Both the position numbers and the translations under genes were made by a program. Shown one piece after another: positions 1 through 64,000 of a DNA stretch of 64,000 nucleotides (the first letter of the stretch is position 1; every line of letters begins with the position of its first letter). The notes beneath the pieces are model-generated. The model had not been told where the DNA came from. It saw only the letters and a list, made by a program, of their open reading frames with translations, and did no database searches. Origin of the DNA: an uncultured Phycisphaerales bacterium (GTDB lineage Bacteria > Planctomycetota > Phycisphaerae > Phycisphaerales > SM1A02); NCBI GenBank assembly GCA_949373145.1, contig CASICI010000029.1, positions 1-64,000 of the forward strand, written 5' to 3'.

Positions 1-35
1 CTCGATCTGCAGGCCCTCGGGCGATTGGGTCATGC

Positions 36-758
36 GTGCCAGTTGGACGCCGACGAACTGTTCGGATCAGGCCGGCTCCTGCTGTCTGTCCAGACGGAAC
101 CTGCGCCAACAACACGCTTGAATCCGACTGCGAGAGCGTCGGAGGAACCTACGGTGGCCCCGGTACGGTGTGCGATGGTGGTGTGTGTGATCCCGATGAC
201 GCCGATGTGCCGTGCTGTTTCGAGGCCACCAGTGGATGCATCGAGCTCTCTCAGGAAAATTGTCTGGCCGCAGGAGGATCACCCGGCGTACCGGGTGTTT
301 CTTGTTCGGATCAGATCTGTTTTCCAAGTGGTGCGGTCTGTCTGCCTGACGGAAGTTGTCTCAATGGACTGACACCCGAGGATGCGACGGCGCTCGGAGG
401 TGTTTTCGTCGGTGACGGAACGACCTGTCTCGACGTCTTCTGTCCTCAACCTGTGGGGTCCTGTTGCTTCGCCACTGGTTTCTGCCTTGAACTGACCGAG
501 AACGAATGCGCGCAAGTCGGTGCCACCTGGGGTGGAATCGGAAGCGCCTGCGATGACGTCGATGAAAACGGCACCGCAGATGCCTGTGAGGCAACTGGCG
601 ATCCAGGTGATATCGACGGTGATGGATTCATCAACGGCACCGATCTCGCCTTGCTTCTCTCTGCGTGGGGCACTGCGGACAGCGACGCCGACATCGACGG
701 CAACGGCGTGGTCAATGGCGGTGATCTCACGGTTCTGCTTTCCGCATGGACCGGCTGA
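36..758 (+). CDS. Secreted Cys-rich repeat protein with C-terminal dockerin-like / EF-hand-like module (5' end truncated or uncertain)
   Basis: Open frame ends [50 protein letters not shown]; upstream Cys-rich repeats ([12 protein letters not shown].., [11 protein letters not shown]..). Start lies at the window edge. Confidence 0.75.
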
Positions 759-763
759 TTCGA

Positions 764-806
764 GTCGCCTAAAAAAGGAGCCACGGATTTCCGTGACTCC
801 TTTCAT
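764..806. terminator. Hairpin terminator between CDS and tRNA
   Basis: Inverted repeat aaaggagccacgg-attt-ccgtgactccttt flanked by an A-run. Confidence 0.6.
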
Positions 807-810
807 GAAG

Positions 811-898
811 CGGAGAGGGAGGGATTCGAACCCTCGATGACCCGAAGGCCATACCGGTTTTCGAGACCGGCGCGTTCAGCCGCTCCGCCACCTCTCCG
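811..898 (-). tRNA. tRNA-Ser(CGA)
   Basis: Reverse complement cggagaggtggcggagcggctgaacgcgccggtctCGAaaaccggtatggccttcgggtcatcgagggttcgaatccctccctctccg: acceptor stem pairs, GGTTCGAATCC T-arm, long variable arm, anticodon CGA. Confidence 0.95.
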
Positions 899-1101
899 TG
901 GTGGTGTGTCGAGCCATTCGGTGTGATCCGGATGACTTCGATCTCAAGCGGTACAGCTTATCCCGAGAAGCCATTCCTCTCAAATCGATCGGGTCTTTTT
1001 TCGAGCGTCATCAGGTGCCTCGTGCCGGTGAAAAAGCGGATCCGACCACGATTCCGGACGAATTCAAGGTTCCGCGGACCGCTGGGACGTAGAATTCCGC
1101 C

Positions 1102-1983
1102 ATGCAAATAGCCATCACAGGATCGTCGGGCTTCATCGGAGCCGCTCTCGTTCGTCGGGCCGTCGAGCAGGGGCACGAGGTCATCGCCCTTGTTCGGGAG
1201 ACCAGCCGTCGTGACCATATCGAGGATCTGGTCTCTCGATTCGTGGTGGGCACGCATGATGAGCCTCATACCAGAGCGGCTCTTCTGGAAGGCACCGACG
1301 TCGTGGTCCACAACAGTTTCGACTGGCCCGCCATGAAGGATTTCTCCCGTCATGTGCAGGGGAACCTCGTCGGGTCGCTGGACTTTCTCAAGGAATCAGG
1401 TGATCGTCACTTCATCTACATGAGTTCGATCGCCGTCCACCACTTCATGCACGACCGCTGGGAGGGTGTCATCGATGAAAGTCACCCCGGACGTCCCGGC
1501 AACGACTACGGTGCGTTGAAGGCCGCCGTCGAAGCCCATATGTGGTCTGCCAATGCCTCCACCGGGCAGGCGGTGACCGCGATCCGACCGTGTGGCGTCT
1601 ACGGAATCGATCCTCGCTCGAACCGCTCGATCGGTTGGCCGTTCATCGAACGAATTCGCCGAGGCGAACCCTTCGAACGCAAGGGGGGCGGCAAGTTCGT
1701 GCATGTCGACGATGTCGCGGCGGCGACCATCGCCGCCGTCGGAAACCCCGCGGCGTCTCCGGCCGTCTACAACCTCGTCGACTGTTACGCTCGCTGGTCC
1801 GACTGGGCGCATGTCATTGCGAACAGGTTGGGCGTCGAACTCGATATCGACGACTCGAGTCCCTCGGCTCCGAAGAACATGTTCGAGACCTCGGCGACGG
1901 TTCGAGATCTCGGGGTCTCCCTGGACCGTGGCTTCGATGGAATCACCAGACACATCGATGAGATGATCGCCCTGGGGGCCTGA
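1102..1983 (+). CDS. NAD-dependent epimerase/dehydratase (extended SDR)
   Basis: N-terminal MQIAITGSSGFIGAALVRRAVEQGHEV (GxxGxxG Rossmann motif); YGALKAA (YxxxK). Confidence 0.9.
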   Translation: MQIAITGSSGFIGAALVRRAVEQGHEVIALVRETSRRDHIEDLVSRFVVGTHDEPHTRAALLEGTDVVVHNSFDWPAMKDFSRHVQGNLVGSLDFLKESGDRHFIYMSSIAVHHFMHDRWEGVIDESHPGRPGNDYGALKAAVEAHMWSANASTGQAVTAIRPCGVYGIDPRSNRSIGWPFIERIRRGEPFERKGGGKFVHVDDVAAATIAAVGNPAASPAVYNLVDCYARWSDWAHVIANRLGVELDIDDSSPSAPKNMFETSATVRDLGVSLDRGFDGITRHIDEMIALGA

Positions 1984-2001
1984 ACACCTGAGTGCGCTGG
2001 T

Positions 2002-2923
2002 TCAGGATGCGCCAACGCGTACCGCGTCGTCAGCCGAGATCCACCCGGTTCTTCCGTCGGTGAATCGGACCTGATGCCAGCTCGGTCTCGAGTCCTGGAC
2101 TTCGAACTCCACACCTGCCGGAAGGGCCTCGGAGAACACTTCCGAAAAGGAGTTTCCGTTTCCGCTGCGTACGATGGTCTCTTCAAGCAGCACGCCGGGC
2201 GCACGCCAGCTGATCCTCCACCAGATCGAGGGTGATGGTGGTGCCAAGCAGGAGCGCGACGCCTCCGGTCACGACCATGGAGGTCTTCAATCCGAAGCCT
2301 CGGGCCTCGCCCTGTCGCGCATCATCCGTTCGTCTGGTGCGCAGGCCGATCGCGAGCAGCGTCCAGAAGGTGCACCAACTTGCGGCGGCGAGCCACCATC
2401 GGGTTTCGAATTCCAGCAGATGCCAGCCTTGTGAAACCGTGTCGTAGACCACCGTCACGCCCTCGGCATCGAACTTGGCTGGAACCTGACTGCGGGCGAG
2501 GAGAAGGTTTCGTCGAACGGTCGCATCACCTGGAATCAGTCGATCGGCTTCCAGGTACGCGTGGATGGCATGCCCCAGACGCCCCGCCCCGAGTTCGGCA
2601 TTCCCAAGATTCGTCCAGAGTTCTCCGTTTTGAATGCCATTGGCGATCACTCGCCTCCAGCCATCGGCGCTTCGGGAAAAGGCCGCCACGGATTCCTCCG
2701 GATCAAGCTCGCTCAGTGTGATGCCGCGCTCGTAGGACGTCTGAGCTTCTTCAGCCAGCATCATTCGCGAAGTCCCTGCATCAGTCGTCTCTTGAGCGCT
2801 GACGTCCGTCGTCATGGCGAAGCATGATCCAAGGGTGACGATGAGAAGCATGCGAGTGAACGGCTTCATGAGAGCACCTCCGACTTTTCGGTCAGGTCTG
2901 CAGAGAACGTCTTCCAATGGCAC
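2002..2923 (-). CDS. BatE-like TPR + SH3-domain protein, apparently frameshifted near 2200
   Basis: ORF 2183-2923 carries a signal peptide and TPR (LWTNLGNAELGAGRLGHAIHAYLEADRLIPGDA); ORF 2002-2247 supplies the SH3-like end (ETIVRSGNGNSF..GVEFEVQDSRPSWHQVRFTDGRTGWI) in another frame; last gene of the Bat operon. Confidence 0.7.
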
Positions 2924-4767
2924 GTATCGAGTCTTCCGATCAATCGAACCGCTTCGTCCCGTCCGTTCATGTGCAGCCCTTCCTCACGGGCGTACCCGGC
3001 GCGCTCGCTCATGTGAAGAAAGCCTTCCAGTTCATGAAGCAACTCGGTATCGGCACCGGCGACACGTGCGAGATGGAGGCTTTCCGAAGTCGTGGCACTG
3101 GTCGCCGGGAGACATGACTTCTCGCTGATGTAGACACGAACGCATCGACTGGATTCTGCCAGCTCCTGTGTCGCCTGGAGAGTCGCAAGCGCCTTGGCTC
3201 TGGCTCCACGAGCCAGCACCACCATGGGATTTCTCCGACGCCATCGTGAACGAGCGAGAAGAAGTGCGATCGCACAGAAGCCGATGGGTGGTGCGACGGC
3301 CACGATGGCGGTCCCGGCACCGATGTCTCTTCCGCTCGACGTCAACAACGTGCTGTTCACGGGAAAGTTCGCCGCAAGCCCTTTTTCAGAAGCGCTTTCA
3401 AGCCTTGAAGAGGGGGAATCGTCATTCTGTTCGGGCGAGGTCCCCGAAGCTCGTGTGATGTCCGACATCGCCAGAGACTCTGCCGGACTGACCGTGAGTG
3501 GAATCGGTTGGGTGTAGACGGTCTTGTAGGTTTCGGTCTGAGGATCGAAGAATGCGAAGGGAATGGGAGGGATGGCCTCCACATCGGCGGATCGCGCTCT
3601 CAGGGTCTGGGTGAAGACCTTGATGTCTCCATCAACCGTTCCTGCGATGGGATCTGAGGGGATCTTGAAATCACCGATCAGTTCGCTCATCAGATGGAGT
3701 GGAGGTGGGCGCAGGGTGTCGAGGACGGATTCATCATTTCTGACGTTCCCCACCATGAAGGACAGTGTGATCGGATCACCCACCGCGACGTCCCTGGGAC
3801 GTGCGGAGGACTTCACCACGAAATTTCCGACAGCGCCTCGGAAGTAGTCGGGCTTGCCTTCTTCAGGAAGAGGCTTGATGCCGATGTCTCCGATGTCCGC
3901 ATGAACCCTCAGAGGAATCAGGCCTGAAAATTGCAGTCCAGAACTGAAGATCGAACGTGAGCGTTCCACGCCCGTGGGATAACTCACGGCGACCGAGACA
4001 TCACTGAGGCCTTCGATCGATCCGAGTCCGGTCGGTCGCAATTCACGTTCGATTTCATAGACGAAGTAGCGTCTTCCGTCACGGATCTCTGAACGTCCAC
4101 TGGGGCGCTGGCGATTGGCCGCCATCTGCTCGAGCGATTTCTTGAATGGACCCCAGTCCGAGTCACCGGCTTTCACCAACTGCCACATGGTGCTTTCCGG
4201 AATCTCGACCTCGTATCCAGCGGGTTCGAATTCCTCGATCCATATCTGAAGGCTCAATTGCACCGGTTCACCCACATACACCGAAGTGTCGGGACCGAAG
4301 ACGTCGACCAGGACCTTGCCGTCGTTGACGGGTGCCACTGCCGTGAGTCGAACATCGCTGCTGTTGTACGTGATCCCCTCGACCTCGAGTTGGATGTTGG
4401 GAATGACGAAGGTTCCCGCTCGCGTGGGCGTCACGCTGATGGCAAGGTCGACGGTTCTCGATTCCTCACGCCTTCCATTGATGATCGTGATCCGTGAGGA
4501 GCGATTGAGCGCGCCTTCGTATTGAATCTTCAACCCGTCGACTTGCGGAAGAACGGGCTCTCCGAAGTCCGAGGCGTTTTCGACGGTGAACACGATCTGG
4601 ATGGGGGTGTCCACCCAGGTCTGATTGTTCGTGAACGAGACGGAGACGTTCTGAGCTTTCACGTCTCCCGTGACGCCCAAGATCGCGACAAGGCACAGAA
4701 GCGCACACCAGCACGGCACACGACGTCGAATCACGGTGTTCTGAATCATCTTCATGGTGTGTTTCAT
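2866..4767 (-). CDS. BatD-like protein (oxygen tolerance family)
   Basis: Signal peptide, then VSVSFTNNQTWVDTPIQIVFTVENA..; C-terminal TM and basic region; position in Bat operon. Confidence 0.8.
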   Translation of the reverse strand: MKHTMKMIQNTVIRRRVPCWCALLCLVAILGVTGDVKAQNVSVSFTNNQTWVDTPIQIVFTVENASDFGEPVLPQVDGLKIQYEGALNRSSRITIINGRREESRTVDLAISVTPTRAGTFVIPNIQLEVEGITYNSSDVRLTAVAPVNDGKVLVDVFGPDTSVYVGEPVQLSLQIWIEEFEPAGYEVEIPESTMWQLVKAGDSDWGPFKKSLEQMAANRQRPSGRSEIRDGRRYFVYEIERELRPTGLGSIEGLSDVSVAVSYPTGVERSRSIFSSGLQFSGLIPLRVHADIGDIGIKPLPEEGKPDYFRGAVGNFVVKSSARPRDVAVGDPITLSFMVGNVRNDESVLDTLRPPPLHLMSELIGDFKIPSDPIAGTVDGDIKVFTQTLRARSADVEAIPPIPFAFFDPQTETYKTVYTQPIPLTVSPAESLAMSDITRASGTSPEQNDDSPSSRLESASEKGLAANFPVNSTLLTSSGRDIGAGTAIVAVAPPIGFCAIALLLARSRWRRRNPMVVLARGARAKALATLQATQELAESSRCVRVYISEKSCLPATSATTSESLHLARVAGADTELLHELEGFLHMSERAGYAREEGLHMNGRDEAVRLIGRLDTCHWKTFSADLTEKSEVLS

Positions 4768-6039
4768 CACCAATCCTTCTCAACGGGGGTCTTCTTCCTG
4801 GCGGCTTCGCGAGCCTCGCGTGCGGCGAGAACCTCGCGTCGCTCCTTTTCCTTGTCCCGAATCATCTGAAGCAGGGCTTCAGCCTGTTCACGAGTCATAC
4901 GCACCGGTGCAGCCTCCTTGTTCGCGGAATCTTCGCCTGACTTGGCATCGGATTCCTTCGGTTCCTGCTGGTCCTGTTCTGCTGATCCTGTTCCTGCTGA
5001 TCCTGTTCCTGCTGATCCTGTTCCTGCTGATCCTGTTCCTGCTGATCCTGTTCCTGCTGATCCTGTTCCTGCTGATCCTGTTCCTGCTGGTCCTGTTCCT
5101 GCTGGTCCTGTTCCTGCTGGTCCTGTTCCTGCTGGTCCTGGTTCTGCTGGTCCTGGTTCTGCTGGTCCTGGTTCTGCTGGTCCTGGTTCTGCTGGTCCTG
5201 TTCTGCTGGTCCTGGTTCTGCTGGTCCTGTTCCTGCTGGTCCTGTTCCTGCTGGTCCTGTTCCTGCTGGTCCTGTTCCTGCTGGTCCTGTTCCTGCTGGT
5301 CCTGTTCCTGCTGGTCCTGTTCCTGCTGGTCCTGGTTCTGCTGGTCCTGTTCCTGCTGATCCTGTTCCTGCTGATCCTGTTCCTGCTGCTGTTCTTCCTG
5401 AGTCTCTTCGAGTGCCTTCATGAGTCGATGAGCAAGCTCTGCATTTCGACGAGCATCTCTGGAATCCGGTGAGGCGATGATGGCATCTCTGTAGTGCGAA
5501 AGAGCCTGTTTCAACGCATCAATCGGTTGCTCGAGAGTTTGTGGATCAGCTTGTCCTTCGGAGGCCCTTTCTCTTGATTGGGTGTCGCGTGCGTCCTCCA
5601 CCAGGTCCAAGGCTCTTCGATACGAGACGTTGCCCCGGTTGAACAGAGCGGACTGGGTGATTTTGGGATCGTCTCCCGCCGAGGCACGCTCGAACGCCCG
5701 AGTGGCGACATCCAAAGCACCGGCTCGATACGCGGCGACTCCGAGGTTGTATTGAAGTCGTTCATCAAGAGGTCGTCGGTCACTTGCGGCGATGTACAGA
5801 TCGAGCGCCTCGGGATATCGATCCTCTTGCAGAGACTCTCGTGCCTTCTGCACCAGAAGTTCGATCTCGGTGTTCTGCCAGGTCGACTCCGCGATCGGTT
5901 GCGTCGTGGTGTCGGTGGTCTCTTCCGGGATCTCGATTCGTGGAGTCACCGCGGAGGCATCCCGGGCGGCTGGCTCCTGATTGGGCGCTCCTGCTTGAAC
6001 GGCAAGCAGTGCTGTGAGGATCGTCGTGGTCACGGTCAT
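4767..6039 (-). CDS. BatC-like TPR protein with long Gln/Glu/Asp 15-nt tandem-repeat tract; two 14-nt units break the frame
   Basis: TPR region (LQYNLGVAAYRAGALDVATRAFERA); DQQEQ repeats; if the two 14-nt units were 15 nt, the frame continues to QEPKESDAKSGEDSANKEAAPVRMTREQAEALLQMIRDKEKERREVLAAREAREAARKKTPVEKDW*, whose TGA overlaps the ATG of the next gene. Confidence 0.75.
4971..5390. repeat. 15-bp coding tandem repeat (tcctgttcctgctgg/a and variants; about 28 units)
   Basis: Direct reading; encodes (DQQEQ/DQQNQ)n on the minus strand; 14-nt units near 4977-4990 and 5200-5213. Confidence 0.95.
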
Positions 6040-7086
6040 GAGGCAACTCCCGACGCAAGTGAGTCATTCTTCGGAGTCCGGCGCCTGGCCGGCACCATGA
6101 AATCGGCACACAACAGAAGCAATGCGAGTCCGGCAAGCCACTGAAACCTGGGGGTGGTGATCTTGATTTCAGTCGATTCAAGATCGGCTCTCTGATCGGC
6201 CGCCACCACATCATTGAAGATTCGTCCCAGGTCGAATCGCTTGGTGCCCGCAGGAATGAAGGCGCCTTCACCGGCAAGAGCCGTGGCCTTGAGCGTCGAT
6301 GGTTCCATCTTGGTCCAGACCTGCTCACCGTCATGGGTCAGCCACGAGCGTCTCCCGTTCACGAGAACCGGAATTCGTGCGCCCTGCAGGTCATCGCCGA
6401 TCCCAACCGTGTAGACCCTGATGCCTTGTTCCGCGAGGGCGGCCTCCGCCATCTCGACCGGCATGCTCTGCTGGTCTTCGCCGTCACTCAGGATCACGAT
6501 GGCCTTGCCGCCCGCTTCCTCGTTGGTGAACGATGACGCTGCCAGTCGAATGGCATCGCCGAGCATCGAGCCACCTCGTGAGCTGTTGCGGGCGTCCACT
6601 TCGTCGAGTGCGAGTTTCAGGGAACGGTAATTCAAGGTCAGTGGTGATTCGATCTGCGAATCGCCCGCGAAACTGATGATGCCGGCACGATCACCGCCGA
6701 GTTCATCCACGGCATCGGCGATCGCCTGCTTCGCCCTTTCAAGGCGATTCGGTCCCGCATCTTCCGCGAGCATCGACCGGGAGACATCGACCACGAAGAA
6801 GACGTCCATGCCTCGTCTCTGAATCTCTTCATATCGCACGCCCCAGCGTGGATCCATCTCCGGCGAACACCAGGGCGATGAGCGCGCTGATGATCAGGGC
6901 GGTCTTCATCACGGGGCGAAATCGACTTGCGCCCGGAGCGATTCGATCGAGAACCTTTTCATCCGCGAATCGTCTCAGCTGTCTGTTTCGACGTGCCAGC
7001 GCCCATGCGGCGACGAGTACCAGCGCAAGGACAACCCAGGTGAGGCTCAAGAGTGCAGGATGTACGAAGTGAAAATCTGACATCAT
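6036..7086 (-). CDS. BatB-like VWA-domain membrane protein (frameshift near 6850)
   Basis: 6829-7086 gives N-terminal TM region; 6036-6857 gives MDPRWGVRYEEIQRRGMDVFFVVDVSRSMLAEDAGPNRLERAKQ (VWA DxSxS); start/stop ATGA overlap with batC-like gene. Confidence 0.85.
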
Positions 7087-7105
7087 CTCATCTCAAGAAG
7101 GTGAC

Positions 7106-8191
7106 TCAGGGGAGTGAACGGAAGACGATCAGGCCGAGGAGCTGTTCGAAGGCGAGCAGTCCGAACGCCAGCACGAGGAGTGGAGGAAGTGATACGCCGG
7201 CAAGACTGATCGGTTCGACCGCATAGTCCACGTACTGCAGATAGCGACGCTGTTCGGTTTCGGTCTTTTCAAGTTCGTCGATCGTCTCGTAGATCTTCTT
7301 CAGGCTGTCGGTGTTGGTGGCTCTGAAGTAGAGGCCGCCCGTTCGATCCGCCATTTCGGTGAGGGTCTCCTCATCGATGTTGACCTGCGTGGGTCTGAGC
7401 TCCTGTCCGAACACGGTCCGGACCGGGGCGAGTGCCACGCCACGAGTTCCGACGCCGATCGTGTAGATCTTGATTCCGTATTCCGACGCGAGATCGGCTG
7501 CGACCAGAGGTTCGATCACACCAGCGGTGTTCTCCCCGTCGGTCAGCAACACGATGACCCTGCTCTTGATCTTCTGCGTGCCGGCTTCGTCCGCCCGTTC
7601 GCCGACGTCTCGAAGACGTTCGACGGCGAGCGCCACGGCATCGCCGATCGCGGTGCCATCTTCCGACGCCACTGAAGCGTGGCGGAGGTCTCCCAGTGCA
7701 TTGAGAAGATGGGCATGGTCGAGCGTCATCGGTGAGAGACTGTCCGCGTTTCCTGCAAACGTGACCAGGCCGATCAGATCGTTCGGGCGACCGGGAAGTT
7801 CCTCTCCGCCGGCGATGAATTCAGCGCCCACGCGCTTGACCGCCTCAAGCCTGTTGGAGCGTGTGCCTTCGATTTCGAAGTCCTGAGCCAGCATGCTGCT
7901 GGACCGGTCGACCAGCATCTGCATCGCGACGCCTTCGACGGTGATCTTGGTCTGTTCATTCGCCTTGACCGGTCGAGCGAGACTGACGACGAGCAGCGCG
8001 AGGACCAGGGACCGGATGGTGATGGGGAGCCATCGAAGTCGTGTTCGCAGCGAACGCCCGGAGTTCCTGGCGACGTCAATGCTCGAAAACATGATGGGTG
8101 CTCGGTGTCTGCTGCGCGCGGTCAGGATCAGACCGATCGGAATCAGACACAGCAGCAACAGCATCCAGATGGATTCGGGATGAAAGCTCAT
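7106..8191 (-). CDS. BatA-like VWA-domain membrane protein
   Basis: MSFHPESIWMLLLLCLIPIGLIL..; VDRSSSMLAQDF; LLTDGENTAG; good SD (aggagg) upstream of ATG at 8191. Confidence 0.9.
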   Translation of the reverse strand: MSFHPESIWMLLLLCLIPIGLILTARSRHRAPIMFSSIDVARNSGRSLRTRLRWLPITIRSLVLALLVVSLARPVKANEQTKITVEGVAMQMLVDRSSSMLAQDFEIEGTRSNRLEAVKRVGAEFIAGGEELPGRPNDLIGLVTFAGNADSLSPMTLDHAHLLNALGDLRHASVASEDGTAIGDAVALAVERLRDVGERADEAGTQKIKSRVIVLLTDGENTAGVIEPLVAADLASEYGIKIYTIGVGTRGVALAPVRTVFGQELRPTQVNIDEETLTEMADRTGGLYFRATNTDSLKKIYETIDELEKTETEQRRYLQYVDYAVEPISLAGVSLPPLLVLAFGLLAFEQLLGLIVFRSLP

Positions 8192-9175
8192 GCCGCATCC
8201 TCCTTCTGGATCGGGTCGTCTCACGCACGAAGTCCCGAGTCGATGTCAGCGCATCCTTGCAGTCATCCGGGCTTGCCACGCCACCGGCGAATTTGACTCG
8301 GTCTCCTCCTCGTACGATTCGTTCCAGAATCGCCCGCGCATCGTCATTGATCGCCATGTCCTCGACGACCGCCTCGACCAGCTCATTGGAGGTTCTGTCG
8401 GGTGCGTCGATTCCAAAGCGAAAGGCCACGTACCACCTCAGGACCGACTCGATTCGTTCGTATCGCAGTGTGGCATCGACCTCATTGCTCATGCCCTCGC
8501 TCTCGATCCGTGCCAGTTCGGCCAGTGCCCACTCGTGAGGGATTCTGGGTGGGGTCTTTCGACGTCCTGCCAGGACGAAGGCGATGGCAAGTGCCGCGAT
8601 GCACGCCACCAATCGATGTCGCCGTGATCACACCGGTGTCCAGATCGTCTCGCATCGGACAGCGAGGTCGTCGACGGGGCCTCGGATGTCGCTGAAGTCA
8701 GACGGATCGAATTCACCCTCGACCAGCGAGCTGATCTGAAATTCGATGGGCTTCCGTGACGACGGAGGAACGTGTGCCGTAGCTCGTTTCGAGCCCCGGA
8801 AGCTGGACCGAGCCACTTTCAAACGTCGAGACCAGAATTCGTCGTCTTTCCGCGATGTCCAGGGCACCCTGGCCGCTGCTCGGCTCGTTCCCAGCTGAGC
8901 ACGTCGAAGTCACCCAGGCGTCCGTCTTCCGGGAGCACCAGACGTGCGCCGGCAGCGGGCGGTGCCTTGATGGTGACCATCAGTTCGATGGGTTCACCCG
9001 TTTCCGCGGCGAGTCTCCTGGTCGCGATCTCGATCGTGACGTCCTCGATCACGGCGGTGTGACAACGTCGCCACCGAAGCCGTCCGGGAGTCGATCCGGT
9101 CGTCCGACGAGCAGGCGGCAAGGACGTCGAGGTCGCAAGGGCCATGACCAGGGATGTCGATCGTCTTCCAGTCAT
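8188..9175 (-). CDS. Bat-operon membrane protein (DUF4381/BatD-like), multiply frameshifted
   Basis: Pieces in successive frames: IEDVTIEIATRRLAAETGEPIELMVTIKAP.. (8819-9175), ALDIAERRRILVSTFESGSVQLPG.. (8713-8913), KPIEFQISSLVEGEFDPSDFSDIRGP.. (8628-8867), TM+ RIPHEWALAELARIESEG.. (8076-8612). Confidence 0.6.
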
Positions 9176-10063
9176 CTGCGCTGCCTCCGTTCCCGGCGTT
9201 GGAAATACCCCGTCAATTCATCGATGAACGATCCACCGGTCTCGACTCTGATCGGATCGAGTCGCATTCTTCGAAAGACCTTCTCGCGAGCCTCGTCTCG
9301 TTCGATGTTCTGTTCTCTGAATCGATTTCTGATGCTTCTACGCGACGTGTCGAGGAACGTTCGTTGTCCCGTCTCGGAATCCTGGAGTTCGATCATCCCG
9401 ACATTCGGCATGATCGCCTCTCGTTCATCGACCCACGACGATGGGAATGAGATCGTGCCGCAGGGCCGCACGTTTCATCGACGAGCTCCATTCCTCGGGA
9501 GCCTCCTGGTAGTCGCTCACCGCGAAGACCACGGCGTGTCGTTTCATCGCTCGGTTGAGTTCGTCCAGTGCCACGGAGAGATCGGTCCCGGTTCCGACCG
9601 GTTCGGTCGTGAGAATCTCCCTGATCAGGCGAAGCACATGACGGACGCCCTTTCTGGGAGGCACAAATCGTTCCACCCGGTCGGTGAACAGCAGCAGGCC
9701 GACCTTGTCGTTGTTGCGGATCGCCGCATAGGCGAGGGTCGCTGCGAGTTCCGCGACCATCTCGCGTTTGAGTTCGCCCTGACTGCCGAAACCCAGGGAC
9801 CCGCTGATGTCGACCGCGATGATCACCGTCAGTTCCCGTTCCTCGCGGAACTTCTTGATGAAGGGTTCGCCGGTGCGTGCCGAGACGTTCCAGTCGATGG
9901 TGCGGACATCGTCCCCGACCATGTAGGGTCGGACTTCCTCGAACTCCATGCCCCGGCCCTTGAAGGCGGAGTTGTAACGACCCGCCAGGAGATCCGTGAC
10001 GAGGTGACTCGTCTTGATCTCGATCCTGCGGATCTTCTTGAGCAGTTCGGTGGAGAGCATCAC
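9172..10063 (-). CDS. DUF58 domain protein (frameshift near 9440)
   Basis: LLAGRYNSAFKGRGMEFEEVRPYMVGDDVRTIDWNVSARTGEPFIKKFREERELTVII; C-terminal part in another frame REAIMPNVGMIELQDSETGQRTFLDTS. Confidence 0.9.
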
Positions 10064-10112
10064 ATTCGATTCCGATGAGGGACTGGGTCGTTCAAGGTGC
10101 CGCGGGTTTCGA

Positions 10113-11120
10113 TCAGGGAACCGGGACGTGTTCCAGCAGGGTGGTGATCACGTCGTCCGAGCTCTTTTCCTCGGCTTCCGCTTCGTAGCTCAGAATGACT
10201 CGGTGTCGGAGCACCTGATGCGCGACGTCCTTCACGTCCTGGGGAAGGACATAGCCTCGTCCCCTGAGAAACGCATTGGCTCTCGCCGCCAGCGTGAGTG
10301 CGATGGTCGCACGAGGCGAGGCACCGAAATCAATCAGGCCATCGATCGGAATGCCGTGCCGTGACGGGTCACGTGTCGAGACCACGAGTTCCACGACGTA
10401 TTCCTTGATCCTGTCGTCGAGGTGGATCTTGTCGATCGTCGAACGTGCTTCAAGCACGGCTTCCGGGGTGGTCACGGCCGTCACCGAGGGCATGCCCGAG
10501 GTTCTCGCCATTCGATCCAGAATGAGTCGTTCCTCTTCCGGTGTGGGATAATGAACCTTCAGTTTCATCATGAATCGATCGACCTGCGCTTCTGGCAGCG
10601 GATAGGTGCCTTCCTGTTCGATCGGGTTCTGGGTGGCCATCACAAGAAACGGTTCGGCCATGGGGAAGGTTTCATCTCCGATGGTCACCTGACGTTCCTG
10701 CATCGCTTCAAGCATCGCACTCTGAACCTTGGCTGGTGCTCGGTTGATCTCATCCGCCAGCACGAGGTTCGAGAAGATCGGTCCCTTCTTCACCGTGAAC
10801 TCACCGTCCGATGGTCGGTAGACCAGGGTGCCGACGATGTCGGCAGGCAGAAGGTCGGGTGTGAACTGAATTCTCTGGAATCCGGTCGCGATGCACTTCG
10901 CAAGCGTGTCGACAGCCGTGGTCTTGGCAAGTCCGGGGACACCTTCGATCAGGACATGGCCGTTGCAGAGCAGGCCCATGATCATCCCATCGAGAAGTTC
11001 CTCCTGGCCCACCACGACTTCGTGAATCTGCTCGCGAAGCAACTGGAACGGTCGCGATTTCTCGGCGACTTCCTGTTCGATCTGTTCGATGTCGATCTGG
11101 GGGGTGATGGTCATTTTCAT
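10113..11120 (-). CDS. MoxR-family AAA+ ATPase
   Basis: VLIEGVPGLAKTTAVDTLAK (Walker A); LLPADIVGTLVYRP; LVLADEINRAPAKVQSAMLEAMQE (Walker B). Confidence 0.95.
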   Translation of the reverse strand: MKMTITPQIDIEQIEQEVAEKSRPFQLLREQIHEVVVGQEELLDGMIMGLLCNGHVLIEGVPGLAKTTAVDTLAKCIATGFQRIQFTPDLLPADIVGTLVYRPSDGEFTVKKGPIFSNLVLADEINRAPAKVQSAMLEAMQERQVTIGDETFPMAEPFLVMATQNPIEQEGTYPLPEAQVDRFMMKLKVHYPTPEEERLILDRMARTSGMPSVTAVTTPEAVLEARSTIDKIHLDDRIKEYVVELVVSTRDPSRHGIPIDGLIDFGASPRATIALTLAARANAFLRGRGYVLPQDVKDVAHQVLRHRVILSYEAEAEEKSSDDVITTLLEHVPVP

Positions 11121-11291
11121 CCGCTCCTGGGAGGTTCTGGGGGTTGTTGGTTCAGTTTATGTCATCTGGCCCTCCAGGCTGCATGTCCGGGAGGTTCTCT
11201 GTGGATACGATTCTTCTTTCGCGTAGGTTCGTGAAAAGAGACCGCGTGGTACACGGAATCCATCAGCCCCTGGGCTGGCTTCACACTGGAG

Positions 11292-12173
11292 ATGAGAATG
11301 AAAATCGGTTTTCTGGGCACCGGCGTCATGGGGGCCTCCATGGCAGGGCACCTTCTCGACGGAGGGCACGATCTCGTGCTGTTCACCCGGACACGGGCCA
11401 AAGCCGAGCCACTGCTCAGCCGTGGTGCCACGTGGGCTGAGTCGCCTCGTGAGGCGGCCGAAGGGGCCGACGTCGTGATCTCAATCGTAGGAATGCCTGC
11501 AGATGTGGAATCCGTTCACCTCGGATCTGAGGGCACCCTTGCCGCCTCCACGCCTCCTCGGCTTCTGATCGACATGACCACCAGCACGCCATCTCTCGCC
11601 AGACGACTCCACGAGGAGGCCTCTCGCCGCTCCGTGGGTGCCATCGACGCTCCTGTCTCCGGTGGCGACGTGGGGGCACGAAACGCTTCGCTCTCGATCA
11701 TGGTGGGAGGCGATGATGCGCACGTGAAATCGGCCTGGCCCGTCTTCGACCTGATGGGGGGCACCATCGTCCATCAAGGTGGTCCCGGTTGCGGCCAGCA
11801 CACGAAGATGGTCAACCAGATCCTCGTCGCTTCCACGATGTTGGGGATTTCCGAGGGGCTGCTCTATGCCCAGGCCGCCGGACTCGATGGTGCACGGGTT
11901 CTTGAATCAGTGGGGGGTGGAGCCGCCGGTTCATGGACGATCACCAACCTGGGCCCTCGCATTCTCGCGGGTGACACGGCCCCAGGTTTCTTCGTGGACC
12001 ATTTTCTCAAAGACCTCTCCATCGCCCTGGATGAGGCCGAATCGATGGGCTTGGCGCTTCCAATGCTGGCTTTGGCTCGTCGTTTCTATGCCGAAGCCTC
12101 TGAAAAAGGCCTCGGAAGTCACGGGACTCAGGTTCTGGCGTCCCTGTTGGTGACGAATCATGAAGGTTTTTGA
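11292..12173 (+). CDS. NAD(P)-dependent oxidoreductase, 3-hydroxyisobutyrate dehydrogenase family
   Basis: MKIGFLGTGVMGASMAGHLLDGGHDL; APVSGGDVGARNASLSIMVGG; GGPGCGQHTKMVNQ. Confidence 0.9.
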   Translation: MRMKIGFLGTGVMGASMAGHLLDGGHDLVLFTRTRAKAEPLLSRGATWAESPREAAEGADVVISIVGMPADVESVHLGSEGTLAASTPPRLLIDMTTSTPSLARRLHEEASRRSVGAIDAPVSGGDVGARNASLSIMVGGDDAHVKSAWPVFDLMGGTIVHQGGPGCGQHTKMVNQILVASTMLGISEGLLYAQAAGLDGARVLESVGGGAAGSWTITNLGPRILAGDTAPGFFVDHFLKDLSIALDEAESMGLALPMLALARRFYAEASEKGLGSHGTQVLASLLVTNHEGF

Positions 12174-12281
12174 CCAACTGGAGGCTCTTCTGGTCCTTGG
12201 AGCCCTCTGGAGCTTGAATGACGCGCGAGACCCGATACACTATGCGGCTCGCCCGCAAAGTGGGTGGAAGGGCTGAATCAC

Positions 12282-12608
12282 ATGACGACTGACATCGAAT
12301 TCGAACCAACCGGTACCTACACCTTCACGATCAGCAAAGCGCCCGAGCGCTCTGCTCAGGTCAAGACGATCCGTCGTCTCATGGAGATGCAGCCTGAAAT
12401 CCAGAAAGGTCTCAGCGAGCTCGCTCGTCGACGCGCGAAGACCGACAACGACCCTCGCCGACGTGCTGGTCGTATCTGGGTTCACCGAAAGCGTCGCACC
12501 AATCTCGTCCGCGTCGATGCCGGCGAGTCATTCACGCTTCGCCTTTCTCCGAAGATCCTTCCCGACCTCAAGAGCGTGTTGAGCTTCCTTGAAGCGAAGC
12601 CCGCCTGA
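12282..12608 (+). CDS. Conserved-looking small hypothetical protein
   Basis: Intact ORF MTTDIEFEPTGTYTFTISKAPERSAQVKTIRRL.., followed by terminator. Confidence 0.65.
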   Translation: MTTDIEFEPTGTYTFTISKAPERSAQVKTIRRLMEMQPEIQKGLSELARRRAKTDNDPRRRAGRIWVHRKRRTNLVRVDAGESFTLRLSPKILPDLKSVLSFLEAKPA

Positions 12609-12630
12609 GTCGCACACGAATCAAAGAGAA

Positions 12631-12665
12631 AAGGGATCGACGTCCTGTCGATCCCTTTTTCTTTT
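12631..12665 (+). terminator. Rho-independent terminator
   Basis: aaagggatcgac-gtcct-gtcgatcccttttt. Confidence 0.85.
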
Positions 12666-12706
12666 GCCGATCGTTCTCGTACGAAGCGATCGGATGATTC
12701 GTCATC

Positions 12707-13450
12707 TCATGATTGCGCGAGAATGGCATGCTTGATCGGCGTCAGGACGCTTGGCACCAGGCGTTCCTCCGAGAGTCTTTCGGCGTAGCCGGCCAATGCG
12801 GCGAAGCGAGGGCCCAGTTCATCGAGTGAATCGAGCTTGCCGCTGTTCCGAACTGTGAGAAAGACACTGATCGGTTCTCGGCCGAACAGGCCGCTGGAAC
12901 GTTCTTTCGGTGTGGTGCGAGTCTTCACTTCGACGAATGCATGCATGTCCGGATTCGACTCGATCGTGATGCCGACGACCGGTTGGGCTTCAACCACGCC
13001 TTCCCCTTCTTCGACCAGATCGGCAAGCGGTCCGTCTCTCAGCAGGGCGTTGAAGACGATGGCATCGCGGTTGGCCTGCGCTTCAAGATCGAACCCGAAG
13101 ACGAGTTCCAGATGGTCCACGTCGATCGGACTGATCGAGAGAAAGTAAGGCGCGACTTCCAGAATGCGGCGATGGAGGTCGTAGGCTTCCGTCAGGTCGG
13201 CTGGATTCACGAATCCACTTCGCAGCATGGTGCCTCGGAGTGAAAGCCAGCTGTAGCAGCGCTTGAGGTCGTCCGATTCAAGGGCGAGCTCGTCTTCGAA
13301 GCGACGAAAGTTCGAAAGCTGAGGGAATTCCTTCTTGAGCCTGCCGAAGAGATCGAGAACGGTCTCACGTGACCCTGGGAGATCCAGTTTCAGGGCAAGC
13401 TTCTGGTTGACGTAAAAGTCGGTGACCAGTGTTTCAAGTTCATTGACCAT
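12707..13450 (-). CDS. Hypothetical protein
   Basis: Intact ORF MVNELETLVTDFYVNQKLALKLDLPG..; no recognised family. Confidence 0.7.
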   Translation of the reverse strand: MVNELETLVTDFYVNQKLALKLDLPGSRETVLDLFGRLKKEFPQLSNFRRFEDELALESDDLKRCYSWLSLRGTMLRSGFVNPADLTEAYDLHRRILEVAPYFLSISPIDVDHLELVFGFDLEAQANRDAIVFNALLRDGPLADLVEEGEGVVEAQPVVGITIESNPDMHAFVEVKTRTTPKERSSGLFGREPISVFLTVRNSGKLDSLDELGPRFAALAGYAERLSEERLVPSVLTPIKHAILAQS

Positions 13451-13579
13451 GTCGAAGGTGACTCGTATTCGGGCTGCGGGGTGGCGAACGCGGTGCCTTC
13501 ACCCCGTTCGTGTCACAGGGCGTCCTGCAACACACTCCGAGCGTATCGAGCGGAGGTGTTCATACCTTCGGGGCGCAGG

Positions 13580-14872
13580 TTATCCACGCTTCAAGGAGGG
13601 CGCCTTCAGGTAGGCGAGTGTCCTCCAGAGCCATTCCATGGGACCCCGGGAGAAACATTTCAGCCACAGCACGCTGAAGATCATGAGAATGATGCAAATA
13701 CCTATCGAGACGAGGATAAGACCGCTTCTCGAAATCTGATCGAAGAGTCCGAAACCGTAGAATTCGAACAGAGTGGTCATCAAAAGCGTCTCGAGCAGGT
13801 AGTTGGTCAACGCCATTCTGCCCACCTTGGCCATCCATCCGAAAAGTCTCGCAGCGACGCCCATCTGGACGAGCGTGACCAGAACGGCGGCGTATCCCAG
13901 CATCGTGGCCACAGTTGAGAATTCCCGTGCCAACGAGAGGATGATGGTGGCCCAGATCGGACTTGTCTCGGTGAGGTAGGACCAGGCAGCGAGCCCCTCG
14001 ATCGCCAGGGCGACCGGAAGGAACACCATCATCCAGAACCGTGTTCTGCGCCCTGAGTCACTCGGGGTGAAGAACGCCGAGCGTTTGATGACGACTCCAA
14101 GTGCGAACATGGCGAGTATGTGCCAACCGTAGGACAGGATGATCGTGATCAGCCCCATCGCCCACGCGAGTACTCTGAAGAGCAACAAGTCACCGTAGGG
14201 CCCGTCCTGATGGGCGACCGTCTCGGCATCGATCCAGATCGGATTCTGTGGTTGGAACCCCGATGCTTGAATGGCATCCCATCCGGTTCGAGTCGCCTGA
14301 TCGGCGGCCGACGTGAGTTCCATCTGCGGTGCCATGGATTCAAGGAGCACCATGCCGGTGGACATGAGAGCCGCGATCATCATCAGGCCGATGACGATCG
14401 GAAGCAGGATCTTGGTCTTCAGACGGCAGAACGCGAGCAGCGAAACACCAAGGACGGCGTAGATGGTGAGAATGTCACCGTAAAAGAATGCGACGGCATG
14501 AAGTATTCCGAATCCGAGAAGGATCAGCAGTCGCCGGCAATAGAAGCCGTCGAATCTCGAGCCACTTCGTCTTGCTCGGTCGAACTGGAGTGCGGCACCG
14601 ATTCCGAACATCATCGAGAACATCGAGATGAATTTGAATTCGAAGAAGGTCTTGATGAACCATGTTGCGTTCCAGTCGGCATTCTGCCCGTTCACGCCGA
14701 CTCCGCCGGACAGCGTCGGTTGGGCGACTTCCATCATCGGAAGTCCGAAGTAGGCGGCGTTCACGAACAGGATTCCGAAGATGGCGAGGCCACGAAGCAC
14801 ATCGAGTGCTTCGATTCTCTGGTCGCTCTTGATCGGCGTGAAAGCGACCGTCGGTTGCTCGCTGGGGTTCAT
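13580..14872 (-). CDS. DUF418 / YeiB-like multi-pass membrane protein
   Basis: IEALDVLRGLAIFGILFVNA; many TM segments; C-terminal GPMEWLWRTLAYLK. Confidence 0.85.
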   Translation of the reverse strand: MNPSEQPTVAFTPIKSDQRIEALDVLRGLAIFGILFVNAAYFGLPMMEVAQPTLSGGVGVNGQNADWNATWFIKTFFEFKFISMFSMMFGIGAALQFDRARRSGSRFDGFYCRRLLILLGFGILHAVAFFYGDILTIYAVLGVSLLAFCRLKTKILLPIVIGLMMIAALMSTGMVLLESMAPQMELTSAADQATRTGWDAIQASGFQPQNPIWIDAETVAHQDGPYGDLLLFRVLAWAMGLITIILSYGWHILAMFALGVVIKRSAFFTPSDSGRRTRFWMMVFLPVALAIEGLAAWSYLTETSPIWATIILSLAREFSTVATMLGYAAVLVTLVQMGVAARLFGWMAKVGRMALTNYLLETLLMTTLFEFYGFGLFDQISRSGLILVSIGICIILMIFSVLWLKCFSRGPMEWLWRTLAYLKAPSLKRG

Positions 14873-15553
14873 CGCGAAAGCATCCAATCCATGATGGCTT
14901 CCGTGTCTTCGAGAGAATCGAGGACCAGATCGGGCTTCGCGTTTTCGAGTTCCTCCCGGGAGGTCTTTCCCGTCGCGACGGCGATCACGGTGCAGCCGTT
15001 GTGCTTCGCGCAATCGACATCATTGAGGGTATCCCCGATGATGATCGCCTGGTGCGGCTCGAGCTGTCCTCCGAGGGTGCTCTGGTATCGGTTCAAGCCG
15101 ACTGCGGGCAGATCGCGGCGGGTCTCGCCTTCATTGCCGAAGACTCCGAATTCGAACCACCCCTGGGGGAATCCTGCATCAGCCAGTTTCAGCCAGCAGG
15201 TCTGTTCGATGTTGCCGGTAAGCACGGAAGCCGTCATGGCGTCGTGTTCGTGCACGGTTTCAACCAATGTGCGTGCACCGGGAAGGGCGTCAGCCCAGGT
15301 CTCCCGGCTGAAATGGTGATGCATCCGCTCCACGTACGCGTCCGAGAGCTCATTCAGATGTTCTGGTTCGGACGGTAGATCATGCGAACTCAGAAGCTCA
15401 TGAAACAGATGCGGGTCCATTCGGCCTCCGGTATCCATCTTCGAGGGATCGACCTCGACGCCATGAATCGCGAAGACGGCTTCCTTCATCGAGCGCAAGC
15501 CGATTCCTCTGGATCTCAGAAGCGTCCCGTCGATGTCGAAGAGAATGAGCATG
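14869..15553 (-). CDS. HAD-family phosphatase
   Basis: [37 protein letters not shown]. Confidence 0.9.
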
Positions 15554-15562
15554 CGGTTCCAA

Positions 15563-16767
15563 TCAGACTGCGACGGCGGAACAGACCATCTTGGCGGCTT
15601 TGGTGAGGTCATCGGCAGTCTGCATCGTGGGCAGTTCACCCTGCTTCGACCGCAGGATCTCGCGAGCTGCTTCGACGTTCGTGCCCTCGAGTCGGACCAC
15701 CAGGGGGACCTCGAATCCACCGACCGCATGCGCCGCTTCGACGATGGCGTTTGCGATGGTGTCGCACTGCATGATGCCACCGAAGATGTTCACCAGGACG
15801 CCTTCGACCTTCTTGTCGGAGAGGATGATCCTGAATGCTTCGGTGACGGCCTGGACCGTCGCACTGCCGCCGACGTCCAGGAAGTTCGCGGGGTCGCCAC
15901 CGTGCAGCTTGATGATGTCCATGGTGGACATCGCAAGGCCGGCGCCGTTCACCAGGCAGCCGATGTTGCCGTCGAGTGCCACGTAGGAGAGACCGAACTC
16001 CTGCGCCCGCAGCTCGTCCGGATCCTCTTCCAGGGGATCCGCCAGGGCGGCGATCGCCTTCTGACGGAAGAGTGCGTTGTCATCGAAGTTGAGCTTGGCA
16101 TCGATCGCAAGCACGAGGCCCATCCGGAGCCTCCGCGGTGGCGGGGGTCACGACCAACGGGTTGATCTCGACCAGGCTGGCGTCCTTCTCCATCCGGAGC
16201 TTGTCGACGGCCATCATGGTCCTGACCGCCTGGCCGATCTGCTTGCCCTTGAGGCCCAAGGCAAACGCCATCTTCCTGGCCTGCCACGGCTGGAGTCCGA
16301 GGATCGGGATCGAGGGGCTCCTTCAGAATCTTCTCGGGGGTCTCCTCCGCGACCTTTTCGATCTCCACGCCACCTTCCGACGATGCGATCAGGGTGTAGG
16401 TGTTGTGCGCACGATCAAGCGTGACCGCAAGGTAGTACTCGGACTCGATGTCGACGCCTGCCGCGACGAGCAGTCTCGAGACGGCCAGCCCCTCCGCGGG
16501 CGTCTGGGGCGAGCACATGCGGTTCGTGAGCATGAATCCCGCAGCCTCTCTGGCCTCTTCGACGCTCTTGACGAGCTTGACGAAACCGGCCTTTCCGCGC
16601 CCGCCGGCGTGAACCTGAGCCTTGATGACCACCAGGCCGGCCCCGGATTCCAGAATCCGTTCTGTCTCGGCGACCGCCTCAGCGACGGTTTCAACCATGG
16701 CTCCGGGGGGGACCGGTGCGCCAGCGTGATGGAGAAGGTCTCTTGCCTGATACTCGTGAATCTTCAT
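15563..16767 (-). CDS. sucC: Succinyl-CoA ligase beta subunit (frameshifted near 16300 and 16125)
   Basis: [48 protein letters not shown]; middle piece [15 protein letters not shown]-terminal [37 protein letters not shown].. in other frames. Confidence 0.9.
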
Positions 16768-16784
16768 AGTGGTTCCGTTGGGGT

Positions 16785-17562
16785 TCAATCCAGAGGTGCT
16801 GACTCGATGCTGGCGACTTCGCCGGCGAGCCGTTTTTCTGCGTAACGTCTGACCCAGTTCTCCCAGGTCTTTCCTGCGGCCGTGTCCCGGCCATCGAGGT
16901 CGATTCTTTCGATGCGATCCGAGGTGATCGACAGTCGTTCGTCTTCGCCGGGGAGATCCATCCTCAATTCGGGGTGGACGCCATTGCTCGGCTCTGACGT
17001 CGAAGACGAAACCACTGATGGTGGTGCCGTCCTTGAGGTGAACGGTCGTGTCGCCGCGATAGTCTCGTGCGAGTTCCAGAGCACACATCGGATCATCGAC
17101 CATGGACAGCTCCAGGGACAGCCCTTGCATCGCTTCCTTCGGCTGCTGGAGTCGCTGTCTGCGGGCTTTTCTTGTCGTGCTGAGGCATGTGGTCGCGGGT
17201 TCAAGTGTCCTGGAATTCATCCAGTTCCCAGAAGTCGGTTGCGTCGTTGTCGGCATCGGTTGTCCACTTCGAAGGCCCGAGCCCCACTCCGTGAAGGTCT
17301 CTTCGACGCGTTCAAGCGTCAGGCGTGCGATTTCGGATTCAAGATCATGCGTGCACTGGATGTCGATCTGCAGAACCATCGCACTTGGGTCTTCGAGCAG
17401 GGTGTTGTCCGACCCGAGAAATCTCACGGTGACGCCCGGGCCGTAGAGCAGGATGCCCTCGCTGTGCTCGGGTGCGATGTTGATCTGAGCGAGGCGGCTG
17501 CTCAGCTCCTCGACCGATCCCATCGGGCCATCGTCCTGTGATTTGTAGATCATCGAGTCCAT
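16785..17562 (-). CDS. Hypothetical protein, frameshifted
   Basis: N-terminal MDSMIYKSQDDGPMGSVEELSSRLAQINIAPEHSEGILLYGPGVTVRFLG; C-terminal ERLSITSDRIERIDLDGRDTAAGKTWENWVRRYAEKRLAG in another frame. Confidence 0.5.
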
Positions 17563-17658
17563 CGTCGTGGTCCGTCTCCAGTCTCGTTCGAGTGGCCTGT
17601 CATGGTACCGGCGCAGGGCTTTTCGCGGGCATTCAGCCCACGAAAAACATCAGAGCGA

Positions 17659-18030
17659 TCAGTCCGAAAGCTGCTCCAGAACCGTGTCGAGGAGTCTCGC
17701 CATGGCCACTGGTTTGTTCAGATAGGCGGAGACTCCAAGCGATTCGGCGTAGGCCTTGTGGCGTCTGCCCTCATTGGCCGTGACCATGATCACCGGGGGA
17801 GGGGCCTCCGTGGTCTGGATGTGCTCCAGAACGAGGAAACCACTTCGGTGGGGGAGCATCATGTCCAGGACCACCACTTCCGGGGCGGTGGTCTTGAAGA
17901 CGTTGATCGCATCGTTGCCATCCACGGCCTGACTCACCACCGCACCCTCGGATTCGAGAGCCATGGTCATGAGCTCTCTGATGTCGGGGTCGTCGTCGAC
18001 GACCATGATCTTGATCCGTTCGAGTCTCAT
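17659..18030 (-). CDS. Response regulator receiver (CheY-like)
   Basis: IKIMVVDDDPDIRELMTMALESEG; VVVLDMMLP; PVIMVTAN; LNKPV. Confidence 0.95.
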   Translation of the reverse strand: MRLERIKIMVVDDDPDIRELMTMALESEGAVVSQAVDGNDAINVFKTTAPEVVVLDMMLPHRSGFLVLEHIQTTEAPPPVIMVTANEGRRHKAYAESLGVSAYLNKPVAMARLLDTVLEQLSD

Positions 18031-18031
18031 G

Positions 18032-19060
18032 TCAGCCCTTCTGGAGTTCCTGTGTGTCGAGCTTCGAATTCATCTGGATCTGGGTCATCAATTCGGTCGT
18101 CATCCATGGCAACGTCTCGAGCTTGGCGATGACTCGTGAGGGCATGGGTTTTCCAAGCCGTTCCCACCTTGGACGGCTCTTCCATCGCCGGTGGACCCAC
18201 AGATACTGCTCGGGTGCCATCCTGACCATCTCTTCAAGAGCTCGGTTGAATCGAGCGGTGATGTAGAAGAGCGGGTCCGGTTGATCGACCCATTCCTCAG
18301 GGTAGATGATGTCCGGGGAGATCAATTCGTATTCGAAACGATCGGGCACTCTGCGTGCGTATCCGGCGACCACCGGAACTTCATGTCGCATGGCGAGCAG
18401 GCCGATCGATTTGTAGCTCGAAGCCAGTCGTCCGAAGAAGGGGACGAACATGCCTTTTTCTCCGGCGTTCTGATCGGCGATGAATCCAAGTCGTTCACCT
18501 CGTGCGATCAGGGCATCGATTTCCGGCGTCGCACCGAACTTGGTCATCACCCGCATGCCATGCGCCTGTCGGAGATTCAGCAGCCAGGTGTTGATCAGAG
18601 GATTGTCGAGTGGCCGGGCCAGTGCGGTCATCTCGAAGCCGAGAAGACTCATGAGGTACCCGAGCACCTCCCAATTTCCAATATGGCCGGTGATGAAGAT
18701 CGCGGGTTTTTCACTCACCAGGAGTGAGACGACATTTTTCATGGAGCCCATTGAGACTCGATCCGCCCAGTTCTCACGGTGCAGAAGCCGGGGCATCGCG
18801 AGACTGTCGACGCCGAAGAGTTGAAACATGTTTCGGATCGAATTCTTCGAGAGCCGCTCGATGTCGCTTTCGGGCAGCGTGGGGAAGCAGCGCTTCAAAT
18901 TGGTCTGGGCACGGTCCCGGTGCTTGCGATTCAGGCGATGGTAGATCGAGCCCGCCGCACCCACGGTCCGCATGTTCTCTTCTGTATTGAAGCAATGAAC
19001 AACTGCGCTCAGGGAGCGCAGTGCGAGATATTGTGACCAATGACTAACGGTTGCCATCAC
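18032..19060 (-). CDS. Lysophospholipid/lipid A acyltransferase family (LpxL/HtrB-like)
   Basis: IFITGHIGNWEVLGYLM; LGFIADQNAGEKGMFVPFFGR; WVHRRWKSRP. Confidence 0.88.
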   Translation of the reverse strand: MMATVSHWSQYLALRSLSAVVHCFNTEENMRTVGAAGSIYHRLNRKHRDRAQTNLKRCFPTLPESDIERLSKNSIRNMFQLFGVDSLAMPRLLHRENWADRVSMGSMKNVVSLLVSEKPAIFITGHIGNWEVLGYLMSLLGFEMTALARPLDNPLINTWLLNLRQAHGMRVMTKFGATPEIDALIARGERLGFIADQNAGEKGMFVPFFGRLASSYKSIGLLAMRHEVPVVAGYARRVPDRFEYELISPDIIYPEEWVDQPDPLFYITARFNRALEEMVRMAPEQYLWVHRRWKSRPRWERLGKPMPSRVIAKLETLPWMTTELMTQIQMNSKLDTQELQKG

Positions 19061-19107
19061 GGAGCCCTCACGAACGTTCGGGCGGGTCTTCGCCGGCAGT
19101 CCGAGTC

Positions 19108-20481
19108 TCAGGCGTCGCCGTCACCCGTCAGGAGACGGAAACGATTCCAGTTGAGAACCGGGATCTGGGCGTTGATCGCCTGCTGGAAGAGTTCATCGTA
19201 CCGATCGTAGGCTTCCTGCCTCTTGAGAATCGCGTCGATTTCTGCTGGACTCGCATCGGCTGGAATGAGTTCGGTCGAGACGAAATCAGGCACTTCACCA
19301 AGCACGAGGAAGTCGAGATCCCCGGTCAGTTGGTTGCCTTCGACGACTTCACCACCCCATTCGATGATTCTGCTCTTGATGTAGTTCGCCTCGTTCATCG
19401 AAGAGGAACCGTTTCCGTCGACGTCGAATTGACCGAACACGAGAAACTTGAAGCGGTGCTCGGGATTGAACACGGCATTGGCGATCACATCGCCACGGAC
19501 CACGGGGCGCGAGGAGGCTCCATCGGTGACGCGGGCGGTCGCGGTGGAGTCCGCGACCTTGATCACCTGAAGACTGGCCTTGCCACGAGCGTATTCGCCG
19601 GTGGTGGGGTCGATCTGGATCTGGTTGGCGTCGTCGTAGACTCGGAAAGTCATTCCGGGGCGGATTCGGTCGTTTCGACCAAGGTCGATGAAGACCTGGC
19701 CTGATGAGCCGAGGACGTCGACAACGCGGCCGTCCACCAGCTCGGCGGGGTTCTTGGGTCGGACGCGAATCGATTCAACGACCTTTCGCAGCTCGTTCAG
19801 GCGTCCTGCGAGGACGGTCTGGTTGCCGTTGAGGTCGTCGATTTCATCCTGAAGGTCCGCAACTTCGTTGCGATGACGACTGGTCTTCTCGTCCAGACTC
19901 ATTCGGTATTCGTTGCGAGTCTTGTCGATGTCGGCACGGTAGCTCTGAGCCGCATCAGCGTACTCCGAGATGGATGCATGAACGGAGGCGACTCGGTCAT
20001 CCGAGGAGGTCTGAAGGTCCTTCATGTCCTGAGTGCGTGTGGAGAGCTCTGATTCCAGAGCCTGAAGCCGGGCGGCAGACTCGCTGGCCTGTGCGTTCAA
20101 CAGGTTGTTCTCCTGCAGGATCCGGTTGAATGCCTCGACCACGCTGGACTGACCGGTGATTCGGAACCGTTCGCGGGTGGATTCCTCATCGGCATTGGCC
20201 ATGCCAGCGACGAATTCTCTGTACCCGTCGGAACGAGCGACCAGATAGCCCACAAGGGACTGTCTCTGTCGATTCGCTTCCTGAAGAAGGGTTGCCACCG
20301 ACTCACGTTCGCTTTCGCGCATGAGTTCAGTTCGGACCGCCTTCTCTCGAGAAAGCTCTTCATTCGCACTGGTCTTTTGTCCGTAGAGCAGGATGGCCGC
20401 GGTGGCACTTCCGACTGTGAGGAAAATAAAGATGATCAGTGCGATCAGTACTCCGCTGCCGCCGCTCGAACGCATCGCCAT
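19108..20481 (-). CDS. Membrane-anchored coiled-coil protein with possible BRCT-like C-terminal segment
   Basis: N-terminal TM, coiled coil, C-terminal FKFLVFGQFD..YIKSRIIEWGGEVVEGNQLTGDLDFLVLGEVP. Confidence 0.75.
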   Translation of the reverse strand: MAMRSSGGSGVLIALIIFIFLTVGSATAAILLYGQKTSANEELSREKAVRTELMRESERESVATLLQEANRQRQSLVGYLVARSDGYREFVAGMANADEESTRERFRITGQSSVVEAFNRILQENNLLNAQASESAARLQALESELSTRTQDMKDLQTSSDDRVASVHASISEYADAAQSYRADIDKTRNEYRMSLDEKTSRHRNEVADLQDEIDDLNGNQTVLAGRLNELRKVVESIRVRPKNPAELVDGRVVDVLGSSGQVFIDLGRNDRIRPGMTFRVYDDANQIQIDPTTGEYARGKASLQVIKVADSTATARVTDGASSRPVVRGDVIANAVFNPEHRFKFLVFGQFDVDGNGSSSMNEANYIKSRIIEWGGEVVEGNQLTGDLDFLVLGEVPDFVSTELIPADASPAEIDAILKRQEAYDRYDELFQQAINAQIPVLNWNRFRLLTGDGDA

Positions 20482-20707
20482 GGTGGAGAATCTCCTTGGT
20501 GCTCTTGCAAGGATCGAAAGGGGGTTCGACCCGTCCTTCCAGACTGTGTGGAGGGATGTAACAAGCCGACATCATAGTGTCATACGGCCCGTCGGTCTCA
20601 ATTCTGGGGAAAGAACCCCCAACGAAACCCGAGAAAGCTCAGGAAGGACATCATCGAACTGGTCAGTGCGGGTCTTTGTGACGTTTCTGGACCCGAAAGT
20701 CCAATCA

Positions 20708-22378
20708 TCAGCCGCGGCAGACCCGCATCGCTTCTTGAATCGTGGTGACGTGGTCCGTGACCAGGCTCAGCGCCTCGGTCTGGAGGAGATTGATGGTGTT
20801 GGAGGCGACCGCTTCAGTGACGATTCGTCCCGCAGGTGCCTGTTCCATCACCAACTCCCGGGTCGTGTCGTTGAATTCAAGCAATTCATAGATTCCCACT
20901 CGGCCTTGATAACCCGTGCGCCGACACTCCCGGCATCCATCCGCTTCGAGGACATGCTGTGATTCCGGGATGACCAGATTCTTCGGCGCCTCCTGGGGCG
21001 AGAGCCTCGTCGGGCGGGCGCACGCAGGGCAGACTCGTCGGAGAAGTCTTTGTGCCAGAACGCCCTCGACCGCGCTTGAGACCAGATAAGGCTCGACTCC
21101 CATGTCCAGAAGTCTGGTCGGAGCGCTGCTGGCATCGTTGGTATGCAGGGTCGAAAAGACCAGGTGGCCGGTCAATGAGGCCTGAACCGAGGCATCCGCC
21201 GTTTCGCGGTCACGAATCTCACCGATCATGATGATGTCCGGGTCATGTCGAAGAATCGCTCTCAGGCCCTGGGCGAACCCGAAGCCGATCGCATTGTTGA
21301 CCGGGATCTGATTCACGCGCGGCACCTGATACTCGACCGGATCCTCCACCGTGATTGCTTTGAGTTCATCGCTGACGATTCTGTTCAAGCTGGCGTAGAG
21401 GGTGGTTGATTTTCCGGAACCCGTGGGGCCCGTCACCAGAAGGATGCCATGAGGTCGGGAAATCAAGTCATCCCATCGCTGCAGGACGGTCTTCGGCATG
21501 CCCAGTTGATCAAGCCCGAGCATCACTGAGCCCTGGTCGAGAATACGCAGGACCACACCCTCCCCGTGCAGCATCGGAATGATCGACACTCGGAGGTCGT
21601 ATTCCCGGCCACGGCTTCTCATGGTGATCCTGCCGTCCTGTGGCATTCTCTTTTCCGCGATGTTGAGATTCGCCATGATCTTCAGGCGGCTGACGATCGC
21701 ATTTCGAAAGCGTGCCACGGTCTGCGGAACGCCGGCCTTGCTCAGGACTCCGTCCACTCGATAGCGAATCTCGAGGTCCTCTTCGAACGGTTCGATGTGA
21801 ACATCGGTCGCCCGCTCTCGAATGGCCTCCATCAGCAGGTCGTTCACCAGCTTGATGACGCTGGCTTCCTGTGCCAGCTCGACCTCATCGGAATCACCTT
21901 GCGACGACGGTGCGACTTCATGCACATCGCTGGTGGCGAGTGCTTCCAACGTGTCACCGGCCACTCCGTAGTGAGATCGGATGAACTTCGTCAGATCTCT
22001 CTCGTCGGCGAGCACCAGCTCGATTCCCATGCCTGTGAGGAGTCTCAGTTCGTCGAACGCACTGAGTTCGAAAGGGTCGCTGGTGGCCACTCGAAGGACA
22101 CCGTTCGCGCGACCGATCGGAACACAGCGCTGTTTGAAGACCAATTTGGATGGCAGCGTTCTCAGAGTCTCATCATCGACTTCGATCGATTCGAGGTCGA
22201 CGATTGGCATCTCGAAATGAGTGCCGATGGCCTTGAGGACCTCGGCATCTCCGATGAACCCCATTCGAACCAGGACACGGTCGAGCCGTTCGCCGGTGCG
22301 CTTCTGCTCTTCGATGGCATCACTCAGTTGAGCGTCGTCGATGAGTCCTTTTTGGTTGAGAATGGTTCCGATGCCCAC
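20708..22378 (-). CDS. GspE/PilB-type secretion/pilus assembly ATPase
   Basis: GILLVTGPTGSGKSTTLYASL (Walker A); IIMIGEIRDRETADASVQASLTGHLVFSTLHTNDA; CPACARPTR..CRECRRTGY zinc motif. Confidence 0.95.
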   Translation of the reverse strand: MGIGTILNQKGLIDDAQLSDAIEEQKRTGERLDRVLVRMGFIGDAEVLKAIGTHFEMPIVDLESIEVDDETLRTLPSKLVFKQRCVPIGRANGVLRVATSDPFELSAFDELRLLTGMGIELVLADERDLTKFIRSHYGVAGDTLEALATSDVHEVAPSSQGDSDEVELAQEASVIKLVNDLLMEAIRERATDVHIEPFEEDLEIRYRVDGVLSKAGVPQTVARFRNAIVSRLKIMANLNIAEKRMPQDGRITMRSRGREYDLRVSIIPMLHGEGVVLRILDQGSVMLGLDQLGMPKTVLQRWDDLISRPHGILLVTGPTGSGKSTTLYASLNRIVSDELKAITVEDPVEYQVPRVNQIPVNNAIGFGFAQGLRAILRHDPDIIMIGEIRDRETADASVQASLTGHLVFSTLHTNDASSAPTRLLDMGVEPYLVSSAVEGVLAQRLLRRVCPACARPTRLSPQEAPKNLVIPESQHVLEADGCRECRRTGYQGRVGIYELLEFNDTTRELVMEQAPAGRIVTEAVASNTINLLQTEALSLVTDHVTTIQEAMRVCRG

Positions 22379-23022
22379 GTCGTGTTCTCCAAGCCACCCC
22401 AGACTACCACCGAAGAGTGCTGCAGCCGCTTGGTTGTTCGCGTGATCGTTTCAAATAGATCGATCCTTGAGCATCAGGGCGTCTCTTCAGAGGCGTCCTG
22501 CTTGAAGACGAGGGTGCTGTTGAACCCTCCTTGGAGACGAGAGACTCCGTCTGCATTTCCAAATTCACCAATGCTGGTCCTGCCACAGATCGCCATATCG
22601 GGCCTGTCGTCTCTGAGCGCGGAAATCTCCGAGTGCATGGGGGAGCGTGCCGTTGAAACGCTCATCAGCCCTCCGAGAATCCGATCTTCGCCAAGTGCCT
22701 GGGCATCCAGCGCCAACGGCAGATCGTTCGCACCTGTCTGCTGATCGACCAGTTGAAATTGAATCGTTCTGCCTGCGCTCAATCGCTGGTCGACCTGCAG
22801 GGCACCGTCGCGGCGGTCGACTCCAAGCACTCTTCGAATGAGAAAGTCTCCCTGTCCGTGCGTCGTGGCATATTCATCAATGACGATGCCTACGCGAAGT
22901 CCGTGCACGAATCCGGCACGTTCCTTTTCTGCAAGTGCGAGCATCGAATCACGCGCGACTTCCGCCGCAGGTCTGCCACCGAGCGTCACGGTGAGACCTC
23001 CGCGTACTTCGGTGATCACCAT
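22335..23022. repeat. Segmental duplication copy A (gspE 5' end + FIST_C)
   Basis: Extended nucleotide similarity with 25892-26582, e.g. ttgaga(a)atggttccgatgcccac.. and gtgctgttgaaccc..atttccaaattca. Confidence 0.85.
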
Positions 23023-23142
23023 GACCACCAAAGGTGATTCGGGCGGGGCGGATTGGGCGTTGGTTCCACGGGCCGGGACCAAGAAGAGTGCAATTCCAGC
23101 GAGGATGAACATGAAGCGGTGGATGCTGCGAGTCTGCGGCAC
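22474..23142 (-). CDS. Secreted FIST_C-only protein (truncated paralog of 26045-27208)
   Basis: Signal peptide FMFILAGIALFLVPARGTNAQ fused to MVITEVRGGLTVTLGGRPAAEVARDSMLAL.., closely matching the C-terminal half of the 26045-27208 product. Confidence 0.75.
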   Translation of the reverse strand: MPQTRSIHRFMFILAGIALFLVPARGTNAQSAPPESPLVVMVITEVRGGLTVTLGGRPAAEVARDSMLALAEKERAGFVHGLRVGIVIDEYATTHGQGDFLIRRVLGVDRRDGALQVDQRLSAGRTIQFQLVDQQTGANDLPLALDAQALGEDRILGGLMSVSTARSPMHSEISALRDDRPDMAICGRTSIGEFGNADGVSRLQGGFNSTLVFKQDASEETP

Positions 23143-23199
23143 TCCGCCTTGAATGGTCCGTTCATCGAGCCGAGGTTGCAGAGGTTCTGAAATTCCGCA

Positions 23200-25755
23200 T
23201 CAATCCGACTGGTCGAGTAGTTTTCGAATCGCGATTCCGAGATCCTCACGAGGGATGGGTTTCTGGAGGATCTTGGTCACCCCTGCCTCGGCAGCACGTC
23301 TGGCAGACTCGTCACCGAATCCCGTGATGAGTGCGATCGGTCCTGCGAATTCGCGTTCTCGGAGGGCTCCTGCGAGTGCGATCCCGTCGCGACCCGGCAT
23401 GGTGAGATCGGTCAGTACGAGGTGCGGTTCGAGCTCCCGCTTCCGGGCGGTATCGAAAAGCGCCAGCGCGGTATCCGTCCCATCAGCGATCTCGACTTGA
23501 TATCCAAGGGACGCGACCAGAGACATGCTGGTTTGAAGCACCATCGGATCATCATCGACGACCAATATTCGCTCGTTACCGCGGGGCGAACTCTGCGGAA
23601 CGACCGATTTTGTCTGAGCGATGGCTTCCTCGGTTCGCGGCAGCAAGATGCGAAAGGTCGTTCCCTCACCTTGTTTGCTCTCAATTTCAATCTCTCCCCT
23701 AAGTTCCGAGACCACTCGGTGGACGATGGTCAGGCCAAGGCCGGTACCGCGTCCGGTTGCCCGGGTCGAGAAGTAGGGGTCGAAAAGGTTTTCTCGAATC
23801 TCGTCTGGAATCCCCGCCCCATCGTCCCGAACTTCCAGATGGACGATGTTCTGATTCTCGGGGCTCTGTCGCAATGAGACCGTCACGGTTCCTTTGGGCC
23901 CCTCAATGGCATGCCGGGCATTGCTCACCAGATTCTGAACCACTCGAAGCAGTGCCGTTCGATCTCCGCAGGTGGTCGCGGTCGTATCGGAGATTTCGGA
24001 CTCGATTCGGATGTGAACCGGTGTGGACGGCAGGAGGAGCATGATCGCTTCTTCGACCACATCCTTAAGCAGCGTGTTCGAATCGGCGATCACTCGTCGT
24101 CGGCTTAGAAAGAGGATCTGCTCCACGAGTTCGGCCGCTCGGCGGGCTGCCAGCTGAATATCGGCCAGCATCTCCTGGCGGGATTCCTCCTTTTCTGAAT
24201 CCGCCAGCGCCGCGGAATGCACCAGAATCGGCCAGAGGAGGTTATTGAAGTCGTGGGCGATGCCGCCGGCGAGTAACCCGACCGCTTCCATCCGCTGGGC
24301 GTGGACCAGTTCCCCCTCCAGAGCCTCTCGTGCCATTGTCGTTCCGAGCGAATCTGCAAATGCGCGCAGGGCAGCGATCGAGTTCTGATCATGAACCCGC
24401 ACGCGATTAACCTCTTCAACGAGGAGGATGCCGGCCCTCTCGCCGCGAACCCAGATGGGAACCGAGACGAAGCTGGTCGAGATCGAAGGGGCATCGGATT
24501 CGAATCCAGGGACCGGTTCGGCGCCGTTGCCGACGAGTCCGCCCAGTTTGGAGCCAGCCGTCGCGAGCAGAAAGGCTGCCGGCACGTCGACCATGTTCTC
24601 TGGTCCGCCGAAACATTGACCGTCGATGTCGATGAACCTTGCGGAGTAAGACTGGAAGGACGTCTCGATCAGGCCAAGCACCTTCATGATGGAATTCCGC
24701 CATCGGGGGGATGCCAAGAGCAAGTCCGCGACGTCTCCACTCGCCACCAGCACCCGATCTCGGGTTTGCCTTCGGATCTCGGCCTGAAGTCGGAGCCAGG
24801 TCAGTCCGGCGAGGTCGCCGAGGAATTTAAGGCCTTCGACGTGGCGTTGATCGAAGGCGCCGACCTTCGTCGACGCAAGGCCGAGCGCGCCGACGATCTC
24901 CCCAGCGGCATGAACGGGCAGGTAGCAGCGACTGCGAATTTCGACTCTTCTTGCTGACGTCTCGGAACGGTTCCCCGGATCGTTCTTCGTGTCGCGGACA
25001 TGCACCATTTCGCCGGTGCGGATTACTCGGCCGGGATGTCGGTCCCAGGCCGTCTGTTCCGCGTCCTCGATCTCCCACTCATTGAGACCTTTGTTCCCCA
25101 CGAGTCGGAGGTGACGCGTTCCCGCGTCGAGAAAGTACATGGCGGCGTATTCGACATCGAATCTCGTTTCCGCGAGGCTCTGAACCGTCGTGCCCAGTGC
25201 CGCGGTGTCCTTCACGCTGCTCAACGCCTCCGCGATTCGCCGCTCCAGGGCGCGATGATGCGCGAGGTCGAGGGTGAGCCGGCGGAGTTCCATGCCACGG
25301 CTGATGGCGGCGATGGGGCCACGGAGCATTCGAACGATCAGACGAGCGAGATCGAGAAAGTCGCCGGTCTCTCCCGAGGCGGGTAGAAGGGTGATTGCGG
25401 TATCAAAGTCAAGTCTGATTGCGATGACCGGTGGGGAACTGGACGACGTGGTGATCATCTCGTCGCCGATGGTCCCGAGGGCGGTCTCGACAAACTTTTT
25501 GGTCGTTCGCTCGATGGAATTATCGTCGAGGCCACTACTGGCGATGCTTTCAATCGGCTCGTTCAATGCCGCTCTTCGCCAGATGGTCACGGCCGCGATG
25601 GCCTTGATTTTGAGAAGGCCGTCGACCACCACCGGTGGCCAGGTATCCGAGTCATCTCGATCCAACATGTCTGTCGCGATGTCCGCGAGTATGTCCAGAG
25701 GTCCCGATTCTGGTCCCTCTGACGCTGCGTTGGATGGAGAATTACCGTCAGGCAC
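23200..25755 (-). CDS. Hybrid sensor histidine kinase (GAF-GAF-HisKA-HATPase-REC)
   Basis: [49 protein letters not shown] domain [18 protein letters not shown]. Confidence 0.93.
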
Positions 25756-25891
25756 GGTTGGATCCTATCTGTTCCTTTTCATTCACGACCGAAGATTCGT
25801 CGCCGAGGATCCCCGACAGGTGTCTTCCGGTCTGCCCGGCATCAGCCCGATGTCTGAAAAACGAGGACCAGCGGACGTACGGCATGGAGCG

Positions 25892-26582
25892 CCGTCGATG
25901 AGTCATTTTTGATTGAGAAATGGTTCCGATGCCCACTTCGAGTTCTCCAAGCCGGATGAGAGTATCACCGAAGCCGGCTGGTTCGGACGCCTTGTTTCGA
26001 TGAACGCTTCAAATTGATCGGTCTCACCGGCTTTTCGGCGTTTCTCATCGAGTTTCCTGCTTGAAGATCAGAGTGCTGTTGAACCCGCCCTGTAATCGTG
26101 AAACGCCATCGGCATTTCCAAATTCAGCGATGCTGGTCATCCCACAGATGGCCATGTCCGGTCGTTCCTCTCTGAGTTGGGGAAGGTCCGAGGTCATGGG
26201 GGATCGTGTCATTGAGGCGCTCATGAGGGCTCCAAGGATCCGATCTTCGTCCAGTTCATGTGCATCCATGGCCAATTGAAGATCGTTGGCACCCGTTTCA
26301 TGATCAACCAGTTGAAACTGAACTGTTCTGCCAACATTCATCCTCTGGTCGACCTGCAAGGCACCGTCTCGGCGGTCGACACCAAGCACTCTTCGAATGA
26401 GAAAGTCTCCCTGGCCGAGCATCGAGGCATATTCATCAATCACGATGCCTATGCGAAGTCCGTGTGCGAACCTGGCACGTTCCTTTTCGTCGAGTGCGAG
26501 CATTGAATCACGCGCGACCTCCGCGGCGGGTCTGCCTCCCAGAGTCACGATCAGATCTCCGCGCACTTCCGTGATCACCATC
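25892..26582. repeat. Segmental duplication copy B (relic of gspE 5' end + FIST_C)
   Basis: Counterpart of 22335-23022; retains only a non-functional gspE start remnant (MGIGTISQSK..). Confidence 0.85.
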
Positions 26583-27208
26583 GGTGTGCCTATGGGGCGG
26601 CATCCGTTGCTCATCACGGAGGCACAGCTGATGTTCCCTCCGAAGCCGATGCCCACCATGCCTGAATTGATGACGATGTCGTCAGCCACCATGAGATTGC
26701 CACCAGGCAGCGTCGAGCCCGAGAGCAGGCCGCCACCAAGCGATCCGAGTCGTGCCTCATCCATCGCGCTGAGAATCGGTTCTGGTGCCGATGAGAAGGG
26801 GTCTGCCAGAAGGAACACGCCAGCGTGTGCCGATCCCGTATGGAGAAGGGAATGCCACTGGGCCGACGTGGTGAGCTCGGCGGGACCTCGTGACCAGTCG
26901 AGGGCGCAGGCCTTCGCCTGGATTCCCTCGCCTGCCAGAACGAACGCGGCCAGACCGCATCGATCCGATTCGGTCTGATGATGGGTGAAGACGGTGCGTG
27001 CGGTCCCCCCAATCAAAGCCTGAGGGGTCAGGGTGTCCCTCAGAATCCGAGTGATGGCATCGAAGTTTCGACCATGGTGAAAGCTGGCGAAGACCACCAC
27101 CGCACACGCTTCACGTCCCTTCAAAGCCTTCTCCAGGCTTGCTGAAATCTCAAATGCAGCGGTTCGGGTGTCCGGATGGCTTGAAATAGCTGAAAACGTG
27201 TGTGCCAC
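26045..27208 (-). CDS. FIST N + FIST C signal-transduction protein
   Basis: AVVVFASFHHGRNFDAITRILRDTLTPQALIGGTARTVFT..; C-terminal DMAICGMTSIAEFGNADGVSRLQGGFNSTLIFKQ. Confidence 0.85.
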   Translation of the reverse strand: MAHTFSAISSHPDTRTAAFEISASLEKALKGREACAVVVFASFHHGRNFDAITRILRDTLTPQALIGGTARTVFTHHQTESDRCGLAAFVLAGEGIQAKACALDWSRGPAELTTSAQWHSLLHTGSAHAGVFLLADPFSSAPEPILSAMDEARLGSLGGGLLSGSTLPGGNLMVADDIVINSGMVGIGFGGNISCASVMSNGCRPIGTPMVITEVRGDLIVTLGGRPAAEVARDSMLALDEKERARFAHGLRIGIVIDEYASMLGQGDFLIRRVLGVDRRDGALQVDQRMNVGRTVQFQLVDHETGANDLQLAMDAHELDEDRILGALMSASMTRSPMTSDLPQLREERPDMAICGMTSIAEFGNADGVSRLQGGFNSTLIFKQETR

Positions 27209-27367
27209 GAGGGCCTCTCAGAGGGGTGGGAGGATGATTTGTGTCCTTCCGGGGGGATCTATCGGTTCTGGACTTGAAAGCCCGGCCGGAACCAGCATAA
27301 TGGCCGATCTTCCCCGGAGTCGATCGTTCGACCCGGACTCATTTCGTTTCTCCACGAGGAACACCAC

Positions 27368-27637
27368 GTGCCGAATATCGACTCAGCCAAGAAACGCATG
27401 CGACAGGACAAGAAGCGACACGCCAGAAACAAATGGCGCAAGCAGCGAGTCCGTGAGCAGATCAAGACTTTCCTCGAAGCGCTCCGTGTGAAGGACGTCC
27501 CTTCAGCCGAGGCCGAATACAAGAAGGTCTGCTCGATCCTCGACAAGGTTTCGTCGACCAGCACCATGCACAAGAACACCGCTGCTCGCAAGAAGAGCCG
27601 GCTTGCCGCTCGTCTCAACAGCATCAAAGCTGCCTGA
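27368..27637 (+). CDS. rpsT: 30S ribosomal protein S20
   Basis: MPNIDSAKKRMRQDKKRHARNKWRKQRVREQIKTFLEAL..STMHKNTAARKKSRLAARLN. Confidence 0.97.
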   Translation: MPNIDSAKKRMRQDKKRHARNKWRKQRVREQIKTFLEALRVKDVPSAEAEYKKVCSILDKVSSTSTMHKNTAARKKSRLAARLNSIKAA

Positions 27638-27666
27638 GTCGATCCGAGCCAATTGAGTGACGACCC

Positions 27667-27708
27667 GACGCCGTCTTTTCGGAGCACCGAAGACGGCGTC
27701 GTTCTTTG
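27667..27708 (+). terminator. Hairpin terminator after rpsT
   Basis: gacgccgtctt..aagacggcgtcgttcttt. Confidence 0.8.
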
Positions 27709-27741
27709 TGCACTTCATCGGAAACAGCTACAACGTTTCAG

Positions 27742-28494
27742 ATGACCGAGCAGGAAGACGACATCCAGATCGAGGAGAGCTACTGGCTGACCTCCCGAAG
27801 ACCACTGGAGATGCTGGTCTTTCTTGTTCCATTCATCCTTCTCTACGAGATCTGCCTCGTATTCGTGCTTCGAAATGATCAAGGCACGATCACCAACCGA
27901 GCGCATGAGTGGCTGGTCCGTTATTTCGATTTCGCGATCCCCGAAGAGGTCGGACTGAGCTTTCCCTCGCTGGTGATCGTCGTGGTCCTGCTGCTCTGGC
28001 ATGTGCTTGGGCGTCATTCATGGCGGCCAGCCTGGGCCACGGTCGGTCTCATGGTGATCGAATCCGCACTGCTGGCGATTCCTCTGGTGGTTCTGAGCCG
28101 CTTCGTGCATGAACTTCTGCCGATGGTCGGACAAGCTGAACCCATTCTCGGCAGTCTCGGACCGATGGGCTTGATCGCGATCTCGATCGGTGCGGGCCTG
28201 TACGAAGAACTGCTGTTCAGGATGCTGCTGTTCTTCCTGGTCCACACCTTCGTCGTGGACCTTCTTCGGTTTTCATCTCTGATCGGCACCGTGGTGGCGA
28301 TCGTGCTCTCAGCGGTCCTCTTCGCGCTGTACCACCCTCCAGTGGGGCCGGAGGCGACCTACACCACGGCTCGCGCCTTCTTCTACATCTCCGCCGGCCT
28401 TTTCTTCGGCGTGGTGTACGTGTTCAGGGGGTTCGGGATCGTGGTGGCCGTTCACGCCTTCTACGACCTCGTCACCCTGTTCGCTCCTGACTGA
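27742..28494 (+). CDS. CPBP family intramembrane metalloprotease
   Basis: GAGLYEELLFRMLLFF (EExxxR), ALYHP, VVAVHAFYDLV. Confidence 0.9.
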   Translation: MTEQEDDIQIEESYWLTSRRPLEMLVFLVPFILLYEICLVFVLRNDQGTITNRAHEWLVRYFDFAIPEEVGLSFPSLVIVVVLLLWHVLGRHSWRPAWATVGLMVIESALLAIPLVVLSRFVHELLPMVGQAEPILGSLGPMGLIAISIGAGLYEELLFRMLLFFLVHTFVVDLLRFSSLIGTVVAIVLSAVLFALYHPPVGPEATYTTARAFFYISAGLFFGVVYVFRGFGIVVAVHAFYDLVTLFAPD

Positions 28495-28525
28495 TCGACT
28501 CGATGCGCGGTACACTTCGGTCTCC

Positions 28526-29068
28526 ATGACCACCTCGGCACAACCTGATCCATCCCGTGTTTCACTTCTCGCTCTCGATTGCGATGGTGTCCTCACCGAC
28601 GGCACCATCGGCTACGACGGGCACGGCGTCGAACGAAAGTTCTTTCACATCCACGATGGGTTCGCGATACGTGCCTGGATGCGAGAGGGTGGATCGGTCG
28701 TGGTCGTGACCGGAAGACATTCTCCCGCACTGTGCGTCCGGATGGCGGAGCTTGGTGTCAAGGAGGTTCACGAGAACGTCCCCGACAAGAATGCGAAACT
28801 GCAGGAGATCATCGCAGCCCATGAGCTGATGCCGGATCAGGTCGCGTTCATGGGTGATGATCTTCCCGATCTTCCCGCCTTCGCGGCCTGTGGTTTCGCT
28901 CTGGCACCCGCCAATGCCGCGCCGGAGGTTCGAGAGCGGGCGCATTTCGTGACCGCGAATTCCGGTGGTGCCGGCGCAGTTCGTGAGGCGATCGAACATC
29001 TCATGCGCAGTACCGGTCGCTGGAGTCAGGTGCTCGCCCGATTCGACGACCAGGCTGATCGGAACTGA
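28526..29068 (+). CDS. kdsC: 3-deoxy-D-manno-octulosonate 8-phosphate phosphatase (KdsC family)
   Basis: LLALDCDGVLTDGTIGYDGHG..KFFHIHDGFAIRAW; VVVTGRHSPAL; VAFMGDDLPDLPAF. Confidence 0.92.
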   Translation: MTTSAQPDPSRVSLLALDCDGVLTDGTIGYDGHGVERKFFHIHDGFAIRAWMREGGSVVVVTGRHSPALCVRMAELGVKEVHENVPDKNAKLQEIIAAHELMPDQVAFMGDDLPDLPAFAACGFALAPANAAPEVRERAHFVTANSGGAGAVREAIEHLMRSTGRWSQVLARFDDQADRN

Positions 29069-29070
29069 AC

Positions 29071-32000
29071 GTGAACATGCGTACCGCCACAACTCGAACC
29101 AACGTCACGTTTCGCAGAGGCGCCATCACGGTGCTCTGGGCGATCCTCTCCGGTGTCGTGCTTGCGGCAGCATTGCTGGTGCTGGTGTGGGTGATCGAAC
29201 CCGAACCCATCGAACGTCGTGAACGACATCGTGACGTCGATGTGACCGAACTCGTCACCCCCGGTTCTCTTTCCGAGAAGGAACGCACGGAGACCGATAC
29301 GAACATGGAGAGTTCGGCCATCAAGCTGGAACAGGGGGCCTGGGTCCAGGTCGCTGACGATGACGGTGGTCTCGCGCAGCAGTACTCGGCCGACCGCATC
29401 GACCCGCTTCCCAATGGACTGCTCGAGATGCAGAGACCACGTGCGAGAATCTACCTCGGAGGCGGCCGTGTTCTGGTGCTTCGTGGAGAGCACGGACTTC
29501 TTGACGCCCCGCAGCAGGCGATTGAATCCGGAACACTCGACGGCGATGTCGTCATCCGGCTCTTCTCCTCGCGAAATGGAGCGGACATCGATCTTCTCAA
29601 CGACGATCCGGAAGTCATCGTTCGAACAGAACAGGCCTCCTTCGACAGCAATCTCGGTGAGATTCGCTGTGATGGTGCCATCAGAGTCGATTCGAAGGAG
29701 GCGAGTTTCGCTGGTGAAGGTCTGACCGTGCTTCTGGGAAGTTCAGGGCGGACCATCAAACGCCTGAGAGTCGATCGTGCCACCGAACCCGTGCGAATCT
29801 TCAGACGTCAGTCGCTTCAGTCGTCCGCCGATTCCGATGTCGGAGCCGCGACCGGGGATGATTCTCCGAACGATGCTTCCGATGTCACCGATTCAGAACC
29901 TCTTTTCTATCGTCTCGAGCTCGAGGACAACGTGCGCATCACGCGTTTCGCGGATGAGACGTCCGAGGTGCCCGAAGCAGTCGTTCGTGGCCAGACCCTG
30001 GTCACCGTCTTCAGTCTCGATGGCGACGGCTTCTCGAAGGCGTCATCTCCCGTGAAGACGGTGCAGGTTCCTGCCGTGTCGCATCCGATGTCCAGAGTCG
30101 ATCTGCTGGGCGCTTCGATCCTCGGAAACACCCAGGATCAGGCGTCCGAAATCAAGCAGCAGCTGATCGAGATCGAGTTCGATGGTTCGCTTCTGATGAC
30201 CATCGCCGAGCCGGAGGAACACCCCGGTTCCGTTGATGATCTGACGGTTCGGATCGATCGGGGAGCCGGCGGGAGAGTGGAGATCGTCGATGCCGCCACC
30301 GAAGCGGTCGCCACCTGTTCGAGTCTCACCTACGAGACGGAGATCGATCGTATCGAACTGGTCGGAGATGAAACGGATCAACTGTTGGTCGACAGTCCCG
30401 ACTTCCAATTGCGAGGTCGTTCGTTCTGGCTGCTTCGTGAGCAGGGGATCGGAGGTCTCGACGGCGCCGGTTCGATGGCATTCAACGGCACCGGCGAAAG
30501 CTCGACGCCCGTGGAGCTTTCCTGGGTGGATGGCGTGAATCTGGAATTCGAACCTGAGAGCGAGACTCTCCGACGAGCCGTCTTCGATACCGGAGTCCGG
30601 GTCAGGAGTCTTGACTTCAGCATGCAATCCGAACGACTCGATGTGAGGCTCGGCGGAGGCGAGGATGGCTCTGCGCCGAGGCTCGAGCGCATCATTGCCT
30701 CCGGTGATGAGACGCTTCCTGTCCAGGCCCGTCGGACCAACGAGCCAGGGCTCCTGATCGCACGTGAACTGAATCTCACACTTCGGCAGGATGCCGTGGG
30801 TGATCCTCATCCCGAACATCTCGTCGCGTCGGGTGGCATCCAGGCATCAGATCGTCAGCAGACGATCTGGGCCGATGATCTCGATGTACGCTTCGAACGC
30901 AGCGCTGGATCCGAACTCGTGGTCGGAAGACTTGAAGCATCCGGGACCGTCGAGTTGATGCTCGACAGTGGTGCTCGTGCCTGGGGAGAGCGACTCATCG
31001 GCAACGGTGTTCGTCGAACCGTCGAGCTTTCATCGATCGATGGTCAAGTCGTCCTCATGCGAGGCAACGTCCTTGCTGATTCTCTTCAAGTGATCCGTTT
31101 CGATGATCAAACGAAATCCGCCGAATCCGATGGGCCCGGGCGTTTTCGTTTTTATGAACTCCCTTTGATGATCGCGGATCAAGGTCGCATGTCGCCTCCG
31201 ACTCTGCAGGACGTCACCCCGTCTCTTGAAGCGACCTGGGGCGGCAGCATGCGTTTCAAGGACGATGAGAACGACGGAGCGAGCGCCCTCGAACTCGAAG
31301 GCGACGTGATCGTCCGGAATCGTCCAGATGTGTTCGAGGAGAACGATCTTGACGCCGGCTTTCTTCGACTGGATTTCTCCAGACGCGCCTCGAGTCCGGT
31401 CGTCGATTCAGAAGGACTCCCTCTGGATGCCAATGCCCGAGAGGCCTTCTCGAATTCCCGTGATCTCGTCGCCTTGCTCGCTCGAGAAGATGCCCGAATG
31501 GAAAGTCGCGCCTGGCGCGACGAGGCTCATCTCGGTGATCCGGACCTGTTCAGGATCGAAGGGGAGGACATCCGCTACGACGCCACCACCGGTGAAGCGG
31601 TGGTCAGAGGGGCGGGTTCTCTTCTGATGAACCGAGTCTCCAATTCGAAGGCTGCCGAGTCTTCAGATGATTCCAAGTCGCCGGCGTTCTCGTTCGGCTC
31701 CGACGGAACCACTCGTTTCAGCTGGACGCAAGGCATGGCGATGCAGAAGACCGTGGGCGATCGTTACGTGGTTTCCATGTCAGGTGATGTCGAGGTCCTG
31801 CATGCCGGTCTTAAGAACGACGACACCCTGACCTTGAGTTCAGCCAGAGTCTCCGCTTTGATCGATCGTCCCCTCCAGACCGTCGCGGACTCGGACACGA
31901 TGTCCGATGGGGGGCTCGACCTCGGTGGTCAGGCTCGGATCCTTCGCCTCACCTCAAGCGGTCAGGTCTACGCCCGAACGACCGATCACGATGTCCAGTG

Positions 32001-32178
32001 CGAGCGTTTCGAATATGACGTCGCCAATGGGATCGCCGAATTGGAGGCTCGCGAGGGGCGGATGGTCACGGTGGTCTCTCGAGGAAGTCCCAATCCCATT
32101 CGTGCCACCAGCATGCGCTGGGACATGGTCTCCGGAAGAATCCAGATCTCGGGTGCTCGCGGTGGAATGGGTCGTTGA
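29071..32178 (+). CDS. Giant LptC/LptA (OstA)-like envelope protein
   Basis: Single N-terminal TM then beta-rich repeats (EVIVRTEQASFDSNLGEIRCDGAIRVDSKEASFAGEGLTV; LVASGGIQASDRQQTIWADDLDVRF); directly downstream of kdsC. Confidence 0.75.
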   Translation: MNMRTATTRTNVTFRRGAITVLWAILSGVVLAAALLVLVWVIEPEPIERRERHRDVDVTELVTPGSLSEKERTETDTNMESSAIKLEQGAWVQVADDDGGLAQQYSADRIDPLPNGLLEMQRPRARIYLGGGRVLVLRGEHGLLDAPQQAIESGTLDGDVVIRLFSSRNGADIDLLNDDPEVIVRTEQASFDSNLGEIRCDGAIRVDSKEASFAGEGLTVLLGSSGRTIKRLRVDRATEPVRIFRRQSLQSSADSDVGAATGDDSPNDASDVTDSEPLFYRLELEDNVRITRFADETSEVPEAVVRGQTLVTVFSLDGDGFSKASSPVKTVQVPAVSHPMSRVDLLGASILGNTQDQASEIKQQLIEIEFDGSLLMTIAEPEEHPGSVDDLTVRIDRGAGGRVEIVDAATEAVATCSSLTYETEIDRIELVGDETDQLLVDSPDFQLRGRSFWLLREQGIGGLDGAGSMAFNGTGESSTPVELSWVDGVNLEFEPESETLRRAVFDTGVRVRSLDFSMQSERLDVRLGGGEDGSAPRLERIIASGDETLPVQARRTNEPGLLIARELNLTLRQDAVGDPHPEHLVASGGIQASDRQQTIWADDLDVRFERSAGSELVVGRLEASGTVELMLDSGARAWGERLIGNGVRRTVELSSIDGQVVLMRGNVLADSLQVIRFDDQTKSAESDGPGRFRFYELPLMIADQGRMSPPTLQDVTPSLEATWGGSMRFKDDENDGASALELEGDVIVRNRPDVFEENDLDAGFLRLDFSRRASSPVVDSEGLPLDANAREAFSNSRDLVALLAREDARMESRAWRDEAHLGDPDLFRIEGEDIRYDATTGEAVVRGAGSLLMNRVSNSKAAESSDDSKSPAFSFGSDGTTRFSWTQGMAMQKTVGDRYVVSMSGDVEVLHAGLKNDDTLTLSSARVSALIDRPLQTVADSDTMSDGGLDLGGQARILRLTSSGQVYARTTDHDVQCERFEYDVANGIAELEAREGRMVTVVSRGSPNPIRATSMRWDMVSGRIQISGARGGMGR

Positions 32179-32190
32179 GTCGTCGGTCGT

Positions 32191-32988
32191 CTACAGCTCG
32201 GCGCGGATCGCCCAGAGGTCTGGAAACAACGGATTGAAGAGCGTGTTGCGCAGATAGCCGACGCCATCGGAACCACCGGTGCCCATTCGCACGCCCGATG
32301 GTCCTCTGGACCATCATCACGTGTCGATATCGCCATTCCTGGATGCCCTCGTCGAGGTCCACGAGATGCTCGCACAAGGCTCTTTCGTGGGGGTGCTCTC
32401 GATAGAGTCGAATCAGTTCCGGTTGAAATTCGGGACACTCCACGGTGGGCTCGTTTCGAATCCCCCCTGACGAGATGTTCGGGCACTTCGAAGCCCCGGC
32501 CCTTGATCCATCGCGCAGAACACATTCCAGATGGACGGTTCCGCAATGCGTCGAGCCAGAGCATCATGCTCCATCGAACCTTCCGGGTAATGGTTCAGGG
32601 TCTTGGTCCGCTTGTAGCCCAGTTGAAACTCGAACTCGCGGAATTGGGCCGATTGAAAACCACTGGCGCTCTGGAGGAAGTCTCTGAAGGACAGGAAGGA
32701 GATCGGTGTCATCGTCTCGAGAATGTCGATCTGGGACACCATCGTCTTCAGGACGGTCAACATCCTCTTCAACGTCGCGAAGGCGAGTTCGTCCTTGTCC
32801 GCCACGAGATGTCTCTTCAGAAGGTCACCTTCATGAAGCATCTGCTTGAACCAGAGTTCATACACCTGGTGGATGATGATGAAGAGCATCTCATCATGCT
32901 CTTCAGGCGACGACTTCGGCTGCTGGAGATCCAGAAGTTCGGGGACCTTGAGGTAGGACGCGTAGGTGATGGGGTCGGCCTGAGGCAT
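32191..32988 (-). CDS. kynA: Tryptophan 2,3-dioxygenase (frameshifted near 32290 and 32460-32510)
   Basis: ITYASYLKVPELLDLQQPKSSPEEHDEMLFIIIHQVYELWFKQMLHE; ALCEHLVDLDEGIQEWRYRHVMMVQRTIG; GTGGSDGVGYLRNTLFNPLFPDLWAIRAEL* in a third frame. Confidence 0.93.
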
Positions 32989-33054
32989 TGTTCTCTCCGC
33001 ACTTCTAAGGGTGAAAGGTGACGGTAGTCTCGGGCCGGGCTGCTCGCAAGGTGG

Positions 33055-33600
33055 TCAGCGGTCTCGCTGTTCGACCATCTTCTCGACGAGTCGTTCCATT
33101 CGGGCCATCGAGTCCCGGATCTCCGTGAGCACGTCGCCCTTCTCCGAGGCGGACGTCTTCGGTGACGTGCCGGTCATCCGGTCACGTTGTTCGAGCACGT
33201 CCTTCCGAAACGCCTCCGTGTCCTTGATCCCGATCAGGCTGATGAGACTTCCCGGCCCACTCTGCCCGGCCGTCTCCACGGAGATACGGTGGAGCGAGAA
33301 CATCCGCATGATCGGTCCTTGTTCCATCTGGAGATCCGTGATCTTCTCAAGCGGAACCGTCTTCTCGATCTTGTTGAAGACGCCTTTCTTCACATTCAGG
33401 GAGCGCGTCATCAGGACGCAGTCCCAGGATGCGATGACTCTTTTCAGCACGATCTTGTACACGAGCGCGACGATCAGTGTGATCGGAATGGTCACGATGA
33501 AGAGAGAGATCAAGATCAAGCCCATCCAGTGGTACTTGATGATTCCATCTGCATCGAACTCGGCTCTTCTCAGGACGGTTTCTTCTTCACCTGTGGTCAT
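33055..33600 (-). CDS. PH domain-containing (bPH2/DUF304-like) membrane protein
   Basis: Two TM segments, then VLMTRSLNVKKGVFNKIEKTVPLEKITDLQMEQGPIMRMFSLHRISVET. Confidence 0.85.
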   Translation of the reverse strand: MTTGEEETVLRRAEFDADGIIKYHWMGLILISLFIVTIPITLIVALVYKIVLKRVIASWDCVLMTRSLNVKKGVFNKIEKTVPLEKITDLQMEQGPIMRMFSLHRISVETAGQSGPGSLISLIGIKDTEAFRKDVLEQRDRMTGTSPKTSASEKGDVLTEIRDSMARMERLVEKMVEQRDR

Positions 33601-33625
33601 GCGCTTCCTTTCGAGGTCGTCTCGA

Positions 33626-34996
33626 TCATACCGAGGGTGGCGCGAATCCGTCCCGATACCGGCGTCTCACGATGGTGTCGTTCGCTTCGGCATGGTTCGT
33701 GATCGCCCGTCTGGAACGATCCCACACCAGTTCGGTGTTCGGGAATCTGGCGGCCTTCTGCGCCAGAAGCGCGGGCTCGGTGATCCTGACGCCGTCCGGG
33801 AACGGGGTCCGAAGCTCGGTGTCCTTGCCCATGATGTTGTCGACCCAGGCATGCCAGTGGTTCAACGTTTCGAACTCGGGAAGTCCCGGCATCTCGAGGC
33901 CGGGCGTCATCTTGCCGTCACGCCAGATCTCAAGACCGCCTCCGGCGGTCAGGGCCAGGATGCCGCCTTCGCACACGACCATCGTCATGTTCGAGTCAGG
34001 CCATTCTCCCGGAGGGAGCCCGAGTGCCGCTCGTGACGGTGTCTGTCCGCAATCGTTGTAGTGGATCGGGAAGTGATTCGCCGCGAACTTGTCACTGTCC
34101 GACACGTCGTAGGTGACGGTGGACAGGCAGGGGTAGGTGTGGAAGACGTCCGACGGTGCCGGTGCGTGGGTCTTGACCGCCATCGGTGACTGGAGATCGT
34201 CGTAGCCGAAGAAGATCACATCCAGGACATGGACGCCCCAGTCACCCAGACCACCCGTGCCGTAGTCCCACCATGACCGCCATTTCAGGGGGATCAGTCC
34301 GTCGCGAAACGGAGTTTCTTCACAGGGACCCAGCCAGAGATCGAAATCGATGTGTTCGGGCGCGGGCATCGGCTCGGAAAGAACCCGGTCGTAGTTGAAG
34401 TAATGGCCCTGGTTCGGTGAACCCGTCCAGGCGTAGCCGGCGACGGCCTTGCCCAGGACTCCAGAGCGGAGGATCTCGACCGCGGCTCTGCGGCCGGGGT
34501 AGACCATGCGCTGATTGCCGACCTGGGTGATCAGGTTGGGACGCGCTTTCATGGCGTCATCGACCATGGCGAGTTCCTCAAGCTGGTGGACCAACGGCTT
34601 CTGACCGTAGACATGCTTGCCGGCTGCCAGTGCGGTCAGCATGATCGGGGCATGGGTGTGGTCCGGAGTGGAGACGATGACCGCGTCAAACTTGTCGGCG
34701 TGCTGGTCGAACGCCTCTCGGTAGTCAGAGCAGACGAAGGCGTCGGGATGCTTCACTTTGGTGTCTTCGAGGTAGAACCGGTCGACATCACAAAGCCCGG
34801 TGATCTGAACCCCCGGGTGGGAGGCCACCTGGCTGCGGTCGGTGCCACCGATGCTTCCCACCACTCCGATTGAAAGCACGTTCACCCGGCTGTTGGGCGA
34901 GATCCGGTTCATCGCGGACAGGTCCATCGCCGCGATACCCAGGCCTGCGGCTCCCGTCGATTGGATGAATCGTCTTCGTGAAATCGAATCGCGCAT
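33626..34996 (-). CDS. Gfo/Idh/MocA family oxidoreductase with Tat signal
   Basis: SRRRFIQSTGAAGLG Tat motif; GVVGSIGGTDRSQVASHPGVQITGLCDVD; AAGKHVYGQKPL. Confidence 0.93.
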   Translation of the reverse strand: MRDSISRRRFIQSTGAAGLGIAAMDLSAMNRISPNSRVNVLSIGVVGSIGGTDRSQVASHPGVQITGLCDVDRFYLEDTKVKHPDAFVCSDYREAFDQHADKFDAVIVSTPDHTHAPIMLTALAAGKHVYGQKPLVHQLEELAMVDDAMKARPNLITQVGNQRMVYPGRRAAVEILRSGVLGKAVAGYAWTGSPNQGHYFNYDRVLSEPMPAPEHIDFDLWLGPCEETPFRDGLIPLKWRSWWDYGTGGLGDWGVHVLDVIFFGYDDLQSPMAVKTHAPAPSDVFHTYPCLSTVTYDVSDSDKFAANHFPIHYNDCGQTPSRAALGLPPGEWPDSNMTMVVCEGGILALTAGGGLEIWRDGKMTPGLEMPGLPEFETLNHWHAWVDNIMGKDTELRTPFPDGVRITEPALLAQKAARFPNTELVWDRSRRAITNHAEANDTIVRRRYRDGFAPPSV

Positions 34997-35110
34997 GATG
35001 TGCTCCGGCGTGCCTGAGGGTGGTGAGTGGCGGTCGATGACCGCCCCTCCATCCTAGGAGAGAACGCCGGATTTGAAAACAAAAGCTCGCGAAGCTTCAG
35101 GGATGATCCC

Positions 35111-36049
35111 TCAGCTCGCGGGCGCTTCTTTTCTCAATTTCATCTCTTGGCGCTCGGGGGAGGGCACTTTGACGTTGCTGACCAGACCGAGCTTCTTCAT
35201 CGTGTTGATCGCCACCCAGCTGGAGTCGAACTGCCACCAACGAAGACCGTGACGGGCTGATGTGGGGAATGCGTGGTGGTTGTTGTGCCAACCCTCTCCA
35301 AGCGCGAGGACCCCGACGAAGGCGTTGTTCTTGCTCTCGTCATTCGACTTGTAGGGTGAGTCTCCCCACAGGTGACAGATCGAGTTGACGCTCCAGGTCG
35401 CGTGGTGCTCCACGAGAATTCGAACCAGGCCGCCCCAGATCATGCCGGTGAGCGCACCCATCCAGGTCATGGTGATCAGACCGCCGAGGACGGCGGGGAT
35501 CAGTACGCCCAGAATCGCCCAGACCAGGAAGGTCGAGTCGATGAATCGGAGCATCGGTTGCGCTCGGAGATCGGGCACGTACTTGTTCACCGGGCTCGTC
35601 GCGGGGCGGAAGAGCCAGCCGATGTGCGAATGCCAGAAGTGGACCAGGAAGCTGTGCTCACCCGGGGCATGCGGTGAGTGCGGATCCTTTTCATGATCGC
35701 TGTGTGCATGGTGCAGTCGGTGTGTGGACACCCACCAGAAGATGGGGCCCTGCATCGCCATCGATCCCATCACGCCCAGCATGAACACCACGGGCTTGGG
35801 GGCATCGAATGACTTGTGTGAAAAGTACCGGTGGAATCCAATGGTGATTCCGAAGCCTGAGACGAGGTACATTCCAAACAGCAGGATCAAGTCCAGCGGT
35901 CCGAAGAAACTGTTCCAGGCCAGAACCATTCCCGCAATGAGTGCAAGCGGGGGAATGATGATGCCCATGAGCAGGGTGAAGAGCACGAATGGTTTCCGTT
36001 CGCTCGCAGTCTTTACTTCCAGCGGTGCGGCGGGTGATCCGGTGGTCAT
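35111..36049 (-). CDS. Fatty acid (acyl-CoA type) desaturase
   Basis: GFHRYFSH, THRLHHAHSD, GEGWHNNHHAF His boxes. Confidence 0.95.
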   Translation of the reverse strand: MTTGSPAAPLEVKTASERKPFVLFTLLMGIIIPPLALIAGMVLAWNSFFGPLDLILLFGMYLVSGFGITIGFHRYFSHKSFDAPKPVVFMLGVMGSMAMQGPIFWWVSTHRLHHAHSDHEKDPHSPHAPGEHSFLVHFWHSHIGWLFRPATSPVNKYVPDLRAQPMLRFIDSTFLVWAILGVLIPAVLGGLITMTWMGALTGMIWGGLVRILVEHHATWSVNSICHLWGDSPYKSNDESKNNAFVGVLALGEGWHNNHHAFPTSARHGLRWWQFDSSWVAINTMKKLGLVSNVKVPSPERQEMKLRKEAPAS

Positions 36050-36103
36050 TCATAGTCCTATCTGTGAGGGGATGGGGGTGATTCGCAGACTATAGCGTTC
36101 CCG

Positions 36104-37393
36104 TCAGGTCTGCGCCGGATCAAAGGTCAATCTCATCAGGGAAAGGTCGTCATCGAACTGCTTCTTGCCCGAAACCGAAGAAAGCAGATCCCTGAGACGT
36201 CCCGTGGGCGTTCCCCCGCTGCTGGCTCGGACTGCCGCGATCGCCTGGATAAATCCTTCGACTCCGAACATTCGCCCGCTTTGATCGTTCAATTCGATGG
36301 CTGCATCCGAGTAGATCCAGAGCTCCTCACCCGGTCGAAGTGACGTTTCTCCCCGTTCAGGGGGGCTTTCAAGGCCGATTCCCACGATCGTGGCCGTGGA
36401 TTCAAGCCGTTTGGGCATGCCGAAGCCACCCGTGATGATCGGGGGGGGGTGGCCGCCGTTCACGTAGCGCAGGATGCCATCTCGAAGATCCAACACTCCG
36501 TAGAACATCGTGAAAAAACGTCCTCCGCTCTTTTCCATCGGAAATCGACGATCAAGTGACTCGTAGACGCAGACCGGGTCACTGAAATCACATCCCTCGA
36601 GGCTCCGGTGAAGCAATGACGAATGGATGGCACTTCCGTGCAGTGCGGCACCCACTCCGTGTCCCATCACATCCACCACGTAGATCGCCAGGTGATCCTC
36701 ATCCAGCATGGTGTACCCAAGCAGATCGCCTCCCAGTTCCGAGCATGATTCGTAGGTCCAGTCGGTGTGGACCGGACCCGTCGTCAGTGGCTCGGGAAGC
36801 AGCGAACGGACGTACATGGAGGCTTCACTCAGTTCCGCATCGAGCTGCTCACGGGTACGAAGCAGGAGTGACTTGGCATCGATGAGTTGTTTCTGAGTCT
36901 GGATGAGATCCAGCATGTTCAGCTCTCGGTTCGCCAGTTCTCCCATTCGTCGAAACGTCTCGATGTCGAGGCGATCTTCGGGCCACGCCACGGTATCCGC
37001 GATGCACAGGGTTCCGACGTTGAAACCATTGGGGCCCGCCAGCGGGAGGCCTGCGTAGAACCGCACGTTCGGATCGTTTAGAACCAGGGGATTGTCCGCG
37101 AACCGTTCATCCTTCGTGGTGTCGGGAATGATCGTGGGTTCATTCGAAAGAATGGTGTGTCCGCAGAACGAGATCTCCCGGCCGGTTTCATCCGTGGTCA
37201 GTCCGCACTTGGCCTTGAACCACTGGCGATCAGCATCGACGAGCGCGATGTAGGCGATCGGCACGTTGAAGATGCGCGACGCAAGTTCCGTCAGGTGATC
37301 GAAACGATTTTCACTGGGTGTGTCCAGAAGGTTCAGTGCTCGAAGATCGGCCAGACGATCGGCTTCATTGGTGGGGACTGGTGCTTTGATCAT
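36104..37393 (-). CDS. GAF + SpoIIE/PP2C-type phosphatase (RsbU-like)
   Basis: GAF (FDHLTELASRIFNVPIAYIALVDADRQWFKAKCGL); SSELGGDLLGYTMLDEDHLAIYVVDVMGHGVGAAL; YVNGGHPPPII. Confidence 0.92.
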   Translation of the reverse strand: MIKAPVPTNEADRLADLRALNLLDTPSENRFDHLTELASRIFNVPIAYIALVDADRQWFKAKCGLTTDETGREISFCGHTILSNEPTIIPDTTKDERFADNPLVLNDPNVRFYAGLPLAGPNGFNVGTLCIADTVAWPEDRLDIETFRRMGELANRELNMLDLIQTQKQLIDAKSLLLRTREQLDAELSEASMYVRSLLPEPLTTGPVHTDWTYESCSELGGDLLGYTMLDEDHLAIYVVDVMGHGVGAALHGSAIHSSLLHRSLEGCDFSDPVCVYESLDRRFPMEKSGGRFFTMFYGVLDLRDGILRYVNGGHPPPIITGGFGMPKRLESTATIVGIGLESPPERGETSLRPGEELWIYSDAAIELNDQSGRMFGVEGFIQAIAAVRASSGGTPTGRLRDLLSSVSGKKQFDDDLSLMRLTFDPAQT

Positions 37394-39804
37394 GATTCTT
37401 CCCTCAGTGGAGGCTTCGTCGGCGGTTCATTCTCGGTCGATTCAACATCATCCTCGATTCCTTCCTCGACGGGGGGAGCGAGTTCGAGGTTCGAGAAGTT
37501 CATCATCTCCGAGCGCCATTGAAGGAGGGGGGCGTCCTCGAACCGGAAGATACGGGCCAGAAACACTTCCGGAACGCTGCTGCGTCTGCTTTTGTATCGC
37601 TCCGCAGCCGCGTTGTAGCCTCTTCTTCGCGCACTGATCTCGTTTTCAAGCCCCACGATTCCCGTCATCAGCTTCTGAAAGACCGTGTTCGCCTTCAGGT
37701 CCGGATAGCGTTCCCGAATCGCGAGCATCTTCTTGATCGCATTCCGACTTGATGAATCATCCGTCTCGGAAGGTGCCTGGTTCTCGTTTTCAAAGCTGCT
37801 TCTCAACTCCGTCATGAGATTCTGGGTCTCGCTTTCATGCGACACGTAGCCCCGAGTGATGTTCTCGAGCTGAGGCAGGAGATCGAATCGTTTCTTCAGA
37901 GCCACCTCGATGTTGGATCTGGCCCAGAGGGTTCTCTGGCGAAGAAAGACCAGGTCGTTGTACAGCAGAAGGAAGATGAGCAGGATGACGGTGGTGATCG
38001 AGGTCGCGGCTGCGATCAACTGATGCAGGGCGCTCACGGTTCCCGTGAAGGACAACAGAAAGAGGATCGCCGTGGTGACCGCCGCGATGCCTATGGCGAT
38101 CATCCAGAAGGCCACCGAGACCTTCATGGTCTTGAGGCGTGATTCCGGAAGGTTCGAAATGATGAACGGAAGGTCCTGCGGATCCTTCTCTATTCTCAGC
38201 GAATCGCCGGTCGTGGGATCGATCTCTCCCGAGCCAAGGACATACAGGGGATCGCCTTCCCTGAAGGAGAGTTCCGTGTAGACCCTGTTTCCCTTGCTCT
38301 TCTTGGCTTTTCGACCGTTGATGACCTGCGCCTTTTCGGCATCGACGGGAATGCTCCCGGTCTCATCCTTGCAGAGAAAGAGTGTGCTTTCCACGCGATG
38401 TTCGATCGTATGGAGATGGCGATTCTTCCCGGACCCTCTCCATTCCTGCACGTGGTAGTCGAACCAGACACATGCTTCGTCGGTCAACGGTCCCGTGAGC
38501 GGTGAGGTGTCCACGTTGGCATAGTCGACCGTGCCGATGACCTCGGTGATTCCGATCTCCACTTCACTGCATGGAGTGCGCGGTATGTTCTCTATGAGTC
38601 GTTTGACCTTGATGCCCTTCATGCCCCACCTGATTCCAGCCAGGCCCAGCAGACTTCCGAGGGTGATCCCGAGTGTGGGCCAGAGCCAGAACGGTCGTGC
38701 CGGTTGGATCGTCTGGAGTTCCGCGCGGGTCCTGTCGGATGAGACGATCGATGGCGTCGGTCCCAGTCCGAGTCCCTTCGCCACCAGCCATTGCGGAAAA
38801 CGCTTTCGAATGTCCGCGGACCGTGCGCAGTAGCCCGCAAGCGAATCACGAATCAGCACGAGCCTCGGTCCCGGCGCCTGACTGGTCTCGGCCCTTGAGA
38901 AGGCGGCCGTGTCTGCCCAGTCCCCGTTCCACTGGACTCCGATCTTCTCGAAGCCTGCCTCGACGATTTCGGTTGCGGATTCGACCGAACTGGTCACCGA
39001 CTTCTGCGCGGCCTCGAGGTCGGAAGCCAGCATCAGCGTGCTTCCGATCAACAGGAAACCCGACTCGACGACGCCGACCACGATGACGAACGCCAGGGCG
39101 TTCTGGAATCTGAAGAAGAGCATCAGTCCCACGCATCCGCCACTGATTCCAAGAAGGCTCAGGCTCACCAGCAGCGAGGCGAACAGGCCTTTTCCGGACC
39201 GTACTTCGCTGATGGGATCGTCGGAGAGGATCGGGATGTATTCACCTTCTTCGTCGAATGTCACTGCGGGCGTTCCCAGGTGCTGGGAGACCAGGCCGAC
39301 GATCTTGATCGCATCACCTGGTTCGATCCGGTATTCGCTGTACCGCCGTTTGCCGCTCGTCTTTCTCCATGATCGATTGATGTAGGCATCGATCCTCTGA
39401 CTCGGCACGACCATGATTCGGTTCGAGCCGTCCTTGAGTTCGAAATTCACGAACGAGGTTCTGTCACTGACCGTGACCCAGCTGGTGTTTCCTTCCGAGT
39501 CTCGCGTCTCCTTCTCCTCGACGGCTCTGACCCAGAGAGAAGGTGTCTTCGTCCAGGTGGCTTTGAGCGTGCCCCGTCGCCCCGGACCTTCGATGGCGGT
39601 CGCGTCGCCGCTGGTCCGGATGGGACCTGGAATGGCAGCTTCCACCGGGGTGAGTGGAAGACGTTCCAGAATCCGGATGTTTCGCAGGGCGGAAAGAGAC
39701 ATCTGCTGTGCAACGAGGCCTGCCCCAAGCAGTACGGGAGCCAGGATCAGAAGAATCAACGATGACGTCGTGGACCGTTTCAGATTTCTGATCTCTTGGT
39801 TCAT
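37390..39804 (-). CDS. GIDE-like (E3-ligase-type domain) + LemA fusion membrane protein
   Basis: TM segments; IENIPRTPCSEVEIGITEVIGTVDYANVDTSPLTGPLTDEACVWFDYHVQEW (GIDE-like); C-terminal TLWARSNIEVALKKRFDLLPQLENITRGYVSHESET (LemA). Confidence 0.8.
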   Translation of the reverse strand: MNQEIRNLKRSTTSSLILLILAPVLLGAGLVAQQMSLSALRNIRILERLPLTPVEAAIPGPIRTSGDATAIEGPGRRGTLKATWTKTPSLWVRAVEEKETRDSEGNTSWVTVSDRTSFVNFELKDGSNRIMVVPSQRIDAYINRSWRKTSGKRRYSEYRIEPGDAIKIVGLVSQHLGTPAVTFDEEGEYIPILSDDPISEVRSGKGLFASLLVSLSLLGISGGCVGLMLFFRFQNALAFVIVVGVVESGFLLIGSTLMLASDLEAAQKSVTSSVESATEIVEAGFEKIGVQWNGDWADTAAFSRAETSQAPGPRLVLIRDSLAGYCARSADIRKRFPQWLVAKGLGLGPTPSIVSSDRTRAELQTIQPARPFWLWPTLGITLGSLLGLAGIRWGMKGIKVKRLIENIPRTPCSEVEIGITEVIGTVDYANVDTSPLTGPLTDEACVWFDYHVQEWRGSGKNRHLHTIEHRVESTLFLCKDETGSIPVDAEKAQVINGRKAKKSKGNRVYTELSFREGDPLYVLGSGEIDPTTGDSLRIEKDPQDLPFIISNLPESRLKTMKVSVAFWMIAIGIAAVTTAILFLLSFTGTVSALHQLIAAATSITTVILLIFLLLYNDLVFLRQRTLWARSNIEVALKKRFDLLPQLENITRGYVSHESETQNLMTELRSSFENENQAPSETDDSSSRNAIKKMLAIRERYPDLKANTVFQKLMTGIVGLENEISARRRGYNAAAERYKSRRSSVPEVFLARIFRFEDAPLLQWRSEMMNFSNLELAPPVEEGIEDDVESTENEPPTKPPLREES

Positions 39805-39946
39805 GAATTCAGGTTATCTCATATGAAGTGGCAGAGCATGGTCCTGAAAAAACCGGTTTTAGACTGTTCCAGCACCTTCGCTCTCCCGATCCAAGAACTT
39901 CATCGCACATCGCTTCGTAGCAGGTTCAGATGAAAGGAGGCCTCTC

Positions 39947-40117
39947 ATGAGCCTCATGGACAGAGAGTACATGCGCCGGGATTCGAACTCATCGAGCTCG
40001 TCCGGATCGAGGAAGACACATGACGCCCGACTCGCCGGACTGAGTCGATCTGAAAGGATCTCGCTTGCCATTGGTGCACTCACGATCACCGCGTTGCTGA
40101 TCCTCGTGCTGGTCTGA
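39947..40117 (+). CDS. Small single-TM protein (56 aa), not in the supplied ORF track
   Basis: Strong SD (aaaggagg) before ATG; MSLMDREYMRRDSNSSSSSGSRKTHDARLAGLSRSERISLAIGALTITALLILVLV*. Confidence 0.5.
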   Translation: MSLMDREYMRRDSNSSSSSGSRKTHDARLAGLSRSERISLAIGALTITALLILVLV

Positions 40118-40126
40118 GCAGCGTCT

Positions 40127-42061
40127 TCATTCCTTGTTTTCGGATTGAAGCACGACCATCCTTCGATAGGCACCGCTGGTCTGCATCAGTTCCTCGTGAC
40201 GGCCGGTTTCGAGCACTCTGCCGTCGCCGAGCACCACGATGAGATCGGCATGCATGATCGTGCTCAGGCGATGAGCGATCACGAAGGATGTGCGCCCTCT
40301 CATCAGTTCGGTGAGACCCTGCTGGATCTTCTTCTCACTCTCGGTGTCGAGGTTGCTGGTGGCTTCGTCCAGAATCAGAATTCTCGGATCGGCGAGAATC
40401 GCTCGTGCGATCGCGAGTCTCTGGCGTTGGCCGCCCGAGAGCTTGAAGCCTCGTTCTCCGATCACCGTGTCGAGTCCGTCGGGTAGCGCGTGGATGAAAT
40501 CGTCCGCGGCCGCCAGTTCCGCCGCGCGGATGATCTCCTCATCGGTGGCACCGCGGCGGCCGTATCCGATGTTCGACCGAACGGTGCCGTCGAAGAGAAA
40601 GACGTCCTGCTCCACGATGCCGAGAAGTCTGCGATAGGAATCGAGGGAGATGTTTCTGATGTCCTCGCCATCCAGCAGGATTCTGCCGCCGGAAGGATCG
40701 TAGAACCGAGCGACGAGATTGCAGCAGGTGGTCTTGCCCGCACCCGATCGCCCGACCAGGGCGACCAGTGACCCCGGCTCGACGTTGAAACTGATGCCTT
40801 CAAGCGCGGGCATGTCCGAGTCCGGGTAGTTGAAACTCAGATTCTCAAGCGTCATTCGACCTTCGACCTGTGCGGAAACGATCTCCCGGGCACCTTCGAC
40901 ATCCGGCATCTCCCTGGGTTCCTCGACGAGATCGAGGACCCGGTCCAGACCGGCGAGATTGGTCTGGAACATCGTGGCGCTGTTCGCCAGCGTTTCAATG
41001 GGGCCGAAGAGCATCGCGAGGTAGGCGAGAAACATGACAAGGTCGCCGGTCGTGATCGTCCCATCGATCACCTGCTTTCCGCCGAACCACAGAAGGGCGG
41101 CGGATGCCATGGGAAGCAGCAGACTCCAGGCGAGTTCGACGCCGCGCGCCCACCACCACACGTAGATCTCCTTGCGAAGCATCACGTGGTTGCCGGTCAC
41201 GTATCGACTTGATTCCGAGCGACTTCGAGCGAATCCTCGAACCACTCTCATGCCGCCGAAGGATTCGGTGGCATGCGAGTCGATCTCCTGGCGTTGCATG
41301 CGGATGTCCCGATACATGGGGCGTATCCGACCGATCCATGTCCGGTGCGTGTACCAGATCAAGGGAAAGAGGGCGACGGCACCGACCAGCAGCCGCCAAT
41401 CGACGAATGCCAGAACCGCGAGCGAACCAAGCAACTGGATGATCGCTCGCCACGGGTTGTAGATCATCCCGAAGACGAGATCGGCGACACCGCCGGCATC
41501 TTCACGGATGAGGCTGGTGGCGCCACCCGAGGTGAGTTCCTGGACCTTGTGCAGCGGAAGTTTCGAGGCATGGTCGAAGGCTTCATGGCGCATGGATGAT
41601 TGCAGACGTTTCACCGTCTGAGTCGCCTTCCAGCGGCCGGTGATTCCCAGCAACGTCGAAAGGACGGAGACCACCACCACGATTCCAACGAGGATCAACA
41701 GTTGGTCGACCGGAGTCTTGGGAATGCTTTCGCTTCCCGGAACCAGTCTGATCAACGTCGCCGGGAGCGGCTCTCCGTTGAAGACCTGGTCGACCGCGAA
41801 TTTGGTGACGACCGGTGGGATGAGTGCCAGCATCGTCGCGATCGTGAGGGTGCCGAGTGCGATCGCCATCGAACCTCGATACGGGGCCAGGCGGCCGAGA
41901 AAGGTTCTGAACAGTTCGCCGAAGGATCTCGTGCGCTGTGCGCTGCGCTCCTGGGAATGCAAGGACACGACCTTGTCCTTGCGCCTGGTGAGAGCCTTCT
42001 TCTTCAAATTCTCCTGGTACTTCTTGAATCTCATCCGTGAGGAGCGTGTGTGGGGGGTCAT
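40127..42061 (-). CDS. ABC transporter, fused permease/ATPase (MsbA-like)
   Basis: LVALVGRSGAGKTTCCNLVARFYDPSGG; LSGGQRQRLAIARAILADPRILILDEATSNLD; ATGA overlap with rlmN. Confidence 0.94.
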   Translation of the reverse strand: MTPHTRSSRMRFKKYQENLKKKALTRRKDKVVSLHSQERSAQRTRSFGELFRTFLGRLAPYRGSMAIALGTLTIATMLALIPPVVTKFAVDQVFNGEPLPATLIRLVPGSESIPKTPVDQLLILVGIVVVVSVLSTLLGITGRWKATQTVKRLQSSMRHEAFDHASKLPLHKVQELTSGGATSLIREDAGGVADLVFGMIYNPWRAIIQLLGSLAVLAFVDWRLLVGAVALFPLIWYTHRTWIGRIRPMYRDIRMQRQEIDSHATESFGGMRVVRGFARSRSESSRYVTGNHVMLRKEIYVWWWARGVELAWSLLLPMASAALLWFGGKQVIDGTITTGDLVMFLAYLAMLFGPIETLANSATMFQTNLAGLDRVLDLVEEPREMPDVEGAREIVSAQVEGRMTLENLSFNYPDSDMPALEGISFNVEPGSLVALVGRSGAGKTTCCNLVARFYDPSGGRILLDGEDIRNISLDSYRRLLGIVEQDVFLFDGTVRSNIGYGRRGATDEEIIRAAELAAADDFIHALPDGLDTVIGERGFKLSGGQRQRLAIARAILADPRILILDEATSNLDTESEKKIQQGLTELMRGRTSFVIAHRLSTIMHADLIVVLGDGRVLETGRHEELMQTSGAYRRMVVLQSENKE

Positions 42062-43149
42062 GAGGCTGTTTTTCTTCCCGGTCTTCGTTGTCTTCTGATC
42101 TCTGGATTTCCCAGCTGACCGCACGCGGCCATCACGTCACGGCCCTTGGTGCCGCGTCGCTTGGTGAACTGTCCGTTGGCGGTCGCTCGTCCCACGAAAG
42201 CGTCGACCGAAGTCTCGGTCGGCGCCGACCAGGGTGACTCTCTTCGAGGATTGTATGGGATCACGTTCAAGGAGCAACGAAGGGGTTCGAGCCACCGACA
42301 GAGTCTGTCGCACTGGTCGAGTGAATCGTTGACTCCGGGAATCAGCACGTATTCGATGAGCAGGGCGGAACCACCTCGAAGCGGAAATTCAAGAAGCGCG
42401 TCCTGCAAGGCTTCCAGATTCATGGCTCGATTGATCGGCATCAGTTCGTTTCGCACCTCGTCATCCGGAGCATTCACCGACACCGCAAGATTCAATCGGT
42501 GGAAACCGTCTTCGGCGACCAGTTCGGACAGGCGGCGAATTCCGTCGATTCGACCCACCGTGGAGATCGTGATCTTCGAACTGGGGATCGAGGGACCGTT
42601 GTGATCGGTCAAGACCCTGATGGCTGCGATCACCTCCTCGATGTTGTCCATCGGTTCCCCCATTCCCATGAAGACGATGTTGTTGATCTCCTCACCGACC
42701 ACATGCCTGGCCGCGAACCACTGAGCGACGATCTGCGCCGCGGAGAGGTTGCGAATCAGGCCCATCTGAGCCGTTTCGCAGAAGTCACAACCCATCGCGC
42801 AACCGATCTGGCTCGAGACGCAGAGGGTCCGGGTTCGACGCCCGCCTCTGCCCTGCATCGGAATCATGACCGATTCGGTCTCATGTGGAACCTCTCGCCC
42901 GGCACCCAGGCGAAGCGTGAACTTGATGGTTTCGCCCTCCACCTCACGGGTGCCCATCGGCATGTCTTCGAGTGCGAACCACCCACCTTCGCGTCGACCC
43001 TCTCGATAGAAGGCACGGTAGGCGGCGAGTGAATCGATTGTCGGAATGCCAAGGTCCGTTGAATGGTTCACGAACGCTTCACTGGTCAACCCCAGGATCG
43101 AGGGACCTCGGCTTTCGGGGCAGGTGCTTTCGGGTGCCTTCGAGCTCAT
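42058..43149 (-). CDS. rlmN: 23S rRNA (adenine2503-C2)-methyltransferase-like radical SAM protein (RlmN family)
   Basis: CVSSQIGCAMGCDFCETAQMGLIRNLSAAQIVAQ; NIVFMGMGEPMDN. Confidence 0.9.
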   Translation of the reverse strand: MSSKAPESTCPESRGPSILGLTSEAFVNHSTDLGIPTIDSLAAYRAFYREGRREGGWFALEDMPMGTREVEGETIKFTLRLGAGREVPHETESVMIPMQGRGGRRTRTLCVSSQIGCAMGCDFCETAQMGLIRNLSAAQIVAQWFAARHVVGEEINNIVFMGMGEPMDNIEEVIAAIRVLTDHNGPSIPSSKITISTVGRIDGIRRLSELVAEDGFHRLNLAVSVNAPDDEVRNELMPINRAMNLEALQDALLEFPLRGGSALLIEYVLIPGVNDSLDQCDRLCRWLEPLRCSLNVIPYNPRRESPWSAPTETSVDAFVGRATANGQFTKRRGTKGRDVMAACGQLGNPEIRRQRRPGRKTAS

Positions 43150-43784
43150 GAACCATCGCCTTCCAGGGCCGGTTCAGGATCGGCGTCGTTCTGAATCTCC
43201 GCAGACGGTTGGTGCGTGGTGCGACGACCGTAGATGAGGGAGAGGTTCCTCAGATAGATGAACCAACCAAGCCCTTGCCCGAGTATCCCCACGATGTCCT
43301 TGCGCCAGATGAAATAGACCAGCAGCATGGAGGCGCCCATCAGTGACAGCCACCAGAAGGCCACCGGCACCGTGGAGCGGCCTCGTCGTTCACTGACCAT
43401 CCATTGGACGACCATCCTGCCGGTGAACAAGGCCTGTCCCAGCAAGCCCACCAGGACCCAGGCGATGCCGATCGGACTGGTGATGTTGAACAGGCGATTG
43501 ATGAAATCGCGTCCCTGCTCTCTCTGGAAGTGTCGCTTGGCGAATTGGAGGGGCGTGAGCGTCTCGAAGGTGCCGTCCGGCTGCTCCAGACGGTAGACGA
43601 GTGTTCCGTCCTCCTGCTCCAGAAGGGAGATGTTCTCGCCCCATCCCTTGATTTCTATGGAAGCCGAACTCCGGTCCTCTTGGAACGATGGGAGGGGCCC
43701 CGCGTCGACACCTGAACCCATGACCAGGATCGTCAACATGGTCAGGGCCATCAGCAGGGTTGTGGGTGTGTTTGGGGGTGACAT
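43146..43784 (-). CDS. Lipid-A-disaccharide synthase N-terminal-like (LAB_N) membrane protein
   Basis: GQALFTGRMVVQWMVSERRGRSTVPVAFWWLSLMGASMLLVYFIWRKDIVGILGQ. Confidence 0.88.
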   Translation of the reverse strand: MSPPNTPTTLLMALTMLTILVMGSGVDAGPLPSFQEDRSSASIEIKGWGENISLLEQEDGTLVYRLEQPDGTFETLTPLQFAKRHFQREQGRDFINRLFNITSPIGIAWVLVGLLGQALFTGRMVVQWMVSERRGRSTVPVAFWWLSLMGASMLLVYFIWRKDIVGILGQGLGWFIYLRNLSLIYGRRTTHQPSAEIQNDADPEPALEGDGS

Positions 43785-43898
43785 CGCGTGGTGATCCGAT
43801 TCGGCAAGTGGGCGCTCCGAACATGGTATCACCTGCGATCAAGGCGCTAGACTATTCAAACCAACTCCTCCTTCAGAACCTGCATCAAGAGCACGCTC

Positions 43899-44297
43899 AT
43901 GCACATGCGCAACCCCGGTCATTCACACGGTCCACCCACCGTTCCCGTCAAATTCATCCTCGAGGACCCGGAGGGTCTCACCGAGACCGACCAGACCGAA
44001 TGGAACCTGATGGGGGGCGTCGGGGAGACCCTGCTGGAACTCGCCGTCGAGAAGGGCATCAACATCGAGCATGCCTGCGGGGCGGTCTGTGCCTGTTCCA
44101 CCTGCCACGTCTATCTCGAGAAGGGCGAGGGCTCCATCTCCGAAGCCGATGAGGATGAAGAGGACAGGGTCGAAGAGGCCCCGGGCCTGCAGATCAATTC
44201 CCGTCTCGCCTGTCAATGCACCATCGAAGGCGAGGGGCCCATCGAGGTCCGTGTTCCTTCGTGGAACCGAAATGCCATCAAGGAAGTTCCGCACTGA
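43899..44297 (+). CDS. fdx: 2Fe-2S ferredoxin, ISC type
   Basis: GINIEHACGAVCACSTCHVYLEKGEGSISEADEDEEDRVEEAPGLQINSRLACQC. Confidence 0.93.
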   Translation: MHMRNPGHSHGPPTVPVKFILEDPEGLTETDQTEWNLMGGVGETLLELAVEKGINIEHACGAVCACSTCHVYLEKGEGSISEADEDEEDRVEEAPGLQINSRLACQCTIEGEGPIEVRVPSWNRNAIKEVPH

Positions 44298-44301
44298 TTG
44301 G

Positions 44302-44532
44302 ATGTGTGTCATGAACGACAACGGCGGAGCGTACCACTGGCTCGATGTGACTCGGATCGCCGAGGAGCTCACCGATGCTCACCCCGACTGCGACCCTGCG
44401 GCCATCACGTTCCCGGAACTGATGGCCCTGGTGCGAGCGCTTCCAGGATTCGAGGAGCGTCCCGGACACGCGTGCAACGAACGGATTCTCGAGGCCATCC
44501 AACAGGGATGGATCGAGGAGAGCGCTGAATGA
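44302..44532 (+). CDS. iscX: IscX-like Fe-S cluster assembly protein
   Basis: YHWLDVTRIAEELTDAHPDCDPAAITFPELMALVRALPGF. Confidence 0.88.
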   Translation: MCVMNDNGGAYHWLDVTRIAEELTDAHPDCDPAAITFPELMALVRALPGFEERPGHACNERILEAIQQGWIEESAE

Positions 44533-45515
44533 CGGTCTACGCCGCGTGCTGCCAGACGGCATTCGAGTGCCCGGGCCACCGTGATCAGATCGCCTCGCGG
44601 GTCGATCGGATGCTTGAGATGGCCGATGGTGCCATCAAGGGCTACGCACCGTTTCACGACATCCGACTCATCGTGTTTCCTGAATTCGCTCATGCCGCAC
44701 CGATTCATCCGACGGTCGAGGCACTGGAGCGTGATCTCGCGGTCGAGATGCCGAACGAGCACATCGATCGGTACACCCGGTTCTGTGCCGAGCGTGGCGT
44801 CTGGATTCAGACCGGAAGCTTCATCGAACGAGACCCGGCTCATCCCGGCGTCCTCTTCAACAGCACCGCACTGGTCGGACCGGAAGGTCTCCTTTCGGTC
44901 TACCGCAAGGTCAATCCCTGGATTCCCTGGGAGCTGCATGCGAGCCCTCACGATCTCCCTGCCTATGACCGGAACCCCTTTCCCGTGGTGGAGACCGAGA
45001 TCGGACGCATCGGATGCGCCATCTGCTACGACTGGTTGTTTCCCGAAACGATTCGTCAGCTCGCCTTCAACGGCGCCGAGATCCTGATTCGAGTGAGCGC
45101 CTACATGGATCCCTGGGGGGCGACCGCTCCCATGGATTGGTGGACACTCTTCAATCGGGCACGAGCCGTGGAGAACACCGCCTTGGTGGTCGCCTGCAAT
45201 CAAGGCGCGTCTCTGGCGCAATACGGACCATTCTCCTGGCCGGGAGGCAGCATGTTGGTCGACTGGGACGGGCGAATCCTCAGTCAGGCCTCTGCCGGAC
45301 CCGGAGAACAGATCGTGGTCGGTCCTCTCGATGTGACGACGCTTCGCAAGGAGCGTGAACGCCGGCAAGGACATGACATGCGCGGCCATCTTCGAAGCGA
45401 GGTTCACACGTATCTGAACGAACCCCATCTGGCACCCGCGGATGGTTGTCCTGCTCCCGATGAACTGGCGGCTCGCATCGCTCGTTCGAAGGACGGGCTT
45501 GGAAAGGAATCCTGA
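44529..45515 (+). CDS. Carbon-nitrogen hydrolase (nitrilase/aliphatic amidase superfamily)
   Basis: IVFPEF (Glu), YRKVNPWIPWE (Lys), GCAICYDWLFPE (Cys); 4-nt overlap with iscX. Confidence 0.9.
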   Translation: MTVYAACCQTAFECPGHRDQIASRVDRMLEMADGAIKGYAPFHDIRLIVFPEFAHAAPIHPTVEALERDLAVEMPNEHIDRYTRFCAERGVWIQTGSFIERDPAHPGVLFNSTALVGPEGLLSVYRKVNPWIPWELHASPHDLPAYDRNPFPVVETEIGRIGCAICYDWLFPETIRQLAFNGAEILIRVSAYMDPWGATAPMDWWTLFNRARAVENTALVVACNQGASLAQYGPFSWPGGSMLVDWDGRILSQASAGPGEQIVVGPLDVTTLRKERERRQGHDMRGHLRSEVHTYLNEPHLAPADGCPAPDELAARIARSKDGLGKES

Positions 45516-48500
45516 TGAGACGTTCATGTCTTCTGGCCGTGTTCTCGTGTCTGCTCTGGAGTGGATGCGGACGCACGCCTGCCGTGCCGGTCGATGATTC
45601 GGTCTACGTCGACGCACTCAACGAAGGCGTCGGTCTGATGGGGCGTTTCGAATTCGAAGCGGCCGGTGAAGCGTTCGCTCGTGCCGTGCAGATGCGACCG
45701 CAGGCTCTGGTGGCGCGACTCGATGAAGGCATCTCGATTCTCAATCGCAGTGATGATGATGCGCAGATCATCGCCCTCGAGCGTTTTCGTGCATTGTTGA
45801 AGGAACATCCGTTGAACCCTCGGGTGAATTACTGCGCGGCTCTGGCGCTTCAGTATCTCGGTCGCCCCGATGAGGCCATGGTGCATCTCGAGGTCGTCCT
45901 CGAACAGGCGCCCGACGATGCGTACGGAACCTATTTCCTGGCCCAGGCCCTCGAACAGACCGGCACCTACGACCGTGCACGAGATCTCTTTCTTCGAGTG
46001 ACCGAACTCGATCCGTATCTGCGCAGTGCCTGGTTGGGACTTCAGCGGTGCGAAACGAGACTTGGAAACGAGGCTGCGGCGGAGGCGGCCCTCGCTGAAT
46101 TCGAATCACTCGCGCTGAATCCCCGTTCACGGTTGGCGGAGTATCGCTACACGCGAATGGGACCTCTTTCATTGGCGCTTGCGGGCCCCTCCGAAGCACC
46201 CTCGAGCGAGGGGTTCAGCCCTGCGTCCGCGTTCCAGCAGACGCAAGCGCTTCTGAAGACACCATTCAAGTCCTCGGGCACGCTTCAGGTCGTCGACCTC
46301 GATGGTGATGGACTGCCCGAAATCGTCTCCTCCGGAGTCGCCTCCGAAGGTCGGAGCTCGATTCTGATCAGGGATCCGAGTGCGAAGGGTGCCTGGCAGA
46401 TCGATGCGGAGCATCCGCTTTCCACCATCACCGCCGTGAACTGCATGCTCTTCGGCGACATCGACTCCGATGGTCGCGTCGACGCCTACGTCTGCCGTGA
46501 TGGCGTCGATCATCTCATGCTTCAGACCGAGTCCGGTTCCTGGACTCGCGCCTCGGACCTTCCCGTGTCGGACACCGACACCATCGATGGTGCGATCGCC
46601 GATCTCGATCATGACGGAGACCTCGACGTCTTCGCCGTGAACGCGGACGGCCCGGACCGACTGCTCAACAACAATGGTGACGGGACCTATCGCGACATCG
46701 CCGCCCGGGCCGGTGTCTCCGGTGGAGCTCGACCCTCGCGCCGCGTGCTGGTCGCGGACGTGGATCTCGATCGTGATGCCGATCTGATCGTTCTGCATGA
46801 CACGCCTCCGCACGCGGTCTACCTCAACGACCGACTCTGGTCCTATGCTCGTTCCTCCGCTTTCGAGCGTTTCGAGGCCTCTCCTCTTCTTGCGGTGTCC
46901 TCACGCTACGGAACTGAAAACGGTCTGGCCGTCCTGAGAACTGTGGAGGAGGGTGGCATCGCCTCCAACTGGGCCAACGCCGGCGGAGCGATTCCTTCCT
47001 GGACTTCGACCCAGCGTGAAGCGCTCTGCCTGGATGCCCCTCGATCGGTCGATCTGGTGCCAATCGATTGCACCGGTGACGGGATCGAGGAACTCATCGT
47101 CCGAACTGAAGGTGGTCTCTACGTTCTTTCTCCCACGAACGAGGTCCTGGCCTCCTTCGCATCGGAACAACCACTCGCCTCGCTTTCATCGATCGTGGTC
47201 GATCCTGCCGAAGGTCCCGGGTTGCTCACACTCTCCGAGCAGGGGGTGCTCGACGCGCGATGGCCTGCCACCGAAGCCGACGGTCGTCGACTCCGCGGAC
47301 GATATGCCACGGTCTTCTTCAGCGGTCGTGACGATCCAGCTCAGCAGATGCGTTCGAACACCAGCGGGATCGGTGTGCGCTGGGCGGCCCGAATCGGATC
47401 GAGCTGGCAGGCTGGTTCGACCTGGCGCTCGGGTTCCGGGCCGGGGCAGGGACTGCAGCCTCAGGTGATCGGCATGGGTGACGCCTCACGCATCGACTTT
47501 CTCGAGATCGACTGGCCTGATGGTGTCTTTCAAAGTGAACTGCAACTCGCTTCCGGAACGCATCGGATCGGCGAGATTCAACGGCAGATCTCGTCCTGTC
47601 CCCTGGTCTTCACTCGCGGGCATGATGATGATGGCTTCGAGTTCATCACCGATGTCCTCGGTGTCGGTGGCATGGGGGCGATGGTGTCACCCGGAGTGAC
47701 CGCACCATCGAGACCCGTCGAATCACTGTTGCTTCGCGAGGCTCCCGCCGAGCTGAGACTGGCCGAACCCATGGAGGAAGCGTGCTATCTCGATTCGATA
47801 CGAGTGGTCGCGTACGACGTGCCCGACGACTGCGAACTGGTGCTTGATGAACGTCTTGCCACCGCAGCGCCCGAAGCGACGTCACTGCCGCTGATCATCT
47901 CCGACGTGATGAAACCCAGCGCCGCTCGAACCGATCATTCCGAAGACGTGCTCCGGGAGGTTCTCGAGCATGATCTGCTCGCGGTGGATCCCGGACCGGT
48001 CGATGCTCGATTCATCGGACTGCTGGAGCACGAATCGCTGCTTGAACTCGAGTTCGCCGACGCCATCGATGGGTGTGATGTCCTGCTGGCTGAAGGCTGG
48101 GTCGAGTATCCCTACTCGCAGACAGTCTTCGCGGCATGGCAGGCCGGTGCGACGTACCAGCCTCCGACTCTCGAGGCTCGCACCGCCTCCGGGGACTGGG
48201 TGACGGTCTCGGACTCCTTCGGGTATCCCGCAGGCATGCCGCGAGCGATGGCTCTGCCGCTTCCTCGATTGCCGGAAGGCTGCCGAGCATTGCGAGTCCG
48301 CTCGAATCAGGAGATCTACTGGGACCGTATTCGGGTGGGTGTCACGCAGTCTGGCTCGATCGAGCCTCTCGAAGTGCCCATGACCGATGCGACATTGGGT
48401 TTCTGCGGCTTCCCGCGCCGGACCACCGGTCCTCAACGTCAGCCCGAGTACGACTACGGTCGCCGGGCTCAGTTCGGTGATGTCCGACATCAAGCCGGTT

Positions 48501-48805
48501 TCTACACGGACTTCGGGCCATGCCTCGAACTGGTCTCCCGGACCGACGATGCCTGTGCCATCATCGGCCCCGGCGAGGAGATCAGGCTCCGCTTCGATTC
48601 CATCGCCGACACGCTCGGCGTTCCCGCACCGGGCATGCGACGCCACTGGGTTCTGCAACTCGCCGGCTGGTGCAAGGACATGGATCTCTTCACGCATCAG
48701 GGCGAGCGACTCGAACCGCTGCCGTCCAGGGATGGACAGGGGCCTGATGCCGCCGCTCGAGCTCTGATGCAACGTCACAACCGTCGTTTCGCGTCAGGTC
48801 GTTGA
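45515..48805 (+). CDS. TPR + FG-GAP/VCBS + ASPIC/UnbV-like lipoprotein
   Basis: Lipobox LLWSGCGR; TPR; DLDGDGLPEIVSSG, DIDSDGRVDAYV, DLDHDGDLDVFA; GIGVRWAARIG..LEIDWPDG. Confidence 0.85.
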   Translation: MRRSCLLAVFSCLLWSGCGRTPAVPVDDSVYVDALNEGVGLMGRFEFEAAGEAFARAVQMRPQALVARLDEGISILNRSDDDAQIIALERFRALLKEHPLNPRVNYCAALALQYLGRPDEAMVHLEVVLEQAPDDAYGTYFLAQALEQTGTYDRARDLFLRVTELDPYLRSAWLGLQRCETRLGNEAAAEAALAEFESLALNPRSRLAEYRYTRMGPLSLALAGPSEAPSSEGFSPASAFQQTQALLKTPFKSSGTLQVVDLDGDGLPEIVSSGVASEGRSSILIRDPSAKGAWQIDAEHPLSTITAVNCMLFGDIDSDGRVDAYVCRDGVDHLMLQTESGSWTRASDLPVSDTDTIDGAIADLDHDGDLDVFAVNADGPDRLLNNNGDGTYRDIAARAGVSGGARPSRRVLVADVDLDRDADLIVLHDTPPHAVYLNDRLWSYARSSAFERFEASPLLAVSSRYGTENGLAVLRTVEEGGIASNWANAGGAIPSWTSTQREALCLDAPRSVDLVPIDCTGDGIEELIVRTEGGLYVLSPTNEVLASFASEQPLASLSSIVVDPAEGPGLLTLSEQGVLDARWPATEADGRRLRGRYATVFFSGRDDPAQQMRSNTSGIGVRWAARIGSSWQAGSTWRSGSGPGQGLQPQVIGMGDASRIDFLEIDWPDGVFQSELQLASGTHRIGEIQRQISSCPLVFTRGHDDDGFEFITDVLGVGGMGAMVSPGVTAPSRPVESLLLREAPAELRLAEPMEEACYLDSIRVVAYDVPDDCELVLDERLATAAPEATSLPLIISDVMKPSAARTDHSEDVLREVLEHDLLAVDPGPVDARFIGLLEHESLLELEFADAIDGCDVLLAEGWVEYPYSQTVFAAWQAGATYQPPTLEARTASGDWVTVSDSFGYPAGMPRAMALPLPRLPEGCRALRVRSNQEIYWDRIRVGVTQSGSIEPLEVPMTDATLGFCGFPRRTTGPQRQPEYDYGRRAQFGDVRHQAGFYTDFGPCLELVSRTDDACAIIGPGEEIRLRFDSIADTLGVPAPGMRRHWVLQLAGWCKDMDLFTHQGERLEPLPSRDGQGPDAAARALMQRHNRRFASGR

Positions 48806-48841
48806 TCTTTTTCCTTCACTGGCCCTTAAGATGTTGGCACG

Positions 48842-51595
48842 ATGACTGATTCGTCAAGACACGAACGCTTTCGCGCAGTGACCCCGGGGTTGCGTCGCAT
48901 CCTCCTGCTGGTGCTGGTCGGATTCGGGCTCATGTCGCTCGATTCGATCTACCTGCTGGGTGTTCGTTTCTTCGCGGAGGTCGCCGCGACACCAGCGGAC
49001 ACCTTGATTTCGATCTGGGCGTTTCTGATCCATGTGATCCTGGGCCTGCTCCTGGTGGTGCCGGTGGTGCTGTACGGCTTCGGTCATCTTCTTCGCGCAC
49101 GCCGATCTCCCAACCGAAATGCGCGTCGTGTCGGCTACGTCCTCTTCGCGACCTCTCTCATCCTGCTGTTGTCCGGGGTTCTGCTGCTTCGCGTCGAGGG
49201 ACTCTTCATGCCCTTTTCGGATGGGGACTCCCGCGCTCTGATCTGGTGGGCGCACGTGCTTGCGCCATTGGTGGTGGTCTGGTTGTTCATCGCCCATCGC
49301 ATGGTCGGACCGCGTCTGCAATGGCGAGTCGGCATTCGCTGGGCCGGGATCGGCTCCGCTGTGCTGGCCGTCCTCTTCGTCTTTCATTCCAACGGCGGCG
49401 AACCGGTGATCAGGGATCTGGACACCTCCGGAATGAGTCTCACCAATGCGCGGATCAGCGGGGCGGAGTCGATCTCCGTCACCGATCTGACCGATGTCGC
49501 TTCCTGCATCGCCTGCCACCCTGATGTGCACGCGTCATGGTCCGGCAGCGCGCATCGATTCTCCTCCTTCGACAATCCGATCTACGCCGCCACCGCCCGC
49601 GATGCGCGATCCGGAGGTGTGCATCTCTCCAACTTCTGTGCGGGCTGTCACGATCCGGTCCTGCTGGCCTCGGGCACGCTTGACGACCCTCGGCTGGATG
49701 ATGCCACCGTCGATCCCACGTCGATCCCCGGGGCCACCGCCGGAGTGAACTGTCTGGTGTGTCATTCGATCGTCGATGCCGAGCCATCTGGAAACGGATC
49801 ATGGACCATTCATCCGCCCACACGCTATCCCTTTCATGATTCGGAGTGGGACGGACTCAAGTGGGTCAATCGTCAGCTGATCCGGGCTCGACCGGAACTC
49901 CATGCACGCACCATGCTCGTTCCCGGGGTCACGGACTCCGCGGTGTTCTGTGGCAGTTGTCACAAGGCATGGATTCCAGAGGATCTCAACGACTATCGCT
50001 GGCTGGCGGGCCAGAACCACTACGACTCCTGGCGATTGAGTGGTGTCTCCGGACACGGTCTCGATTCGTGGCGCTGGCCGGAACACGCCATCACCGACTG
50101 CAACGTGTGTCACATGCCCCTTCAGCCTTCGGCGGGCATGGCGGCACGCATCCGCGATGACTCTTCGGTGCTGAAGGTTCACGACCATCAGTTCGCCTCC
50201 GGAAACACAGCTCTGATGGAGCTCCTCCAGCTTCCGGACAAGGCGGAACGACTGGCGGCGAGCAAGGCCGCGCTGGCTGGTTCGATGCGTGTCGACATCA
50301 TCGGACTGCGTGAGGGCGGCGTGATCGACGGTCCCTTCATCGGGCCGATACGCCCCGAGAATCCCACTCTGGTTCGCGGGCGACCGTACCTCCTGGAGGT
50401 CGTGAGTCGCAATCTCGCCACCGGCCATGCCTTCACCCAGGGAACCGCCGACAGCAACGAGATCTGGCTTGAACTGACCGTTCGTGACGGGGATCGCATC
50501 CTCGCGCACAGCGGACTCATTGATGAGGCTGGTGTGGTCGATCCCGACGCGTATCGCCTGAACTCGTTCGTGATCGACTCCGAGGGTCATCGAGTCGAGA
50601 ACCGATCGGCCGGACGCATCTTCACCAAGGTCTACGATCACCAGGTGCCACCGGGTGCGGCCGCGGTCACGCATTACAGACTTGATGTCCCGGAGGATCT
50701 CGAAGGTCCTCTGACGATCGAGGTCGTGATGCGGTATCGAAAATTCGATGAGCAGTTGATGGCGTTCGTCTACGGCCCCGTCGATGGAAGAGCGCTCGTC
50801 AAGACGCTGCCGGCCGTCGAGATCACCCGCGATCGCGTGGTCCTTTCCATCGATGGAAAGACGGCAGTGGATTCCGTGTCGCCGCTCGAAGCACCTGCCG
50901 AATCCTGGGAGCGACTCTATGACTACGGGATCGGCCTGTTCCGAACCGGAAAACAGGGAAGCTTTCGACAATCGGAGAACGCCTTCGAGATGGTGGAAGC
51001 TCTGGGCCGCCTCGAAGGAGCCTACGGGCTCGCTCGCGTGCTCGAACGTCAGGGGCGCCTCGATGAGGCGATCGCCTCACTGGAACGTGCCTCCGCGCCC
51101 GAATCGACGGTGATGCCCTGGGGCGTCACCTATCTCTCGGGACAGATCGATCTGAAGCGTGGGCGTTTCGATTCCGCGCGGGAACGTCTGGAGGCTCTGG
51201 CATTCGAGCAACCGGAGCGTTTTCCCGGAGCCACCGCTCGCGGGTTTGATTTTCACGGCTACGACAGGCTTCTTCTTTCACTCGCCGGTCTGGAACTGCG
51301 TCTGGCGAACCCCGAAGAACCCGAGCTCTACGAAAAGGCACTGGGCATGATCGAGATCGTCCTGAAGCGCAACCCCGAGTCGGCACGTGCCTACTGGCTT
51401 CGTGCGCAGGCTCAGGAAGGGCTTGGTCGCTCCGAGGATGCTGCCGTCTCTCGAGATCTGAACGCTCGTTATCGAATCGATGAGCAAGCCGGTGAAGCCG
51501 CGATCAGAGACGCACGCAAGCGGTATCCTGCCGCCGATCATGCCGCGAATCCCCAGGCGATCTATCCACTTTCCTCATCCGAGGTCGACTCTTGA
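48842..51595 (+). CDS. Membrane multihaem cytochrome c (5 CxxCH) with N-terminal TM bundle and C-terminal TPR
   Basis: CIACH, CAGCH, CLVCH, CGSCH, CNVCH; N-terminal TM helices; C-terminal TPR-like repeats. Confidence 0.88.
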   Translation: MTDSSRHERFRAVTPGLRRILLLVLVGFGLMSLDSIYLLGVRFFAEVAATPADTLISIWAFLIHVILGLLLVVPVVLYGFGHLLRARRSPNRNARRVGYVLFATSLILLLSGVLLLRVEGLFMPFSDGDSRALIWWAHVLAPLVVVWLFIAHRMVGPRLQWRVGIRWAGIGSAVLAVLFVFHSNGGEPVIRDLDTSGMSLTNARISGAESISVTDLTDVASCIACHPDVHASWSGSAHRFSSFDNPIYAATARDARSGGVHLSNFCAGCHDPVLLASGTLDDPRLDDATVDPTSIPGATAGVNCLVCHSIVDAEPSGNGSWTIHPPTRYPFHDSEWDGLKWVNRQLIRARPELHARTMLVPGVTDSAVFCGSCHKAWIPEDLNDYRWLAGQNHYDSWRLSGVSGHGLDSWRWPEHAITDCNVCHMPLQPSAGMAARIRDDSSVLKVHDHQFASGNTALMELLQLPDKAERLAASKAALAGSMRVDIIGLREGGVIDGPFIGPIRPENPTLVRGRPYLLEVVSRNLATGHAFTQGTADSNEIWLELTVRDGDRILAHSGLIDEAGVVDPDAYRLNSFVIDSEGHRVENRSAGRIFTKVYDHQVPPGAAAVTHYRLDVPEDLEGPLTIEVVMRYRKFDEQLMAFVYGPVDGRALVKTLPAVEITRDRVVLSIDGKTAVDSVSPLEAPAESWERLYDYGIGLFRTGKQGSFRQSENAFEMVEALGRLEGAYGLARVLERQGRLDEAIASLERASAPESTVMPWGVTYLSGQIDLKRGRFDSARERLEALAFEQPERFPGATARGFDFHGYDRLLLSLAGLELRLANPEEPELYEKALGMIEIVLKRNPESARAYWLRAQAQEGLGRSEDAAVSRDLNARYRIDEQAGEAAIRDARKRYPAADHAANPQAIYPLSSSEVDS

Positions 51596-53409
51596 CCGTC
51601 CCGCGCGACGATGACAGACCGGGACGCAGCTCCCGTGGAGAACGTCGCGTTCTGGGCGTGATTCTCGCCGGAGGGATCGGTGGCATCATCGTGGTCCTGC
51701 TCGTGATCCTTCTGCGATCCGAGGAGACCGAACCTTCGTCGGAAATCACCGGCAAGGCGCTCGTGCCCGTTCCTGAAACCACCTCTGAGTCGAGAAGACT
51801 CCCACCATTCGCCGCATCCTTCACGGACGTGGCCCAAGACTCCGGCGTGCGTCATGCACAGTCCAGTGGCGCCACGGGTGAACGACTTCTTCCTGAAACG
51901 ATGGGTAGTGGAGTCGCCATCGGTGATCTCGATGATGACGGCGATCCGGATCTTCTCTTTTCGAACTACGGTGGCACACCTCGTCTCTATCGAAACGACA
52001 CCTCGCCCGAGGGCGTGCTGAGATTCACCGATGTGACCGAAGGCAGTGGACTCGAGGCGGTCACGGCGACGACCACCGCGGCACTGGGCGACATCGACGG
52101 AGATGGCCGACTGGATCTCCTGCTCGGACGTGTCGGAACCGATCCTCTCTTCCGAAACACCGGAGAGATGACCTTCGTCCGCAGCGAGGAGCTCGGTGAG
52201 GGCTGGACGACGGCAGCCGGGTTCTTCGACGCCGATGGTGATCGGGATGCCGATCTTCTGGTGGCCAGCTACGTCGAATGGACACCGGAACTGGATCGTG
52301 AAGTCGATTTCACTCTGGATGGCATCGGTCGTGCCTACGGTCCTCCCACCGGCTTTTCCGGTACCGATCTTCGACTTCTGATCAACGACGGAAACGGTCT
52401 CTTCGTCGACGAGGCCGAGTCCCGCGGGTTGATGATCCGACGGGCCGATCGTGGTGTTTCAGTGATGAAGGCGCTCGGTCTTCTTCTCGTCGATGTCGAT
52501 CGCGACGGTGACACTGACATCCTCATCGCCAACGACACGACCGCGAACCGTCTGTTTCTCAATGATGGAAACGGAACCTTCAGCGAGGACGCGGCGCGGC
52601 TCGGTGTCGCCTTCGACCTCGACGGAAATGCGACGGGGGCCATGGGAGTCGACGCCGTTCGCGACCCATCCACAGCGGAACTCTTGTTCGCGGTGGGAAA
52701 CTTCGCCAACGAATCCTCCTCTCTGTATCGCCAGCGCGGTGGCGTCGCGTTTCGCGATGAATCCGCGGTGAGCGGCATCGGTTTCGCCACTCGCAACCCG
52801 CTCACTTTCGGGACTCTCCTTCTCGACCTCGATCTCGATGGCCTGCCTGATCTGATTCAGATCAACGGCCACATCGAACCTGAGATTCTCAGAGTGCAGA
52901 AGGGGCAGCAGTATCGTCAGCGTGCACAGGTCTTCCGCGGTGTCGGTGAAGTGGGTCGGTTTCGCACCGTCGGCTCCGATCGTCTGGGCGATCTGGCTCT
53001 TCCCATGGTCGGTCGAGCCGCCGCGTCCGGTGATCTCGATGGTGACGGTGATTACGACCTGGTCGTGACACGTCTCGATGATGTGCCCCTGGTCCTTCGC
53101 AACGACCTCGACCCCGAGCAGGACGATGTTCTCATCGTCGAAGTACGTGGCCGGATGGCCAACGCAGGTGGCGAGGGTGTGCGACTTGACGTGCGGGATG
53201 CGGATGGCAAGATTCTCTGGACAGGGGAACTCACCCGGACTCGTTCGTACCTGTCTCAGTCACAACCGAGACTCCTTCTCGGGCTGGAGGCATGCCGCCG
53301 TCCCTTGACCGTGCAGGCCACGTTTCCTTCGGGCTCCGTGGTCACTCGAACCACCGATGGTTCGGAGCCCGTCGTCATCGACGCACCTCGAGGCGCGTCG
53401 GCCAGATGA
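51592..53409 (+). CDS. FG-GAP / CRTAC1-like membrane-anchored protein
   Basis: IGDLDDDGDPDLLFSNYGGTPRLYRND; DVDRDGDTDILIANDTTANRLFLNDGNGTF; TTG start overlaps preceding TGA. Confidence 0.88.
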   Translation: MTVPRDDDRPGRSSRGERRVLGVILAGGIGGIIVVLLVILLRSEETEPSSEITGKALVPVPETTSESRRLPPFAASFTDVAQDSGVRHAQSSGATGERLLPETMGSGVAIGDLDDDGDPDLLFSNYGGTPRLYRNDTSPEGVLRFTDVTEGSGLEAVTATTTAALGDIDGDGRLDLLLGRVGTDPLFRNTGEMTFVRSEELGEGWTTAAGFFDADGDRDADLLVASYVEWTPELDREVDFTLDGIGRAYGPPTGFSGTDLRLLINDGNGLFVDEAESRGLMIRRADRGVSVMKALGLLLVDVDRDGDTDILIANDTTANRLFLNDGNGTFSEDAARLGVAFDLDGNATGAMGVDAVRDPSTAELLFAVGNFANESSSLYRQRGGVAFRDESAVSGIGFATRNPLTFGTLLLDLDLDGLPDLIQINGHIEPEILRVQKGQQYRQRAQVFRGVGEVGRFRTVGSDRLGDLALPMVGRAAASGDLDGDGDYDLVVTRLDDVPLVLRNDLDPEQDDVLIVEVRGRMANAGGEGVRLDVRDADGKILWTGELTRTRSYLSQSQPRLLLGLEACRRPLTVQATFPSGSVVTRTTDGSEPVVIDAPRGASAR

Positions 53410-53445
53410 AAAAAAGAGCCCCCGACGAATCGTCGGAGGCTCTTG
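53410..53445. terminator. Bidirectional terminator between convergent genes
   Basis: aaaaaaagagcccccgacga-atcgtcggaggctctt. Confidence 0.85.
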
Positions 53446-53476
53446 ACTGTCAACCTGATGTCGTCGCCCGAGAGGC

Positions 53477-56017
53477 TCAGCCGGTACAGCTGCCCCAGGT
53501 GCTCAGAATGATCGCAAGGTCCTGGCCGTCGACGGTGTTGTCACCGTTGAGGTCCGCGACGCTTCCGTCGAGCCCCCATGCACTCAGGACCACGGCAAGA
53601 TCCGAGCCTCCGACTTCGCCGTCTCCGTTGAAGTCCGCCGGGCAGGCAGGTGCTTCCTCGCAGATCAGTCGGTTGATGGAGAACTCATCGACCCCAGCTT
53701 CAGTGATCGAATTGTTGGGGTTGTCGGTGGCCACGAATCGAACCTGGACCGTTGCGGTGGGTTCGACGAGTTCGGACACCACGAAGGTTCGCGGGTACCA
53801 GTTGCTGTCGATCCCCTCGAGCTGACCGTTGCCGTTGGTGTCGGCATCGACCTCGTGGGCGAGCACCCAGTCTGAGCCGTTGTTCGAGACTTCGATCAGC
53901 ATCGAGTCGGCGTCAGCGGGGGTTCCTGAGGCATCATCGCAGTTGAACCAGACCATGACCGAAATCTCGGCATCACCCTCTGTAAGGTCGATGACGGGCG
54001 AGAGCAGTGTGACCGAACCGGAGTCGAGGTCGTTGCTGCCGGCGGTGGCACCCGCAGCACCGTTCTGGGTGACGTAGCAGAGCGTGCCATCATCACTGGC
54101 ATCTTCATCGGGAGCCATCTGCTGGCCCGAGCTGAAGGTGCCGTTGGGATCGGCGATCCCCCAGAAGCCTGCGGTGGTCCCCACGCTGGCACTGGTGGTG
54201 AACCCATCGGTGCCTGATTCGAATGACTCGACGACCAGTATTTCGCCGGTGGCGGGACTGGTCTGGTAGTTGCTGGTGGGTGCGTTGCTGGGATCAGCGA
54301 AGTCGAGTCCACTGAGTTCGGCGCTCATGTAGTACTGGATGGTGCTTCCACAGTCGAGTGAAGGAAGCAGGGCTCGCCAGCTGGTGCCGCCGAGTGACTG
54401 GAGTTCCGAAGTCTCGAAGGCCGCTCCATCGATCGAGTAGTTGAGGAGTGCGGTTCCCGGCGTGATCGTTCCGCCGATTTCCGAAAGCCGGATGGGGACT
54501 TCAGTGATCACGCCCGGTTCGATCGTGGTGGGAAGGCCGTCGGGATATGCGAAGTCGATTCTCAGTGGTGGCTTGTTCATCCACACCGAGAATCCCGAGC
54601 AACGTGCCTGGAAGATGTCGATGTAGCCGTCGCCGTTGAAGTCGACGGGGGCGATGTCGAAGCTTGCGGACAATTCCGAACTTGGAATCGGCAGCGTGTT
54701 CTCCACGAAGAGTTCGTTGACATTGCCGGTGTTCTCGTACAGATGGGACCGGCGTCCGGTGCTCGGGCAGAATGAGGGAAGGTCGGCGTCGACATCGGCC
54801 ACGAAGCAGTCGAGGTCGCCGTCATTGTCAAGGTCGAAGCATGACGGGGTGTTTCCGAATTCGCTCAGTGAGTCGCCGATCACATAGGTGGTGAAGTTGG
54901 CTCGTCCGTCGCTGCCGTTTCCGGTGTTGATCGCATAACGGTCCTGAGAGTCATCGATGATGATCATGTCCATGTCGGCATCGCCGTCGAGGTCATCCAC
55001 CTTGAAGTGGTAGGGCGCACCCGAATAGACCAGATCGGTGTTGAAATCGGTGCCTGGCGTGGTGCCTTCGTTGTAGAAGATCTCGACGATGTTGGCGCCG
55101 AGCGTGTTGCACGCGGCGATGTCGATCTTGCCGTCGTTGTTGAAGTCCGCGGCCTCGGCGGCATTTCCGAAATCCGTCGAGAGTTCGGAGCTGGTCATGA
55201 CCGTGTTCAACGTGTCATAGAAGTAACCGGGACCGGGGCCCGCAGGATCGTCTCCCCAGTTGAAGAGGAGTTTGGCGTTGTAGTCATCCGAGGAATTTTC
55301 GGGAGGACTCGCCTGGCACTCTCCCGGGTCGTTGGTGTCACCGTCACCGTTGATGTCGATGCAGTAGGTGCCACTCGTCTCTGGAGTGTCGTAATCCGTG
55401 TAGAACAGGTCGACATAGCCGTCGCCGTTGAAGTCGGCCCATGCGATGTCACAGAAACGAGGGTTTGCGACGCTGCCGTTGATCGCGAACATCTCTGGAA
55501 TTCGAAGGTGCTCGTGCTTGAAGCCGAGCCAGTTGCCGTTCTGGTCGTTGCCGAGGTTCAAGTGGACTCTGGGCTGGCCGAGTGTCCAGTCCATGTCGTC
55601 ACTCATCGTGGTGGCTGTGACCAGATCGAGGAATCCGTCGTTGTTCACGTCCATGGCTTCGACGTTGCGGTCGTTGGAGGGTGCGGCGAAACCGTCGTCT
55701 CCCGCGAGGTCGGAACTCGTGGCGAATTCATCGGTGCGGTCGGTCAGGACACCGTCCTCGTTCATCAACAGCAGGTTGGGCCATCCGCCTTCGATGGAAC
55801 CGACGAATTTGATGGCGACGGCGACGTCGACATCTCCATCGTTGTCGAAGTCTCCCCAGGTGATGTCCTTCTCGAGATTGAGATATTCGAATGTGGGATC
55901 GAGAATCAGTCTCTCGTCGGTCTCATTCACCAGTTCAAGAGTGTTGAACTGAGCGTGTGCCAATCCTGCTGGAAGCAGCAGGCTTGCAAGTGTGATGATT
56001 CTGAGTTCGGATCGCAT
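53477..56017 (-). CDS. Secreted FG-GAP repeat protein with C-terminal dockerin-like module
   Basis: Signal peptide; many D.N.DG.D repeats; C-terminal CPADFNGDGEVGGSDLAVVLSAWGLDGSVADLNGDNTVDGQDLAIILSTWGSCTG. Confidence 0.9.
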   Translation of the reverse strand: MRSELRIITLASLLLPAGLAHAQFNTLELVNETDERLILDPTFEYLNLEKDITWGDFDNDGDVDVAVAIKFVGSIEGGWPNLLLMNEDGVLTDRTDEFATSSDLAGDDGFAAPSNDRNVEAMDVNNDGFLDLVTATTMSDDMDWTLGQPRVHLNLGNDQNGNWLGFKHEHLRIPEMFAINGSVANPRFCDIAWADFNGDGYVDLFYTDYDTPETSGTYCIDINGDGDTNDPGECQASPPENSSDDYNAKLLFNWGDDPAGPGPGYFYDTLNTVMTSSELSTDFGNAAEAADFNNDGKIDIAACNTLGANIVEIFYNEGTTPGTDFNTDLVYSGAPYHFKVDDLDGDADMDMIIIDDSQDRYAINTGNGSDGRANFTTYVIGDSLSEFGNTPSCFDLDNDGDLDCFVADVDADLPSFCPSTGRRSHLYENTGNVNELFVENTLPIPSSELSASFDIAPVDFNGDGYIDIFQARCSGFSVWMNKPPLRIDFAYPDGLPTTIEPGVITEVPIRLSEIGGTITPGTALLNYSIDGAAFETSELQSLGGTSWRALLPSLDCGSTIQYYMSAELSGLDFADPSNAPTSNYQTSPATGEILVVESFESGTDGFTTSASVGTTAGFWGIADPNGTFSSGQQMAPDEDASDDGTLCYVTQNGAAGATAGSNDLDSGSVTLLSPVIDLTEGDAEISVMVWFNCDDASGTPADADSMLIEVSNNGSDWVLAHEVDADTNGNGQLEGIDSNWYPRTFVVSELVEPTATVQVRFVATDNPNNSITEAGVDEFSINRLICEEAPACPADFNGDGEVGGSDLAVVLSAWGLDGSVADLNGDNTVDGQDLAIILSTWGSCTG

Positions 56018-56098
56018 GATTTTCTGCTCCAGAGTCGTTGCAGTGGGAAGCGGTCTGTCCGCTGTGGGTGTGGGGTGGGGAAATTCGTGTCTGTCTTT

Positions 56099-57781
56099 TC
56101 AGCCGCCTGAGCATGGGCCCCAGTTGGCGAGTACCAATGAGAGGTCCGCGCCTGTGATCTGTCCGTCTCCATCGAGATCGGCACTGGCATTGGCGGTACC
56201 CCATGCAGAGAGGATGACTGCAAGGTCGGGGCCACTCACGCTACCGTCCTCGTTGATGTCGGCGATGCAGATGCAGGCGTCCAGGACACCATCGTCGTCA
56301 TCGTCCAGAGAGGAGTCTTCGAGGATTTCGAGCAGATCGGCGGTGCCATTGTCGTTGCAATCCTCGGGCGTCTCATCCAAGGCCTCCATGAGGAAGGCCG
56401 CATCTTCAAGGTCGGTGTCGCCGTCCTGGTCGATGTCGCCGATGGAGCACGCGTCGTCCGGCGTGAGCACGTTGTCCTGTTCGAAGCACAGTTGAAAGGC
56501 CTCGAAGTCATTCATGTCCACATCTTCATCGCCGTCGTAATCGAATTCGATTCTGCCGAGCGAGTCCAGGAATTGGATCAACGAATCCTTCTCGCTCTGG
56601 GACAGAGCCGCGAAAAGCGCCATGCTGTCGCTGGCTTCTCCGAACAGACCGTGTTCGGTGATGGCCGTGGTCACGCGTGCTTCGAAGTCGCCGCTGCCCG
56701 CTCGTCCATCATGAAGCATGGCCTGTCGCCAGCGAAGTCCCCAGAGAGGCGGTGTCCTCATTTCACATTCGAAGGCATCGCCAAGTCTCACGCCATCGCC
56801 CAGAGTTCCCATGCAATGCAGAAGGAAATCACCATAGGGCTTGAAATCGCGGTTTCTCAGGAAGGATTCGAGTGCGGGGTCATCCGCGGTCGTCAGGGTC
56901 GGTGAGTGGCATGCGGCACATCCCACGTTGTTGAAGATCGCTTCGCCGGTCATGCCCGACTTCGGGGTCTGGGGCGGGGGGGCGAGATATCGCTGATACG
57001 TGGTCACTCGGTCGATGAATTCAAGGCCGTTCGCGTCGGGCTGATCTTCCGGGTCCGCCACGGTGTCACAGGTATCCAGAAGCGCCTCGTCACCGTTCGG
57101 TGCGAGTTCATCCGGCAGCAGTCTGTTGGTGAGTCCCATTTCACCGAGTGAAGCGTCCGCACTGAAACTCAGCACCGTGGGCAGTTGTGCCTTCCAGCCG
57201 AATCGGCCGACGCGCGTCACCCCCGGCGCTTCGAGTGCTTCGCTCACGCTGGCGCGTCCACTCACACCGTCGCCGTCACTGTCGAAAGGGTCTTCCATGG
57301 CGAGCAGCGTCGAATCGGCAATTGCCTCCACGAGTCCGTAGGCCAGTGCGCCATTGGTGATGTGATTCACCACGATCGAGGCTTCCGCGGGAATCTCTTC
57401 GTGGCATTCACTGTTGATGGCGCTCAGCTGATGAACAGGGCCGCCAAGGTGCGTCAGATCGACGAAGGAACCTTTGTCATCCCCGCCGAAGAATGTCACT
57501 TCGATGGTGCCGGGACCACCGACGATGGTTCCGGTGCCGTGGCATGACTGGCAGTTCGATTTGTTGAACAGAGGTCCAAGCCCCTGAGCGATCGTGACTG
57601 GTGTGCCGTAGTCGATTCTGCCCTGAAGCCACGCATCGAATTGGGCATTCGAGAGCTCTCGGAATGGTTCTCCACTTCGTTCCTGCAAGGCGAGGTCGTC
57701 TCCGGCAGAGCCCAGAAGGGGGCTGCCGCATGTGACTGCTGCAAGAACCAAGATGCCGGCGGTACCGAACCTTGGGGTCAT
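56099..57781 (-). CDS. Dihaem oxidoreductase (DHOR-like) with C-terminal dockerin-like module
   Basis: FNKSNCQSCHGTG, NNVGCAACHSP; C-terminal DINEDGSVSGPDLAVILSAWGTANASADLDGDGQITGADLSLVLANWGPCSGG. Confidence 0.88.
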   Translation of the reverse strand: MTPRFGTAGILVLAAVTCGSPLLGSAGDDLALQERSGEPFRELSNAQFDAWLQGRIDYGTPVTIAQGLGPLFNKSNCQSCHGTGTIVGGPGTIEVTFFGGDDKGSFVDLTHLGGPVHQLSAINSECHEEIPAEASIVVNHITNGALAYGLVEAIADSTLLAMEDPFDSDGDGVSGRASVSEALEAPGVTRVGRFGWKAQLPTVLSFSADASLGEMGLTNRLLPDELAPNGDEALLDTCDTVADPEDQPDANGLEFIDRVTTYQRYLAPPPQTPKSGMTGEAIFNNVGCAACHSPTLTTADDPALESFLRNRDFKPYGDFLLHCMGTLGDGVRLGDAFECEMRTPPLWGLRWRQAMLHDGRAGSGDFEARVTTAITEHGLFGEASDSMALFAALSQSEKDSLIQFLDSLGRIEFDYDGDEDVDMNDFEAFQLCFEQDNVLTPDDACSIGDIDQDGDTDLEDAAFLMEALDETPEDCNDNGTADLLEILEDSSLDDDDDGVLDACICIADINEDGSVSGPDLAVILSAWGTANASADLDGDGQITGADLSLVLANWGPCSGG

Positions 57782-58105
57782 GGAAGAACTCCTACTCTTA
57801 TATGAACAACTCGTTGGGGGGTTGGTTGAAACAGCTTTTCAGCTCTCTAAAGAGTACGTGGTGACCTCTCGAGGTCAAGAACAAACGGCTGTTGACAATT
57901 AAAAACGGATATTTATCAGGAACCGTTCTTCGAGGCATCTCGTTGAGTACGATCGGTTATCTGCCCGTTTCATCGGATTTGGAGCGTCCACATGCCGATT
58001 CAGCCTTCTGACACGTCGAAACCCTCTCTCGCGGTTGAACATCACTCTTTTTATCTCCGTCCTGCTCCTGGCGGGATGTGAGCGTGGTTCTGAGACCCCC
58101 TGTGG

Positions 58106-58819
58106 ATGCTTGAGGGTGTTTCCGGCACGACTGACGCTCGCCCTGCCCTCACTCAGGTTGCGGGTGACGCCCGGTTGAAGGTTGGCAAGCAACTCCTGGT
58201 GTCAGGGCGACTTGATGAATCGCTGATCATCTTCGACACCGTGATCCAGGATCGTCCTGACCTCGCCAGAGCGCATTTTCTCAAAGGGATGGCACTTCAC
58301 GGCAAGAAGTCACACGCTCAGGCCCTGTCCCAGTACCTGAAGGCGGAGGCCCTCGAACAGGACTTCGCCGAGTACGGACTCCTCGATTACTACATCGCGT
58401 GGAGTGCGTTCTACGCCGGCGACTCCGAGTTGTCCCGGGTCCGTGTGGAACGCAGCCTGCAGGATGCTCCCGAACAAGCCGACACGACGTTCCTCGCAGG
58501 TCTTCTCGCCTTCAATGACGATCGTCTCGAGGCTGCGGAGGAGTCGTTTCGGCGGGTGCTTGAGTACGCGGCCCTCGAGCCCGAGCCCATCCGAAGCCGG
58601 GAGCTGCGACGTGCCTGGATCAGATTGTCCGATGTTCTGGCTCGTGATGAGCGACAGGATGAAGCCCTTGAGGCCATCACCAATGCCATCCAGATCAGTC
58701 CGGAGTTCGCCGAATCATGGTTTCGAAAGGGGTCGCTGCTTTCCCGGCTCGGGCGTGCGTCGGAGGCTGAAGAGGCTCTGGCACGCTGGCGCGAGCTTGG
58801 TGGGGGAAGTGGATCATGA
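58106..58819 (+). CDS. TPR lipoprotein, probably beginning near 58035 in another frame
   Basis: TPR repeats; upstream NITLFISVLLLAGCERGSET lipobox in a different frame suggests a frameshift near 58100. Confidence 0.75.
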   Translation: MLEGVSGTTDARPALTQVAGDARLKVGKQLLVSGRLDESLIIFDTVIQDRPDLARAHFLKGMALHGKKSHAQALSQYLKAEALEQDFAEYGLLDYYIAWSAFYAGDSELSRVRVERSLQDAPEQADTTFLAGLLAFNDDRLEAAEESFRRVLEYAALEPEPIRSRELRRAWIRLSDVLARDERQDEALEAITNAIQISPEFAESWFRKGSLLSRLGRASEAEEALARWRELGGGSGS

Positions 58820-60573
58820 GCCGTGTCCGCGTCTGGTCATCACGTGTTTCTCTGAAGCTCCTGGGGTCATCCCTCTTTGGAGCTTTCCTTCTGAGTGGAG
58901 GCTGTTCTGACACTGAGGAACACGGTTCATCGTCCGAAGCCTCGGCGCGGACCCTGGACACCGTTCCCTTCGTGTTCAGCGATGTCACTGCCGGATCCGG
59001 CATCGCAGTCGAAACGGTGTCCGGTGACACGCCATCGACTCAGATCCTCGAGGTCAAGGGAGGGGGACTCGCCTTGATCGATTTCGACCAGGATGGCGAC
59101 CGTGATCTCTTCGTCCCCAACGGCGCGACGTTGTCCGATCCGGAGGCAGGGCCCGGTGCCAGACTTTTTCGAAACGACGGTTCGCTTCAGTTCACCGACA
59201 TCACCGAACTCGCGGGCATCACCCACACTCGTTGGTCGTTCGGGACCGCGGTGGGCGACATCGATGCAGATGGTCTCGACGACATCTTCATCGCCTGTTA
59301 CGGCCCTGACGTCCTTTTGAGAAATCGAGGTGATGGCACCTTCGAGGATGTCTCTCTCAGCAGCGGAATCGGTGACTCCGGATGGTCGACCAGTGCGGCT
59401 TTCGGCGATCTCGATCTGGACGGTGACCTTGATCTCTTCGTCACCCGGTACGTCGATTTCGATGCCACGAAGCCCGTGCCCCCGGCACGTTTCAAGGGGA
59501 TCGACGTGGTCAACGGGCCACGTGGGCTTCCATCGCTGTCCGACCTGTTCTACGAGAATGAAGGTGATGGCACCTTCAGGCTTCATCAACCGGGCGACCC
59601 TCTCGGCGATCTGCACCCGAGCTACGGATTGAACGTCGCGATTCTCGACATGAACGATGATGGTCTCATCGATGTGCTGGTTGGAAATGATTCCGAAGCC
59701 AATGATCTCTATCTCAATCGATCGACCGCGGAGGATGGACTCGCCTTCAAGGAGTCCGGGCTCATGTCCGGGCTGGCGCACGATCTCAACGGATACGACC
59801 AGGCCACGATGGGCATGGCGGTCGCCGATGTGAACGGTGACGAGTCCCCGGACATGTTCAGTTCGAATTTCTCGAGTGACTCGAACACGATGCACGTTTC
59901 TAGCGGAGCCGGTTTCTTCGATGATCGAACCAGGCAGTTCGGTCTCGCGCTGGTGAGCCGTCCTTTCCTCGGATGGGCCAGTGGATTCTTCGACTTCGAT
60001 CACGATGGCGATGAGGATCTGCTGGTCGTCAACGGCCATGTCTATCCCCAGGCGACACGTGCCACCATGGATTCCGACTACGAGCAGGCGATCCTTCTGA
60101 TGGAACGGGACGGTGAGCGTTTTCGCCGCATCGAACCTGAAGGCGCCATCGCGGAAGCTCATCGCGATCGCAGTGCCGTGTTCGATGATCTTGATGGAGA
60201 CGGTGACATCGATCTGGTCGTCAGTGAGTTGAACGGTCCGGTGCGCCTGCTTCGAAACGATCTCGATCGTTCAGGCTGGTTGCAGGTCCGGCTCGAAGAT
60301 GACAGGCCCGGCGTTGGGAACAGGCACGGGGTGGGTGCGGTGGTGCGTCTGGAATCCGGTGACTGGTCCGCGATCCGCTGGGTGAGCGGGGGTGGACCGT
60401 TCCAGTCCAACTGGTCGCCCGTCCTTCATTTCGGTCTTCCGGAGGGGTTCGAACGAGGCACGCTGAGCGTGCGCTGGCCGGACGCCGTGGTGGAACGACT
60501 GGAGGTCGGTCCCGACCGTCTGGTCACGGTCGTGCGCGGCTCGATCTCCCGGGGCGTCACAGAATCGGATTGA
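58816..60573 (+). CDS. FG-GAP + ASPIC/UnbV lipoprotein
   Basis: Lipobox FLLSGGCSD; DFDQDGDRDLFVPNG; C-terminal NRHGVGAVVRLESGDWSAIRWVSGGGPFQSNWSPVLHFGLPEGFERGTLSVRWPD. Confidence 0.9.
   Translation: MSRVRVWSSRVSLKLLGSSLFGAFLLSGGCSDTEEHGSSSEASARTLDTVPFVFSDVTAGSGIAVETVSGDTPSTQILEVKGGGLALIDFDQDGDRDLFVPNGATLSDPEAGPGARLFRNDGSLQFTDITELAGITHTRWSFGTAVGDIDADGLDDIFIACYGPDVLLRNRGDGTFEDVSLSSGIGDSGWSTSAAFGDLDLDGDLDLFVTRYVDFDATKPVPPARFKGIDVVNGPRGLPSLSDLFYENEGDGTFRLHQPGDPLGDLHPSYGLNVAILDMNDDGLIDVLVGNDSEANDLYLNRSTAEDGLAFKESGLMSGLAHDLNGYDQATMGMAVADVNGDESPDMFSSNFSSDSNTMHVSSGAGFFDDRTRQFGLALVSRPFLGWASGFFDFDHDGDEDLLVVNGHVYPQATRATMDSDYEQAILLMERDGERFRRIEPEGAIAEAHRDRSAVFDDLDGDGDIDLVVSELNGPVRLLRNDLDRSGWLQVRLEDDRPGVGNRHGVGAVVRLESGDWSAIRWVSGGGPFQSNWSPVLHFGLPEGFERGTLSVRWPDAVVERLEVGPDRLVTVVRGSISRGVTESD
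60525..60573. repeat. 49-bp direct repeat, copy 1 (left boundary of insertion)
   Basis: cacggtcgtgcgcggctcgatctcccggggcgtcacagaatcggattga; 42/49 identical by eye to copy 2. Confidence 0.95.
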
Positions 60574-60575
60574 AT

Positions 60576-63125
60576 CTAAAGTTCGATCATCTTCGGAATA
60601 CTGAGGTATCGGGTGCCGTCGACGCCGCATTCGACCCAAATCAGTCGACCAACAGCATGAGACTGACCAAGAGGCGGATCGTTGACCCTTCGATTCGGGT
60701 TGTTGCGGTAGTCGACGAGATTGATCCACCACATCCGTTTCCGATCGGACGGCCCGACCCGTCCCTCGAGCGGTGCGAGCGTCGTCCCGTCGTAACGGTA
60801 GAGCCGATCGTACGTGAGGCTGCCAACGACGGCGCTCGCGTCGATCGACGTCACACGCTGACGAAGATCCTCGTGGAGCGTGAAGACGACGCTTGACGCC
60901 ACGGCGTCGAGCGTCATCAGTCGGTCCAAGAGCGGGCGCAGCAGTGCGGTTTTAAGGGAGCCGACGATGGGGGGGGCCTTGCGTCTCACACACACGTGTC
61001 GACGGTCGCTCCAACCGCACGGTGGGCCGTCCCAGCGTGTGGGTTCGAGCGCGCGGTAGTCGTCGCCCAGCGTCTTGAAGACCGTACGCTTCGTCGCGGG
61101 TACGGCTTCGTTCCACGCGCGTGTCAGGAGGTCGAGACTGGGGTCGTCGTAGACCAGGTGGTGCGCCACGAGGGAGGCGGTGTCCCCGTCGAGGCAGACG
61201 TAGCACAGGGGGCGTTCGTAGAGCGCGAAGAGCGACCGCCGCAACGCGTCCCGCCCACGCGGCGTCGTCGCGTGGCGTACGTGGTCTGAAACGTCATAGG
61301 GGCCGAAGCGAAGGCGTCCGTCGGACCGAAGTCGGACCGTGAGGATCGGATGCGTTCGAAAGAAGCGATCGATGCGTTCGGGCGTCGCGACGCCGGGCAA
61401 CGCCAACTCGCATGAGTACGGGTGGTACAAGACCGCTTTTATGAAGTTATATCCGAAGAGCCTGGCCAAGGACGGCACTTCCACTCCTAACCGCATCGCC
61501 AGCGCCCGCCACCGCCCAGGGTGATACTTCGATCCGGGCACCGGTATGGGGCAGACGTAGGTCGCCTCGTCGTCGACGACCTCGGCGTCGAAGCGCGGCG
61601 TGCGGCGGTCGACTAACGACGCCACCGTCGGTCGGGCTTCGAGGACCGCGAGGTTGACCCCCGTCCGTTGCGCCAGCTGCATCGCGAGGAGCGAGTGGCC
61701 GCCGAGGGTGAACCAGTCGTCGTGGATCCCGACGCGCTCGACCCCCAGTAACTCTTGCCACACTTCGCACATGGCGGCCTCCTCGGGCGTGCGAGGCGCG
61801 TCGAAGCGCGTGGGCGCTTCGACGTCGGGGAGGGCCGAGCGGTCAACCTTCCCCGTCGCGGTGAGGGGGAACGTCTCGAGCGGATGGATGGCCGACGGCA
61901 CCATGTAGGACGGCAGGCGTTGCGTGAGGAGGGCGCGAAGCGTCGACGCGTCGACGGTGGCGGGCGTGACGTAGGCGACGAGCCGATCGGCGGTGGGGGC
62001 GACCACGACGGCGGCGCCCTCGACGCCGTCGCACGCCGCCAAGCGCCCCTCGACCTCGGCGAGTTCGACGCGATAGCCTCGCACCTTGATCATGCGGTTG
62101 GCGCGGCCGCGCAGTCGGAAGCGCGAGTTGGTCGTCGTCCACTCGGCCAGGTCACCCGTGTCGAAGGGCCAGGCGCCGTCTTCGTCGTCGAGCCCTCCCA
62201 ACGTCAGCCACTCGCGTCCCGCCGTCGCCACGAGGCGTCCCACGACGCCGGGCGTCGTCACGGGCCGACCGTCTTCGTCGTGGATGGCGAGCCCGAAGGC
62301 GGGTTCGGGCGTCCACCCGTCTTGTTCGGCCGAACGAAAGGCCATCCAGAGGCTGCCGCTCTCGGTCTGACCGTAGGCGTCGCGCGCGCCGAGCGCAGTT
62401 CGGAGGGCGTCGTCGGACGGCTCGCCGAAGAGCGCGACGTCGACGTTGGCCAACCACGAGTCGGCGCCGCCGACGTGGCGCGCGTATGAGGGGGTGACGA
62501 AGGCGCGCGCGACCCCCCAGCGTCGGACGAGCGCCGCCATGCGCGCGCCGTCGAGCCACTCGGCCTTGGCGACGACGACCAGGCGGTGGCCGTGGGACAG
62601 CGCGACGAGGTGGTACATCGTCTGGGAATGGCGGATCGAGGACCAGTGGACGGACGGCGCGAGCGCCACCTGCGGTCGCGCTTGGTCGTCGCCCAGTAGC
62701 GCGGTCGGGGTGAACTCAAAGGCCTTGGGACGCCCCGTTGTGCCGCTGGTGCAGAGGACGAGGGCCTCGGCGTCGTCGTCCCAGCGCGCTGGGGGGCGCA
62801 CGTCGGCGGCCGCGTCGGACGGCCAGACGGCCTCGACGACGCCCGCTTTACAAAAGGCCGCCATGGCGTGGCGTCGCTCGGCGGGGTCGGAGGCGTCGAT
62901 CGGGAGGGCGGCCCGCCCCTCGCACCAGGCGGCGACGAGCCAGACGAAGAAGGCGGCGTCGTTGGTGCCGACGAGGGCGACGCGCCCCGGCGGCCTCCGC
63001 CGCAGGGCCCGGCGCGCGCCGCCGACGGCGGCGGCGAACTCGGGGCCCGTGAGGGACCGTTGGGCGTCGACGAGCAAGGGGCCATCGTCGGGCAAGGACA
63101 GAAGCCGTTGCAAGAGGGCGTCCAT
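60576..63125 (-). CDS. Single-module NRPS-like protein: adenylation - carrier (PCP) - condensation-like domain
   Basis: A3 VLCTSGTTGRPKAFEFT, A5 AYGQTESGS, A7 PFDTGDLAEW, A8 FRLRGRANRMIKVRGYRVELAEVE, A10 TATGKVDRSALP; PCP DDWFTLGGHSLLAMQL; C-like VAHHLVYDD (HHxxxD). The ORF opens at GTG 63188; ATG at 63125 (MDALLQRLL) best fits the composition change. Confidence 0.88.
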   Translation of the reverse strand: MDALLQRLLSLPDDGPLLVDAQRSLTGPEFAAAVGGARRALRRRPPGRVALVGTNDAAFFVWLVAAWCEGRAALPIDASDPAERRHAMAAFCKAGVVEAVWPSDAAADVRPPARWDDDAEALVLCTSGTTGRPKAFEFTPTALLGDDQARPQVALAPSVHWSSIRHSQTMYHLVALSHGHRLVVVAKAEWLDGARMAALVRRWGVARAFVTPSYARHVGGADSWLANVDVALFGEPSDDALRTALGARDAYGQTESGSLWMAFRSAEQDGWTPEPAFGLAIHDEDGRPVTTPGVVGRLVATAGREWLTLGGLDDEDGAWPFDTGDLAEWTTTNSRFRLRGRANRMIKVRGYRVELAEVEGRLAACDGVEGAAVVVAPTADRLVAYVTPATVDASTLRALLTQRLPSYMVPSAIHPLETFPLTATGKVDRSALPDVEAPTRFDAPRTPEEAAMCEVWQELLGVERVGIHDDWFTLGGHSLLAMQLAQRTGVNLAVLEARPTVASLVDRRTPRFDAEVVDDEATYVCPIPVPGSKYHPGRWRALAMRLGVEVPSLARLFGYNFIKAVLYHPYSCELALPGVATPERIDRFFRTHPILTVRLRSDGRLRFGPYDVSDHVRHATTPRGRDALRRSLFALYERPLCYVCLDGDTASLVAHHLVYDDPSLDLLTRAWNEAVPATKRTVFKTLGDDYRALEPTRWDGPPCGWSDRRHVCVRRKAPPIVGSLKTALLRPLLDRLMTLDAVASSVVFTLHEDLRQRVTSIDASAVVGSLTYDRLYRYDGTTLAPLEGRVGPSDRKRMWWINLVDYRNNPNRRVNDPPLGQSHAVGRLIWVECGVDGTRYLSIPKMIEL

Positions 63126-63185
63126 TCGACATTTTTTCAAATTCAATTCGTCAAGAGACATCATCGACTCATGCTTCCGAATCTC

Positions 63186-63234
63186 CACGGTCGTGCGTGG
63201 TTCGATTTACTCGGGCGTCACAGAATCGGACTGA
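63186..63234. repeat. 49-bp direct repeat, copy 2 (right boundary of insertion)
   Basis: cacggtcgtgcgtggttcgatttactcgggcgtcacagaatcggactga. Confidence 0.95.
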
Positions 63235-64000
63235 GAAATCCTGCCAGCGTGTTGCCGACCCGGCGGGCCACGCTTCTCTTCAGCCATTCCGACTCTTCGA
63301 TTCGATTCGAACTGTCGATGTAGGTCTCCTGAAGATCCCTGAGCTCCGCGGCGAAGGCGCTGTCGTAGATGATCCCGCCACACTCGAAGTTCAGGTTGAA
63401 ACTTCTTCGATCCAGATTGGCGCTCATCACGATTCCGATCTCACGGTCGATCGTGATCGTCTTGGCGTGGAGCAGGCCTCCGTTGAATTCGTGGATGTCG
63501 ACACCGGCCTTGAGAAGCGGCGCGTAGTTCGAACGACTTGCCGCGGCCACCATCCAGGAGTCGTTTCGGGCTGGTACCACCAGAGTCGTCTGCACACCTC
63601 TTCTGGCGCAGACGCAGAGGTTCTTGATGGTGGTCTCATCCGGAACGAAGTAGGGAGTCGTCAACACCAGTTCATGAGTTGCCTGATGGATGCAGGCCTG
63701 GACGATCTGAGTGGTCGCTTCGTTGTAGAAGTTCGGGCCGGTCGCGATGATCTGTACCGGCAGTCCGTTCTCGCACTTTCTGGGCTGTCGCTTCAGCGGG
63801 GTTTCGGGCAGTGTTCCGGTCTCGAAATGCCAGTCCTCCAGAAAGAGGATCTGCAACTCCTTCGTCGCCGGACCGTCGATTCTGATCGAACAGTCGACCC
63901 ATGGCGCGAAATCGGGCTTGAGTGCGAAGGCTGCTTCGGCCAGGTTGTTCGACCCCGTGTACCCGATCTGTCCGTCGATCACCGCGATTTTTCTGTGGTT
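63218..64000 (-). CDS. Cardiolipin synthase / phospholipase D family protein (5' end beyond window)
   Basis: IGYTGSNNLAEAAF; second HKD motif region LLHAKTITIDREIGIVMSANLDRRSFNLNFE; C-terminal GFLSPIL*. Confidence 0.9.
   Translation of the reverse strand, partial: NHRKIAVIDGQIGYTGSNNLAEAAFALKPDFAPWVDCSIRIDGPATKELQILFLEDWHFETGTLPETPLKRQPRKCENGLPVQIIATGPNFYNEATTQIVQACIHQATHELVLTTPYFVPDETTIKNLCVCARRGVQTTLVVPARNDSWMVAAASRSNYAPLLKAGVDIHEFNGGLLHAKTITIDREIGIVMSANLDRRSFNLNFECGGIIYDSAFAAELRDLQETYIDSSNRIEESEWLKRSVARRVGNTLAGFLSPIL

Follow-up and report, generated by a model that had tools for sequence, protein, structure and literature searches.

Strain-polymorphic insertion of a single gene encoding a divergent NRPS-like enzyme, with a 49-bp target duplication, in an uncultured Phycisphaerales bacterium

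In the present study, we confirmed a strain-polymorphic insertion of a single gene with a 49-bp target duplication, encoding a divergent single-module NRPS-like enzyme, in the genome of an uncultured Phycisphaerales bacterium. The window, which is the whole stretch of 64,000 nucleotides that was analyzed, belongs to contig C29 (64,850 bp) of a MAG comprising 42 contigs (2.10 Mb, 75.5% complete). The inserted segment extends from 60574 to 63185 (2,612 bp) and lies between two 49-bp direct repeats at 60525-60573 and 63186-63234, which are identical at 42 of 49 positions (86%) with a spacing of 2661. We consider it reasonably probable that one foreign gene was indeed inserted, with precise boundaries, at the convergent 3' ends of two genes, with the duplication of 49 bp of the target, and that the product is an A-T-C synthetase. 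The case consists of known kinds of thing, which are well documented here, and proves no new mechanism. Its value lies in the presence of both the occupied and the empty allele of a single-gene gain, with exact boundaries, in one population-level bin, which opens the way in which single genes are captured and the advantage of carrying the enzyme to direct testing, and in an enzyme without close relatives among the collections searched.

The empty allele was found in the same MAG. Contig C6 overlaps the end of C29 through a common flank of approximately 7.4 kb that is approximately 98% identical; the alignment stops at C29 60573 and restarts at 63186, and both pieces end in the identical 49 bp of C6, which represents an empty site with one 49-bp copy at the breakpoint and no insert. 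As read from these two contigs, the locus is polymorphic, with the gene being carried by one haplotype of the MAG and missing from the other. The first-pass annotation had proposed a comparison of related genomes at this junction, and empty sites were found not only in C6, but also in all four of the congeners examined (G001, G002, G003, and G004), which lack the inserted gene at this position.

The 49 bp correspond to the common 3' end of two convergent genes. The left copy encodes the C-terminus and stop of an intact FG-GAP/ASPIC protein (58816-60573, plus strand) and differs from the single empty-site copy at six positions, and the right copy holds, on the minus strand, the stop of a cardiolipin synthase gene (cls; 63218-64000, minus strand), which is cut by the window edge and is intact on the contig (516 aa). 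In C6, G001, and G003, these two genes converge with overlapping 3' ends. The identity of the repeats ends abruptly on both outer sides, and a pattern scan of the whole MAG located the 49-mer only at both ends of the insert and at the empty site. Since the repeat represents overlapping gene 3' ends, is present nowhere else in the MAG, and occurs as a single copy at the empty site, we regard it as a duplicated target and not as the end of a mobile element. A comparison with the empty site indicates that the duplication left both flanking genes intact. The insertion reading is thus supported by the closely matching empty allele with its single copy, by the four empty congeners, by the restriction of the repeat to this locus, and by a deviant composition that is confined to the insert, as described below. 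The empty-site ASPIC allele (L038 8849-8897) has a premature TAG two codons ahead of the usual stop. In the relative G010 (L023 3256-3690), a different small ORF of 144 aa separates the corresponding ASPIC and cls genes, and this junction thus tolerates insertions.

The interval is filled by a minus-strand ORF at 60576-63188, the sole gene of the insert, in agreement with the one minus-strand gene between two 49-bp direct repeats that had been described at first. Its TAG stop codon lies just within the left boundary, ending 2 nt from it, and the ATG candidates are situated approximately 20-25 nt inside the right boundary, which places the stop and start tight against both boundaries and matches the earlier reading of a stop 2-3 nt from the left repeat and a likely ATG close to the right one. 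The second of two adjacent ATGs gives a gene of 861 aa (60576-63161, minus strand), and an in-frame GTG at 63188 would extend the product to 870 aa. The insert contained neither an integrase or transposase domain nor a second gene, and no partner biosynthetic gene adjoins it, as had also been noticed previously; furthermore, no tRNA or Rfam RNA was found near the insert, and a repeat search revealed no attC-like inverted repeat, as expected of an integron cassette, at its ends. A transposon or insertion sequence was rejected as a candidate because the segment has no transposase domain or second gene and its two ends do not form inverted repeats. The arrangement resembles the target-site duplications of insertion elements in having direct target repeats at both ends and a single copy at the empty site; however, the copies at this locus differ from each other, and there is no transposase or terminal inverted repeat. 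A length of 49 bp is also far greater than that of typical transposase duplications.

Judging from its motifs, the product is a single module of the A-PCP-C type in which the principal catalytic motifs are present, the A domain is shortened, and the C tail is eroded or truncated; this enzyme probably activates an acid and couples it to a second molecule. The Pfam matches were AMP-binding, AMP-binding_C, and PP-binding, with the A and PCP families both being above the cut-off (PP-binding at 28.3 bits vs a cut-off of 20.8). The adenylation domain (approximately 61770-63100, minus strand) carries motifs A3 (TSGTTGRPKA), A5 (YGQTE), A7 (TGDL), A8 (GRANRMIKVRGYRVEL), and the A10 lysine in TATGKVDR, which, together with the AMP-binding match, assign it to NRPS adenylation domains; the region near A4 is shortened. 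The peptidyl-carrier domain (approximately 61600-61770, minus strand) is similarly assigned by the phosphopantetheine serine of GGHSLLA, a GGxS site, and by PP-binding. The C-terminal region of 334 aa (60579-61580, minus strand) is shorter than a full C domain and contains HHLVYDDPS (HHxxxDxxS), in which DD is present where HHxxxDG has DG; this motif is situated 180 residues past the carrier GGHS, compared with 167-210 in the NRPSs used for alignment. The A-PCP-condensation-like product of the first-pass annotation was recovered, with its C part carrying HHxxxDxxS.

On its own, the C-terminal region gave no Pfam C-domain match, and a profile comparison returned a probability of only 8%; because neither test recognized a condensation domain in the tail alone, we refer to it only as condensation-like. 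In an AlphaFold model based on an alignment of 44 sequences, the pLDDT was mostly 75-95 in the A and PCP parts, approximately 60-75 in the N-lobe of the tail, and below 50 over most of the remainder, and the best structural matches of the model (the DhbF A-PCP-C fragment and LgrA) extended over essentially its full length. The A-T-C reading is supported by the A and PCP matches above the cut-off, the spacing of HHxxxDxxS, the whole-chain structural matches, and the presence of a PPTase-family gene and a native NRPS in contig C10, and is weakened by the C domain having no Pfam match, the low profile probability, the low confidence in the tail, and the lack of an adjoining partner biosynthetic gene.

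LgrA and the DhbF cross-module fragment, which derive from bacterial modular NRPSs, are similar to the insert product in the motifs and fold of A and PCP and in the A-PCP-C order, whereas the insert product is only approximately 19-23% identical to them in structural alignments and has one module, a shortened A domain, and a truncated or eroded C domain. The fungal single-module A-T-C NRPSs AneB and ThmA share the same domain order, ending in a C domain and lacking a thioesterase (PMC10720950). The C domain of AneB esterifies a terpene alcohol, and two residues of its motif, the second histidine (H794) and the aspartate (D798), are essential (PMC10720950); their counterparts in the insert product are H668 and D672 (861-aa form). 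This likeness was drawn from the motif, which is QHxxxDxxS in AneB and HHxxxDxxS in the insert product, and from the domain order, whereas the C domain of the insert product is shorter and divergent and no terpene gene adjoins it. AneB is the closest functional analogue found, and the analogy supports the mechanism, not membership.

The composition of the insert differs from that of its surroundings. Within the inserted gene, GC increases from 0.59 to 0.73 and GC3 reaches 0.94; both return to the background at the right boundary and fall gradually toward the left boundary, which is the 3' end of the gene. GC3 is 0.84 for the gene vs roughly 0.65-0.77 in neighboring genes, and is 0.85-0.94 in the first 60%, decreasing to 0.66-0.83 toward the 3' end, which bears out the more extreme 5' part reported earlier; the long shadow ORFs noted over the insert are also present and are attributed to its GC-rich composition. 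A check of codon and tetranucleotide usage had been suggested, and, in a comparison covering the window contig, the insert deviated with a GC z of up to +7.4 against the rest of the contig and a GC-corrected tetranucleotide z of up to +5.8, although the background maximum of the latter is equally high and probably corresponds to a 15-bp tandem array at 4961-5388. This array consists of 28.7 copies of the unit GTTCCTGCTGGTCCT, the period of which is a multiple of three, and is possibly coding. Within this part of the contig, the deviation in GC, codons, and tetranucleotides is restricted to the insert. The preferred codons of the inserted gene (CTC, GTC, ACG, and GAC) are unlike those of its neighbors and of the sampled bacterial NRPSs, and codon use in the tail differs from that in the A-PCP part (0/1000 shuffles), which could reflect a composite gene or a gradient.

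No close relatives of the product were found in any collection searched, including viral and genome collections screened with peptide patterns. Among the matches listed from a profile scan of genome contigs, the best bacterial ones were generic NRPSs, mostly with 25-35% identity across the aligned part, and no sampled bacterial NRPS locus was close in codon usage, a comparison that is not diagnostic of the donor. When 393 genomes of the phylum were searched with the C-terminal region, one weak match was obtained, which was taken as chance because the ORFs listed there belong to other genes; in plasmids, this region gave nothing below E 0.1. The capture of an intronless picoalgal (eukaryotic) coding sequence, nearly without flanking DNA and as an exact ORF, by a process that duplicates a 49-bp target appears quite improbable to us.

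The description of the insertion as "very recent" is unsupported, because the repeats are no closer to each other than to the empty allele: in pairwise comparisons, 6-7 of 49 positions differ among the left, right, and empty copies (left vs right, 7/49). These seven differences exceed those of a fresh duplication and weaken the insertion reading. The recent one-gene cassette of the first-pass annotation is thus retained as a single-gene foreign insertion, in view of the empty C6 and congeners, but not as a cassette end, since the repeat is the target, nor as recent. The differences fit a duplication that diverged later or repeats that were unlike from the outset, the gene having arrived together with the version of the site found in another strain. 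In one form of the latter, a circular molecule with the gene and a diverged ASPIC/cls 3' end, either taken from another strain or representing an att-like site, would have crossed over through the 49-bp homology, which would suit the approximately equal divergence of the three copies, and many integrative elements rebuild the 3' end of a gene. A recombinational history is also in line with the overlap of C29 (54839-64850) and C6 (L038), an end-overlapping mosaic in which tracts of 0-1% divergence lie beside tracts of approximately 4-8%; this mosaic is evidence of mixed strains and recombination and suggests exchange between strains. A patch of raised divergence (approximately 7% over 60401-60573) adjoins the insert on the left, and is weak evidence for recombination because similar patches occur elsewhere. 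However, the insert has no integrase or replication gene, the MAG contains no further copy of the site, and the circle would be unusually small, and we therefore treat integration through homology as a possibility of limited weight.

The insert is located 1.7 kb from the contig end in a mixed-haplotype MAG, which also weakens the insertion reading. An assembly error is unlikely. The joining of another organism's DNA into the contig would be in keeping with this location, the end-overlapping contigs, the mixed haplotypes, and the extreme composition, but both junctions would need to be false, a diverged second target copy would not be created on the far side, and the stop and start sit tight at both boundaries; we regard such a chimera as improbable. 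If the gene were instead ancestral, and recombination between the two repeats had removed it from the other haplotype and from the relatives, the divergence of the repeats could simply be old; the foreign composition of the insert, the several losses needed for C6 and the four congeners all to be empty, and the direct overlap of the flanking genes in C6, G001, and G003 make this highly improbable.

In the favored reading of an insertion with target duplication, one foreign coding sequence would have entered the point common to the two convergent gene 3' ends, and the event would have duplicated 49 bp of the target such that both neighbors kept their C-termini. The occupied allele was probably passed between strains by ordinary homologous recombination. 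The gene is downstream of and co-directional with cls, as the first inspection had indicated, the region yielded no sigma-70-like promoter, and the gene is probably read from cls. Its motifs suggest that the A domain activates a carboxylic or amino acid as the adenylate, that the carrier serine, charged by a host phosphopantetheinyl transferase, holds the acyl group as a thioester, and that the C-like domain then transfers this group to an acceptor with an amine or hydroxyl function, using the aspartate and the second histidine of HHxxxD; with an eroded tail, this final transfer step may be weak or lost. Contig C10 carries a PPTase-family gene (above the cut-off) and a native NRPS of the C-A-PCP type, the domains of which were read by eye; the carrier of the insert could, therefore, be activated in this organism. 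The PPTase-family gene is approximately 4 kb from the native NRPS (L002; C-A type), which has two very similar tandem carriers and a C-terminal region that reads as oxidase-like.
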